NCBI GenBank assembly: GCA_007124095.1
Contig: SLFU01000029.1
Span: 1-45,238 of the forward strand
Direction of reading: 5' to 3'
Origin: Gemmatimonadota bacterium
GTDB taxonomy: Bacteria > Gemmatimonadota > Gemmatimonadetes > Longimicrobiales > Gaopeijiaceae
Length of the DNA: 45,238 bases
A program made the translations under genes and the position numbers. The notes under the pieces were generated by a model that was given only the letters and a program-made list of their open reading frames with translations, did no database searches and was not told the origin of the DNA. Shown here piece by piece: positions 1-45,238 of this stretch. Position 1 is the first letter of the stretch. Each line of letters begins with the position of its first letter.

Positions 1-959
1 ACGGTAAAGGCCGTCCAGAGCCCGGCTCGATCGCGGCGTCCTTGGGACCAACGAAAGCTACGGAGCTCCTCCTCGACGGCTGGCTCCTCGGGTCCGGCCG
101 CGAAGCTGCCCCGCTCGATCGAGGCCTTCCAATGCCAGACACCATGCCCGAGGGGTGCAGGGTGTCCCAGTCCTGCCCGCACACGCCGGAACCGGCCGTC
201 CGAGAGGGCATCGAGCTCCCAATGCTCGAGGGCTCCCAGGGTGTTCGAGCCGGAAAGGTACATCTGCGCTCGCAACGTCCGGATCGCATGGGCCGGGAGC
301 TCGGCCAGGCGGAAGGGATGCCGGGGTCCGGGTGCCACCGTGCCCTCGAGCGCAGCGCCTCCTTCCGCGAGCGGCCGGTAGTCCAGTCTGACGCGGCGCA
401 GCGCCGGGAGGTCGGCCAGCCGGCGCTCCCCGCGTAGGAGGAGCTCGGGCGTCAGGACAGTGCCCTCGACGATGCCCATTTCGCGGAGGAGACGGGACTC
501 CAACCCCGCGGTCGGCGCGTCGCCCGCACGACCACCCGCGAACCCGCTCCCCCTTCCCAGCTCTCCCCCGATCCACCGCTCCCTGACGAGCGGCCGATCG
601 ATCCGGTTCCACGCCTCGAGGGCTCCGCGGGGTTCGTCGCGGAGGTATCGGCTTGCCGCCAAGAGGTCCCATCCCCACGGAGATTCCGGATCGACCTCCA
701 GGTAGCGGAGCACCAAGGCTTCGGCCTCCGTGTAGCGGCCCTGTTGGAAGTGAAAGGCCGAGAACTCGCGGAGTACTCCTGCGTGTTCAGGGCACTTACC
801 GAGCGCGTCTTCCAGAAAACGCTCGGCCCCTGCGGGACTTCCGGCGGCCATCGCCTCCACCGCGCGCTCGACGAGGGTGTCACACGGCTCAATCTCCTGT
901 GCCGCAGTCCTGGAGAAGGCCAGTCCCCACAGGAGGAGGGGAGTGGCGAGAAGGGTCAG
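1..959 (-). CDS. TPR + POTRA-like outer-membrane protein, C-terminus cut by left window edge
   Basis: The minus-strand frame stays open for about 319 codons and runs off the left edge, so the gene is incomplete. It opens with a hydrophobic stretch ending in an Ala-rich cleavage-like site (TAAQE), read as a signal peptide. Residues about 25-120 look like TPR helices, with repeated A-x-x-x-L patterns around FQQGRYTEAEALV. Residues about 160-200 (LTPELLLRGERRLADLPALR) resemble a POTRA-like domain of BamA/ShlB relatives. The last visible part has alternating aromatic residues as in an outer-membrane beta-barrel. No ATG precedes the signal peptide; the codon at 959-957 is CTG and overlaps the TGA of the upstream gene, so the start is unresolved. 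The family assignment is inference; the open frame and TPR/signal features are seen directly. The overlap suggests translation coupled to the PA2779-like gene. Confidence 0.6.
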   Translation of the reverse strand, partial: MTLLATPLLLWGLAFSRTAAQEIEPCDTLVERAVEAMAAGSPAGAERFLEDALGKCPEHAGVLREFSAFHFQQGRYTEAEALVLRYLEVDPESPWGWDLLAASRYLRDEPRGALEAWNRIDRPLVRERWIGGELGRGSGFAGGRAGDAPTAGLESRLLREMGIVEGTVLTPELLLRGERRLADLPALRRVRLDYRPLAEGGAALEGTVAPGPRHPFRLAELPAHAIRTLRAQMYLSGSNTLGALEHWELDALSDGRFRRVRAGLGHPAPLGHGVWHWKASIERGSFAAGPEEPAVEEELRSFRWSQGRRDRAGLWTAFT

Positions 960-1360
960 GTGAGGAGAATCAGAAGGAGGAGGATGATGATGATCGCGTA
1001 GACGCTGATCGTGATCGACCCCCCTCTCTGCAGTGCCGCCTCGGCCCGTTCCAGGAGGGGGGCGATCGCATGCACCTGTGTGTCGGACATCGTTCCCACC
1101 GCGGAAGCGACACGGTTCAGGTCGACGCCACCCTCGTGGGCGACCGTCTCGACCGCATCGCTCTTCAGGAAGGTCTCCAACTCGGCACGAGTCCGGTCCG
1201 CGGCCCGTTCATGTCCGACGACGGCGGCTTCGACATCCGCGGTGCTGAGAATCGCGGACTCGGCCTGCTCGTTGATCTCCTGAGCCAGCGCCGGCGATGT
1301 CGAGAGGATACCGAGGAGGATGAGGGCCAACACGGGGACCAACGAATGGGGGAACCTCAT
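956..1360 (-). CDS. PA2779-like small exported protein with C-terminal membrane anchor
   Basis: This 134-residue protein starts at the ATG at 1360-1358, with an AAAAGG ribosome-binding site about 9 bases upstream. It has an N-terminal signal peptide ending near SPALAQ, a helical periplasmic segment (ELETFLKSDAVE, GVDLNRVASAVGTMSDTQV) and a very hydrophobic C-terminal helix (IIIILLLLILL) that ends the protein. This layout (signal, R..L..FL..D.V, GVD, LSD-like turn, C-terminal anchor) is that of the PA2779 family, whose function is unknown and which is usually found beside a TPR-containing partner (PA2778). Here the downstream neighbour also carries TPRs and overlaps by 4 bases. Family membership is recalled from the pattern rather than searched. 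Confidence 0.6.
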   Translation of the reverse strand: MRFPHSLVPVLALILLGILSTSPALAQEINEQAESAILSTADVEAAVVGHERAADRTRAELETFLKSDAVETVAHEGGVDLNRVASAVGTMSDTQVHAIAPLLERAEAALQRGGSITISVYAIIIILLLLILLT

Positions 1361-1554
1361 GAGGATCATCCTTTTCGTCAGGGTAATCGAAGCAGTCTCC
1401 CGACCCATACTCTTACTTTCCGAGCTTCGACACGCAAGGCGTCGGACCGAGTGGACGCGTCGAGCCCAAGGGGTACACTTGTACAGCGAGAGCTCGAGGA
1501 TGCCATCTGGTCCAGGGGTCTCCACCAGTTCTCACTGGGTGAGGTACCTGCCGA

Positions 1555-2097
1555 TTATCCCACATCGGGGGCGCCCCTTGGCTCGGATGGGTCGCCCAAC
1601 TCCACTTCGGCGTGCCTGGGGAGGGCGGCGATATGCCGTGCTCCGGCCTCCCTGAAGATGGCGTCGGCGATCCGCTCCTTATCGGTGTTCCCGGCATGGG
1701 CTGCCACCAGGCTGTGTCCAATTGTCAGCTCGCCAGCATACCGGCGAGCCTCGGCGTGGGGTAAACCGATCGCGACGAGGCTGCGCCTCAGCCCGTTGGG
1801 GCTAGCGCCGGCTTGGAGTCCGTTGAGCCTCGCCATGACTGGTCCGGCCGCGAGGACCGGTCCTACGTCGGACATCCTCAGGGTGCCAATGCCCGTCAGC
1901 TTTCCCAGGGATCCAGCGGCGAAAGCGAGCTCCGGATCCGGCTGGGACGGCGAGCTGCCGCGGCCCCCAGTCCCGGGGACGGCCGGCAAAAGCACGGAGA
2001 TTTCGTCGCCCGAGAACCCAGCAACTCGAAGTCGGTACACGATCGACTCAACCTGTCCTCGGGTCTCCGCAATGCAGAACACTGCTGTGGCCATCAT
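1555..2097 (-). CDS. general stress protein-like (YflT/DUF1269-type fold) protein
   Basis: The 180-residue protein starts at the ATG at 2097-2095; an AGGAG sequence lies 4 bases upstream, and a second ATG follows immediately. The N-terminus (ATAVFCIAETRGQVESIVYRL, then AGFSGDEISVLLP) matches the opening of heat/stress-induced proteins that start with a beta strand, a pairing helix and the motif AGF..DEISVL. A central Gly/Ala-rich hydrophobic stretch (residues about 75-110) could be the glycine-zipper part seen in such proteins. The C-terminal half repeats an alpha/beta pattern (GLPHAEARRYAGEL, then SLVAAHAG). Function is unknown beyond a presumed stress role. The adjacent minus-strand genes have separate ribosome-binding sites, so operon membership is uncertain. 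Confidence 0.6.
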   Translation of the reverse strand: MMATAVFCIAETRGQVESIVYRLRVAGFSGDEISVLLPAVPGTGGRGSSPSQPDPELAFAAGSLGKLTGIGTLRMSDVGPVLAAGPVMARLNGLQAGASPNGLRRSLVAIGLPHAEARRYAGELTIGHSLVAAHAGNTDKERIADAIFREAGARHIAALPRHAEVELGDPSEPRGAPDVG

Positions 2098-2164
2098 GTC
2101 TCTCCTGTCGCACCTCATGAAGGGTATGCGATGCATCCGAGTGGAGCGCTTGGGGCCGCACGGG

Positions 2165-2200
2165 TTCCCCCCCGGGTCGCAAACGCGCCCCGGGGGGGAA
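2165..2200. terminator. perfect GC-rich inverted repeat, possible terminator
   Basis: TTCCCCCCCGGG (2165-2176) and CCCGGGGGGGAA (2189-2200) are perfect 12-base complements around a 12-base loop. The hairpin lies between the end of the lipoprotein gene at 2264 and the start of the stress-protein gene at 2097, where a minus-strand terminator would sit. It has no T-run after the stem on either strand, so intrinsic termination is only a guess. A stabilising mRNA stem or protein site is possible. Confidence 0.4.
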
Positions 2201-2263
2201 TGAGGTGTCCGATCTCCAAGTGCCTTTCGCTTCCACGTGGTTCCGCGTGATCCCGGATCGGGG

Positions 2264-2959
2264 TCAGCTCCAGTTCACCTTGTGGCGGTGCTCACGAACC
2301 TCCTGGGTGACTTCCTCGAACTGGTCGCCCAGATCGGCACGACGGTTCTCGAACTCCTCGGCTCCGGCCTGTAGGGCTTCCTGCGTTTCCTGACGCAGGC
2401 CCGCCAGTCGTTCCCTCAGGTCGTCGAGATCCTCGAGGTCGATGTCCTCGTTGGCCGCCGCCTGCGCGGGGATCATTCGCTCGAGCTCGGATAGATCGGA
2501 CTCCAGCCGCTCCAGCCGTGCGCTCGTGACTTCCGCGAGCTCCTCGGGGTTCGACGCGGCCCCCACCTCGATTGCCGCCATCTTCGCCTCCAGCTCCGCC
2601 AGGTGACGGGCCGCATTCTCCCGACTCCGCTGGAGATCCTCGGCACCTCCGTTCCGGGCCTGGTCCAGCGCTTCACCGAGCTGATTCCAGGTCTCCTCGG
2701 CGCGCTCGGACAGTTCCTCCCAGCCCTCCTCGGTGCCTTCGGCGATCCGGGCGCGGAGTTCCTCCAATTCTTCCTGCGTATCACGGAGGGCTTCCTGCAC
2801 CTGTCCCCGGTAGGATTCCACCTCCTCGCCCGCCACCGTGTCTATGACCACTTCATCGCCGGACATGCCGACCTCGGGATCCATTTCCTGGTCGGGTGGG
2901 TCGCAGGCTACTGCGGCGAAGAAGGCGAGGAAAAAGGTGGATTTCGCTAGATATCGCAT
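2264..2959 (-). CDS. coiled-coil lipoprotein of unknown function
   Basis: The 231-residue product begins with a lipoprotein signal (FFLAFFAAVACD), so Cys19 is the likely lipidated residue. After a short acidic linker (EMDPEVGMSGDEVVIDT), nearly all of the rest is charged, heptad-like helix rich in Glu, Ala, Leu and Arg (for example EALRDTQEELEELRARIAEG and ARLERLESDLSELERMI). This predicts a long coiled coil in the periplasm, anchored to the inner or outer membrane. There is no catalytic motif. I do not recognise a named family. The gene stands alone, more than 200 bases upstream of the next minus-strand start, and is followed by the hairpin at 2165-2200. Confidence is high that it is a real lipoprotein gene and low on its role. 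Confidence 0.75.
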   Translation of the reverse strand: MRYLAKSTFFLAFFAAVACDPPDQEMDPEVGMSGDEVVIDTVAGEEVESYRGQVQEALRDTQEELEELRARIAEGTEEGWEELSERAEETWNQLGEALDQARNGGAEDLQRSRENAARHLAELEAKMAAIEVGAASNPEELAEVTSARLERLESDLSELERMIPAQAAANEDIDLEDLDDLRERLAGLRQETQEALQAGAEEFENRRADLGDQFEEVTQEVREHRHKVNWS

Positions 2960-3171
2960 TTGAATCTCCTGGTCATGATCGCGTGTTCGCCTTCGGGCCC
3001 TCTCGCTCGAGGGCGGGGGTGTCGTCCCGGCTGGAGGGTTGCAAGCGGTGTGCCCCGATCCCCTGGAGGCCGGAGATGAGCCTTGGGACCGTCAGTTCCG
3101 CCGTTCCTCGGCTAGCGGCCTTGGTGTGGATCGGGGTTCGGGGAATTTTTTCCCGGCTGGAGCGCGGGCGG

Positions 3172-4161
3172 TCAGCTCCGGGCGGATGGGTCTGGCTGAT
3201 CCATGATCATTTGGGCGAAGGCGGCCGTCCGCTCACGTCTTGCCATCTCGGCTTCGGTTCTTCGCAGCCAGGCCACAAAGAGGGCGACCGCGGCGGCAGT
3301 ATACACCAGCCCGGCCGGCACCCACATGAGCACCCCAGCGAGCTGCTGATCCGCGAGGGCATCCATTTCCCAGAGGTGTGCTCCCGCATCGTGGCCCGGG
3401 TACCAGCGTCGGGGGGCGAAGGTGATGAGGGCGCCCAGGGCTCCGCTCTGGAGTGCGGTGGCGAAGACGTAGAGTACCGCAGCACCGTATCCTGGCCAGC
3501 TCCGGCGGCTGGTCCTGGACACGAGAATCCACCAGAAGAGGGTAGCGGTGAAGAAGAAGCTTGCGTGTTCCAGGGTGTGTATCAGGTAGCTCTCGAGGGC
3601 CGCCTCGTAGAGGGCGGGCACATGCCATGCCCAGAGAGCGCCTACATGAAGGACGAGGACCGAGGCCGGGTGGGTGACTCCGGCCCAGCTCCGCTGCAGC
3701 TCCGGCCGGCGGCGAAGGGCATCGCCGACGCGTCGCCGCCATGCTACGGGAAGGGCCCAGAGGTAAGCGTGCAGTGGTCTCCCAAGCACCAGGAGGGGAG
3801 CGGAGACCACCATCAGGATCATGTGCTGCACCATGTGCATCGAGAAGAGGGTGTGCCCGAGTGCGTGCACCGGCGAAATGAGTGCGATGTAGAGGGTCCA
3901 GATCCCGAGCAGGTAGGACCCCGCTCGCCATCTCGAAATTCCGCGGTCCCTCCCCGCTCGACCCCAGAGGTTTCCCACGCCCCGGAGGTACATGACCAGA
4001 GCCACCGCCAGAACAGCGAGGATCCAGGGGTCCCAGTTCCACGCCAACCACGCCTCGCCCGGTGCGATGGGGGTATGGGCGAAGCCGGATGCGGGACGAA
4101 GGAGGAGGATCACTCCGCTTCCGACTCCGGCCGACACCCACGGGCCAGGCGTCGGTCTCAT
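3172..4161 (-). CDS. ctaG: cytochrome c oxidase assembly protein, CtaG (caa3_CtaG) family
   Basis: This 329-residue integral membrane protein has about seven hydrophobic segments and the histidine-rich pattern of the caa3-type CtaG family: GHTLFSMHMVQHMILM, PLLVLGRPLHAYLWALP and LEHASFFFTATLFWW. The family is needed for assembly of Gram-positive-type caa3 oxidases, probably in delivery of copper to the CuB/CuA centres; that role is known for Bacillus CtaG and transferred here by homology. Its ATG overlaps the stop of the preceding membrane-protein gene by 4 bases (ATGA at 4161-4158). It is therefore the last gene of the respiratory operon that starts with Rieske at 10486. It is unrelated to the Cox11-type protein also called CtaG. 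Confidence 0.9.
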   Translation of the reverse strand: MRPTPGPWVSAGVGSGVILLLRPASGFAHTPIAPGEAWLAWNWDPWILAVLAVALVMYLRGVGNLWGRAGRDRGISRWRAGSYLLGIWTLYIALISPVHALGHTLFSMHMVQHMILMVVSAPLLVLGRPLHAYLWALPVAWRRRVGDALRRRPELQRSWAGVTHPASVLVLHVGALWAWHVPALYEAALESYLIHTLEHASFFFTATLFWWILVSRTSRRSWPGYGAAVLYVFATALQSGALGALITFAPRRWYPGHDAGAHLWEMDALADQQLAGVLMWVPAGLVYTAAAVALFVAWLRRTEAEMARRERTAAFAQMIMDQPDPSARS

Positions 4162-4685
4162 CCTCGGTAGGCCCCCATCCCGACGCTGTCACAGCGAGCC
4201 ATCCAGCCCTCGAGCTCCATCAGGATGATCGGAGAGTCTTCCGTAGGGATCGCCCGGCACGGATCGACGAAGAAGAGCACCTGGAGGCCCTCCACCAGGA
4301 TGAGGGTGAGGAAGAACGCGCTGAGGAGCGTGCCGAAGAGGGCGAGGAAGCGCTCGATCCGGGCCCTTGCAGCGGGGCGGAAGGTCCTGAGGTCCTCCGT
4401 CCACTCAGCCGCCTCGGGGATCGGTGGGACGGAGAGGAGCTGTCGGTGGAGTCGCCAGCCGGCTACCATCGCCGACGCAGCGACCACTGCCGCGAGGGCT
4501 GTGAGCAGATGAAGCGGGAGCTCTCTGCCCGTCATGCACATGTAGGGCACGAGGGCGTAGCTGGCCGTGAGATGAATGGACCAGGCCAGGATGCCCCCCA
4601 GCCCCGCAAACCATAGCGCTCCCCGGCCTACACTCCCCGAGCCGGGGTCGGGGCCGGCCGAGCCGGTGTCGGCTGCTCTTTCCAT
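4158..4685 (-). CDS. conserved-looking membrane protein between cox subunit III and ctaG
   Basis: The 175-residue product starts at an ATG (4685-4683) directly after a purine-rich GAGGAGAAGAGAG stretch; a longer frame from 4715 has no comparable site. It has four hydrophobic helices: GALWFAGLGGILAWSIHL, LHLLTALAAVVAASAMVAGW, FLALFGTLLSAFFLTLIL and a shorter one around LQVLFFVDPC. Cys residues sit at MCMTG, VDPC and MARC. I do not recognise a named domain. Its position between subunit III and CtaG, with a 4-base overlap to ctaG, suggests an accessory or assembly factor of the oxidase; that role is inference from context only. Confidence 0.75.
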   Translation of the reverse strand: MERAADTGSAGPDPGSGSVGRGALWFAGLGGILAWSIHLTASYALVPYMCMTGRELPLHLLTALAAVVAASAMVAGWRLHRQLLSVPPIPEAAEWTEDLRTFRPAARARIERFLALFGTLLSAFFLTLILVEGLQVLFFVDPCRAIPTEDSPIILMELEGWMARCDSVGMGAYRG

Positions 4686-4754
4686 CTCTCTTCTCCTCTC
4701 TCCGCGAGCCGTCACCGGCCCGTCACAGAATCTGCCGGGTCCTCCTCCAACCTT

Positions 4755-5384
4755 TTAGAGGATGGGAACCAGATACTGGACCCCGAAAAAGAGAAGCGAC
4801 CCCAGGGCCACGAAGAGCCAGTAGATGAGGAGCGCTTCGACTCCCGTGTAACGTCGGGTTCCCACGTGGCCCCCCAGGGCCAGCGCCCACACGACCGTCC
4901 CGGCCAGGAGGACCACGATCACATGAAGCGCGGCATATCCGGACATGCTCCAGTCGAGGGAGCCGTAAGCGTCGATGGTCCAGTGGTGGTCCTTGACGGC
5001 GTACTCCCGGATCTTGAGGCCGAGGTATGCCGCGGCCAGAAACATTCCGAGGGGAAGGAGCCTCAAGAAGTGACCGACACGGCCCTCCCGAACTGCCCTG
5101 AGGCCCATCCAGACAGGGAGGGGGCTCAGCAAGAGAAGGATCTGGCCTATCGCGGGCGGAAGCAGGTCCGGGGGCGCCACTCCCGGTGGTGGCCAGGCTT
5201 CGAGACCGAGGCGGAGGTAGAGGTAGCTCACAACCCAGAGGCACAGCAGTGTGGCCTCGATGAGCACGAGGAGCACCACCCCCCAGATGAGAGGGGAGCG
5301 CCTGCCGGTGAGCTGCCGGGGGAGCGAATCCGCGTCATCCGGCCGACCGGCGTGGTGATCCGGTCGGACCCGTTCAGGGCTCAT
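4755..5384 (-). CDS. ctaE: heme-copper oxidase subunit III
   Basis: The 209-residue product has five predicted transmembrane helices and the typical subunit III features: an initial helix with E and W residues (VLLVLIEATLLCLWVVSYLY), a loop rich in proline (WPPPGVAPPDLLPP), then LGLKIREYAVKDHHWTIDAYGS followed by GYAALHVIVVLLAGTVVW. The short five-helix form is usual for bacterial caa3-type enzymes. The protein stabilises subunit I and has no metal centre of its own. The start ATG overlaps the stop of subunit I by 4 bases (5384-5381), indicating coupled translation. A 69-base gap separates it from the next gene of the operon. Confidence 0.9.
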   Translation of the reverse strand: MSPERVRPDHHAGRPDDADSLPRQLTGRRSPLIWGVVLLVLIEATLLCLWVVSYLYLRLGLEAWPPPGVAPPDLLPPAIGQILLLLSPLPVWMGLRAVREGRVGHFLRLLPLGMFLAAAYLGLKIREYAVKDHHWTIDAYGSLDWSMSGYAALHVIVVLLAGTVVWALALGGHVGTRRYTGVEALLIYWLFVALGSLLFFGVQYLVPIL

Positions 5385-7399
5385 TCGTTCGCATCCCAGC
5401 GATCGGGCCTCCTTTCCTCCCGAGCGCCGAAGGGTGCTCCGGCGGGCTCGGGATTCCCGGGTGTGTCTTCGATTCCCGACGACTCATCGTCCAGCGGCTC
5501 GTCCCGCGGCCAGTGCCATCCCACGAGGGCAACGAAGGCGAGGGCGAGACCGACGGGAACCAGGGCCAGGGTCGCGATCGCACCCAGGAAGGAGACGGTG
5601 AGGGCGAGGGCCAGCCAGAGTGGCCAGAGGGACGGGCGGGGCATGATCGCCCGGCCCAGCGGCTCGGCGGTGACTGGGCTGGTGATGATCTGATCCCGCC
5701 GGAGGTCGGGAGCCTCCGAGAGCTCGGCGAGCCAACCAGGCCGTTTCTGGAAGGGGGGCGCGTCCGGAGGCGGCTCGGACCAAAGTGGATCCTTCCCACG
5801 CACGATGGGAACCAGTAGGAAGTTGTAGCTTTGGGGCGGGGAAGTCGTGGCCCACTCGAGGGTGTTTCCACCCCAGGGGTCGTGGCCGGCCGAGGGCCCC
5901 ACTCGCCAGCTGACGACCAGATTCCACAGGAAGATCACCATCGCTGCTCCCATCACGAGCGCCCCCCCCGTCGAGATGAGGTTCAACCCATCCCATCCGA
6001 GGCCGGGGTGGTAGGTGTACACGCGCCTGGGCATCCCTTCGAACCCCACAATGTGCATGGGAAAGAAGGAGATGTTGAAGCCTCCGAAAAAGAGCCAGAA
6101 ATGCCACCGACCCAGCCCTTCGTCGAGGAGTCGTCCCGTAACCTTCGGGAACCAGAAGTAGATTGCCGCAAAGATCGGGAGGACCACCCCCCCCACCAGC
6201 ACGTAGTGGAAGTGGGCGACGATGAAGTAGGTGTCGTGAACCTGCCAATTGAAAGGGACCGCGGCGATCATGATGCCGGTGATCCCCCCGAGGATGAAGA
6301 GGACGATGAACCCCAGGGAGAAGAGCATCGGGGTCGCGATGGCGTGCAGCTTCCCCTGCCAGATCGTGGCAATCCAGGCGAAGATCTGGATCGCGCTGGG
6401 GATCGTGATCAGCATGCTCGCGGCGGCGAAGAAGCTGAGGCCCACCAGAGCGAATCCGACCGTGTACATGTGGTGGACCCAGACCCCAAAGCTCAGGATC
6501 CCGATGATCAGGGCGGAGACCACGACCAGGGTGTAGCCCGCCAGCGGCCTCCGGCAAAAGACCGGGATTACCGTGGAAACCACTCCCACTGCGGGGAGGA
6601 GCATGATGTAGACGTCTGGGTGGCCGAAGAACCAGAAAAGGTGTTGCCAGAGGAGCGGATCGCCCCCGGCCGCGTGGTTGAAGAAGTGGAAGCCCGCCAT
6701 CCGGTCCAGAGCAAGCATCAGGCTCGTCAGCATGAGGGCCGGCATGGCGAACACGATCATGAATGACGTGATGAGGATGGCCCATACGAAGACGGGAATC
6801 CGGTCGAGGGACATGCCGGGGGCTCGGTGTTTCATCACGGTGACGATGATCTCGACTGCGGCCACCAGCGCCGAGACTTCGAGAAATGTGATCATCGTCA
6901 CCCAGAAATCGATGTTCACACCCGGCCTGAAGCCGATCCCGGTCAACGGCACATAGTTGTACCAGCCACTATCCGGGGCGTAGCCGAAGAGGTAGGCCCC
7001 ATAGAGTGATACGCCTGCGATGAGATAGACCCAGTACCCGAAAGCGTTGAGCCGCGGGAAGGCCATCTCCCGCGCCCCGATCATGAGGGGCACCAGATAG
7101 ATGGCCAGGCCTTCGAGAAAGGGCACGGCGAAGAGGAACATCATCGTCGATCCGTGCATCGTGAATGCCTGGTTGAACGCCTCCGGGGAGAGGATGCCGA
7201 GGAGGGGTTGGGCGAGCTGCAGGCGCATGGCCAGGGCTTCGAGTCCCCCCAGGAGGAGAAACACGAAAGCGGTGACCATGAAGCGGAGGCCCACGACCCG
7301 ATGGTTCACGGCCGTGAGAAATCTCCAGATCCCGCGAGGCGGCGACCACACCCGGTCCAGCCGATCATGGATCTCAGCGGTTCCTGGACGGGCGTTCAC
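5381..7399 (-). CDS. ctaD: heme-copper oxidase subunit I (A-family-like) with altered proton-channel residues
   Basis: This 672-residue catalytic subunit binds heme a, heme a3 and CuB in the membrane and normally reduces O2 to water. By alignment with bovine subunit I, all metal ligands are present: H82 and H398 (low-spin heme), H396 (heme a3), and H260, H309 and H310 (CuB). The cross-link Tyr is present in HPDVY (Y264). Three proton-channel positions differ: bovine D91 is E111 (GAREMAFPRLN), E242 is D262 (HPDVY), and K319 is Q338 (IPSAIQIF). The Arg pair (MPRRVY) that contacts the heme propionates is kept. A C-terminal extension of about 130 residues adds two hydrophobic helices and an acidic tail. 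The ATG overlaps the subunit II stop by 4 bases. Retention of Tyr favours an oxygen reductase; the missing channel Lys leaves room for an unusual or NO-reducing variant. Confidence 0.93.
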   Translation of the reverse strand: MNARPGTAEIHDRLDRVWSPPRGIWRFLTAVNHRVVGLRFMVTAFVFLLLGGLEALAMRLQLAQPLLGILSPEAFNQAFTMHGSTMMFLFAVPFLEGLAIYLVPLMIGAREMAFPRLNAFGYWVYLIAGVSLYGAYLFGYAPDSGWYNYVPLTGIGFRPGVNIDFWVTMITFLEVSALVAAVEIIVTVMKHRAPGMSLDRIPVFVWAILITSFMIVFAMPALMLTSLMLALDRMAGFHFFNHAAGGDPLLWQHLFWFFGHPDVYIMLLPAVGVVSTVIPVFCRRPLAGYTLVVVSALIIGILSFGVWVHHMYTVGFALVGLSFFAAASMLITIPSAIQIFAWIATIWQGKLHAIATPMLFSLGFIVLFILGGITGIMIAAVPFNWQVHDTYFIVAHFHYVLVGGVVLPIFAAIYFWFPKVTGRLLDEGLGRWHFWLFFGGFNISFFPMHIVGFEGMPRRVYTYHPGLGWDGLNLISTGGALVMGAAMVIFLWNLVVSWRVGPSAGHDPWGGNTLEWATTSPPQSYNFLLVPIVRGKDPLWSEPPPDAPPFQKRPGWLAELSEAPDLRRDQIITSPVTAEPLGRAIMPRPSLWPLWLALALTVSFLGAIATLALVPVGLALAFVALVGWHWPRDEPLDDESSGIEDTPGNPEPAGAPFGAREERRPDRWDANE

Positions 7400-8400
7400 C
7401 GCAAGCTCTCCAGGTAGTGGACCAGGGCGCTCACATCATCCCCGTCCAGCGAGGTGGGAGGCATTCGGACCCCGGGCTTGAAGTGGTGAGGGTTGAGGAT
7501 CCAGGCCGTCAGGTTCTCCCGGGAGTTCTCCACGGTGAGGGCACCCAGGGTCTCACGGCCCGCAAGGTGGGTCAGGTCGGGTCCCGGACTCCCGGAGAAC
7601 TCAGGTACGGTCACTCCCCGTATCCCGTGACAGGCCGCACAGCCGGCTTCCCCGAAGATCTCTCGTCCCCGCAGGGAAAGGGGGTCCGACCCCGCCTCGG
7701 GAACTGCCCGTTCCGCCAGCCATGCTTGGAACTCCTCCTCCGGCGAGGCCACGACGAGGAGTGACATGAGCGCGTGCTGGACTCCGCAGAACTCGGTGCA
7801 CTGACCGCGGTAGCGACCGGGTTCGTCGGCCATGATCCAGATCCGATTCGTCCTGCCCGGGATCATGTCCACCTTACCCGGAGCGAGCTGTGGGACCCAG
7901 AAGCTGTGAATCACATCCGCGGAGGTGACCCGGACCTCGATAGGGATCCCCGCCGGAATATGGAGCTCGTTGGCGGTGGTGACCCCGTACCCGGGGTAGT
8001 GGATTTCCCACCAGAACATGTGCCCCGTCACTTCAACCCTGAGACCGGGATCGCCAGGCGGCTCCGAGACTGAGGCCCCGGTCCGAACGGAGAGTGCCAC
8101 GAAGCTGACGAGAAGGAGCGCAGGCACCGCCGCCCCGGCCAGGAAGATGAATCGGCGCTCTCGGTCCTGTACGGTTCCACCCGCGTCCGCCGTTGCGGCC
8201 CTCCTTGCCCGGTAGACGGCGAAGAGGAGCCCGGCGATGACCAGCGTCGCGAGCACCCCCGTGGTCCAGAACATGATCCACCAGAGGTTCGCGATCTCGG
8301 CCGCCCCCCGGCTCTGGGGGTCGAGGGCGGACTGCCACCCACCACATCCGGTCGCCGATAGCACACAGACGGCCGGAGCGACGGTAGCGAGGCGCTTCAT
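7396..8400 (-). CDS. ctaC: oxidase subunit II: CuA domain fused to cytochrome c, lipoprotein
   Basis: The 334-residue protein passes electrons from cytochrome c into subunit I. A lipoprotein signal (LSATGC, Cys19) is followed by two transmembrane helices (about 40-63 and 85-105). The periplasmic cupredoxin domain carries the full CuA set: H165 (DVIHSFW), C201, E203, C205, H209 and M212 (QCTEFCGVQHALM). The C-terminal cytochrome c domain has CAACH at 254-258 and a likely axial Met313 (GVRMPP). This caa3-type layout removes the need for a separate soluble donor. The gene overlaps both neighbours by 4 bases (start with the cytochrome b stop, stop with the subunit I start), so the three are likely translated together. 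Confidence 0.93.
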   Translation of the reverse strand: MKRLATVAPAVCVLSATGCGGWQSALDPQSRGAAEIANLWWIMFWTTGVLATLVIAGLLFAVYRARRAATADAGGTVQDRERRFIFLAGAAVPALLLVSFVALSVRTGASVSEPPGDPGLRVEVTGHMFWWEIHYPGYGVTTANELHIPAGIPIEVRVTSADVIHSFWVPQLAPGKVDMIPGRTNRIWIMADEPGRYRGQCTEFCGVQHALMSLLVVASPEEEFQAWLAERAVPEAGSDPLSLRGREIFGEAGCAACHGIRGVTVPEFSGSPGPDLTHLAGRETLGALTVENSRENLTAWILNPHHFKPGVRMPPTSLDGDDVSALVHYLESLR

Positions 8401-9815
8401 TCGTCCCCTCCGGCGGCCCAGCGGAGGTAGGCGACGATCCGGTCCATTTCTTCGGAGGTCAATACCTCGTAATAGGCGGGCATGTCGCGGACGCCGATCA
8501 TCGTTCGAATCGTGATCTCCTCCGGGGGCATGCGCCGGGTCGCGGCTGTGAGGTCGGGGCCGTAGATCCCCCCGTGACCGTGGACCTGGTGGCAGAACTG
8601 GCAGCCCCGATCGAAGAACACCTGCGCACCCTCCCTAGCCCCCGCAGAGGCTCCTTCGAGCTGCTCGGCCGGTAGGGGCTCGGTTTCGAAGTTGGGCACC
8701 CAGTGGGGCCGGAGACCGAAGGCGGTGAGGGTGCCCCAGAAGAGGAGGGCCATACCCACAGCGAAGACCGCCCATGGCCGGCGGCTCGGAGCTCGTTCTC
8801 CGTCGGGGAACAGAATGGGAAGAGCCAGCAGAGAGAGGCCGAGAAAGATGGGAAACCAGACCAGCACGACCTCATCGAGCACCCGGGGTTTTAGCCAGAT
8901 GAGGGCATAGTACCAGCGGAAGTACCAGTCGGGCCGTGGATCCGCTTCGAGTGCGGTGGGGTCCGGAGCGGGACCCGGTCCCTGGGGCCCTAAGGTCAGT
9001 GCGAACGCAAAGACTGCCAGGAGCACGAAGGCGACGAATACGAGCTCGCGCCAGGCCGCGTCGGGCCAGTGGGTGCTCCCGCCTTCCCGGACCAACTTTG
9101 CGTACCAGGCCCGATAAGACTCCTTGTCCACGGGGCGTCCCGCTCTGGGCGGCTCGGAGATGCCGTTCTGGAAGACCAGATAGATATGGAAGCCCATCAC
9201 GACGAGAATCAGGAGGGGGAGGATGACCACATGGAGGGCGAAGAACCGCGTAAGGGTCCCCCCTCCTAGCGTTTCCCCCGCCAGGATGAGCTGCATCAGG
9301 TATTCGCCGACCAACGGTGTTCGCCCCGCGAACTGGGCCGCGACCATCACCGTCCAGACGCCATCCTGGTCCCACCGGAGGAGCTGACCCGTGAAGGCCA
9401 TCGCCAGGACCAGGAACAGCAGGATCACGCCGCTCATCCAGTTCAGCTCACGGGGGAACTTGTAGGATCCGGTGAGGAAGACGCGGCTCAGGTGAACGAA
9501 GGTAAGAAGGATCATCGCGGATGCGCCGAAGAAGTGCAGTGCGCGCAGGAAGGCGCCCCAGAAGACCTCCTCGTTGAGGTAACGAAGGCTGTCCCAGGCA
9601 AAGGCCGGCGCCGGAACGTATGCCATCGCAAGCCCCGTTCCCGTGACGACCTGGAAGAGGAAGAGGAAGACGAGGGCCTGGCCGAAGACGTAGAACCATC
9701 CCTTTCGGGAACGCCCCACTTCGGGAGGAATCTTGTGGGAGAGCAGCGCCTGCACGATGGGGGAGATCCGAGATCGATCGTAGAGCCACCCCCCGACTCT
9801 CTTCACTATCCGCAT
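8397..9815 (-). CDS. cytochrome b of a bc-type complex fused to a C-terminal cytochrome c domain
   Basis: The 472-residue protein starts at the ATG at 9815-9813, with GGAG 5 bases upstream; a longer frame to 9890 is Arg/Pro-rich and looks non-coding. Heme b ligands are H94 and H195, and H108 and H210. The Qo-site motif is PDWY (295-298), the Asp form often seen in menaquinol-using complexes rather than PEWY. After the b-type core, residues about 390-470 form a c-type heme domain with CQFCH (405-409) and a likely axial Met445 (VRDMP). The fusion would replace a separate cytochrome c1. It follows the Rieske gene by 98 bases and overlaps subunit II by 4. The product probably forms a quinol:cytochrome c reductase feeding the oxidase encoded downstream; a supercomplex is inference. 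Confidence 0.9.
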   Translation of the reverse strand: MRIVKRVGGWLYDRSRISPIVQALLSHKIPPEVGRSRKGWFYVFGQALVFLFLFQVVTGTGLAMAYVPAPAFAWDSLRYLNEEVFWGAFLRALHFFGASAMILLTFVHLSRVFLTGSYKFPRELNWMSGVILLFLVLAMAFTGQLLRWDQDGVWTVMVAAQFAGRTPLVGEYLMQLILAGETLGGGTLTRFFALHVVILPLLILVVMGFHIYLVFQNGISEPPRAGRPVDKESYRAWYAKLVREGGSTHWPDAAWRELVFVAFVLLAVFAFALTLGPQGPGPAPDPTALEADPRPDWYFRWYYALIWLKPRVLDEVVLVWFPIFLGLSLLALPILFPDGERAPSRRPWAVFAVGMALLFWGTLTAFGLRPHWVPNFETEPLPAEQLEGASAGAREGAQVFFDRGCQFCHQVHGHGGIYGPDLTAATRRMPPEEITIRTMIGVRDMPAYYEVLTSEEMDRIVAYLRWAAGGDE

Positions 9816-9913
9816 GTGATCTCCAAGGCGACTCTGTCGGTGAGAGCGGCCCGGTGGGGCTCGGGTGCCAGGGCTCCCTCTCGGGAGCAACGCTCGGAAT
9901 CAGGTAGGCGTGC

Positions 9914-10486
9914 TCAGCCGCGCTGGGCCGTCACGCCGACGGCCTGGATCTCCACATTCCCGTCTCGAATCCGAACCGGATAGCGGTCGAGTGGGCGCGG
10001 GGGCGGCCCGGCGGCCACGGACCCATCGGCGTAGAAGGCGCCGCCGTGGCAGGGGCACATGAACAGTCTCGGGCCTTCCTCCCAGCGGATCGGGCAACCG
10101 ACGTGGCTGCAGTAGGTGGCGAATGCCACGAACTCCTCCTCTGATTCCCGCCGCAGCCAGGCGGCGGTTTCCGCTGCGAAGCCGGCCCAGGGATGCGGCT
10201 CGGAATCGAAGTAGGTGACCTTCACGGTCTCATCGAGGGGAAAGTCCTCCACCGGGCCTACCAGACGCCAGGTGGGGGCCGCCACGCGGAGAACCGGGGA
10301 GAGAACGAAGCCCACCCAGGGAATGGCCACGAGCGTGGCGAGCAATCCAGCGACGGAGAGGCTGAGCCAGTGGAAGAACCGGCGGCGCCCGAAAGCGGAG
10401 GGGGGGCAAGGGGAGTCACCAAGGGGTCCCCTCCCACCAGGGTCCACGCGGTCGTGGACCGGATCGGCCCCATCGGGTGCTCCCAT
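9914..10486 (-). CDS. Rieske iron-sulfur subunit of the bc-type complex
   Basis: The 190-residue protein has a cytoplasmic N-terminus with GRRRFFHW, resembling a twin-arginine-type signal anchor, then a hydrophobic helix ([21 protein letters not shown]). The Rieske fold follows with both cluster-binding boxes: CSHVGC (126-131) and CPCHGG (144-149). C126, H128, C144 and H147 bind the [2Fe-2S] cluster, while C131 and C146 form the usual disulfide. It takes electrons from quinol at the Qo site of cytochrome b and passes them to the fused heme c. It is the first gene of the respiratory operon. An AGAGGG sequence lies about 10 bases before the ATG. The 225 bases upstream, shared with the divergent DUF1328 gene, should hold the operon promoter. 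Confidence 0.92.
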
Positions 10487-10711
10487 CGTGTCCGCGACCC
10501 TCTCAGGTTTCGGGTTTCAGGTGCCCGCACGGAGGCATCCGGCTTCGCCAGCTCAAGCGTACCGAACATGAATAAGCCGCCTCAACCGATCCTGCAAGTC
10601 GCTACCCCGGTGAGAGTTCAGCCCCCTTCCGACCGAGAAGTCGGAGCGGCACGCTTCATGCACGAAGCAAGGTGGCAAGCTCGACCCACTTCGACCCGAA
10701 AGGAGGTTCCC

Positions 10712-10885
10712 ATGCTTAGTTGGGCTCTGACATTTCTGATCCTGGCACTCATTGCCGGGCTCCTCGGCTTCTCCGGGGTTGCAGGGGCGGCGGCAGGGAT
10801 CGCCCAGATTCTCTTCGTCGTCTTTCTCGTCCTCCTCGTGATCTCCTTCTTTGCGGGAGCGCTGAGGGGCCGCCCCCCGGTCTGA
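10712..10885 (+). CDS. DUF1328 (YtjA-like) small membrane protein
   Basis: This 57-residue peptide starts at an ATG preceded by a strong AAAGGAGG ribosome-binding site. It is nearly all hydrophobic: [20 protein letters not shown], then [12 protein letters not shown], then [14 protein letters not shown], and a short basic tail. The order of short helices with the [13 protein letters not shown] turn is that of the DUF1328 family of two-helix inner-membrane peptides, often stress-induced and of unknown function. A longer frame reaches upstream, but only this start has a ribosome-binding site and family-like sequence. The gene ends 17 bases before the strong hairpin at 10903-10944. Confidence 0.88.
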
Positions 10886-10902
10886 GGGGATCGCCGTAAC
10901 GT

Positions 10903-10944
10903 GGATTGACCCGGCCCTCGCGAAAGGGAGGGCCGGGTCAATCC
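10903..10944. terminator. strong bidirectional hairpin terminator between convergent genes
   Basis: GGATTGACCCGGCCCTC (10903-10919) and GAGGGCCGGGTCAATCC (10928-10944) are perfect 17-base complements with an 8-base loop. The hairpin sits between the end of the DUF1328 gene (plus) and the end of the histidine kinase gene (minus), where a shared terminator is expected. There is no long T-run, but the stem is symmetrical and very stable. Confidence 0.75.
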
Positions 10945-10960
10945 AACATCCCCTACTTTG

Positions 10961-11764
10961 TCAACCGGCTGGAAACCAAATCTGCACTGTGGTACCGTCC
11001 CCAGGAGAGCTGGAGATCTCCAACTCCCCCCCGTTTTGTCTCACGAGTCCATAGGCGATCGAAAGACCTAGGCCCCGGTCGTCATCCGGAGATCGAGTGG
11101 TGAAGTAAGGTTGGAGGGCCCGGTCCAACGTCCGCGAATCCATCCCCGGTCCGCTGTCCGACACCTCCATCCGAACCCAGCCGCCCCGAGGCTCACCTGT
11201 TCCGTCCAGATCGTCTGGGTGGTGGATCGCGAGTCGAACGGTGCCGTGCGAGCCCACGGCCTCCCGTGCGTTCAGGACGAGCGCCCGAGTGATCTCCTCG
11301 AGATGGGAGGGGTCGGCAATCACCGGGCACGGCTTGAGAGGAAAGCCGGTGCAGAGGGTCACTTCCCCCGAGAAAAGGATGCCGAGGTCCAGGCTGGATA
11401 CGAAATCCCGGAGGTCGACCACCTCCGACCGTCCCCACTGACTCCCACTGATTGAGAGGAGTTGTGAGGTGACTGCCTCACCCTCTCTGCACGCACGCTG
11501 GATCTCGCGGAGGCTCTCCTCGAGATATTCGTCGCCCATTTCATCGAGGAGATAGGCGGCGTTTCCATGTACTACAGTAAGTAGGTTGTTGAACCGGTGA
11601 GCGACCCGAGCGGCCACGCGAGCTACCGGATCGGCCCAGGTGGGCTCTCCGCCCGATCGGATCTCAGTTTGAACCTCGCGGGCGCCCGACCGACTCGAGT
11701 CGGTCCGGGGCCTCGACGGCTTATCCAGGCTCTCCGGAATCGCGGTTCCCCTTTCCTCGTTCAT
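10961..11764 (-). CDS. soluble histidine kinase without a sensor domain
   Basis: The 267-residue product starts at the second in-frame ATG (11764-11762), which has AGGG 6 bases upstream. Residues 1-45 are polar and low-complexity with no recognised sensor or membrane helix. The dimerisation helix has the phospho-acceptor box ARVAHRFNNLL (H56), of the type seen in NtrB-like kinases. The catalytic domain follows: N box ALVLNAREAVG, G1 DSGPGMD and G2 DDRGLGLSIAYGLV. There is no receiver domain and no response regulator beside it, so its partner may be one of the receivers encoded at 14551-17024 or elsewhere. The downstream end meets the hairpin at 10903-10944. Confidence 0.85.
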   Translation of the reverse strand: MNEERGTAIPESLDKPSRPRTDSSRSGAREVQTEIRSGGEPTWADPVARVAARVAHRFNNLLTVVHGNAAYLLDEMGDEYLEESLREIQRACREGEAVTSQLLSISGSQWGRSEVVDLRDFVSSLDLGILFSGEVTLCTGFPLKPCPVIADPSHLEEITRALVLNAREAVGSHGTVRLAIHHPDDLDGTGEPRGGWVRMEVSDSGPGMDSRTLDRALQPYFTTRSPDDDRGLGLSIAYGLVRQNGGELEISSSPGDGTTVQIWFPAG

Positions 11765-11830
11765 TTCGGTCCCTCTCATTCGGTGCCGTTCAGCCCTAAG
11801 CGATTGTCCCCAGGGAGGTCGGCGTCCGGA

Positions 11831-11967
11831 CTCCCTGCTGCACCCTTACTTGAGTGCACCCGTGTATTCAGGCCGCTACCTACGGCGTGCTCGATCATGG
11901 TTGGCCGAAGCAGGGAGCATGCCACCGTGAAAAACGGTGGGTGTCGATGCAAGAAAGGACGTTGTCC
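11831..11967. ncRNA. possible structured RNA in the 725-bp intergenic region
   Basis: Several nested inverted repeats lie here. CTCCCTGCT (11831-11839) pairs with AGCAGGGAG (11909-11917), enclosing TGCAC/GTGCA (11839-11843 with 11854-11858) and GCCG/CGGC (11872-11875 with 11883-11886). Next is CCACCGT-GAAAA-ACGGTGG (11922-11940), which GCAT (11917-11920) and ATGC (11947-11950) can extend. GGAC-GTT-GTCC follows (11957-11967). The strand is uncertain. On minus it would be the leader of the kinase starting at 11764; on plus, nothing recognisable follows for 500 bases. No known riboswitch class fits fully. Chance pairing in GC-rich DNA is the main alternative. Confidence 0.3.
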
Positions 11968-12489
11968 GTATGGGAGGGGAACCGGAAGAATTTCCCGGCT
12001 GCGGCCTCAAGGTTGACCGGCATCGGCCTCGGGGTGCGGGCCAGATTGGACGGGGCGGGTGACTTGCTGGGCCGGGCCGAGTTCCTGAGCGCCATCGGTG
12101 CCGATCGGACTCCAGGTCACCGCCGTCACGGCGAGCCTCCTCCGGTCGCTCGGATCCCCTTGAAAATCGCGCAGAAGAGGTCCTGTCTCGAAAGGAGACT
12201 GTAACTAATCGGGTGGGCGGTGGGCGCGATAGCACGCACTCATTGCGTGCCTCTCTCTGGTGCCCGCTTATTCACTGACATAGCTTGAATTGAAGGGAGC
12301 GCTCAATCGTCGATGCGCTCTTCCAATGCAGAGGGGCCCCGGGAGCGTCGATGGCCCTTCGCCATTCAGGCCTAGCAGGTATTGCATTAAATTATTGGCC
12401 AGGATGATCAGTCGGACCTGCTGTTACTTCCGCTTTGCCCAGTGGCCATGGCGATCCAGGGAACCTGATGCGACGCGACGAAGCAATCG
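11968..12489. other. intergenic stretch without a convincing gene
   Basis: About 520 bases upstream of the kinase operon have no frame with credible protein sequence. A 30-codon frame from 11970 (MGGEPEEFPG...) has an AAAGGA about 10 bases upstream, but nothing else supports it. The unusually AT-rich TTGCATTAAATTATTGG at about 12382-12398 is the best place for a promoter driving the plus-strand operon from 12490, with no confident -10/-35 pair. Confidence 0.45.
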
Positions 12490-14547
12490 ATGGTGAATTT
12501 CCCTAGCCCCGCACCAGTGTCCCGGCAACCGCTCGGTGCTCGTCCCTGGCCGGGTGTGAGTGGCCGATGGAGCCTCCGATCGCGGGCCTGGTGGATCACG
12601 GCCACGTACGCGGTCTTCGCGGGCCTCTGGGTCGTCTTCTCCGATCAGGCCTTGGCCGCAGTCGTCCAAGACGCCGAGGAGCTGATCCGCTTGAGCGTCT
12701 ACAAGGGGTTGGCCTTCGTCACGGTGACGTCGCTTCTCCTCTTGCTGCTGATCCGGAGGGCGTTCGGGGCCATCGAGGTCGGGTATGCTGCGCTGAAGGA
12801 CGAGGAGTCGGAGCGGCGAGCTCACGAGGCCGAGCTCGAGCGCCTTGGTCGACTCTACGCCGCAATGAGCCACGTCAACCAGGCGATGGTCCGGACTCCG
12901 ACACGCAATGAGCTCTTCGAGAAGGTTTGTAGGCTCCTCGTCGAGCTCGGAGGGTTCCGAATGGCGTGGATCGGATGGCACGACCCCGACACCGATCGTA
13001 TCCTTCCGGCCGCCCGGTGGAGTGACGACGACGGGTACCTCGCAAGGATCACGGTGGATTCTGAAGACCAGTGGGAGGGGCCTCACCCATCGAACATCGC
13101 ATTCCACTCGGGGGAGCCCTTCATCTCGAATGACGTGCTCTCGGACCCGATTTCCTTCGGACTGCCTCACGAGGCCGCAAGGCCCGGCCACCGCGCCTTC
13201 GCCTCCTTTCCGATCCGGCTGGAGGGAGAGGTGCTCGGCCTCCTCAACGTCCACTCGGACGAGCGCGACTTCTTCCAGAGCAGGGAGGTGGCGCTTGTCA
13301 ACGAGACGGCTTCGGACATCTCCTTCGCTCTGGAGAACCTCGAACGCGAGGAGGCGCGCCGGGGGGCGGAGGCGGCTGCGCGGAGTGAGAGACTCTTCTC
13401 CGATGCGATCATCGAGAGCATGCCGGGCATCCTGTACCTCTTCACGGCCGAAGGCAGGTTCCTCCGCTGGAACCGGAATTTCGAAACTGTGTCCGGCTAC
13501 TCTAAGGAGGAGCTCGTCCAGATGGGTCCCCTGGACTTCTTTGCCACCGAGGACAAACAGCCGCTCGCGGATCGAATCGCCGAGGTTTTCGAGTCGGGGG
13601 AATCCTTCGTGGAGGCCCCGTTCCTCACCAAGGACGGGACTGCGATCCCCTATTTTTTCACGGGACGGCGACTCGAGTTCGAGGGCAGCGAATGCTTGGT
13701 GGGGGTGGGTCTCGACGTTTCGGAGCGTGTCCGTGCCGACGCCCGGAGGCGTGAGTCCGAGGAGGCCCTTCGCGAGCTCAATCGGACGCTCGAGGTGAAG
13801 GTGACCGATCGGACGAGGGAGCTCCGGGAGGCCCTCGTCCGTGCGGAGGCCGCCGATCGCCTCAAGTCCGCCTTCTTGGCCACCATGTCACACGAGCTGC
13901 GCACACCTCTCAACTCGATCATCGGCTTCACGGGAATCCTCCTCCAGGAGCTCGCCGGGCCCCTCACTCCAGAGCAGTCCCGGCAGCTCGGGATGGTCCA
14001 GGGCAGCGCGAGACATCTCCTCGAGCTGATCAACGATGTGCTCGATCTCTCCAAGATCGAGGCCGGGCAGCTGGAGGTTCGAAGTGAGCCGTTCGACCTT
14101 TGCAGCGTGGTCGAACGCGTGGCGGACACCGTCAAGCCGATGGCCGATACCAAGGGCCTCGCCCTCGAGGTGAGGGTGGATTCGGAGGTGGGCACCATCG
14201 TCAACGACTCCCGCCGGGTCGAGCAGGTGCTTCTTAACCTTCTGAACAACGGAATCAAGTTCACGGAGCAGGGGAGCGTGATCCTGGGGGTGGAAAAGGC
14301 GGACGAGGGAGTGCGGCTCCGGGTGACCGACACCGGAATCGGAATCAAGTCCGAGCACCTCGATCAGCTCTTTCAACCCTTTCGTCAGATCGATTCCGGC
14401 CTCACCCGTGAACACGAAGGCACGGGGCTCGGTTTGGCCATCTGCCACAAGCTTACCACGCTCATGGGGGGCGAGATCTCCGCGATGAGCGAGTGGCGTG
14501 AGGGGAGCGAGTTTCTGGTGTCTCTCCCCGCTCGCCGGATCGAATAG
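12490..14547 (+). CDS. membrane sensor histidine kinase (2TM-GAF-PAS-HisKA-HATPase)
   Basis: The 685-residue protein has two transmembrane helices (about 34-53 and 71-89) joined by a short periplasmic loop. A GAF-like domain follows (about 138-285; GFRMAWIGWHDPDT, then FPIRLEGEVLGLLNVHS), then a PAS domain (about 300-412; GILYLFTAEGRFLRWNRNF), a coiled coil (415-455) and the kinase core. The phospho-acceptor is H468 (MSHELRTPLNSI). The N box (LLNLLNNGIKF), G1 (DTGIGI, 614-619) and G2 (GTGLGLA, 644-650) are intact. It ends without a receiver, but a stand-alone receiver gene starts 3 bases after its stop, so phosphotransfer to that protein is likely. The signal is unknown; GAF and PAS could bind small ligands or redox cofactors. 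Confidence 0.92.
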   Translation: MVNFPSPAPVSRQPLGARPWPGVSGRWSLRSRAWWITATYAVFAGLWVVFSDQALAAVVQDAEELIRLSVYKGLAFVTVTSLLLLLLIRRAFGAIEVGYAALKDEESERRAHEAELERLGRLYAAMSHVNQAMVRTPTRNELFEKVCRLLVELGGFRMAWIGWHDPDTDRILPAARWSDDDGYLARITVDSEDQWEGPHPSNIAFHSGEPFISNDVLSDPISFGLPHEAARPGHRAFASFPIRLEGEVLGLLNVHSDERDFFQSREVALVNETASDISFALENLEREEARRGAEAAARSERLFSDAIIESMPGILYLFTAEGRFLRWNRNFETVSGYSKEELVQMGPLDFFATEDKQPLADRIAEVFESGESFVEAPFLTKDGTAIPYFFTGRRLEFEGSECLVGVGLDVSERVRADARRRESEEALRELNRTLEVKVTDRTRELREALVRAEAADRLKSAFLATMSHELRTPLNSIIGFTGILLQELAGPLTPEQSRQLGMVQGSARHLLELINDVLDLSKIEAGQLEVRSEPFDLCSVVERVADTVKPMADTKGLALEVRVDSEVGTIVNDSRRVEQVLLNLLNNGIKFTEQGSVILGVEKADEGVRLRVTDTGIGIKSEHLDQLFQPFRQIDSGLTREHEGTGLGLAICHKLTTLMGGEISAMSEWREGSEFLVSLPARRIE

Positions 14548-14550
14548 CCC

Positions 14551-14949
14551 ATGAAGCGACAAGTGCTCTTGATCGAGGACAACGACCAGAACCGCTACCT
14601 CGTCACCTTCTTACTTGAGCGGCACGGCTTCGAAGTCGTCTCCGCCGCGGACGGCCCGCAAGGAATCGGGCTGGCCGAGCAGCGAACGCCCGACCTCGTC
14701 CTCCTCGACATCCAGCTTCCGACCATGCACGGCTACGACGTCGCTCGGTCCCTCCGGGAGCTTTCCTCCCTCGAGGAGGTGCCGATCGTTGCGGTCACCT
14801 CGTACGCGATGGTCGGCGATCGCGAGCGGGCCCTGAGTGCCGGCTGCACGGGGTACATCGAGAAGCCCATCAACCCGGAGACCTTCGTAGGAGAGGTGGA
14901 GGCCTACCTCGCGCGCCCTCCTTCCACCGCGCCGGAAGGAAGCCGATGA
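14551..14949 (+). CDS. stand-alone response regulator receiver protein
   Basis: The 132-residue product is a single CheY-like receiver. The acidic pocket (LLIEDND, E9-D10), the phosphorylation site D53 (VLLDIQLP), the switch Thr in VAVTSYA and the conserved Lys in YIEKPI are all present. It has no output domain, so it probably works as a phosphate shuttle or by protein contact, as in DivK-like regulators. It begins 3 bases after the stop of the upstream kinase and overlaps the downstream hybrid kinase by 4 bases (ATGA at 14946-14949). Together these form a compact three-gene signalling operon. Confidence 0.93.
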   Translation: MKRQVLLIEDNDQNRYLVTFLLERHGFEVVSAADGPQGIGLAEQRTPDLVLLDIQLPTMHGYDVARSLRELSSLEEVPIVAVTSYAMVGDRERALSAGCTGYIEKPINPETFVGEVEAYLARPPSTAPEGSR

Positions 14950-17024
14950 CACGTGTGTTGATCGTCGACGACGGGGAGGTGAACCTCCACTACCTGCGAG
15001 CGGTCCTGGAGGGAAATGCGTATATCGTGGATGCCGCACGAAACGGAGCCGAGGCACTGGACCTCGCCCGGCGTACCCGCCCCGACCTCGTCATCTCCGA
15101 CCTCCTCATGCCGGTGATGGACGGGTATACCCTTCTGCGTCAGTGGAAGGAGGATGGGGATCTCAGGGAGGTGCCGTTTCTGGTCTACACTGCAACCTAC
15201 ACCGAGCCGGAGGACGAGCGGCTGGCGCTGGAACTCGGCGCCGACGCGTTCCTTGTGAAGCCGACGGAGCCCGAAGAGCTGCTCGCAAAGATTCGGGAGG
15301 TCCGGGATCGCGGCGCCGTGGCGGTGCCCAGTATGGAGCGGAACTCCGGAAGCCCCGAGGAAGGTGTACTCGAGGCCTACAACCAGGTCCTGGTTCGCAA
15401 GCTCGAGCAGAAGATGCGGCAGCTCGAGGAATCGAATGCGGCTCTTCAGAAAGAGATCGGCGAGCGGACCAGGGCGAAGGAGGAGCTGGAACGGAGCTCC
15501 GCCCTGCTCAGGATCGCCGGACAGGCTGCGCGACTCGGGGGATGGGCGTTGCGCATCGAGGACGGAACGCTGACATGGTCGGAGGAGGCGTGTGCCATCT
15601 ACGATCTTGGCAGAGGGGATGCCCCGACGCTCGAGGAAGCCGTCCACTACTGCATCCCGGAATACCGGGAGAAATTCCAGGAAGAGTTCGAGGCCTGCGT
15701 CCGAGCCGGTGAGCCCTTCGATTACGAGTTCGAGATCGTCACCGCGATGGGACGACGGAGATGGGTGCGGGCAATCGGGGAGGCGGCGCGTGACTCCGCG
15801 GGCTCGGTCGTCCGGATTCAGGGAGCGCTCCAGGACGTGTCCGACCGCAGGAATCTCGAAGAGACCCTCCTCCGCGCGACCCGAATGGAAAGCATCGGGT
15901 TGCTGGCCGGAGGGATGGCCCACGATCTGAGCAATGTGCTCACGCCCATCCTCCTCTCCATCCACCCCCTGAAGGAGCAGGTCGAAGACGAGATGCTGCA
16001 GGAATCGCTCGCGACGATCGAGTCGTGTGCACTGCGAGGGGCGGAGATGGTCAAGCACGTCATGTCCTTCGCCCGAGGGATCGATGAGACCCAGGCCCGT
16101 GTGGACCTCATCGAGATCCTGGGGGACCTCGGTCGGGTGGTGTACGACACCTTCCCCGATTCCGTGCGCTTTCGGACGAGAATCTCCGGGGACCTTTGGG
16201 ACCTGATGGGAGATTCCACGCAGCTGCACCAGGTCCTCATGAACCTCTTTGTCAATGCACGTGATGCGATGCCCGACGGGGGGCTTCTCACGGTGATCGC
16301 CGAGAACATCGAGGTCGATGACCACTACGCGGCGACGAGCGGTGACGCGGTCCCCGGACCCTATGTGCGTGTTTCAGTGGTCGACACCGGGGTGGGGATG
16401 TCCCCCGAGGTGCTGTCCCGAATCTTCGACCCGCTCTTCACCACCAAGCCCCCGGGAAGGGGGACGGGGCTCGGCCTGTCCACGGTGGCCGTCATCGTCC
16501 ACAACCACCTCGGGTTCATCAACGTGTATTCGGAGGAGGGGGAAGGCACCACGTTCCGCCTCCACTTTCCCGCCAGCGGCGAGGTGGAAAGGGCGAATCC
16601 CCTCGAGAGCCCTCCGGAAGAGTGGAAGGGGAACGACGAGCTCCTCCTGGTTGTGGACGATGAGGCCGCCGTGAGGTCGTTGACGCAACAGACGCTGGAG
16701 GCCTTCGGGTACCGCGTGGTCATCGCGCGGGACGGCGTCGATGCACTCCGCGCCTTCGAGAGTAGGGCCGATGACATCGACCTGGTCTTCACAGACACCA
16801 CCATGCCGAATATGGACGGCCCCGCGATGATCAAGGAACTCCTGCGCCTGGATCCAGAGGTACGCATCATCGTGGCCAGCGGGCTCGGCGCGGACGGTGG
16901 AGAGGGACGCGCTGCCGAGGCAGGAGCGAAGTACTTCGTTCCGAAGCCCTACACCGCCGACGTTCTCCTCGCCGCCATCCGGCGCGCCTTGAGCGAGGAG
17001 GGCGGCTCATCGAAAGACGAGTAA
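14946..17024 (+). CDS. hybrid histidine kinase REC-PAS-HisKA-HATPase-REC
   Basis: The 692-residue soluble protein starts with a receiver domain (1-120; D52 in VISDLLMP, K105 in FLVKP). A coiled coil (140-185) leads to a PAS-like domain (about 190-300, closing with RIQGALQDVSDR). The kinase core has H326 (GGMAHDLSNVLTP), N box LMNLFVNARDA, G1 DTGVGM and G2 GRGTGLGLS. A second receiver is at about 562-685 (D617 in VFTDTTMPNMDG, K667 in VPKPY). Receivers at both ends suggest it integrates phosphate from the upstream kinase and passes it through its own C-terminal receiver. No DNA-binding or enzymatic output domain is present, so the final output protein is not in this operon. Confidence 0.92.
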   Translation: MTRVLIVDDGEVNLHYLRAVLEGNAYIVDAARNGAEALDLARRTRPDLVISDLLMPVMDGYTLLRQWKEDGDLREVPFLVYTATYTEPEDERLALELGADAFLVKPTEPEELLAKIREVRDRGAVAVPSMERNSGSPEEGVLEAYNQVLVRKLEQKMRQLEESNAALQKEIGERTRAKEELERSSALLRIAGQAARLGGWALRIEDGTLTWSEEACAIYDLGRGDAPTLEEAVHYCIPEYREKFQEEFEACVRAGEPFDYEFEIVTAMGRRRWVRAIGEAARDSAGSVVRIQGALQDVSDRRNLEETLLRATRMESIGLLAGGMAHDLSNVLTPILLSIHPLKEQVEDEMLQESLATIESCALRGAEMVKHVMSFARGIDETQARVDLIEILGDLGRVVYDTFPDSVRFRTRISGDLWDLMGDSTQLHQVLMNLFVNARDAMPDGGLLTVIAENIEVDDHYAATSGDAVPGPYVRVSVVDTGVGMSPEVLSRIFDPLFTTKPPGRGTGLGLSTVAVIVHNHLGFINVYSEEGEGTTFRLHFPASGEVERANPLESPPEEWKGNDELLLVVDDEAAVRSLTQQTLEAFGYRVVIARDGVDALRAFESRADDIDLVFTDTTMPNMDGPAMIKELLRLDPEVRIIVASGLGADGGEGRAAEAGAKYFVPKPYTADVLLAAIRRALSEEGGSSKDE

Positions 17025-17095
17025 CCTGAGCTCTTCGAATGCACCCGCCCTGGCCGGGCTCGCCAGGACCCCCTCACGATCGGCGCGCCGGCCTT

Positions 17096-17545
17096 CTAGC
17101 CTTCCCCGAGGTATCGGCTGTAGCTCCGAAGGACCTCCCGGTACTCCGAGCGGTGCGCTTCCAGGTCGGCCTCCCCCGTCCGGAGCGAGAACCGAAGGGC
17201 GGTGAGCTGCCCGACGCAGGTGTCTGCCGCGGCCACGTGATCCGGGGTTCGGAGGCGCTCCTGGATTCCCGCCAGAATAGCGGCGCTGGCTGCGGCCACC
17301 GCCGCGAGCGCGCAGACGAGGCGCCAGCCTCCGACCGCGTCCGCGAGATTCGGCCCACCGGCGGCCACCCCTCCGGTGAGGGCCGCCGCGATACCCCCGC
17401 TCACGACGCCACCGATGGCCATCTGCCGGTTCTGGCGACGGTACCTGGCGGCGGACCTTGCCGCAGCCTGGAGGTCCCGCTCCACCTGCTCCACAAACTC
17501 TCTTCGTGCGTCCTTCTCATCCACGGCTGATTCTCCCTCTCCCAT
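17096..17545 (-). CDS. two-helix membrane protein of unknown function (SLATT-like layout)
   Basis: The 149-residue protein has a charged N-terminal helix (EKDARREFVEQVERDLQAAA), two Ala/Gly-rich transmembrane helices (about 43-62 and 75-95) and a cytoplasmic helical tail (TCVGQLTALRFSLRTGEADL). This pattern is reminiscent of SLATT-type two-helix proteins, but the similarity is of layout only and I cannot confirm a family. It is convergent with the hybrid kinase gene (72 bases between the stops) and divergent from the DUF5995 gene. No nearby gene suggests a partner such as a nucleotidyltransferase. Confidence 0.6.
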   Translation of the reverse strand: MGEGESAVDEKDARREFVEQVERDLQAAARSAARYRRQNRQMAIGGVVSGGIAAALTGGVAAGGPNLADAVGGWRLVCALAAVAAASAAILAGIQERLRTPDHVAAADTCVGQLTALRFSLRTGEADLEAHRSEYREVLRSYSRYLGEG

Positions 17546-17873
17546 CGTCGGAGGAGTGGTTGCATCGGATCTATCTCAAGGTGCTCCCGGTCCCTTCCGG
17601 TCGGTGCCTTTTGGTTGGTCTCTCGGTGGACCGGGCGGCGTGCCTCACGGTATGAGCGCGGCCGGGCTCCTGCAACCGGTCGACTCGGGGGCCGGGACTC
17701 CTGGCCTCACCCTCCTTTTCTCCTGCTGCCTCGGCCGGGACATGCCCTCCTTGCGAATCGCCTCGGGGCAGCGCACCGTGTCTCCGGATTCGATGCCTTG
17801 CGAGGCCATAGCCAGCGTAGCCCGGAGCCTTCCGGCCGGCGCGAAACTCCCGACGAAAGGAGAAAGTTCTTCG
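17546..17873. other. divergent intergenic region
   Basis: These 328 bases separate the divergent genes starting at 17545 (minus) and 17874 (plus). No frame here has believable protein sequence. The region presumably carries two promoters, but I see no clear hexamer pair or palindrome. Confidence 0.5.
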
Positions 17874-18677
17874 ATGGCTCTCGCGAACACTGACGAGGTG
17901 CTGGCCGCCCTGGACGAGATCGTGGCGAGGGCCAAGCGGGAGGGCGACCGTGTCGGATACTTCGCAACCCTCTACCGCGCGGTTACAGCCAGGGTAAAGG
18001 AAGGGATCGAGACGGGGTTTTTCGATGACGGTCCCCGGATGGAAAAGCTCGACGCCGTCTTTGCCAACCGCTACCTGGATGCACTGGTGGCTCACGAGCG
18101 AGGCGACCGGCCCACTCGATCCTGGGAGGTGACCTTTGATGCGGCCGCGCGGTGGCGTCCCATCGTCCTCCAGCATCTCCTTGTGGCGATCAATGCCCAC
18201 ATCAACCTGGATCTGGGCATCGCTGCTGCGCGGGTGGCTCCCGGGAACTCGCTTCGTGCGCTTCGCCGGGACTTCGACCGGATCAACGAGATTCTGGCCT
18301 CGATGGTTGGGGGGGTCCGGCGTAACGTCGGGGACGTGTCCCCCTGGATCGGACTTCTGGACCGGATCGGAGGGGCCCGCAAGGAGGTGGTGATCAACTT
18401 CAGTGTTCGGGTGGCTCGCCGGGAGGCCTGGAGATTCGCTACGCAGCTCGCCTCACTTCCGGAGGACCGACAGGCTCCACTGATTCGTGTTCGGGACAAG
18501 GAGGTCGCAGCTCTAGCCGACCGGGTCCTTCACCCGGGAGTGTTGAGTAGCGGGCTGACCCTAATCCGCCTCCGGGAGGGCATGAATGTGCCGGATACCA
18601 TCAGGGCCCTCTCTCGATTCGATCCACCCGAGCTCGAGGTCGTCGAGGCGCGGGTGGAGGATCCTCAGGCGAGGTGA
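17874..18677 (+). CDS. DUF5995 family protein
   Basis: The 267-residue product starts at an ATG with an AAAGGAG ribosome-binding site; longer upstream frames are low-complexity. It is soluble and mainly helical. Family-like features are EGDRVGYFATLYRAVTARVK near the start, FANRYLDAL, RPIVLQHLLVAINAHINLDLGIA in the middle and DRINEILASMVGGVRRNVGD. These match the DUF5995 family, whose members are of unknown biochemical function; the conserved HINLDLG and W residues suggest a buried core rather than a known catalytic site. It lies 94 bases upstream of the DUF2272 gene on the same strand and may be cotranscribed with it. Confidence 0.85.
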   Translation: MALANTDEVLAALDEIVARAKREGDRVGYFATLYRAVTARVKEGIETGFFDDGPRMEKLDAVFANRYLDALVAHERGDRPTRSWEVTFDAAARWRPIVLQHLLVAINAHINLDLGIAAARVAPGNSLRALRRDFDRINEILASMVGGVRRNVGDVSPWIGLLDRIGGARKEVVINFSVRVARREAWRFATQLASLPEDRQAPLIRVRDKEVAALADRVLHPGVLSSGLTLIRLREGMNVPDTIRALSRFDPPELEVVEARVEDPQAR

Positions 18678-18771
18678 CCGAGGTGGCGGGCACCGAAGAA
18701 TTACCTTGCGCGGGGGTGCAGAGACAGATTTAGCAGATTGGCTCCGCGACCCCGCATCCGTGAGGAGATCC

Positions 18772-19887
18772 GTGCAGAGTCTTCCAGAACGACGATCCCG
18801 GGCCCGAGGTTTCCGAGTGGGGCCGGGACAGGCGATAGTGATCGTCATCCTCGGCCTGCTCGTGGCCGTAGAGGCCCGGGCTCAGGAGGTGCCTTTCCAG
18901 CGTTCTGTCTCCAAGGGGATGGAGGTCGCCTCCCCCTCGGAGCGCGTGGGGGGGGCACCCGGGTCCATGGCCGTGCGGGACCGGGAGTGCAGGTCCCTTC
19001 CCTCGGACGGCGTTCGGCGACGGATCGTGGACATCGCCCTGCAGGAGTGGACCTTCTTCGGATCCCCAGTGGTTGACCAGGTCTCCGAAGTCCGCCTTCT
19101 CCCCCCCGGAATGGGCTCCGGGTCGGAGGGTCTCGTGCTGGAGTCCACCAGCTCCGGCCGGCCGCCGCTCCTCGACCCTGGCGAGTCGGCCCGAGTCGCA
19201 TCGAGCATCGCCGGGTATTGGGTGGTCACGCCGGAGGGCCCCGGAATCCTCTCGGAGCAGAACCGGGCCTGGAACGGCCCGAACGGGGTTGGCGCGCGGT
19301 GGGTGGCCCCCTGGTCCGCCGCGTTCATCTCGTGGGTGATGTGCGAGGCCGGGCTCGCGTCTTCGGACCAGTTTCGGCGTGCGATCGCGCATCGGTCCTA
19401 CATCGACCAGGCCATTCGGGCCAGGGACGGGGCGGCGCCGGGGTCGGCGTATGTGGCGTATGACGTGGGGGAGGTCGCGGTGGAGCCCGGCGATCTGCTC
19501 TGCAACTCACGTCGGCCGGTGTACCGAAACCTCGCGGAGCGACGTCGCCAGATGGGAATTGGGGCCAGCACGCACTGCGATGTGGTGGTCAAAGTGGACG
19601 CTGGGGCCGAGCGTATTCTCGCCATAGGCGGGAACGTCCTTCGTGCGGTGAGCCTGAAGGTGCTCCCCGCCACCGCGGAGGACGGAATCTTGAAGCCTCG
19701 TGTCGATTCCCGAAGACCTCCCTTCGCGCACCTCAAGCTTCGGGCGGATCCGATCGAGCTGGATCCACTTCTGGACAGCCCATCGCTTTCGGCGTTCAGC
19801 TGTGAGAATGGGGCGCTCCCGGATGCCCGCGTCCGCTATGTCGCTTCGGTCATCGGGATGCAGGATGCCGCGGTCGGGCGCTGCTGA
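18772..19887 (+). CDS. exported DUF2272 domain protein
   Basis: I choose the GTG at 18772, with AGGAG 4 bases upstream, giving 371 residues; GTG at 18760 or 18820 is possible. A hydrophobic signal (AIVIVILGLLVAVEARAQE) predicts export. The DUF2272 domain spans about 90-280: a helix with ALQEWTFFG, the block WVAPWSAAFISWVMCEAGL, then HRSYIDQAI, and a later strand with GDLLCNSRRP and THCDVVVKV. DUF2272 proteins look like NlpC/P60-type amidase relatives; here C in MCEAG or LLCNS and H in THCD are possible catalytic residues, but I cannot assign them. The function may involve cell-wall peptide hydrolysis; this is inference. Confidence 0.75.
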   Translation: MQSLPERRSRARGFRVGPGQAIVIVILGLLVAVEARAQEVPFQRSVSKGMEVASPSERVGGAPGSMAVRDRECRSLPSDGVRRRIVDIALQEWTFFGSPVVDQVSEVRLLPPGMGSGSEGLVLESTSSGRPPLLDPGESARVASSIAGYWVVTPEGPGILSEQNRAWNGPNGVGARWVAPWSAAFISWVMCEAGLASSDQFRRAIAHRSYIDQAIRARDGAAPGSAYVAYDVGEVAVEPGDLLCNSRRPVYRNLAERRRQMGIGASTHCDVVVKVDAGAERILAIGGNVLRAVSLKVLPATAEDGILKPRVDSRRPPFAHLKLRADPIELDPLLDSPSLSAFSCENGALPDARVRYVASVIGMQDAAVGRC

Positions 19888-19980
19888 CCACCAACGTCCG
19901 AAGGTACTTTTCGTCCTCATGTTCAAGCGGGCAAGCTGGTTGAAGCGGTCAACCTCACCGTCGACGAGGGGATGGATGCC

Positions 19981-21411
19981 CTATCCCAACGCATCCCGGA
20001 ACCGATCGACTGCCAGCTTCCGCGCCGCCGCGTGGTCCACGATTGGTCCGGGATACCCCAGCCGTTCCCGAACGCCCGTGGGGAGCCCCGGCGGGTCGTG
20101 GATCACCTCGTCGTCCAGTTCATCCAGCTCGGGAAGATGCCTTCTCAAGAAGGCCCCGTCCGGGTCCCACTTCCGGCTCTGACGGGTCGGGTTGAGGACT
20201 CTGAAGTAGGGTGCCGCGTCGGTGCCCGTAGAAGCGGACCACTGCCAGCCCCCGTTGTTGGAGCCGAGGTCGCCGTCGATGAGGTTTTGCATGAAGAACC
20301 TTTCTCCCCGTCGCCAATCCATGAAGAGGTCCTTGGTGAGGAACATTGCCGTGATCATCCGGAGTCGGTTGTGCATCCAACCGGTCCGGAGGAGTTGCCG
20401 GATGGCGGCGTCGACGATCGGGTATCCCGTGCGTCCCCGGCACCAGGCCTGGAAGCGCTCCTCGTCATCGTTCCAGATGATCCGGTCCGTCTCCTCTCGG
20501 AAGGGTTGGTGCATCGAGACGCGTGGGAATCCGACGAGGACGTGCTGGTAGAACTCGCGCCAGATGAGCTCGCTCATCCAGGCGAGGGGTCCCTCCTTCC
20601 CCGAGTCCAGCCGGCCTCGATTCAACTCCAGCGCTGCCTCGAGGCACTGTCGAGGCGAGATCACTCCGGCGGCAAGATAGGGGGAGAGGGTGCTGGTTCC
20701 GTCGATCGCGGGTCGGTCCCGGTCCATATGGTAGCGATCGATTCGTTCGGCCATGAAGCGGTCGAGCCGCTCCTCCGCGTGGACTTCTCCGGCCGGCCAG
20801 AGCCCGGGGTCGATCCCCAATCCGGTAAACCCCTCGACCGCCTTCGGAATTGGAGAAGACTCGATCCCGAGGCGCTCCTGGCGAGGGGGAGCGGGGAGTG
20901 CCTCGACGCCCTGCTCCTCGGCGACGGCGAGCCACCTCCGCTTGAAGGGAGTGAAGACCCGGTAGTAGCTGTTCGCTTTGGTGAGGACATCACCCGGCTC
21001 CAGAACCACCCGGTCGGTGAACGACCGGACGGTGATATCCTTCGCCTCCAAGCGCTCGGTCACAACCTCGTCCCGCCGCCGCTCGTTGACCTCGTACTCC
21101 CGGTTGAAGTAAAGGGCATCACACCCGTGGCGGATGGCGAGGGCGGAAAGGACCGGCTCCGCCTGGTCGAAGCGATGCGCGGTCGCGATCACGAGGGGAA
21201 TATTCAGCTTTTCGAGCTCTCTCTTCAGCTTACTGAGATTTCGTATCCAGAAGTCGATCTTGCAGGGCGCATCGTCGTGGTCCTTCCATTGACCCGGTGA
21301 GATGAGATAGACGCCGAGCACGCCCTGCTTGCACGCGTTGGCGGCATGATAGAGAGCCGGGTTGTCTGCGACGCGCAGGTCCCGGCGCAGCCAGACGAGG
21401 GCTCGCGTCAT
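19981..21411 (-). CDS. phrB: deoxyribodipyrimidine photo-lyase (class I CPD type)
   Basis: The 476-residue flavoprotein uses blue/UV-A light to split cyclobutane pyrimidine dimers. The N-terminal antenna domain begins MTRALVWLRRDLRVADNPAL, as in E. coli PhrB. The FAD domain has LSPYLAAGVISPRQC, WREFYQHVLVG, GRTGYPIVDAAIRQL, GWMHNRLRMITAMFLTKDL and DGDLGSNNGGWQWSASTGTD, the last containing the conserved Asn and Trp residues of class I enzymes. I place the start at 21411 from family alignment. A longer start at 21456 would add 15 residues and overlaps the stop of the upstream permease as TGATG. The gene is convergent with DUF2272 and probably cotranscribed with the permease. Confidence 0.93.
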   Translation of the reverse strand: MTRALVWLRRDLRVADNPALYHAANACKQGVLGVYLISPGQWKDHDDAPCKIDFWIRNLSKLKRELEKLNIPLVIATAHRFDQAEPVLSALAIRHGCDALYFNREYEVNERRRDEVVTERLEAKDITVRSFTDRVVLEPGDVLTKANSYYRVFTPFKRRWLAVAEEQGVEALPAPPRQERLGIESSPIPKAVEGFTGLGIDPGLWPAGEVHAEERLDRFMAERIDRYHMDRDRPAIDGTSTLSPYLAAGVISPRQCLEAALELNRGRLDSGKEGPLAWMSELIWREFYQHVLVGFPRVSMHQPFREETDRIIWNDDEERFQAWCRGRTGYPIVDAAIRQLLRTGWMHNRLRMITAMFLTKDLFMDWRRGERFFMQNLIDGDLGSNNGGWQWSASTGTDAAPYFRVLNPTRQSRKWDPDGAFLRRHLPELDELDDEVIHDPPGLPTGVRERLGYPGPIVDHAAARKLAVDRFRDALG

Positions 21412-21455
21412 GCGTCTCGCCTCGGACCCGGTCGACCCGATTGCGGGCGAGGGCA

Positions 21456-23813
21456 TCACGGGGTGAAGGGAAGGAACACCGGGAGCAGCCAGACCACGAT
21501 CACCAGCACCACCGCAGTAAGGGGCAATCCCAGCTTCACGTAGTCCATGTAGCGGTATCCTCCCGGGCCCATGACGAGCACGTTCGCTGGGTGAGCCACC
21601 GGGCTCGAGAGGCTCGCCGCCGAAAGGGCCACCCCCATCATGAGCGTGTGGGGGGAGATTCCCAGGTCCGCGGCGGTGGTCAGGGCAATGGGGGCCATGA
21701 CCACCACGAGCGCGACGCTGGGAATCACCTGGGCGCCGAGGGCGGTCATCACGCAGAGGCCGGCGAGAACGGCCCGTGGCCCCAGATCGCCCATCCCCCC
21801 TATCGCTCCCTCGGCGAGCAACCGGGCTGCCCCGGTCTGGTCCATGGCTGCGCCCAGCGGAAGCATTCCCGCGATGAGTACGATGGCCGGCCACTCGATT
21901 GCGCGGTAGGCCTCGTCGGGAGTCAGGCACCGGGTGAGGATCATCGCGGTGGCGCCGAGGAGCACGGAGATCGCTATGGGGATCCATCCCAGGAGAACCG
22001 GGAGGAGCACCCCCGCGAGCACGAGGGTTGCGACCGGAGCCAGCTCGGTTCTCGCGGGTTCCTGAAGCGCCTCCGTGAGCACGAGGAAGTCCGGCTCTCT
22101 TGCCAGGAGCTGCAGGCGCTTTCGGGGGCCGAAGAGGAGGAGGGAGTCCCCGAACTCAAGCGGCATGTCACGGAGGTTGGTACGGTGCACCTGCCCGGCT
22201 CGCCAGACGGCCAGCACTGTGAGGCCGTACTTGTCGCGAAAGCCGATCTGACGAGGCGTGGAACCCACGAGCCGGGTGCGGGGAGAGAGCACGACCTCGA
22301 GCAAGCCGACTCTCTCCGACTCGAGGTCGTCGAGGATCGCTTCCCCCTCCGCATCGAACTCGAGCTTCTGGAGACCCCGCAAGACGAGGAGCGTCTCGGG
22401 CCTGGCCTGGACCAGGAGGAGATCGCCGGGCTCGAGGATCTCCTCCGGTTCAGGCGCCAGATTGGTGTCGCCATTCCGATCGATCCCGATCACGGCGAGG
22501 CCGGCGGCGTCACCCAGCCGGCTCTCTCGAAGGCTGCGGCCGGCAAGGAGCGATTCCGGAGTGATCCGGAGTGCGAAGAAGCGCTCCTCCAGCTTGTAGC
22601 TCCGGATGGCGTCCTCCAGGCTGAGTTTCCGGAACCCTTCGAACTCGACCGTCCCCTCGAGGGCCTCCAGCCGGGCCTCGGGACCCTGGAGTAGCAAGGC
22701 GTCGCCGGCTCTCATCGGGGTGTCCTCGAGACTCGTGCGCCGGAGCTCGTGTCCCCCGGACACTGCGAGCACCGCAACCCCCGTTCGTTTCCGGAGGTCC
22801 GCCTGGTTCAGGGTACGACCCACCAGGGGGGAGCCGGCCGGGATTCGAGCCTCGGCAAAGCCGATCTCTGCGGAGGCGAGGTGCCTCCCGACCCAGTCGT
22901 CCCTCACCAGCTCCAGGTGCCGGCCCTTCTGGAGCTCGACGAGGAGGTCCGGTCGGCCCTGCACCACCAGCCGATCCCCGCTTCGGAGGACGGCTTCCGG
23001 GCCCGGAGCGAGCTCCGGGCCGACCGCGCGTTGGATGGCCAGCACATGGAGCCCGAGGGCCGATCCCATCCGGCTTTCGGCAAGCGTCTTCCCGTCCAGG
23101 AGCGACCGTTCCGGGAGGCGGACCGTGAAGACTCGCTCGTGCAGTTCGTAGCTCTCGATCAGCCCCCGGTCCGATCTCCGTCCCATTTCCTGGCGAGGGT
23201 CTCTCAGGGGGAGGAGGTGGCGCCCGACCAGAGCCACGAAAGCGATCCCGACACCCAGAATGACCAGCCCGATCGGGGTGAAGTCGAACAGGTGGAATGG
23301 CGCCAGGCCCTGTGTCAGGAGAGCGTCGCTCACCACGATGTTCGGTGGCGTCCCGATCAGCGTCAGGAGCCCACCCATGAGGCAGGCGAGAGCCAGGGGA
23401 AGGAGGAGGCGGGACGGGGGGCTGCCGGTACGCCTCGCGATATCCATCACCACCGGCAGCATCATCGCCGCCACTCCAATGTTGTTCATGAAGGCGGAGA
23501 GGACGCCCGCGGTGGCCATGATCACGACCAGGAGCTTCGTCTCTCCCCGCCCGGCCACCCGAAGCACCTGTCGGCCGATGAGACCGGCCACGCCGGTGCG
23601 ACTCAGACCGGCACTGATCACGAACATTCCGGCCACTGTGATGACCGCTGGACTGCTGAAGCCGGCCAGGGCCTGCGTGGGCGAGACCATTCCCGTCAGG
23701 GCCAGGGCGCCCAGAACGAGGAGTGCCGTGAGGTCCATCCGCAGCCATCCGGTCACAAACAGGATGGCTGCGCCAAGCAGGGTGGCCAGGACGAGAGCGA
23801 TCTCCCCGGTCAT
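21456..23813 (-). CDS. SLC13/CitT-type permease with four RCK_C (TrkA-C) domains
   Basis: The 785-residue protein has an ArsB/NhaD-type transporter fold split in two. Residues about 1-200 hold the first membrane half, including the loop SAFMNNIGVAAMMLP and LIGTPPNIVVSDALL. Residues about 575-785 hold the second, with VSLALVVVMAPIAL-like and SSPVAHPANVLVMGPGGY motifs. Between them are four RCK_C-like modules, starting near VFTVRLPERSLLDGK, AEARIPAGSPLVGR, FALRITPESLLAGR and LEVVLSPRTRLVGS; most relatives have two. RCK_C domains bind small regulators such as nucleotides, so the carrier is probably ligand-gated. The substrate is likely an anion (sulfate or dicarboxylate), but this is not determined. 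It follows the DUF6899 gene by 9 bases. Confidence 0.88.
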   Translation of the reverse strand: MTGEIALVLATLLGAAILFVTGWLRMDLTALLVLGALALTGMVSPTQALAGFSSPAVITVAGMFVISAGLSRTGVAGLIGRQVLRVAGRGETKLLVVIMATAGVLSAFMNNIGVAAMMLPVVMDIARRTGSPPSRLLLPLALACLMGGLLTLIGTPPNIVVSDALLTQGLAPFHLFDFTPIGLVILGVGIAFVALVGRHLLPLRDPRQEMGRRSDRGLIESYELHERVFTVRLPERSLLDGKTLAESRMGSALGLHVLAIQRAVGPELAPGPEAVLRSGDRLVVQGRPDLLVELQKGRHLELVRDDWVGRHLASAEIGFAEARIPAGSPLVGRTLNQADLRKRTGVAVLAVSGGHELRRTSLEDTPMRAGDALLLQGPEARLEALEGTVEFEGFRKLSLEDAIRSYKLEERFFALRITPESLLAGRSLRESRLGDAAGLAVIGIDRNGDTNLAPEPEEILEPGDLLLVQARPETLLVLRGLQKLEFDAEGEAILDDLESERVGLLEVVLSPRTRLVGSTPRQIGFRDKYGLTVLAVWRAGQVHRTNLRDMPLEFGDSLLLFGPRKRLQLLAREPDFLVLTEALQEPARTELAPVATLVLAGVLLPVLLGWIPIAISVLLGATAMILTRCLTPDEAYRAIEWPAIVLIAGMLPLGAAMDQTGAARLLAEGAIGGMGDLGPRAVLAGLCVMTALGAQVIPSVALVVVMAPIALTTAADLGISPHTLMMGVALSAASLSSPVAHPANVLVMGPGGYRYMDYVKLGLPLTAVVLVIVVWLLPVFLPFTP

Positions 23814-23822
23814 GGGCCTCCC

Positions 23823-24089
23823 CTATCCCTCGGGTTCAAGTGAGCGATAGACGTCTCCGGATTCCGAGCGTTTTTCGTCCTCGTAGGGTCCGGCCAGCCG
23901 CCGGTAGAACTCGAGCTTGGCACACTCGAGAACGCCGACAACCTCGTTCAGCCGAGCGTAGCGGATGCCACCCTTTCGGACCAGATACTCATCGACGATT
24001 CTTGTGACTGCGTAGTTGAGTTCACCCGGGGTCCCGGGCGGGGCCCCGGACTCGAGTCTGTCTCTGTCCTCCTGCGGTATATATGGCAT
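23823..24089 (-). CDS. DUF6899 family small protein
   Basis: This 88-residue soluble protein starts [13 protein letters not shown] and contains [36 protein letters not shown] and [14 protein letters not shown], matching the small conserved DUF6899 family. The function is unknown; the block [19 protein letters not shown] is the most conserved part. The ATG has AGGAG 9 bases upstream. Its start lies inside the 5' end of the divergent lipoprotein gene (7-base overlap). The permease gene begins 9 bases after its stop, so the two are very likely cotranscribed. Confidence 0.85.
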
Positions 24090-24718
24090 TGTCTCGTTCT
24101 CCTGACTCTTTCAGGGAATTATGCTCGGCGCGGGGAACGGGTGGGTGGCGCAGGGCGCTGTGTCCGGCGGCACTCCTCCTGCCCCTGATGATCCTTGCCT
24201 CCTGCGCCACTCTTCAGTCCATCTTCGCCCTTTCCCGGGTGGACTTCAGCCTCGATGGGGTATCGGGGGTTCAGGTGGCGGGAATCGAGTTCGATCGGGT
24301 CGGTGGATACGAAGACCTGTCGGCTTCCGACCTTCTCCGGGTCGGTACGGTCATGGCCCAGGGGAATCTTCCGGTCTCCGTGACCCTGGAGCTGACGGGC
24401 CGGAATCCCGGGGGGAACCCGGATGCACGGCTGCTCGCGCTCGACTGGGTGCTCTTCCTGCAAGAAAGGGAGACCGTGAGCGGAGTGCTGGAGGAGGAGA
24501 TCCGGCTTCCCGCCGGGGAGGCCACTCCAGTGCCTGTCCCCCTGTCCCTCGATCTGATGGAGTTCTTCGAGGGGAGTGGACGCGACCTGGTGGACCTGGT
24601 TCTCGGCTTGATGGGTGTCGGCGGCGCCCAGGTGGAACTCCGCCTCGAAGCTCGTCCCTCCATCAGCACCCCTCTCGGTCCCATGCGGTATCCCGAGCCC
24701 CTGGTTCTGCGGAGGTGA
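24083..24718 (+). CDS. lipoprotein with LEA14/WHy-like beta-sandwich domain
   Basis: The 211-residue protein has a long, Arg-containing N-region, then the lipoprotein signal [14 protein letters not shown] with Cys41 as the likely lipidation site. The mature part has alternating beta strands in the LEA type 2 (WHy) pattern: [54 protein letters not shown] and [11 protein letters not shown]. Such domains occur in desiccation- and stress-linked proteins and in outer-membrane lipoproteins of unknown role. The only plausible ATG (24083) has no ribosome-binding site and overlaps the divergent DUF6899 start by 7 bases; an internal ATG at 24188 would destroy the signal. Leaderless translation is possible. 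Confidence 0.75.
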
Positions 24719-24723
24719 ACGTC

Positions 24724-25176
24724 TCAAGCGCCGAACTGGGTCAGGTGGTGATCGAGGTGCTTGTAGAACAGGTTGTTCCACTCCTCCTTCGATAGGGGAC
24801 CGAAGGAGGGGGACTCGAGGCCTTCGAAGTGGTCCTGCCCCAGATCCCGGGTCTGCTCGACATACCCGATGAGCCGGTCGCGTTCCTGTATGAAATCCTT
24901 ATCCGGGGTCACCTTGAAGGCAGGTGCGGTGGGAGTGTTCCTGGGGTAGGGCTTTTCGTTTACCACCTTCGCCTTCACAAAGGTGCGAAGGAAGAATCTC
25001 GTGACCCTCCCGGGTTTCGGATGGATCTCCTCGAAGGCCATTTCGTAGGGCACGCAGCAGTGGGCGAACATCTGGGCGACCGTCATCTTCCCCCAGAGGG
25101 GCTGCGCCTCAGGACCCAAGGACCGGATCCGTCCGATCACCTCGCTGGCCACGGCAGGGTCGAAGATGTTTTTCAT
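24724..25176 (-). CDS. DUF1569 (DinB-like) protein
   Basis: The 150-residue protein starts MKNIFDPAVASEVIGRIRSL at the ATG at 25176-25174, preceded by AGGAG and 5 spacer bases; an upstream extension to 25209 lacks such a site. It contains GKMTVAQMFAHCCVPYEMA, PYPRNTPTAPAF, DHFEGLESPSFGPLSKEEW and a terminal YKHLDHHLTQFG. The three His positions (AHC, DHF and DHHL) resemble the metal-binding triad of the DinB/YfiT fold, and the pattern is that of DUF1569. The enzymatic role is unknown; DinB-like proteins are often thiol-dependent transferases. It is convergent with the lipoprotein gene, with only 5 bases between the stops. Confidence 0.85.
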   Translation of the reverse strand: MKNIFDPAVASEVIGRIRSLGPEAQPLWGKMTVAQMFAHCCVPYEMAFEEIHPKPGRVTRFFLRTFVKAKVVNEKPYPRNTPTAPAFKVTPDKDFIQERDRLIGYVEQTRDLGQDHFEGLESPSFGPLSKEEWNNLFYKHLDHHLTQFGA

Positions 25177-25255
25177 GCGGGCTCCTGACGACAAGAGGGA
25201 CGTGTCCACCTGATCCTCTGGCCTGGGAATCTCTGCCGCTGGGGATCGCCAGGCA

Positions 25256-25302
25256 AACGCCGCTGCCCGGAGCGGTGGTGGGCTTGGCGAAGCAGTGGCG
25301 TT
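25256..25302. other. 11-bp inverted repeat upstream of the methyltransferase-like gene
   Basis: AACGCCGCTGC (25256-25266) can pair with GCAGTGGCGTT (25292-25302) with one G-U pair, forming a long stem in the divergent region between the DUF1569 gene and the plus-strand gene. The loop contains a further small stem. It could be a leader structure or a protein site. Its 3' arm ends 3 bases before the earliest possible start (25306). Confidence 0.3.
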
Positions 25303-25305
25303 GGT

Positions 25306-25998
25306 GTGATTGTTCTGTCACTCTCAGGGGACCCTGTACGGGGAAATTCGGACCGCAGGGCTCGGAAACCCATTCTTAAGACGATCGGACTCATCGTGAA
25401 GCTGCGCATTCGGATGACTCGCGGCCTGCTTTTGCCGGTCCTTCTGCTCGCTTTGTTCTCCCACCACGCGCATTCGGAGGGCTCCATGTGGGACACCCTC
25501 CTTGGCGCGGTAGCTCTGATGCTCCTCGTCGGGGCGATGGGTGGACGGATCTGGGCGAACGTCCACCTGGCCGGGAGGAAGGATCGGACCCTGGTGACCG
25601 GGGGGCCGTATCGGTTCGTTCGCAATCCACTGTATCTGTTCAGCCTCATCGGCTTCGTCGGCGCTGGGCTCGCCTTCGGGTCGATCGTGCTCGGCGCGAT
25701 TTCCGCAGCGGTGTTCTTCGCTTTCCATTGGCCGGAGATCCGTGCCGAGGAAGAACGATTGCAGGTGCTCTTCGGAGAGGAGTATGAACGCTATCGTCGG
25801 CGTGTGCCCCGCATGATCCCGGTTCCAAGCAAGGTTTTGACGCCACCTACGACCTCGAGAGAGCTGGTGGTCGATCAGGGCAGATTCGGGGAGTCGCTGC
25901 GGGATTGCCTGGCGATCCCGATGGTGCTCGTCATCGCGGAAGTGTTGGAATGGGCGAAGCTGGAGGAAATCGTTCCGGTGCTGATCCACCTGCCTTGA
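25306..25998 (+). CDS. isoprenylcysteine carboxyl methyltransferase (ICMT/PEMT) family membrane protein
   Basis: The frame gives up to 230 residues from GTG at 25306; GTG 25396 or ATG 25414 are later candidates and none has a strong ribosome-binding site. The protein has an initial hydrophobic helix (GLLLPVLLLALF), a second (LLGAVALMLLVGAMGGRIWA) and the hallmark block of the family: TGGPYRFVRNPLYLFSLIGFVGAG, then RAEEERLQVLFGEEYERYRRRVPRMIP. Such enzymes methylate lipids, isoprenoid-linked or sulfur groups using S-adenosylmethionine at the membrane face; the substrate here is unknown. The last 60 residues extend beyond the usual family end and add a hydrophobic helix (CLAIPMVLVIAEVLEW), which is unusual. 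Confidence 0.8.
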   Translation: MIVLSLSGDPVRGNSDRRARKPILKTIGLIVKLRIRMTRGLLLPVLLLALFSHHAHSEGSMWDTLLGAVALMLLVGAMGGRIWANVHLAGRKDRTLVTGGPYRFVRNPLYLFSLIGFVGAGLAFGSIVLGAISAAVFFAFHWPEIRAEEERLQVLFGEEYERYRRRVPRMIPVPSKVLTPPTTSRELVVDQGRFGESLRDCLAIPMVLVIAEVLEWAKLEEIVPVLIHLP

Positions 25999-26100
25999 CG
26001 GTGACCACGCGGTCCTGACCCCCGGGGTAGAGGCGGACGAATTCTGGTGGGTCGTCCTGGCGCTGGCCGAACCGCGGGTTGCGTCGTAGCATGAGGCGCC

Positions 26101-27516
26101 ATGGCCAGCCCGTCTCCCACTCGCCGATCGTTCGATCGGTCCATCGTGGAGGGATCCATTCCTTCCGCCGTGTGGCGGCTGGCGTGGCCCACCGTGATCC
26201 TCAACGTGGTGGGGGGTCTTCAGGGGATCGTGGACCACGTCATGGTCGGTCACCATGTCGGCCACGTGGGGAATGCCGCGATTGGTGTGTCCTGGCAGAT
26301 CTTTCTGGTGGTCGTGGTCTTCGTCTCCTCCATCTTTACCGGGATGGCGGTGCTGGTCGCCCGCTTCGCCGGGGCCGATGAACCGGAGCAGGTGAACCGA
26401 ACGGTCTATCAGGCCTTTCTCACCGCGATGGCCCTCTCCCTCCTGATCTTTGCGCCCCTGGGGTACGTCCTGAGCCCGTCACTCCTCGGGCTGGTGAACG
26501 CCACCGCGGAGGTCCAGGCCGAGGCCCTCCCGTATCTGAGGATCATGTTCCTCTTCAGCTTCGGGATGATGCTCTTTTTCATGTTGAGCGGGGCTCTCCG
26601 CTCCGCCGGGGACGCCCAGAGCCCGATGCGGATCGGGATTGTGATGACGGCCCTGAACCTGGTCTTGAACATTGTCCTGATCCGTGGGATGGGGCCCGTC
26701 CCGGCCTTCGGGACAGCTGGGGCGGCGATGGGCACGGTCATCGCTGGGGCGTTGGTCAGCGGTGGAACCCTGGCGCTCTTCTTCACCGATAGACTGGCGG
26801 TGTCCTTCCATCCAGGTATGTCGTGGCGACCGGACTTTTCGGTGATTCGAGAGCTCTTCCGTTTCGGACTTCCCGCGGGATTCCAGGGGGTCGTGATGAA
26901 CCTGGCGGGGGTCGTGCTACTTCGGTTCGTGGGGTCCCTGGAGCTCAGCGCCGAGGCACAGGCTGCCTACACCGTGAGTTATACTCAACTCTTCTCCCTC
27001 ATCACCTGGACGTCGGTGGGCCTCATGGGGGCGGCCGCGACGGTGGCGGGGCAGAACCTGGGCGCCGGACGTCCGGAGCGAACGGAGCAGGGTGTCCGAG
27101 TGGCGGCCGGAATCGGGCTGGCCGGCGCGGCCGCGATGGGGGCGACCTTTCTCCTCCTCCCCCGGACCCTCCTCAGTATCTTCGGGCTCGAGGATCCAGC
27201 AGTCCTGGAGCTCAGCGTGCAGCTGCTTCGGTACCTGAGCGTGTCGGCGGTTTTCGTTGCGGTAGCGCTGACGTACACCGGTGGGCTCCAGGGGACTGGG
27301 GACACCCGCAGTCCACTCTATATCTCCATCGTCTCCCAGGCGGTGATTCCGCTCGGCATGTGCATCGGCATCCAGCTCGCTCGGGATCTGGCGCCGGGAG
27401 ATATCTGGCTGGCAATCCTCCTCGGTCACATGGCGCGCTGCATCCTGAGCGTCGCGCGATTTCGCCAGGGAAAGTGGAAGGGGATCCAGGTGAAGATGGG
27501 GTCCGCTCGTGCGTGA
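26101..27516 (+). CDS. MATE family efflux transporter
   Basis: The 471-residue protein has about twelve transmembrane helices in two similar halves, typical length for MATE proteins. The first helix pair carries WRLAWPTVILNVVGGLQGIVDHVMVGHH, a position where MATE carriers have V-D-x-x-(M/F)-V/I-G. The second half repeats it as FGLPAGFQGVVMNLAGVVLL, and TGGLQGTGDTRSPLY matches the conserved R/GxGD(T/P)-x-x-P loop. It would export cationic drugs or metabolites using Na+ or H+ gradients; the substrate cannot be predicted. A GAGGCGCC sequence precedes the ATG. A hairpin at 27531-27553 lies after the stop. No dedicated regulator is adjacent. Confidence 0.92.
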   Translation: MASPSPTRRSFDRSIVEGSIPSAVWRLAWPTVILNVVGGLQGIVDHVMVGHHVGHVGNAAIGVSWQIFLVVVVFVSSIFTGMAVLVARFAGADEPEQVNRTVYQAFLTAMALSLLIFAPLGYVLSPSLLGLVNATAEVQAEALPYLRIMFLFSFGMMLFFMLSGALRSAGDAQSPMRIGIVMTALNLVLNIVLIRGMGPVPAFGTAGAAMGTVIAGALVSGGTLALFFTDRLAVSFHPGMSWRPDFSVIRELFRFGLPAGFQGVVMNLAGVVLLRFVGSLELSAEAQAAYTVSYTQLFSLITWTSVGLMGAAATVAGQNLGAGRPERTEQGVRVAAGIGLAGAAAMGATFLLLPRTLLSIFGLEDPAVLELSVQLLRYLSVSAVFVAVALTYTGGLQGTGDTRSPLYISIVSQAVIPLGMCIGIQLARDLAPGDIWLAILLGHMARCILSVARFRQGKWKGIQVKMGSARA

Positions 27517-27530
27517 GGCCCCCGACCCCC

Positions 27531-27553
27531 GACCCCGACCCGGACCAGGGGTC
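27531..27553. terminator. small hairpin in C-rich spacer between convergent genes
   Basis: GACCCC (27531-27536) and GGGGTC (27548-27553) pair around an 11-base loop in the 35-base spacer between the MATE (plus) and DoxX (minus) genes. The 3' arm overlaps the DoxX stop codon. The preceding bases are short C-rich repeats (CCCCCGAC units). It could terminate MATE transcripts; no T-run follows. Confidence 0.3.
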
Positions 27554-27974
27554 AGCTCGAAGCCGTCCCCCCAACGGAATTCCCCTTCAGGGCCAGGTAG
27601 AGGAGGATCAGGAGAAGGGTCACCTGGAACTGCATTCCTCCCATCGGATGCGTCTCCGTCGCCATGAAGTGCCATTGACCCCAGTGGACCATGAAGATGG
27701 CCCCCAGCATCACGGGCATGATGGCCAAGGCCCCCAACCGGGTCATCCAGTCCCTCAGGAATCCCCCCAGAAAGACGAGGATCGCGCCCCCCGATTCTGC
27801 TGTTGCTACGAGGAAGGCGACCGCGACTGGGGCCGCGGCCATCTCGGCGAACCCCTGCAGGTTGCCGAGCTTGTCCAACCCGTGGTAGAGGAAGACGCTC
27901 AGGATTGAGACCCTGAGCGTCCAATGCGCGTGGCGGCCGAGTGAATCGATTGCAGAGACTCTGGCTTCGGACAT
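27552..27974 (-). CDS. DoxX family membrane protein
   Basis: The 140-residue protein has four transmembrane helices and DoxX features: an initial helix with RVSILSVFLYHGLDKLGN, then AGG-like turns with VAFLVATAESGGAILVFLGG, LGALAIMPVMLGAIFMVHW and GGMQFQVTLLLILLYLAL. The family is named for the thiosulfate:quinone oxidoreductase subunit of Acidianus, but most bacterial members are small membrane proteins of uncertain role, sometimes linked to oxidative stress. The start lies 168 bases from the divergent TetR gene, so the operator at 28071-28083 may also affect it. Confidence 0.88.
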   Translation of the reverse strand: MSEARVSAIDSLGRHAHWTLRVSILSVFLYHGLDKLGNLQGFAEMAAAPVAVAFLVATAESGGAILVFLGGFLRDWMTRLGALAIMPVMLGAIFMVHWGQWHFMATETHPMGGMQFQVTLLLILLYLALKGNSVGGTASS

Positions 27975-28061
27975 CGGGCTCCTCCTGATAGCAGGTGGTA
28001 GGAATTCGTTCTTACCCGACGAATCCGCGAGCCCGGGGAAGGGGTTCCCTCGGCGAGGGCC

Positions 28062-28090
28062 TTGACATGCCTAATCGCATTAGTCAGACT
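28062..28090 (+). promoter_or_regulatory. promoter with TetR-type operator in the -35/-10 spacer
   Basis: TTGACA (28062-28067) is a consensus -35 hexamer; 17 bases later CAGACT (28085-28090) is a weak -10. Between them lies CTAAT-CGC-ATTAG (28071-28083), a perfect 5-base inverted repeat. The TetR-family gene starts at 28143 on the same strand, so a repressor bound here would block its own promoter and the ABC operon behind it. The assignment of operator to this regulator is inference from position and symmetry. Confidence 0.6.
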
Positions 28091-28142
28091 GGGCCAGAGA
28101 TTCCAAGGTAATTGGCCGTGTGGCCGAGAGGGGAGGGGATAG

Positions 28143-28712
28143 GTGGCCCGGAAGCGAGGCGTAACGGAGGATGACGTGGTGGACGCGGCCGCCCGGATCG
28201 CGGACTCCATCGGCCACGATCGGGTGACGCTTGCCGCGGTCGCCGCGGAGGTGGGGGTCCGCCCACCCTCCCTCTACGCGCACGTGGAGGGCCTCGACGG
28301 GGTTCGGAGACTCCTCGCGTTGCGGGCGGCCGAGGAGATTGAACGCGCCCTGTCCGAGTCGGCTCGGGGACGGGAAGGGACCGATGCGCTTCGGGCCCTC
28401 GCGCACCGCTATCGGCAGTTCGCACGGGAGCGACCGGGGTTGTATGCTGCGGCTCAACGAGCCGTCCGCCCGGGGGAGGACGACGAGCTTTACCGGGCGC
28501 TGGGAGCAGCGATCGTGCCCGTCCTCGAAGCCCTGTCCCAGGCAGGAGTGCCGCGGGAGGAGTTGGTTCACATCACCCGAGCCTTCCGGAGTGCCCTCCA
28601 CGGCTTCGTGGAGCTGGAGCGCGCCTCCGGCTTCGGGATGCCGGAGTCGGTGGACGAAAGCTTCGCACATCTCGTGGAGTTGATTCTCTCCGGTGTCCGG
28701 GGGTTGGCCTAG
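28143..28712 (+). CDS. TetR/AcrR family transcriptional regulator (WHG-type C-terminus)
   Basis: The 189-residue protein starts at a GTG preceded by GGAGGGG. The N-terminal helix-turn-helix is clear: VVDAAARIADSIGHDRVTLAAVAAEVGVRPPSLYAHVEGLDGV, where the recognition helix includes PPSLYAHV. The C-terminal ligand domain (about 70-189) contains RERPGLYAAAQ, ITRAFRSALHGFVELERASGF and DESFAHLVELILSG, matching the TetR_C_33/WHG class. It probably represses itself and the ABC operon starting 18 bases after its stop, through the palindrome at 28071-28083. The ligand is unknown; a substrate of the transporter is a natural guess. Confidence 0.9.
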   Translation: MARKRGVTEDDVVDAAARIADSIGHDRVTLAAVAAEVGVRPPSLYAHVEGLDGVRRLLALRAAEEIERALSESARGREGTDALRALAHRYRQFARERPGLYAAAQRAVRPGEDDELYRALGAAIVPVLEALSQAGVPREELVHITRAFRSALHGFVELERASGFGMPESVDESFAHLVELILSGVRGLA

Positions 28713-28730
28713 CTGCTTTTCGAAGGAGCC

Positions 28731-30005
28731 ATGGAGCTTCGACAGATCTGGACCCTGTATGTCCACGAACTGCGCTCGGCGCTCCGGGAACGGAGCATCG
28801 TGGTGTTCAGCATCATCATCCCGCTCGTCCTCTACCCGGGGTTGCTGTGGGCGGGCCTCGCGGCGTTCTCCTTCGTCGAAGGTCAAGCGGAGCGAATCGC
28901 CTTGGAGGTGGGGGTCCACGGTCTCCCGGATCGGCACCAATCTCTGCTCGACACCCTCGATGTCGCCGATCGGCTCTCGGCCCAGGAATGGGTGGGCTCT
29001 TCGGAGGAAGGCCGCGAGGAAATCTCCCGGGGTGGTTTGGACGTCCTGGTCGAGTTTGTCCCGCCGGATGACGAGGGAGGGGCGCTGGAGCACAACTTTC
29101 GACTGAGGATCACGTACCATGGTGCCCGAGACCGAAGCCGGACCGCTCGCGAAGCGGTGGAGTCGGTGGTCGACTCGTACCGCGAGGGGTGGATCGACGA
29201 GGCGAGGCAGGAGCTGGGCGTGGACGCTGCGGTGTGGGCCGACTTCAGGGTGATCCAGGATGACTTGACCACCGCGGAGGAGGGGACGCGTTTTCTCCTC
29301 GGGCTGATGGTGCCCTTCCTCACCCTGATCGTAGTGGCGTTGGCGACCTTCTACCCGGCCATCGACGCCACGGCAGGCGAGCGGGAGCGGGGTACGTGGG
29401 AAACCTTGATGACGGTTGCGGCGCCTCGCGCGAACGTGGCCACCGCCAAGTACCTGTACGTGGCAACTCTCGGGGCCGTGGGGGGGCTTCTCAATATGAT
29501 CGCGCTCACCCTTTCCCTCCGGTGGATCTTTCAGCCCGTCTTGGGAGCCGAGGGGCAGGACATGATCCAGGGAGGGATTCCCCTGGGGGCGTTCCCGATC
29601 ATTGCGGCGGGAACGGTCCTGCTCGGGCTCTTCGTGGCGGCCGGAATGCTCATTTTCGCCGTTTTCGCCCGGAACTTCAAGGAGGGTCAGTCGATGGTCA
29701 CCCCCTTCTACATAGCGGTCATTCTCCCGGCGATCTTCCTTCAGTCGCCGGACATCGAGTTCACCACGGCTCTCGCCCTGGCTCCGGTGGTGAATGTAGC
29801 CCTCCTGATCCGGGAGGCGATCATGGGAAGCATCCCTCCCCTCCAGAGCGCGTTGACCCTGGGCTCAATGGCCGTTTGCGTGGCCCTGTCAGTGGTCTTT
29901 GCCCAGTGGGTCATGCGTCGGGAGGAGGTCCTCGTGGGCTCTCAGAGAGGGGGATTGGGGGGCTTCCTCAGACGACGAGTCCGGGGCCGGAGGAGGGAGG
30001 CGTGA
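28731..30005 (+). CDS. ABC-2 type permease (NatB-like)
   Basis: The 424-residue protein has one N-terminal helix (IVVFSIIIPLVLYPGLLWAGL), a large extracytoplasmic domain of about 150 residues, then five or six helices from about residue 195. The first of these is followed by the ABC-2 signature loop DATAGERERGTWETLMTVAAPR, which contacts the ATPase. This layout matches NatB, the permease of Na+-exporting ABC systems, and related exporters; the substrate is not fixed by sequence. It starts 18 bases after the TetR gene and overlaps the ATPase gene by 4 bases (GTGA). The operon order is regulator, permease, ATPase, permease-protease. Confidence 0.88.
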   Translation: MELRQIWTLYVHELRSALRERSIVVFSIIIPLVLYPGLLWAGLAAFSFVEGQAERIALEVGVHGLPDRHQSLLDTLDVADRLSAQEWVGSSEEGREEISRGGLDVLVEFVPPDDEGGALEHNFRLRITYHGARDRSRTAREAVESVVDSYREGWIDEARQELGVDAAVWADFRVIQDDLTTAEEGTRFLLGLMVPFLTLIVVALATFYPAIDATAGERERGTWETLMTVAAPRANVATAKYLYVATLGAVGGLLNMIALTLSLRWIFQPVLGAEGQDMIQGGIPLGAFPIIAAGTVLLGLFVAAGMLIFAVFARNFKEGQSMVTPFYIAVILPAIFLQSPDIEFTTALALAPVVNVALLIREAIMGSIPPLQSALTLGSMAVCVALSVVFAQWVMRREEVLVGSQRGGLGGFLRRRVRGRRREA

Positions 30006-30763
30006 GCGTCGTGCCCGTGCGGACGGAGGCGCTGTCCAAGGTCTTCTATGATGAGAGCCGTGGTGAAGTGAGGGCGGTAGATAGCGTCGACATCACCTGC
30101 TCCCCGGGCGAGATCTTCGGCCTCCTGGGTGCGAATGGTGCCGGGAAGACTACCACCCTACGCATGCTCTCGACCGTGCTCCGGCCCACGAGTGGGCAGG
30201 CCTGGCTCATGGGACACGAGGTGCGCGATGCCCCGGAACGGGTGCGGGAGAACCTGGGCTTCTACTCCGCTTCCACCGCTCTCTACCCCAAGATCACGCC
30301 CCGGGAAACGCTCCGGTTCTTCGCCCGGGTGAACCGGTACCCTCGAAGGCGGATCGAGGCTCGGGTCGACGAGCTGATCGAGCGTTTCAGCCTCGAGTCG
30401 TATGCCGACACTCGGGTGGAAAAGCTCTCCGGCGGAATGAAACAAAAGGTGTCGATCGCCCGGACCGTGGCCCACGACCCCCCGGTGCTCATCTTCGACG
30501 AGCCCACCGTCGCTCTGGACGTCCTGAACGCTATCGAGCTTCGGGAGATCATTGCCCGACTCAGGAGTGAGGGCAAGGCGATCCTCTTCTCCACCCATGT
30601 GATGAGCGAGGCCGAACAGCTTTGCGATCGGATCGGGATCATTCACCACGGGGCGATTCTGGCGACCGGTACCCTCGATCAACTGCGGGAGGCGACGGGG
30701 CGTCACTATCTGGAAGAGGTGTTCGTGCACTACGCCGGGATGAGGGGGAAGATCGGAACGTGA
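30002..30763 (+). CDS. ABC transporter ATP-binding protein (NatA-like)
   Basis: The 253-residue ATPase starts at GTG 30002, overlapping the permease stop, with GGAGGAGGGAGG just upstream. All nucleotide-binding motifs are present: Walker A GANGAGKTTT, Q-loop region YSASTALYPKITPRE, signature LSGGMKQKVSIAR, Walker B VLIFDEPTVALD and the H-loop LFSTHVMSE. The signature QKVSIART and the absence of a C-terminal extension place it with NatA/CcmA-type exporters. It energises the two permeases encoded on either side. Its stop overlaps the next gene's GTG by 4 bases, so all three structural genes are probably coupled. Confidence 0.93.
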   Translation: MSVVPVRTEALSKVFYDESRGEVRAVDSVDITCSPGEIFGLLGANGAGKTTTLRMLSTVLRPTSGQAWLMGHEVRDAPERVRENLGFYSASTALYPKITPRETLRFFARVNRYPRRRIEARVDELIERFSLESYADTRVEKLSGGMKQKVSIARTVAHDPPVLIFDEPTVALDVLNAIELREIIARLRSEGKAILFSTHVMSEAEQLCDRIGIIHHGAILATGTLDQLREATGRHYLEEVFVHYAGMRGKIGT

Positions 30764-32802
30764 GGATCACATCGGCGGTGCGAACGCTGGTCGCCTTGGA
30801 GCTTCGCACCCTCCTGCGGGACCCCAGGACCGTGCTCATGTCGGTGGTTCTACCCGTCGTCCTGATCCCCGCTCTTCTCCTGATCGGGAGCCAGATCGAG
30901 GATCGGCGTGCCGAGCGAGCGGAGCAGCGCACTTTTCAGCTGGCCTTGGTAGGGGAGGAGTCGCAGTTCGCCGCAGAGCTCGTAGAATCGCTCCGGGACG
31001 TTCGCGCAGTGGAGGACGGACCCGGATTTCGTCTCGTGGAGATCGGCAATCCACGCGAGGCCCTCGATGCAGGCTCGATCGACCTGTACCTGGAAGCCTT
31101 TTCAACCGAGGAATGGCGGGAGTTGGTGGAAGCCGAGGGCATCGAGGGTGACGCCATCTCACCCGATCTCGATGGGATTCGGGTCCTTCGGATCAGCTAC
31201 CACTCCACGAGGACTGCCTCCCGCGAGGGGGCCGAAAGGCTCAGTGAATCCCTGCTGGATCGGCACCGGACCCGGCGGGACTCGATCCTGGTGCAGGCCG
31301 GGTTCGCCGTGCCCTCATATCAGGTGGCCGTAGTGGAAGGGGTGGATGTGGCCTCCGAGCGGCAGGTGCAGGGCGCCCGGCTCGGCCGTTATCTCACTTT
31401 GATCCTCCTGGGACTGATGGTTCTCGGGGGGTCCGTGGTGGCCACCGACACCCTGGCCGGGGAGAAGGAACGGGGGACTTTGGCTACGCTTCTGACCTCG
31501 GCGGTGTCCCGCACCGAGATCGTCGCCGGAAAGCTGCTGGCCGTAATGGGGGTGGCCCTGGCGATCGCGCTGGTGCAGCTCGTGAACCTATGGGTTTTCC
31601 TTGGAACGGGGCTCATCGACCCCTTGCAAGGCTTCGCGGTCGACGTCTCCCCCGGACTCGTGGCGGCACTCCTCCTCCTCTATCTCCCGGTGGTCGCGCT
31701 GGTGGCCGGGGTGCTTCTCGTCACCTCGGCCCATGCCAACAGCTACAAGGAGGCACAGCTCTACCTGATGCCGGTCCTTCTCGTGCTCGTGACACCGGCC
31801 ATGGCTCCCCTCATGCCCGGCCTTTCGCTCCAGTCCGCGGCCGTCTTGATACCGATCGCCAATCTGAGTCTTGGCGTTCGGGACCTGTTGGCGGGGAACC
31901 TGCAGCTGGCCTGGCTCGCCGCGGCGTGGTTGGTCACGGCGGGGGCCGCCGCATGGGTAACGACCCGGTCCGTCCAGGCCCTTCACGACGAGGGGCTGGT
32001 CACCGGCGACACCTCCCGGGAGGATTCCCTGGAGGGGCCCGAACTCTTCCCGAAACGGATCCTCCGCTGGATCCTGGTCCTCTGGGCGATCAAGCTCCTG
32101 CTGGAGCTCAACCTACGCTTCGAAGACATTCGGATGGGCATCCTGTTGGGCGTGGGACTCGTCTTTCTGGCCTTCCCCCTCCTCATGATCCGCCGGTTCC
32201 GACTGGATCCGGTGGAGGCACTGGCCCTCCGATTCCCCAGGCCGGGCGTCTGGGCCGGTGTGGCCCTGGGTGCACCCGCGGGCCTCGTCGCCGCGGGCAC
32301 GGTCCTGCACCTCATGGATTTCGTTGTCCCGGTTCCGACCGAGGCCCTGGAGAGCTTCGGGCAGGCCCTCGTTCCCGATGAGGTGCCGGTGTGGCACCTG
32401 GTCCTATTGTTCGCCATCGTTCCCGGAATCACCGAGGAACTCACGTTCCGCGGTGTGCTTCTACATGGGTTGAGGCGGCGGTTCGGTGGGGTGGCGCTGG
32501 CCTTGGTGGTGGGGATGATCTTCGGCCTTTTCCACTACGAGCTGTTCCGGATCCCGGTCACGACCTTCCTCGGGGTGATCCTGACCGCGGTCGCTCTCCT
32601 GACGGGATCCATCCTACCGGCGATCGCCTGGCACACCCTCCACAACGGACTCGCCGCATACCTGGCCACCAGCGGGATCGAGTTCGGAGGGGAAGAGTGG
32701 CTCTGGGGGGCGGGGTCGTTCCTCATTCTGGCGTTGGCGCTCTGGATCATCTGGGTCTGCCGGACCCCATACCCGGGCGTAGGTGAAGGGTCGGAGGGAT
32801 GA
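30760..32802 (+). CDS. ABC-2 permease fused to a CPBP (CAAX) intramembrane protease domain
   Basis: The 680-residue protein starts at GTG 30760, overlapping the ATPase stop. The N-terminal half (1-400) repeats the NatB plan: one helix (VLMSVVLPVVLIPALLLIGS), a large outer domain, the loop DTLAGEKERGTLATLLTSAVSR and several helices. The C-terminal part (about 430-680) is a CPBP/CAAX-type protease with eight or so helices and the expected motifs: EE559-560 followed by R564 (GITEELTFRGVLL), His in GLFHYELF and His in AWHTLHNG. This permease-CPBP fusion is a known arrangement in NatAB-like loci. The protease may process a peptide carried by the transporter or act in its maturation; that is inference. 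Confidence 0.9.
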   Translation: MRITSAVRTLVALELRTLLRDPRTVLMSVVLPVVLIPALLLIGSQIEDRRAERAEQRTFQLALVGEESQFAAELVESLRDVRAVEDGPGFRLVEIGNPREALDAGSIDLYLEAFSTEEWRELVEAEGIEGDAISPDLDGIRVLRISYHSTRTASREGAERLSESLLDRHRTRRDSILVQAGFAVPSYQVAVVEGVDVASERQVQGARLGRYLTLILLGLMVLGGSVVATDTLAGEKERGTLATLLTSAVSRTEIVAGKLLAVMGVALAIALVQLVNLWVFLGTGLIDPLQGFAVDVSPGLVAALLLLYLPVVALVAGVLLVTSAHANSYKEAQLYLMPVLLVLVTPAMAPLMPGLSLQSAAVLIPIANLSLGVRDLLAGNLQLAWLAAAWLVTAGAAAWVTTRSVQALHDEGLVTGDTSREDSLEGPELFPKRILRWILVLWAIKLLLELNLRFEDIRMGILLGVGLVFLAFPLLMIRRFRLDPVEALALRFPRPGVWAGVALGAPAGLVAAGTVLHLMDFVVPVPTEALESFGQALVPDEVPVWHLVLLFAIVPGITEELTFRGVLLHGLRRRFGGVALALVVGMIFGLFHYELFRIPVTTFLGVILTAVALLTGSILPAIAWHTLHNGLAAYLATSGIEFGGEEWLWGAGSFLILALALWIIWVCRTPYPGVGEGSEG

Positions 32803-32895
32803 ACTGCTCCGCCCGTCCGCCCGCGCGGAGCCGGAGCCGGCCGCCGTGACCCGACCCGAGGAGGACAGACCATAGCCCGTCAACCCGACACCCTC

Positions 32896-33717
32896 CTAGG
32901 GGCGCCACTCCCCGCGGCCCACCACGAACTCTCCCGGGATCCGGTAGCCACCCGCGACGCGGTAGGGGGCGATCGACTCCAGGTACTCCGCATGCGCCTC
33001 GGCACGGACATCATCGTCGAAGCGGCTGTAAGCCATCGCCACGGGCCCCCCGGCGAAGGCCGCTTCCAGCGCTTCCTCGTCGGAGGCGTAGCTCAACGTC
33101 GTGACGACTCTCCTCACCTCCGGATCCTTGAAACCGGCGGCCGCCATCTCCCGATGCAGCGTATCCCCGGTTCCGAGCTGGAAAAAGAGCGGACACACTT
33201 CGGTTTCCACCCGCGAGTCGACGATCGGAAAGATCTCCGCCCACCCGCACCGTTTCCGTTCGCCCCAGACCGCGGTCACCGCTCGTCCTCCCGGACGGAG
33301 GACCCGGCCCATCTCCCGCATCGCCGCCGGAACATCAGGAACGTACATGTGCCCAAGGCAGCAAAGGGAGGCGTCGAAGTCGCCGGCGGGGAGTTGCAGG
33401 TCGGCGGCGTCCCTCCTCTGAAAGGTGATGTTCTCAAGCCCCTCTTTAGCCGCCAACTCGCGCGCCTCCTCCAACATTCCCTCAGACAGATCAGTCGCCA
33501 CGACCCGACCTTCCGGACCCACCGCCCGACCGATTCTCGCCGTCACCAGACCCGAGCCGCAGGCTGTTTCCACCACGTGCTCGCCCTCGGTCAATCGGGC
33601 CAACTCCAGGAGGAGCGCCTGCGCGGGCTCGAGCTGCCGGCTCCAGGCCCTGTCATAGATCGTGGCGGCCCGGTCCCAGCCGTAGCGCTGCACACGAAGC
33701 TGAAGTCTCGGATCCAT
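32896..33717 (-). CDS. class I SAM-dependent methyltransferase
   Basis: The 273-residue enzyme starts at the ATG at 33717-33715, with GGAGGG upstream. It has the Rossmann motifs of ubiE/menG-type methyltransferases: motif I VVETACGSGLVTARIG, motif II RVVATDLSEGMLEEAR, the post-motif RRDAADLQLPAGDFDASLC and motif III EMGRVLRPGGRAVTAVWG. The C-terminal part is a variable substrate domain. The acceptor is unknown; a small molecule is more likely than RNA or protein. It follows the OsmC-like gene by 4 bases and probably shares its transcript. A longer frame to 33969 lies antisense to the OsmC gene and is rejected. Confidence 0.88.
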   Translation of the reverse strand: MDPRLQLRVQRYGWDRAATIYDRAWSRQLEPAQALLLELARLTEGEHVVETACGSGLVTARIGRAVGPEGRVVATDLSEGMLEEARELAAKEGLENITFQRRDAADLQLPAGDFDASLCCLGHMYVPDVPAAMREMGRVLRPGGRAVTAVWGERKRCGWAEIFPIVDSRVETEVCPLFFQLGTGDTLHREMAAAGFKDPEVRRVVTTLSYASDEEALEAAFAGGPVAMAYSRFDDDVRAEAHAEYLESIAPYRVAGGYRIPGEFVVGRGEWRP

Positions 33718-33721
33718 GACG

Positions 33722-34252
33722 TCAGCCCTCCTTGCCGTTGAGATACAGCTCTCTACTTGCCTTCTGGGGGCTCCGGAAGATCGCCAGATAGGGGCTTCGG
33801 GCCTCCGCGATCCTGAGGACCTCGAGGACCTCCTCATCGGGGGAGGGACTCTCGATTCGTACGATCCAGCGAATCGCTTCGTAGCCGGGAGGCCCGTCCC
33901 CCATTCCGTACTCGGGCCGTGCATCGTAGTCGGCTTGGACCTCCACCTCCAGCGAAGTGAGAGACACACCCCGGTCCGCGGCCCACATGGAATAACCCAC
34001 GGCCAGGCAGCTCGCGAGTGCGGCCCGACCGTAGACTCCGGGATCCGGCCCTTCTCCCGAACCGCCCGCCTTCTCCACCATGTCCGCCGTGAGAGTCCAT
34101 TGGCCGTCCTCGATCTCGCAGGTGAGACCCTCCCGGATCCTGGCTCGGGTTCGGGCCGTTCCCCGGCCTACGGAATCCAGTCGGCCCATGGCGTTGCGGG
34201 CCCTCCCGATTGCGGTGCGGATCGCTTCACGGCTGCTCGCAGGTTCCGTCAT
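33722..34252 (-). CDS. OsmC-like protein with only the first redox Cys
   Basis: The 176-residue protein has the OsmC/Ohr fold features: the beta segment GQWTLTADM, the active-site helix GVYGRAALASCLAVGYSMWAADRG with the first peroxidatic Cys, and strands VEVQADYDARPEYGM and IRWIVRIESPSPDEE. In classical OsmC/Ohr the second Cys lies in a later helix (H-x-x-C-P); here the same place reads AEARSPYLAIF, with no Cys. It may therefore not work as a standard peroxide reductase. Such one-Cys members occur in the family and their function is unclear. It is the first gene of a two-gene unit with the methyltransferase. Confidence 0.85.
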   Translation of the reverse strand: MTEPASSREAIRTAIGRARNAMGRLDSVGRGTARTRARIREGLTCEIEDGQWTLTADMVEKAGGSGEGPDPGVYGRAALASCLAVGYSMWAADRGVSLTSLEVEVQADYDARPEYGMGDGPPGYEAIRWIVRIESPSPDEEVLEVLRIAEARSPYLAIFRSPQKASRELYLNGKEG

Positions 34253-34348
34253 GGGAAAGAGTCCTCGTTCGGTGGGATCACTTCGACTCGGCTTGGCCCC
34301 GCGTCCCGACGGCGGTCCTGAGCACCTCTGACCCCTTCGGGATCCCGG

Positions 34349-34375
34349 TCCGAAACGTGTGGGAAACGTTTCGGA
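34349..34375. promoter_or_regulatory. 9-bp inverted repeat, possible operator
   Basis: TCCGAAACG (34349-34357) and CGTTTCGGA (34367-34375) are perfect complements separated by 9 bases. The right arm also lies within the 10-base palindrome GAAACGTTTC (34363-34372), which resembles LacI/CcpA-type half-site symmetry. It lies in the 392-base divergent region between the OsmC gene and the PAS kinase, about 100 bases upstream of the OsmC start. A TTGACA hexamer at 34514-34519 points toward the kinase but has no good -10 partner. No LacI-type regulator is encoded in the window. Confidence 0.4.
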
Positions 34376-34644
34376 ATCAGGGCGGGCGGGTTCCCGGGAG
34401 GTACACTAACATCTCCTCCGGGTTCAGTGCGAGCCGGCAGTGACCGCTCCCGGGCCCTCGGCGTTCACCCCACGGTGAGTCGGTCCAGCCTGGATCAATA
34501 CTACAGGAAAAACTTGACATTCTCTTGCCAGGTGAGAGGTTGCGGTGCATTTTGACCGTTCTGCTATGGTCCGACGCCCACCACTGTCCACGGGCGCCTA
34601 TCCGAGCCCAGACCTCCCGGTTCTCCCTTCGCCCCCTGGTGCCC

Positions 34645-36201
34645 ATGAGTTCCGAGCCCGGTCACTCGATCGAACTCCGCCTCCGCGCGGCCGTGGAGTC
34701 TGCCCCGAGCGGGCTCCTGATGGTTGATCCACAGGGCCGGATCGTTCTCGTCAACCGCGAGATCGAGCGTCTCTTCGGCTACTCCCGCGAGGAGCTCATG
34801 GGGACCTCGGTCGACCTCCTGGTGCCGGAGCGATTTCGCTCGGGGCACGTCGGGTTCCGGGCCGAGTTCGTTGCAGCCCCCCGGGCCCGTGCCATGGGAG
34901 CGGGCCGAGATCTATTCGGGCTGCGAAAGGATGGCTCCGAAGTGCCCCTGGAGATCGGGCTCCGGCCCGTCGTGACCGAGGAGGGGATGTTCGTCCTCTC
35001 TTCCATCGTCGACATCTCCGCCAGGAAGGTGGCGGAGGCGGAGCGGAGCCGGCTCGAAAAGGAGCTTCGACAGGCTCAGAAGATGGAGTCCCTCGGAACG
35101 CTCGCTGGAGGCATCGCTCACGACTTCAACAATATCCTGAGTGGGATCCTGGCCTACGCCGAGTTCCTCGAGGAAACCATCGAGGAAGAGGAGGCTTTGG
35201 CGGACGTGAAGGAGGTGATTCAGTTCTCTCAGCGGGGGAAGCAATTGGTCGAACGGATCATGACCTTCAGTCGGCAGAAGCAGGCCTCTCCCCGCCCCAT
35301 TTCGCTCGAGGGCCCGATTCACGAAGTCGTCCGGCTGCTCCAAAGGACGGTCGAACCCGGCATCGAGGTCGTCAGCTGGATCGATCCGGCTGCCCCACGA
35401 GTGCTGGCGGACCCCACCGGGATGCATCAGGTTCTCATGAACCTCGGCCTCAACGCCGCGCAGGCGATTGAGGCCGGTGGGCTCGTCAGGTTCCAGGTCC
35501 TCCCAATCTACGTGACGGACAGCCTCGCCCGCGCCAGCCCATCCCTCCGGGAGGGCAGCTACACGCTCCTGCAGGTGAAGGATACCGGGTCGGGGATGTC
35601 GCCCGAAGTGCAGGCCCGGGCTCTGGAGCCCTTCTACACCACTCGGGAGAAGGAAAAGGGGAGTGGCCTCGGGCTGGCCATGGTCCACGGGATCGTTCGG
35701 GAACACGGAGGGAGCTTGGTCATCGAGAGCACTCCAGGCGAGGGGACCGAAGTGCGGTGCTATCTGCCCGCCGTGGAGGACGAGGAGGCCATCGACGAGC
35801 CCGGAGTGTCCTCGAAGGGCCGGGGCAGGGGGCAGCGGGTGCTCTACGTGGACGATGAACCGTCCCTGGCCCGGGTGGGGAAGCGGCGGCTCTCGGCTCT
35901 GGGATACGATCCGGTGGCCGTGACGGACAGCCGGGAGGCGCTCCGTCTGGTGGAGGCCGACCCGACGGAGTTCGACCTGGTCCTCACGGATTTCCTCATG
36001 CCGAGAATGAACGGCATCGAGCTTGCCGCGGCCATCCACTCACTTCGCCCCGACCTCCCGATCGTGCTCCTGAGCGGGCACGTCGCTGACTTCTCTGTCG
36101 AGGAAGTCGACCGAGTCGGGATCCGGCGGACGATCACGAAGCCGGTCACGGCGGAGGTGCTCGCGGTCACCTTGGCCGAAACTCTCGCTACCAAGCAGTG
36201 A
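34645..36201 (+). CDS. soluble PAS histidine kinase with C-terminal receiver
   Basis: I start at ATG 34645 (518 residues, MSSEPGHSIELRLR); an upstream extension to 34525 is not kinase-like. A PAS domain spans about 10-128 (GLLMVDPQGRIVLVNREIER, then GYSREELMG). The kinase core has H159 (GGIAHDFNNILSG, NtrB-like), N box LMNLGLNAAQAI, G1 DTGSGM and G2 GSGLGLAM. A receiver follows at about 398-515, with D449 (VLTDFLMPRMNG) and the conserved Lys in ITKPV. No membrane helices are present, so it senses a cytoplasmic signal. The hybrid layout implies further phosphotransfer to an unlinked partner. No response regulator gene lies next to it. Confidence 0.92.
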   Translation: MSSEPGHSIELRLRAAVESAPSGLLMVDPQGRIVLVNREIERLFGYSREELMGTSVDLLVPERFRSGHVGFRAEFVAAPRARAMGAGRDLFGLRKDGSEVPLEIGLRPVVTEEGMFVLSSIVDISARKVAEAERSRLEKELRQAQKMESLGTLAGGIAHDFNNILSGILAYAEFLEETIEEEEALADVKEVIQFSQRGKQLVERIMTFSRQKQASPRPISLEGPIHEVVRLLQRTVEPGIEVVSWIDPAAPRVLADPTGMHQVLMNLGLNAAQAIEAGGLVRFQVLPIYVTDSLARASPSLREGSYTLLQVKDTGSGMSPEVQARALEPFYTTREKEKGSGLGLAMVHGIVREHGGSLVIESTPGEGTEVRCYLPAVEDEEAIDEPGVSSKGRGRGQRVLYVDDEPSLARVGKRRLSALGYDPVAVTDSREALRLVEADPTEFDLVLTDFLMPRMNGIELAAAIHSLRPDLPIVLLSGHVADFSVEEVDRVGIRRTITKPVTAEVLAVTLAETLATKQ

Positions 36202-36304
36202 GGTCGCCGCAATGGAGTCTCCCGGGCTTGTCTGGGCGCCTCGGTAAACGGGTGCCGCATCCACGTCCGACACTTTCAATCACCTGAACGTAGGTAGACG
36301 TCTC

Positions 36305-36478
36305 ATGGCCGATTCTCAGAAGAGCATGGTGACCGTAGTCGCCGTCATTGCGATCGTAATCCTCGTCGGGCTCGCAGTCTACTTCGTAATGCAGGAGACC
36401 GACGATACGATCGAGATCGACATCGGCGGTGCGGCCGGTCCCACGGTTGTGGCACTGGCTCCGGCCCAGGGCCAGTAG
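36305..36478 (+). CDS. 57-residue single-pass membrane peptide
   Basis: A short frame starts at ATG 36305 and ends with TAG at 36476-36478. The predicted peptide has a polar N-terminus (MADSQKS), one hydrophobic helix (MVTVVAVIAIVILVGLAVYF) and a short acidic tail (QETDDTIEIDIGGAAG), ending APAQGQ. The charge pattern and clean helix argue for a real membrane peptide rather than a chance frame. The ribosome-binding site is weak (GTAGGTAG about 9-12 bases upstream). It lies 103 bases after the PAS kinase, on the same strand, and convergent with the gamma-glutamyltransferase gene. I do not recognise a family. Confidence 0.55.
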   Translation: MADSQKSMVTVVAVIAIVILVGLAVYFVMQETDDTIEIDIGGAAGPTVVALAPAQGQ

Positions 36479-36554
36479 TCGATGTCGGTTGGGGTTGCGG
36501 TCTCTGATCTGACCGAGGCGTAGACTCCACTTCCGGCCTCGATCCGGTCCTTCG

Positions 36555-38462
36555 TTACTGCCCCATCACGATCCCTTCTCTTCGGGGATCGGCGCCTCCG
36601 AAGAGACCTCCGTCGGGGGTGCGCTGGATGGCCTGGAGCCCGCTGGTCAGCTCCGACTCGGTCACCTCGTGGCCCCGGGCCTCCAGCGCCTCGATGACCT
36701 GGGCGGGGAAGCGGCCGGATTCCAGGACGGAGGGGCCGTTGTAGTTGGCGAAGTTGGGGAGGTCGATGGCCTCCTGCGCGTTCAGTCCCCACGCCAGCAT
36801 CCCAACGAGGGCCTTGGCCGTGTAGTGAATGATCCCGGCGCCCCCCGGTGACCCGAGGCTGGCCACGAACTCCCCAGCCTCCCGATCCAGGACCAGGGTG
36901 GGAGCCATGCTGGAGCGGGGGCGCTTACCTGGCTCGACCCGGTTTGCGATGGGCCGCCCTTCGTCGTCGATTGGGGTGAGAGAGAAGTCCGTGAGTTCGT
37001 TATTCAGGTGAAATCCCCCCGGTGCTCCGGTTCCTCCGTCGGTCATCGTCCGATTTCCGAATCCCGACTCGATCGTGGTGGTCATCGAGACCGCATTGCC
37101 CTGCCGGTCGACGATGCTGACATGGCTGGTGCCGCGATCCGGTTGACCGGGGTGGGTGCCGAGGGCCACCGCCGTGGCTTGACCTGGGTTTCCGGGCTGG
37201 GCCTCGCCCATGCTTCCTTCCCCGATCAGGGCCGCGCGCCCACGGAGGTAGTCGGCGTCCAGGAGGGTCTCCCAGCTGTCTCCGGGAGGATCCACGTACG
37301 CTGGATCGGCCACGTAGTGGTTGCGGTCGGCGAAGGCGAGCCGGGCGGCCTCCATGTAAGCGTGGAGCCAATCGGCATCGGGGATCCCTTCCTCGAGAGC
37401 CGGGGTCGGCGAATCCACCTCCTCGAGAATCCCGAGCATCTGTGCGATGGCGAGGTGGCCCGAGGAGGGAGGGGGAAAGCCGCAGACTTCAAAGCTCCGC
37501 CAGGGCGAGCAGATGGGCTCCACACGGAAATCCTGGTCGAGGTAGGTGTGAAGGTCTTCGACGACCATCGAGCCCGGGCGCTCCGGATGGTTCCGGACCC
37601 GATCCACGATCGCCTCTGCTACCGCGCCGTGATAGAAGGCCACCGGCCCCTCTTCCGCGATCTGGCGGAGTACCTGGGCGAGGGCCGGATTTCGCAGGAT
37701 GTGTCCCACCGGATGGGGGGTTCCCTCCTCATCGTAGTAGAGGGTGCGGGCGATGTCATCGTCACGGAGGCCTTCGTCTTCATAAGCCTCGAGCAGTCCG
37801 TGGAGTCGAGGGCTGATCCGGAACCCCTTTTCGGCCAGGGTCGTGGCAGGCTCGAAAAGCTGACTCCAGTCCAGGACACCGTGGCGCTCATGGGCTTCCG
37901 CGAGCATGGCCACAGTTCCGGGCACGCCAACCGAGAGCCCGCTCCTCACCGCCTCGCCAAAGGGGAGGGGTTCTCCGGCTTCATCCAGGAAAAGCTCTTC
38001 GTTCGCAGATGAGGGCGCTTTCTCCCGTCCATTGTACGCCGTGACCTCCGAACCGTCCCAGTGCATGAGAAACGCACCGCCTCCGATGCCACTCGACTGA
38101 GGTTCGACGAGCGTCAGAACCATCTGGACGGCGATTGCAGCATCCACGGCCGATCCGCCCGCCTGGACGATCTGATATCCCGCGTCGGTGGCCAGAGGGT
38201 TCGCCGCGGCCACGGCGAACTCCGACGCGGCCCAACCGGGTTTCTCCGTATAACCCGTGGCGATCTCAGGCTGGTCCGGGACCTGGTACGAGATGCCCCG
38301 TTCAGTTCCAGGGGCGTCGCAGGCCCCGAGCCCGAACAGGAGCAGGAAGACCCCAATGAGAAGGAGCCCGCAAGAGGAGGGAGCTCGAGCTGCCGCAGTC
38401 AGAAGGGGCCGACCAGAGCGGGATGCACGGCCGGGAAGCGGGCCGAGCTCACGTGCGGGCAT
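36555..38462 (-). CDS. ggt: gamma-glutamyltransferase, lipoprotein form
   Basis: The 635-residue enzyme starts at ATG 38462, with AGGAG about 9 bases upstream. A lipoprotein signal (LLLFGLGACD, Cys48) predicts anchoring at the periplasmic face or outer membrane. Family motifs are AGGSAVDAAIAVQMVLTLVEPQSSGIGGGAF near residue 100-130, YNGREKAP (substrate-binding Arg), and PDRGTSHVSIVDRQGNAVS, where T445 aligns with the autocatalytic-cleavage and nucleophile Thr of E. coli (T391). The following GGFHLNNELTDFS and LGSPGGAGI are also typical. It cleaves or transfers the gamma-glutamyl group of glutathione and related peptides. Most bacterial forms are soluble periplasmic, so lipid anchoring is a minor variant. 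Confidence 0.93.
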   Translation of the reverse strand: MPARELGPLPGRASRSGRPLLTAAARAPSSCGLLLIGVFLLLFGLGACDAPGTERGISYQVPDQPEIATGYTEKPGWAASEFAVAAANPLATDAGYQIVQAGGSAVDAAIAVQMVLTLVEPQSSGIGGGAFLMHWDGSEVTAYNGREKAPSSANEELFLDEAGEPLPFGEAVRSGLSVGVPGTVAMLAEAHERHGVLDWSQLFEPATTLAEKGFRISPRLHGLLEAYEDEGLRDDDIARTLYYDEEGTPHPVGHILRNPALAQVLRQIAEEGPVAFYHGAVAEAIVDRVRNHPERPGSMVVEDLHTYLDQDFRVEPICSPWRSFEVCGFPPPSSGHLAIAQMLGILEEVDSPTPALEEGIPDADWLHAYMEAARLAFADRNHYVADPAYVDPPGDSWETLLDADYLRGRAALIGEGSMGEAQPGNPGQATAVALGTHPGQPDRGTSHVSIVDRQGNAVSMTTTIESGFGNRTMTDGGTGAPGGFHLNNELTDFSLTPIDDEGRPIANRVEPGKRPRSSMAPTLVLDREAGEFVASLGSPGGAGIIHYTAKALVGMLAWGLNAQEAIDLPNFANYNGPSVLESGRFPAQVIEALEARGHEVTESELTSGLQAIQRTPDGGLFGGADPRREGIVMGQ

Positions 38463-38551
38463 TGTGGCGTTCTCCTGATCCTTAGTGTCTTTCAAGTGCT
38501 CGGCCGGTTCGTGCCCGCAGGGATGGCGGAAGAGGCCTGTGGCTCCCCGAC

Positions 38552-39637
38552 TCAGAAGCTCGGCAACTGATACCCGCGCTCTCCCAGCTCCCTCCGGTGG
38601 TCGTTCAGGAATCGGCGGATCGTCGTCATCGGCACGGAGAGGGTGATCCCGTAGTCGATCCGCTGGTACTCCTCCAGGAAGATGGGCCCCACGTAAGGGC
38701 GCCGGATATCGTGTTCAAAGAGGGCCCCTTCTTCGGGTACGAGGCGGAGCTCGGTAGAGCCCGCTGCCGCCTGGGCCATCCCCACCCATTCGAGCCCCTC
38801 TCCGTCGCCACGGACCGCGAGGATGAGGCCTCCGCTCATCCCGCGGTTCCATATCCCGTCGACCACGAAGGATTCGAGCACCGGGTGGTCCGGGGCGCTT
38901 ACGACCCCACGGGTCACCATCGGATAGCCTCTTGGGAAGCCGAGCACGTAGACGAACGAGCCCCACACCAGCCGATCTGAGTTGCCAATGCTCAGCCGCA
39001 GGGGCACCACCTCCTCCGGATCTGCACCCTCGCGGTACTCCACGCCGATGAGGGCCACATCGCCACGGGCCTCGGTGGCGAGGATCTCGAAGGAATCCAC
39101 CTCGGGAAGCTCCAGAACCCAATTCGTCTGCCGAGTCTTGATCGAAATGCTCTCGATGTGACGAGGCGCGGTTAGAGTTGGGGGAGGCCCGACCTGACTT
39201 TCGTCGGCGTCGAAGTATTCAACGATCGTGTCCGGGAAGGTGAGGACATGGGCCACCGTCACGAGGGTCACGTTGCGACCCGTCCGGGACAGCACGACCG
39301 CGGTAGCTGCACGGTCCTGCGGGGAGGAGACGGTGTCCACGGCGCTCGCGAGGAGTTCCGGGGAGAGCGGATCCGTCTCGAAGGGCGCATTGTCCTGGGC
39401 GAACACGTAGGTGTCGTAGGAGGCCCTCGTCTGGATCCTCTTCACGGAGTCAAACGCTCTCTCTAGCGACTGGGAGCTGTCGCGGAGCGGAAATCCGGTC
39501 TGATAGTAGGCCTGGGGGCCGAGATCCTCCACAGTTTGCACGTACCGCGTGCAGGAGACGGAACCGAACGTGACCATGAGCGCGACGCCGAGGAGCAGCC
39601 AGGAAGGGCCGAAGCGGACGATAAAAGGCGCGCTCAT
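38552..39637 (-). CDS. trypsin-like (S1C-type) serine protease lipoprotein
   Basis: The 361-residue protein starts at ATG 39637, with GGGAG 5 bases upstream; a longer frame is non-coding in character. The lipoprotein signal ends MVTFGSVSC (Cys29). A helical stretch (55-110) precedes the protease domain, which has H130 (LVTVAHVLT), D193 (ARGDVALI) and S268 (NRGMSGGLIL), a full catalytic triad in DegP-like order. The Ser motif is GMSGG instead of the usual GNSGG/GDSGG. The end holds a short extension with MTTIRRFLNDHRRELGER. No PDZ domain follows, unlike HtrA. The protein is probably periplasmic or outer-membrane attached; substrates are unknown. Confidence 0.82.
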   Translation of the reverse strand: MSAPFIVRFGPSWLLLGVALMVTFGSVSCTRYVQTVEDLGPQAYYQTGFPLRDSSQSLERAFDSVKRIQTRASYDTYVFAQDNAPFETDPLSPELLASAVDTVSSPQDRAATAVVLSRTGRNVTLVTVAHVLTFPDTIVEYFDADESQVGPPPTLTAPRHIESISIKTRQTNWVLELPEVDSFEILATEARGDVALIGVEYREGADPEEVVPLRLSIGNSDRLVWGSFVYVLGFPRGYPMVTRGVVSAPDHPVLESFVVDGIWNRGMSGGLILAVRGDGEGLEWVGMAQAAAGSTELRLVPEEGALFEHDIRRPYVGPIFLEEYQRIDYGITLSVPMTTIRRFLNDHRRELGERGYQLPSF

Positions 39638-39950
39638 CGGTGCTCCCGAAGGTAGAGAGGAAGCCTTGGATATGGGGGTGGTCGCGGATACCCACCGAAG
39701 CCCTATCATACCGGCCGTCCAGGTGGGGAACAAGCATTGGAGACCAGTCTCAGATAAGGCCGTCGGGTCCACTTCCTGCTTGGCGAAGGTGTCGTATTGT
39801 TCAAAGTCCCCTTCGCGGTTGAGCGGTTGAAATGTCCCGAGTGGGCACGCACGTTGTGGCCGACGGTGCTGGCGGCCAGCAGCGGGCACCTCCATTCTTC
39901 ATTCCACCACCCCTTCAGAACGGCTCCTCCCGACCACGGACGTGGAAGAG
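39638..39950. other. divergent intergenic region
   Basis: These 313 bases lie between the divergent protease (minus) and GNAT/cNMP (plus) genes and should carry two promoters. I see no convincing hexamer pair, palindrome or small gene here. The upstream extension of the protease frame across this region lacks protein-like sequence. Confidence 0.45.
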
Positions 39951-41576
39951 ATGACGGAGATTCGAACTCGAGAGGCCCGGGAAGAGGACGTCGAAGCTAT
40001 CCGGCAGATCTTTCTGGAAACCTACGGAGAGGACTATCCCTTCCAGGACTTCTACGATGCCGACTGGCTGAAGCGGGCGATCTACGGGGATCACATCGTG
40101 ATGGTGGTGGCCGAGGATCCGGACAACGGTACCGTGGTCGGTACCGGCTCGGTGAACCTGGACATCGGAGCCCACTCCGACCTGGTCGGTGAGCTGGGAC
40201 GCCTGGTCGTTCACCCGGACGCCCGCGGACTGGGCGCCGGGAAGGCGATCATGTCACGCCGAATCGAATTGATCCAGAACCGGTTGCATCTGGCGGTTGC
40301 CGACAATCGCACGGTGCATCCCTACTCGCAGAGGATCTCGAAGCGCTTCGGCTTCGCTCCCGTCGGGTTCCTGCCGCTGAAGTATCGCTTCGAGGACCGG
40401 GAGAGCGTCGCTCTCTTCGCCCGCCACTTCGGGTCGGGGCTGACCCTACGCAAGAATCACCCCAGGATTGTGCCCACAGTGGCGCCGATCGCCGAGCTTG
40501 CGATGAGCAATCTCGGGATGGAGGTCGATGTCATCATCGACGAATCGAGCCCCCCGTACCCCCGGGACGACGATTTCGAACTCTCTCAGTTGGAATCGGA
40601 CCGGATGCCCGATCTCCTACGCATCGAACGCGGTCGGGTTCGGGACCGGGATGTCTTTGGTCCGATGCGGCTTCACTATGGGTTCTTCATGCTCCAGGCC
40701 CGCCAGGCCAACTACCTCGTAGCGCGACGACCCAGGGGCCGGAGCGGGGGCGGTGCCATTGCCGGCGGAGTGGGCTTCCTGCATGATCCGATCGATCGGA
40801 GCATCCGCCTCTTCGAGCTCATCGCGGGATCAGACGAAGTAATCGTCTATCTCCTCGGAGAGTTGCTGGAGCGGGCCAGGGAGCTCGAGGCGGAGTACAT
40901 CGAGGTCGACGTCAATGCGCATGGGACACGGCTCCAGCGCACCCTCCTCGAGCTCGGGTTCCTCCCCGCCGCGTACGTGCCGGCACTCGCGTTCCATGAT
41001 GTGGAGCGTCTGGATGCCGTCAGAATGGTGCGCCTCCTCGTCCCCGCGGAGGTGGGTGACGTGGCCTTGATCGACGTCGTCCGGCCGATCTTCCATGTGG
41101 TGATGGACGCATTCCGAACTCGCACCGTAATGCCGACGATCGCCGCCCGGATCGAGGATCTGGCCATCTTTGACGGACTCAGCGACGAGCAGGCTCGCCG
41201 CCTTGCCGCTTCCCTGTCCGTGCGTGAATACGGTGCAGGAGAGGAATTGTTCGCTCGAGGCGCGCCCGCCGAGGAGCTGTTCGTCCTGATTCGCGGTGAG
41301 GTCGAAGTTCTACTCTCTTCGTCGGCCCGGGTGGGGACGGTCGCTGAAGGAGGCACGGTCGGGGAGAACGCCATGCTCTCCGGAGCCCGCCACAGCGCCT
41401 CCGTCCAGGCAAGGGGCGAGGTGGTGGCAGCCGTTCTGACTCGTGATCGCCTCCAGGAGTTGACCGCCCGGCGCCCCGACATCATCGTCGTCGTTTATCG
41501 GAACCTGGCCGCAGGCCTGGGAGAGAAGTTGAAGGAGGCGGATGCCGCTCTCGATCGGGACAATCGATCGACTTGA
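39951..41576 (+). CDS. GNAT acetyltransferase with second GNAT-like half and C-terminal cyclic nucleotide-binding domain
   Basis: I use ATG 39951 (541 residues); GTG 39942 is an alternative. Residues 1-165 form a GNAT domain with the acetyl-CoA loop LVVHPDARGLGAGKAIM and the following helix ISKRFGFAPVGFLPL. Residues about 225-390 look like a second, degenerate GNAT-like half (AGGVGFLHDPIDRSIRLFELI, then RTLLELGFLPAAYVPALAF) without a clear acetyl-CoA loop. Residues about 405-515 form a cNMP-binding domain (IFDGLSDEQARRLAASLSVREY, EELFARGAPAEELFVLIRGEVEV and a phosphate cassette VGENAMLSGARHSASVQA with the Gly-Glu and Arg). Acetylation controlled by cAMP or cGMP is the natural model, as in mycobacterial PatA, but there the cNMP domain is N-terminal. 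Confidence 0.88.
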   Translation: MTEIRTREAREEDVEAIRQIFLETYGEDYPFQDFYDADWLKRAIYGDHIVMVVAEDPDNGTVVGTGSVNLDIGAHSDLVGELGRLVVHPDARGLGAGKAIMSRRIELIQNRLHLAVADNRTVHPYSQRISKRFGFAPVGFLPLKYRFEDRESVALFARHFGSGLTLRKNHPRIVPTVAPIAELAMSNLGMEVDVIIDESSPPYPRDDDFELSQLESDRMPDLLRIERGRVRDRDVFGPMRLHYGFFMLQARQANYLVARRPRGRSGGGAIAGGVGFLHDPIDRSIRLFELIAGSDEVIVYLLGELLERARELEAEYIEVDVNAHGTRLQRTLLELGFLPAAYVPALAFHDVERLDAVRMVRLLVPAEVGDVALIDVVRPIFHVVMDAFRTRTVMPTIAARIEDLAIFDGLSDEQARRLAASLSVREYGAGEELFARGAPAEELFVLIRGEVEVLLSSSARVGTVAEGGTVGENAMLSGARHSASVQARGEVVAAVLTRDRLQELTARRPDIIVVVYRNLAAGLGEKLKEADAALDRDNRST

Positions 41577-41587
41577 GCGCGCTCCCT

Positions 41588-42598
41588 TCACCTCTCCGGA
41601 GAAAGTGGGGGACTTTCGCCGGCCAGCTTGGGAGCGGGCGCCTCATGAAGGCCCTGCAGCCGGTTTTCGAGCCGGTTCCTCCCCCGCTTCAAGGTCTTGT
41701 CCCGCGCCATGAGCACGGAGCAGGGAGCGCGCCAGGCCAGCTCACGGGCTGTGCTCCCGAGCGGGCCTGGACCGGGACGTCCCCCGCCGCGGACCCCGAG
41801 CACGATCAGGTCGGCCCTGGTCTCGAGGGCCCGCCGCTCGATCTCGGCGCCTGGCCTGCCTTCGAGGAGTCGGCCTCGCGGGGGCACGGCAGCTGGACCG
41901 AAGCCACGGACTGCTCTCCGGAGCCAGTTACGGGCCCTCGACCGATTTTCCACATGGGGCCTCGAAGCCCACGCACCCCTTCCCGGCTGCCCGACGTCGA
42001 CGCTGTGGGGTTCGACGACCGTGACCACCTCGACCTTGGTATGCACTCCGCAAAAGGAGGCGAACACCTCCCAGGCTGCAGCCAGTCCGTCCTCGACTCC
42101 ATCGGTGGGCAGGAGTACCCGAGGGGCTTCAGGATCCTCCTGTACGTGCTCCATGCGGACCCCGCTTTCAGCAGATCGACGGGGGCGGACGAGGAGAACC
42201 GAGCAGGGAGCGTGTCTGAGCACCGCCCGGGCGACACTTCCCAGCTCAAAGAAGGGGGCGGCGCCACGTCCCTTCACACCCGTTACGACCAGGTCGTAAT
42301 CTTCGGCTTCCTCCACCAGGACCTCGCGCGGGTCACCCGTAAGGGTGCGCGCCTCAACCTTGAAGCCGGCTTCGATCAGCACTTTCTCCGTGTCCTCGAG
42401 TCCGCCGCGCCTCCGGGTCCAGCCCCCTCGCCCGTCTCCGTCGGCGAATCCGGAGTCCCGAAGTGGCAACGAAGCCTCGGGGGGAAGAGCGGCAACGAGA
42501 TCGATCTTCACGGATCCATCCGGGCGAGCTCGGGTGCTCAAGAATCGGGCGGCTTCCAGCGCGTAGCGGGACCCGTCGGTGGCGAGAAGGATCTTCAT
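41588..42598 (-). CDS. tandem universal stress protein (two UspA domains)
   Basis: The 336-residue protein starts at ATG 42598, with AAGGGG 7 bases upstream; the longer frame to 42859 is non-coding in style. It carries two UspA domains. The first (1-150) opens MKILLATDGSRYALEAARFL and closes with the ATP-binding pattern GVKGRGAAPFFELGS...VLLVR. The second (about 165-310) opens RVLLPTDGVEDGLAAAWEVF and closes GVRGGGRPGPGPLGSTAR...VLMARD. Both G-x2-G-x9-G-S/T motifs are intact, so ATP binding is likely in both halves. The tail of about 30 residues is basic (RGRNRLENRLQGL). Its stop lies 11 bases from the convergent GNAT/cNMP gene. Confidence 0.9.
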   Translation of the reverse strand: MKILLATDGSRYALEAARFLSTRARPDGSVKIDLVAALPPEASLPLRDSGFADGDGRGGWTRRRGGLEDTEKVLIEAGFKVEARTLTGDPREVLVEEAEDYDLVVTGVKGRGAAPFFELGSVARAVLRHAPCSVLLVRPRRSAESGVRMEHVQEDPEAPRVLLPTDGVEDGLAAAWEVFASFCGVHTKVEVVTVVEPHSVDVGQPGRGAWASRPHVENRSRARNWLRRAVRGFGPAAVPPRGRLLEGRPGAEIERRALETRADLIVLGVRGGGRPGPGPLGSTARELAWRAPCSVLMARDKTLKRGRNRLENRLQGLHEAPAPKLAGESPPLSPER

Positions 42599-43116
42599 CG
42601 TCAGCCCCTTGCAGAGTGTGCGGCTCGGCGACCGGGAGGGTGCAGGTAATCTTGACGAATGTGGAAGAAGTATGCCACGGTTGCGAGACGGTCGGGCACT
42701 CGGCGTGTGACCGCGAACTACCTGGCTTTCAGGGGCTGTGGGTGGGGAGAGTCTTTTCAGGCCCTCACTGGTCTGTCGCCCCCTCGGGACAGTTTGTTGC
42801 AAGGTGGGGACATCTCGTCCGAGCAGGGTAGGTTCTCGGCTCCTCAGTGCCCTGGTCACGTCCTCCTTCCGAAGCGAGATTCGGGGTCGTGGCTGAATCG
42901 AGTCGGGACGGTGGAATCGGTAGACACGGAGCTTTCAAGCGGCCCTCCGGGATGTGGCCCTTGCGAGTTCGACGCCGTCGCCGCGCTGGCCGAGGAATTT
43001 GAAGAGCCCGCTGAGCCGGGGGGCGGCCGCAAGGTCACGAGCGCGAACTGCGTGGCCTCCCCCTGGAGATTCCGCAGCGCTACCCGAACGCCCATCTTCC
43101 GGAGTCCTGCATTTCG
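42599..43116. other. 518-bp stretch without a supported protein gene
   Basis: Open frames exist on both strands but their sequences lack family features and show the Arg/Pro/Gly bias of antisense frames. The stretch contains the tRNA-Leu-like remnant at 42903-42985. It precedes the surface-repeat protein gene, whose promoter is probably within it. Confidence 0.5.
42903..42985 (+). pseudogene. decayed tRNA-Leu-like sequence (anticodon CAA)
   Basis: The segment GGTGGAATCGGTAGACACGG (42910-42929) is the typical D-arm of bacterial leucine tRNAs. It is followed at the right spacing by a loop TTCAAGC, with U33 and a CAA anticodon, then by a long variable-arm-like stretch and GAGTTCGA, resembling the T-arm. 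The 5' acceptor (GTCGGGA) has no complement downstream, the T-stem does not pair, the anticodon stem has a mismatch and base 8 is C rather than T. So it is not a working tRNA. It may be a remnant of a tRNA gene or of an integration site. Confidence 0.35.
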
Positions 43117-44100
43117 ATGAATAAGACGCCCTCCTTCCGCCCCCCTGCGTGGTTGTCGACTCCCCTTCTCGTCTCTCTCGCCATGGCCGTTGGGGCCGGG
43201 ACTGCTGCGGGACAGGAAGCGCCATGTCCTGAGGGCGGGGTGCTCCTGGGAGCCGGGACTGCGGGGCTCGGGTTGGGCCACGTTCCCCGAGTCGACGGTG
43301 TGCGGATCAACTTCCGTGACCGTTGTCTGGACGCGGTGAACGGCCTCCATCTTACCCTCTGGGCCCCTAGGGGGGTAACCCGCGGAGACCCGTCGGTGGG
43401 TGGGCGGGTGCGGGGGGTTGCGCTGGGGTTCCTTCCGGCCGCCGGATCGATCCATGGGGTGGGGGCCGGGCTCGCGGGGATCGTGACCGAGGGCTCGATC
43501 ACTGGGTTCCAGGTGGCCGGAGTCGGACTCGTGAGCCAGGGTCCGATCCGGGGAGCGCAGGCGTCAGGGGTCGGGCTCGTGGGCGACGGGGGAATCCAGG
43601 GAGTGCAGGTCACGGGCGTGGGGCTCGTGAGCGGGAGCGGGATCCAGGGGGTGCAGGCCGCCGGGGTCGGCCTCGTGAGTCGGGGTTCGATCCGGGGCGT
43701 GCAGGCGTCTGGAGTCGGGCTTGTGTCGGAGGGTCCGGTCCGCGGGGTGCAGGTCGCGGGGATCGGCCTCGTCACCGACGAGAGCCTGGTGGGGCTGCAG
43801 GCGGCGGGGGTCGCCCTCGTGGCCAGCGATGCGATGACTGGCGTCAAGGCGGCGGGCTTGCGGATCTCGGCGGGCGCGAAGATCGACGGGCTGGCGCTGA
43901 CCGCGTACCGGACTACCGCGCTGGAGCTCACCGGTCTTGCCGTAGCCGGGTGGAACGACCTGGGGCGGCAGGTGGGACTCACCGTCGGGATCTACAACCG
44001 CGCCGAGGTGCTCCGCGGCGTGCAGATCGGGCTCCTGAATCGGGCGGAAAACAATCGCCCCGCGCTCCGGCTCCTTCCCCTCGTGAACGCGAGCTTCTGA
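43117..44100 (+). CDS. exported surface-repeat protein (LA_2272-like, 16-residue repeats)
   Basis: The 327-residue protein has a signal peptide (STPLLVSLAMAVGAGTAAGQE) and a non-repetitive part (35-130). Residues 135-247 contain seven copies of a 16-residue unit such as GVGLVSRGSIRGVQAS, with Gly, Val, Leu and Gln at fixed places. This pattern matches LA_2272-type surface repeats, in which short beta strands are thought to stack into a solenoid. The last 70 residues (LELTGLAVAGWNDLGRQVG, then VLRGVQIGLLNRAENN) carry more degenerate copies and end in SF, an outer-membrane-like C-terminus. The function is unknown; a cell-surface or outer-membrane role is likely. The ribosome-binding site is weak (GGAG 12 bases upstream). 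Confidence 0.8.
   Translation: MNKTPSFRPPAWLSTPLLVSLAMAVGAGTAAGQEAPCPEGGVLLGAGTAGLGLGHVPRVDGVRINFRDRCLDAVNGLHLTLWAPRGVTRGDPSVGGRVRGVALGFLPAAGSIHGVGAGLAGIVTEGSITGFQVAGVGLVSQGPIRGAQASGVGLVGDGGIQGVQVTGVGLVSGSGIQGVQAAGVGLVSRGSIRGVQASGVGLVSEGPVRGVQVAGIGLVTDESLVGLQAAGVALVASDAMTGVKAAGLRISAGAKIDGLALTAYRTTALELTGLAVAGWNDLGRQVGLTVGIYNRAEVLRGVQIGLLNRAENNRPALRLLPLVNASF
43519..43854 (+). repeat. seven tandem 48-bp units within the surface-repeat gene
   Basis: The DNA repeats in steps of 48 bases, each coding for GVGLV-x4-(I/V)-x-G-(V/A/L)-(Q/K)-(A/V)-x. Units share blocks such as GGGCTCGTGAGC and ATCC-GGG-GTGCAGGC but vary at several codons, so the array is old enough to have diverged. Copy number could change by slippage or recombination. 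Confidence 0.8.
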
Positions 44101-44154
44101 GAGGAAGGGAGCAGTCGACCCCTTCAGGTGCACGGCGCCTGCCACCCCTGGTTT

Positions 44155-44676
44155 CTATGACCGTTCTTTCTGGACGGAGTATTCCAGCAGGACCGTTCCG
44201 CCAAGGTACGAACGGCTTCGAACCAGCTTCAGTTGCCGGCGTACCGCGGGAGATGGAAGAAACGGAACTCCACCTCCCAGGAGTATCGGGATGATCGCCG
44301 GCTCGACTGTGTCGACCAGTTCCCACTCGAGAACCTGAGAAAACAGGTGACCTCCGCCGTAGAGCCAGATGTCACGACCAGGTTCGGAACGGAGCCGGCG
44401 AATACGCGCCTCGAGATGATCGCTCACAATTTCGATCTCTGGGTAATCGGTGGCCTCGAGCGATCGTGACGCGACGATCACCTCCTTGCCACGAAAACTC
44501 TCCCCGGATGCACAGACAATCTCGTAGGTGCGTCGGCCCATGAGGAGGGTGTCAAACTGAGCATACAGCGCCTCGAAATCGAAGTCGGGCTCAGGGGGGA
44601 TCCAACCGAAATCGTTTTCGGGCCCTGCGATGAACGCGTCCAAGCTACATGCGACTTGATATCGTACGCGTCTCAT
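44155..44676 (-). CDS. RibD_C/dihydrofolate reductase-like protein
   Basis: The 173-residue protein starts MRRVRYQVACSLDAFIAGPENDFGW at ATG 44676, with AGGGA 6 bases upstream. It has the RibD_C/DHFR family plan: the N-terminal strand with SLDAFIAG, DTLLMGRRTYEIV (the MGR-T-Y/W-E motif), strand EVIVASRSL and the NADPH-binding loop DIWLYGGGHLFSQVLEWELVD, then GGGVPFLPS. Members reduce pterin, flavin-precursor or other small substrates with NADPH; the specific substrate is not predictable. Such stand-alone genes (YyaP/YqjY-like) are common. The upstream frame to 45051 is antisense to the VOC gene and rejected. Confidence 0.88.
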   Translation of the reverse strand: MRRVRYQVACSLDAFIAGPENDFGWIPPEPDFDFEALYAQFDTLLMGRRTYEIVCASGESFRGKEVIVASRSLEATDYPEIEIVSDHLEARIRRLRSEPGRDIWLYGGGHLFSQVLEWELVDTVEPAIIPILLGGGVPFLPSPAVRRQLKLVRSRSYLGGTVLLEYSVQKERS

Positions 44677-44756
44677 ACCATTCCCTGGAAGACTATTCAA
44701 GAAGTGGAGGGGCCACCGCTGGGAGCACGAAGTAGAGGCGTCTGGCCACTCACGAA

Positions 44757-45238
44757 TCACCCGGGCATCAGTGCCAAATGCGCCCCCACCGGATCCTGAA
44801 CGGCCGCATTTATGTACTCCCCATCCTCGCCCTTGATCGTCTTGATCACCTTGCCCCCTTCTTCCTCCACGCGGCGGAGGCTTTCGGCGAGGTTGCCCAC
44901 GGGGAGGTAGATCATCCAGACAGGGGGCAGGCCCACGTTTACCCCGCGAGCATGGCGGATTCCCGCCGCGGGGTTTCCATCTTCCCCGAGCATGTTGTAG
45001 TCGGCGTAGCGCGCACCCCCGTCCTCCATCTGAAGCTCGTGCACGGACCATTCCACAACGTGCCGGTAGTAGTCCTGGGTTGCGGACGCGTCGGGCACCG
45101 TGAGGTCGAGCCAGCCAATGCGACCGACAGGCGCCGCAACATCGGGCGACGTGCCGGCGTCGCCCGGAGGGATCGTCTCGGCAGAAACGACTGGGATGAT
45201 CCCAAACGCCGCCCCATTCGGGTCGAGCAGGACCGCCC
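44757..45238 (-). CDS. two-domain VOC (glyoxalase/bleomycin-resistance-like) protein, N-terminus cut by right window edge
   Basis: The frame is open to the right edge (160 codons visible). It begins with the end of one VOC domain, VLLDPNGAAFGIIPV, then a linker of about 25 residues. A second VOC domain starts RIGWLDLTVPDASATQDYYR and includes WSVHELQMEDGGARYADYNML, PPVWMIYLPVGNLAESLRRVEEEGGKV and DPVGAHLALMPG. Tandem VOC domains form one metal- or ligand-binding cup per domain pair; many are hydroxylases' relatives, glyoxalases or antibiotic-binding proteins. The metal ligands cannot be judged with the first domain missing. A GTG at 45098 is an internal codon, not the real start. Confidence 0.82.
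   Translation of the reverse strand, partial: AVLLDPNGAAFGIIPVVSAETIPPGDAGTSPDVAAPVGRIGWLDLTVPDASATQDYYRHVVEWSVHELQMEDGGARYADYNMLGEDGNPAAGIRHARGVNVGLPPVWMIYLPVGNLAESLRRVEEEGGKVIKTIKGEDGEYINAAVQDPVGAHLALMPG

Follow-up and report, generated by a model that had tools for sequence, protein, structure and literature searches.

The window, the 45,238-nucleotide stretch of Gemmatimonadota DNA analysed here (contig SLFU01000029.1), encodes a heme-copper enzyme that keeps the metal ligands of an A-family oxygen reductase but carries altered residues in both of its proton channels. This raises the question of how such an enzyme takes up its protons and, since the preliminary description considered either a reorganised proton delivery or a divergent branch with perhaps NO-reductase-type activity, which reaction it catalyses.

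The oxidase operon and its subunit I

The subunit I gene has a GTG start codon, encodes a heme-copper superfamily protein of 672 aa (CoxA), and overlaps both neighbours by 4 bp, at the stop of the upstream subunit II gene (position 7396) and at the start of the downstream subunit III gene (position 5384) (Table 1). The protein matches Pfam COX1 (507.5 bits) and, above the family cut-off, NCBIfam CtaD_CoxA (701.8 bits). Its AF2 model (pLDDT 86.9, pTM 0.90) predicts two additional TM helices in a C-terminal extension (about residues 592–629), and the top Foldseek match of this model is the Thermus caa3 oxidase (2yev), while the nearest solved relatives by sequence are the actinobacterial (mycobacterial/corynebacterial) aa3 oxidases (6adq, 7q21).

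For residue mapping, a bovine fragment identical to residues 61–330 of 1occ was added to the family alignment. Bovine D91, E242, K319 and Y244 correspond to E111, D262, Q338 and Y264 of the window protein, the D-channel residues N80, N98 and N163 to I100, N118 and E183, and G154 and G76 to E174 and E96. The His ligands lie in register (H61, H240 and H290/H291 with H82, H260 and H309/H310), phmmer alignments to mycobacterial aa3 agree with this mapping, and helix VIII is aligned without gaps from P334 to T345. Direct reading of the codons gave GAG for E111, GAC for D262 and CAG for Q338, and verified that H82, H260, Y264, H309, H310, H396 and H398 are all encoded. Thus, the three channel substitutions listed in the preliminary description, as well as the retention of the cross-linkable active-site Tyr of helix VI (Tyr-I) and of the six His ligands of the low-spin heme, heme a3 and CuB, are borne out. 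The same description had allowed that a shifted helix VIII alignment might place a Lys at the K319 position; no such shift was found, and an alignment error hiding the Lys was rejected on the basis of the ungapped helix and the bovine mapping.

When set against the residues by which A-family (A1) channels are defined, the D-channel list of Asp, three Asn and Glu (PMC3084760) reads E111, I100, N118, E183 and D262 in the window protein, with a single Asn kept. The K-channel Lys (PMC3084760) and the entrance Glu of subunit II (PMC10341450) are both absent, their places being taken by Q338 and a Phe, respectively. The sequence signature, the fold and the position inside the A-family rows of our trees are all those of the A family. 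Subunit I is an A-family protein by descent, not by the channel-residue definition, and the gene encodes subunit I of a caa3-type A-family oxygen reductase.

The operon is tightly packed, with several 4-bp overlaps, and carries its own quinol-to-cytochrome c module (Rieske protein and cytochrome b). The gene order Rieske-cytb-CoxB-CoxA-CoxC-orf-CtaG is repeated in the closest relatives (L140, L142, L143, L144 and L146) as far as their contigs extend, and in relatives, too, the 185-aa protein without a family match lies between subunit III and CtaG. The operon is adjoined (10961–17024) by histidine kinase, GAF/PAS kinase and response-regulator hybrid genes, and any regulatory link between them and the oxidase would be a guess.

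A heme A synthase is encoded elsewhere in the source genome, which makes an aa3 centre possible. Also encoded there are a second A-type subunit I that bears the Lys (L002), a further subunit I with a weak match below the cut-off (L004), and, on contig C162, a subunit I with HSSQQ in helix VI, that is, with Gln at the Tyr position, which is the eNOR signature (L003). The latter gene is adjoined by genes for a cupredoxin subunit II and an SCO-like protein and, judging from its sequence, is a candidate nitric oxide reductase of the same organism.

Table 1. Coordinates of the oxidase operon genes and of the subunit I codons discussed in the text
Feature	Position	Strand	Basis or remark
CtaG, caa3-type CuB assembly factor	3172..4161	-	Pfam Caa3_CtaG, 218 bits
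185-aa operon protein	4158..4715	-	no family match; place kept in relatives
CoxC, subunit III	4755..5384	-	Pfam COX3, 36.8 bits
CoxA, A-family subunit I	5381..7399	-	Pfam COX1, NCBIfam CtaD_CoxA, AF2, Foldseek
Q338 codon, bovine K319 (K-channel Lys)	6386..6388	-	alignment and codon reading
D262 codon, bovine E242 (D-channel end)	6614..6616	-	common to the 8-genome subclade
E183 codon, bovine N163 / R. sphaeroides N207 (D-channel Asn)	6851..6853	-	family alignment
E174 codon, helix IV, bovine G154 / R. sphaeroides G198	6878..6880	-	invariant Glu of the core Lys-less clade
E111 codon, bovine D91 (D-channel entrance)	7067..7069	-	alignment and codon reading
I100 codon, bovine N80 / R. sphaeroides N121 (D-channel Asn lost)	7100..7102	-	family alignment
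E96 codon, helix II, bovine G76	7112..7114	-	family alignment
CoxB, subunit II, CuA domain fused to cytochrome c	7396..8400	-	Pfam COX2 and Cytochrom_C
Cytochrome b with C-terminal cytochrome c domain	8397..9890	-	Pfam Cytochrome_B, Cytochrome_CBB3
Rieske iron-sulfur protein	9914..10486	-	Pfam Rieske

Lys-less lineages within the A family

Homologues from related genomes and from named genomes were aligned, and a 133-row tree was built in which L003 is a very distant row. The Lys-less enzymes in this tree, the eNOR-like outgroup apart, formed a single clade of 91 rows (SH-aLRT 100), in agreement with the divergent branch envisaged in the preliminary description. An 88-row tree built under a mixture model, with the trait columns removed, recovered the clade with the same support (SH-aLRT 100) and gave one loss of the Lys and one gain of E174. 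Besides the subclade of the window, the clade includes many relatives from the phylum of the window (presumably Gemmatimonadota, judging from a named Gemmatimonadales neighbour in the tree, L051) and proteobacterial members from Bradyrhizobium, Mesorhizobium, Rhizobium, Sinorhizobium, Paraburkholderia, Massilia, Achromobacter and others. A Methylobacter contig (L053) carries two different Lys-less subunit I genes close together, one of the E174 type and one of the HPWVY type described below. A Lys-less clade of such size does not sit easily with a survey that typed oxidases by their channel residues, where all but 4 of 1216 sequences had the residues expected for their own type (PMC3084760).

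Seven further genomes of the same family, whose genes are 67–87% identical to that of the window, share E111 and D262, which rules out an assembly artefact. The exchange of the two carboxylates in kind, which the preliminary description had noted, is real but confined to these eight genomes, and need not be what matters most for function. Likewise, the replacement of the K-channel Lys by Gln is confirmed but is not peculiar to the window gene, as the loss of the Lys extends across the whole clade; even within the 8-genome subclade, position 338 is Gln in six members (the window included) and Trp in two.

A sister subclade, recognised by the motif HPWVY, has Trp at the D-channel Glu site (E242), has replaced the Lys by Ala, Ser or Gln (Ala or Ser in most), and lacks the helix IV Glu. 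With both classical proton residues gone, it is stranger than the window enzyme. Its members (L017, L023, L028, L053:5943-7938, L124, L131, L133, L134, L192, L193 and L218) retain the Tyr and the His ligands; a different residue, Phe, occupies the D-channel Glu site in L191.

The bacterial family of the window also contains a second, separate Lys-less A-type group (L172–L179; larger loci L194–L201), about 37% identical, in which the Lys is replaced by Leu or Met and helix VIII reads ISVPIAE(L/M). In this group the helix IV Glu is found at position 173, one residue before E174 and at the position of R. sphaeroides S197, a D-channel wall residue (PMC10341450), and no Glu was seen at the K-channel mouth of its subunit II. 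A third Lys-less lineage (L184) has Leu at the Lys site and no helix IV Glu. On a 57-row tree, the Lys was lost three times and a helix IV Glu was gained twice, each time within a Lys-less lineage. E174 is not a necessary replacement, as neither the HPWVY subclade nor L184 acquired this Glu on losing the Lys.

Linked changes in both channels and a proposed route of protons

The loss of the Lys is accompanied by changes in a second subunit. The Glu at the K-channel mouth of subunit II, which in R. sphaeroides (E101-II) forms the K-channel entrance (PMC10341450), was found in 19 of 20 Lys-bearing enzymes, the twentieth having a Glu one residue off, but in none of the 80 enzymes of the clade core and none of six from the HPWVY subclade; in the window, the CoxB residue is Phe. 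The Lys and the entrance Glu have thus been lost together though encoded by separate genes. In the lower K-channel, the position of R. sphaeroides S365 is Asn or Ser in Lys-bearing enzymes and mostly Cys, Ala, Ser or Gly in the clade. At the active-site end, the window protein retains Y264, S275 and S335, as do most clade members.

On the D-channel side, E174 is present in 83 of 83 clade-core sequences and in none of 45 Lys-bearing enzymes (0 of 73 after wider sampling). The clade core, whose minimum pairwise identity is 39%, has 64 invariant columns, of which only E174 and P408 were never seen in Lys-bearing enzymes, leaving E174 as the sole invariant ionisable residue unique to it. Pro408 itself (helix X; 6176–6178) is absent from the 45 Lys-bearing enzymes compared. 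The bovine N163 position is Glu in 66 of the 83 core sequences and the N80/N121 position mostly aliphatic, both being Asn in all 45 Lys-bearing enzymes. E96 occurs in 58 of the 83, and Glu is not among the residues at that position in Lys-bearing enzymes. The N98/N139 position, Asn in the window, is Ser or Thr in many clade members, and the entrance acid position varies between Asp, Asn, Ser and Glu, many members having Asn or Ser. In a later set of 17 named plasmid-borne genes, E174 was present in all eight Lys-less enzymes with E262 and in none of the eight Lys-bearing ones, while one HPWVY enzyme had neither Lys nor E174. In the main clade the Lys was lost once and E174 was gained once, so that the case for linking the two is one of conservation, not of repeated evolution. 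Fisher tests, which take no account of descent, carry no weight in this comparison. The linked changes (E174, E183, E96, and the losses of N80 and of the subunit II Glu) go beyond those first described, and this coordination across both channels and subunit II supports the earlier suggestion that proton delivery has been reorganised.

In model enzymes, the K-channel supplies protons for reduction of the active site and the D-channel supplies the rest (PMC6934443, PMC12901375), and in model A-family oxidases the Lys is regarded as necessary for that reduction, the K319M substitution blocking heme a3 reduction (PMC12901375). Taking the above changes together, we rate at slightly better than even the proposal that the window enzyme is an O2-reducing oxidase that has abandoned its K-channel and takes in all its protons by way of a rebuilt D-channel, whose fixed element is E174. 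According to this proposal, the cytoplasmic half of the K-channel (the subunit II Glu, the S365 position and the Lys), no longer a proton route, would have become non-polar or free to vary, whereas Y264, S275 and S335 would be retained for local hydrogen bonding at the active site. Protons for O2 chemistry and for any pumping would enter through the rebuilt D-channel, where carboxylates on helices II and IV would relay them to D/E262 and the heme a3-CuB site. E174 would be the best candidate for a fixed relay near D/E262: its helix position adjoins S197 and lies one turn from S200/S201 of R. sphaeroides, which are D-channel wall residues (PMC10341450), so that its side chain may reach the channel. 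Operation on a single channel, like any pumping, is what we infer from sequence, and one proton per electron, fewer or none might be pumped. The broader claim, that the clade represents a widespread natural A-family oxidase working on the D-channel alone, in which E174, E183 and E96 took over the proton delivery of the K-channel, is put forward tentatively, at a little under even chances.

The retained Y264, S275 and S335 could instead belong to a K-channel that still works without its Lys, conducting through Q338, S335, S275, waters and Y264, in which case the role of the D-channel Glu residues would be limited to adjusting pKa or packing. At the K319 site, ba3 oxidases have Thr (T312) and cbb3 oxidases Gly (G286), and both use a K-type route (PMC12901375); as the Lys is dispensable for that route in the B and C families, the remaining polar residues of the window enzyme might still conduct. 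We nevertheless consider this unlikely, given that the entrance Glu of subunit II is lost, that the S365 position has mostly become Cys, Ala, Ser or Gly, and that the Lys site is Ala or Ser in most HPWVY enzymes and Trp in two of the eight closest genomes, a residue that a conducting site should not allow. Somewhat unlikely, but to be given more weight, is a naturally decoupled oxidase, one that would reduce O2 rapidly yet pump few extra protons, if any. This reading overlaps with the rebuilt D-channel, as it concerns the H+/e- ratio, and it draws on substitutions of D-channel Asn residues known to decouple model enzymes: the window protein and most of the clade have Glu at N163/N207, and N207D decouples the R. 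sphaeroides enzyme (PMC6934443), while N98S/T, the residues found at N98/N139 in many clade members though not in the window, also decouple (PMC12901375), which makes reduced coupling a live alternative outcome. Such decoupling, however, is known from single changes in other backgrounds, and many members have Asn or Ser at the entrance acid position itself, a pattern more in keeping with relocation of the channel than with its breakage. Moreover, coupling can reportedly be restored when a carboxylate is moved between the D132 and N139 positions, as in D132N/N139D.

Relaxed constraint, with channel residues drifting in a redundant or decaying oxidase, might be suspected because the genome has another A-family oxidase with its Lys (L002), but is very improbable: the intact operon is conserved in relatives, the clade core holds 64 invariant columns including E174, and E111 and D262 are identical across eight genomes. 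Least credible of all is an A-family-derived nitric oxide reductase, eNOR-like or new, a possibility raised in the preliminary description; the altered channel residues alone count for it. What defines eNOR is a Gln where oxidases have the active-site Tyr (PMC8756737), and Tyr264 is kept in 92 of 92 clade members, along with the three CuB His. CuA and cytochrome c domains, COX3 and CtaG are all products of the operon, and in this genome the eNOR signature belongs to a different enzyme, L003, which has a cupredoxin subunit II and is very distant in the tree. That the enzyme is not a classical NOR, as was argued from the Tyr, agrees with our results, since cNOR and qNOR have NOR motifs, extra Glu residues and no cross-linked Tyr (PMC3084760), and the window protein has the Tyr, the three CuB His and oxidase family signatures.

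The reason why A-family oxidases keep two proton channels is debated, and the Lys-less clade may show why the usual enzyme needs both. If it exists, a D-only A-family oxidase would be the mirror image of the B- and C-family oxidases, which use the K-type route only. Members in, for example, Rhizobium etli and Sinorhizobium meliloti are ready-made test enzymes for whether two channels are required for O2 chemistry, pumping or neither. The annotation of such genes as ordinary aa3/caa3 proton pumps may be wrong for many genomes.

Comparison with known oxidases

Part of this picture is already known, namely the COX operon kinds type a-II and COX1-COX3 (PMC4013037) and the loss of the K-channel within the A family, published for archaeal oxidases in the portion of PMC8239418 available to us; these archaeal enzymes belong to other lineages, and that portion describes no rebuilt D-channel. 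In the main texts of the openly accessible literature, we found no account of a Lys-less clade of this kind, of its Glu E174, or of the subunit II Glu being lost along with the Lys. The eNOR enzymes (PMC8756737), heme-copper relatives of the oxygen reductases, have Gln at the active-site Tyr that the window enzyme keeps. No solved structure from the Lys-less clade was found among the sequence and fold matches; the nearest ones are the mycobacterial/corynebacterial aa3 and Thermus caa3 oxidases cited above, and in our alignments the mycobacterial aa3 chains, unlike the window protein, have the K-channel Lys and the canonical D/E residues.

The closest named counterparts are rhizobial. The oxidases of Sinorhizobium fredii pSfreNXT3a and Rhizobium etli p42b, about 51–54% identical to that of the window, belong to the same clade and share with it the order coxB-ctaD-cox3-small ORF-CtaG, a long subunit I, the change of Lys to Gln, E174 and the lack of the subunit II entrance Glu. 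They have Asn and Glu where the window has E111 and D262, and the window operon adds Rieske and cytochrome b genes and lacks a PQQ dehydrogenase. From its position on plasmid b, we take the R. etli p42b operon to be RHE_PB00063-66. An identification of the clade with CoxN (CoxMNOP) was considered and dropped, as the R. etli member lies on p42b and RHE_PB00063-66 are listed apart from coxMNOP (PMC4274787); consequently, the phenotypes of coxMNOP mutants cannot be applied to the Lys-less clade. A COX3-doublet operon that is possibly coxMNOP-like (L211) is Lys-bearing.

COX operon type a-II is described as having a COX1-COX4 fusion, a five-helix COX3 and often a PQQ-dehydrogenase neighbour (Degli Esposti 2014, PMC4013037). 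Matched by this published description alone, the pSfreNXT3a and p42b operons would fit type a-II. For the COX1-COX4 fusion, the window protein offers its C-terminal extension with two predicted helices as a candidate. The window gene groups with these rhizobial genes in our tree, which was built without the sequences of PMC4013037 itself, and the PQQ-dependent dehydrogenase neighbour of type a-II is replaced in the window operon by the Rieske and cytochrome b genes. The same clade includes the COX1-COX3 fusion oxidases of the Sinorhizobium meliloti 1021 pSymB kind (840-aa ctaD in strain Ak57), which are likewise Lys-less and have E174 and E183. These are 45–48% identical to the window protein and differ from it in having Asp at the D-channel entrance, Glu at position 262 and a long subunit I, which we take for a fusion with subunit III.
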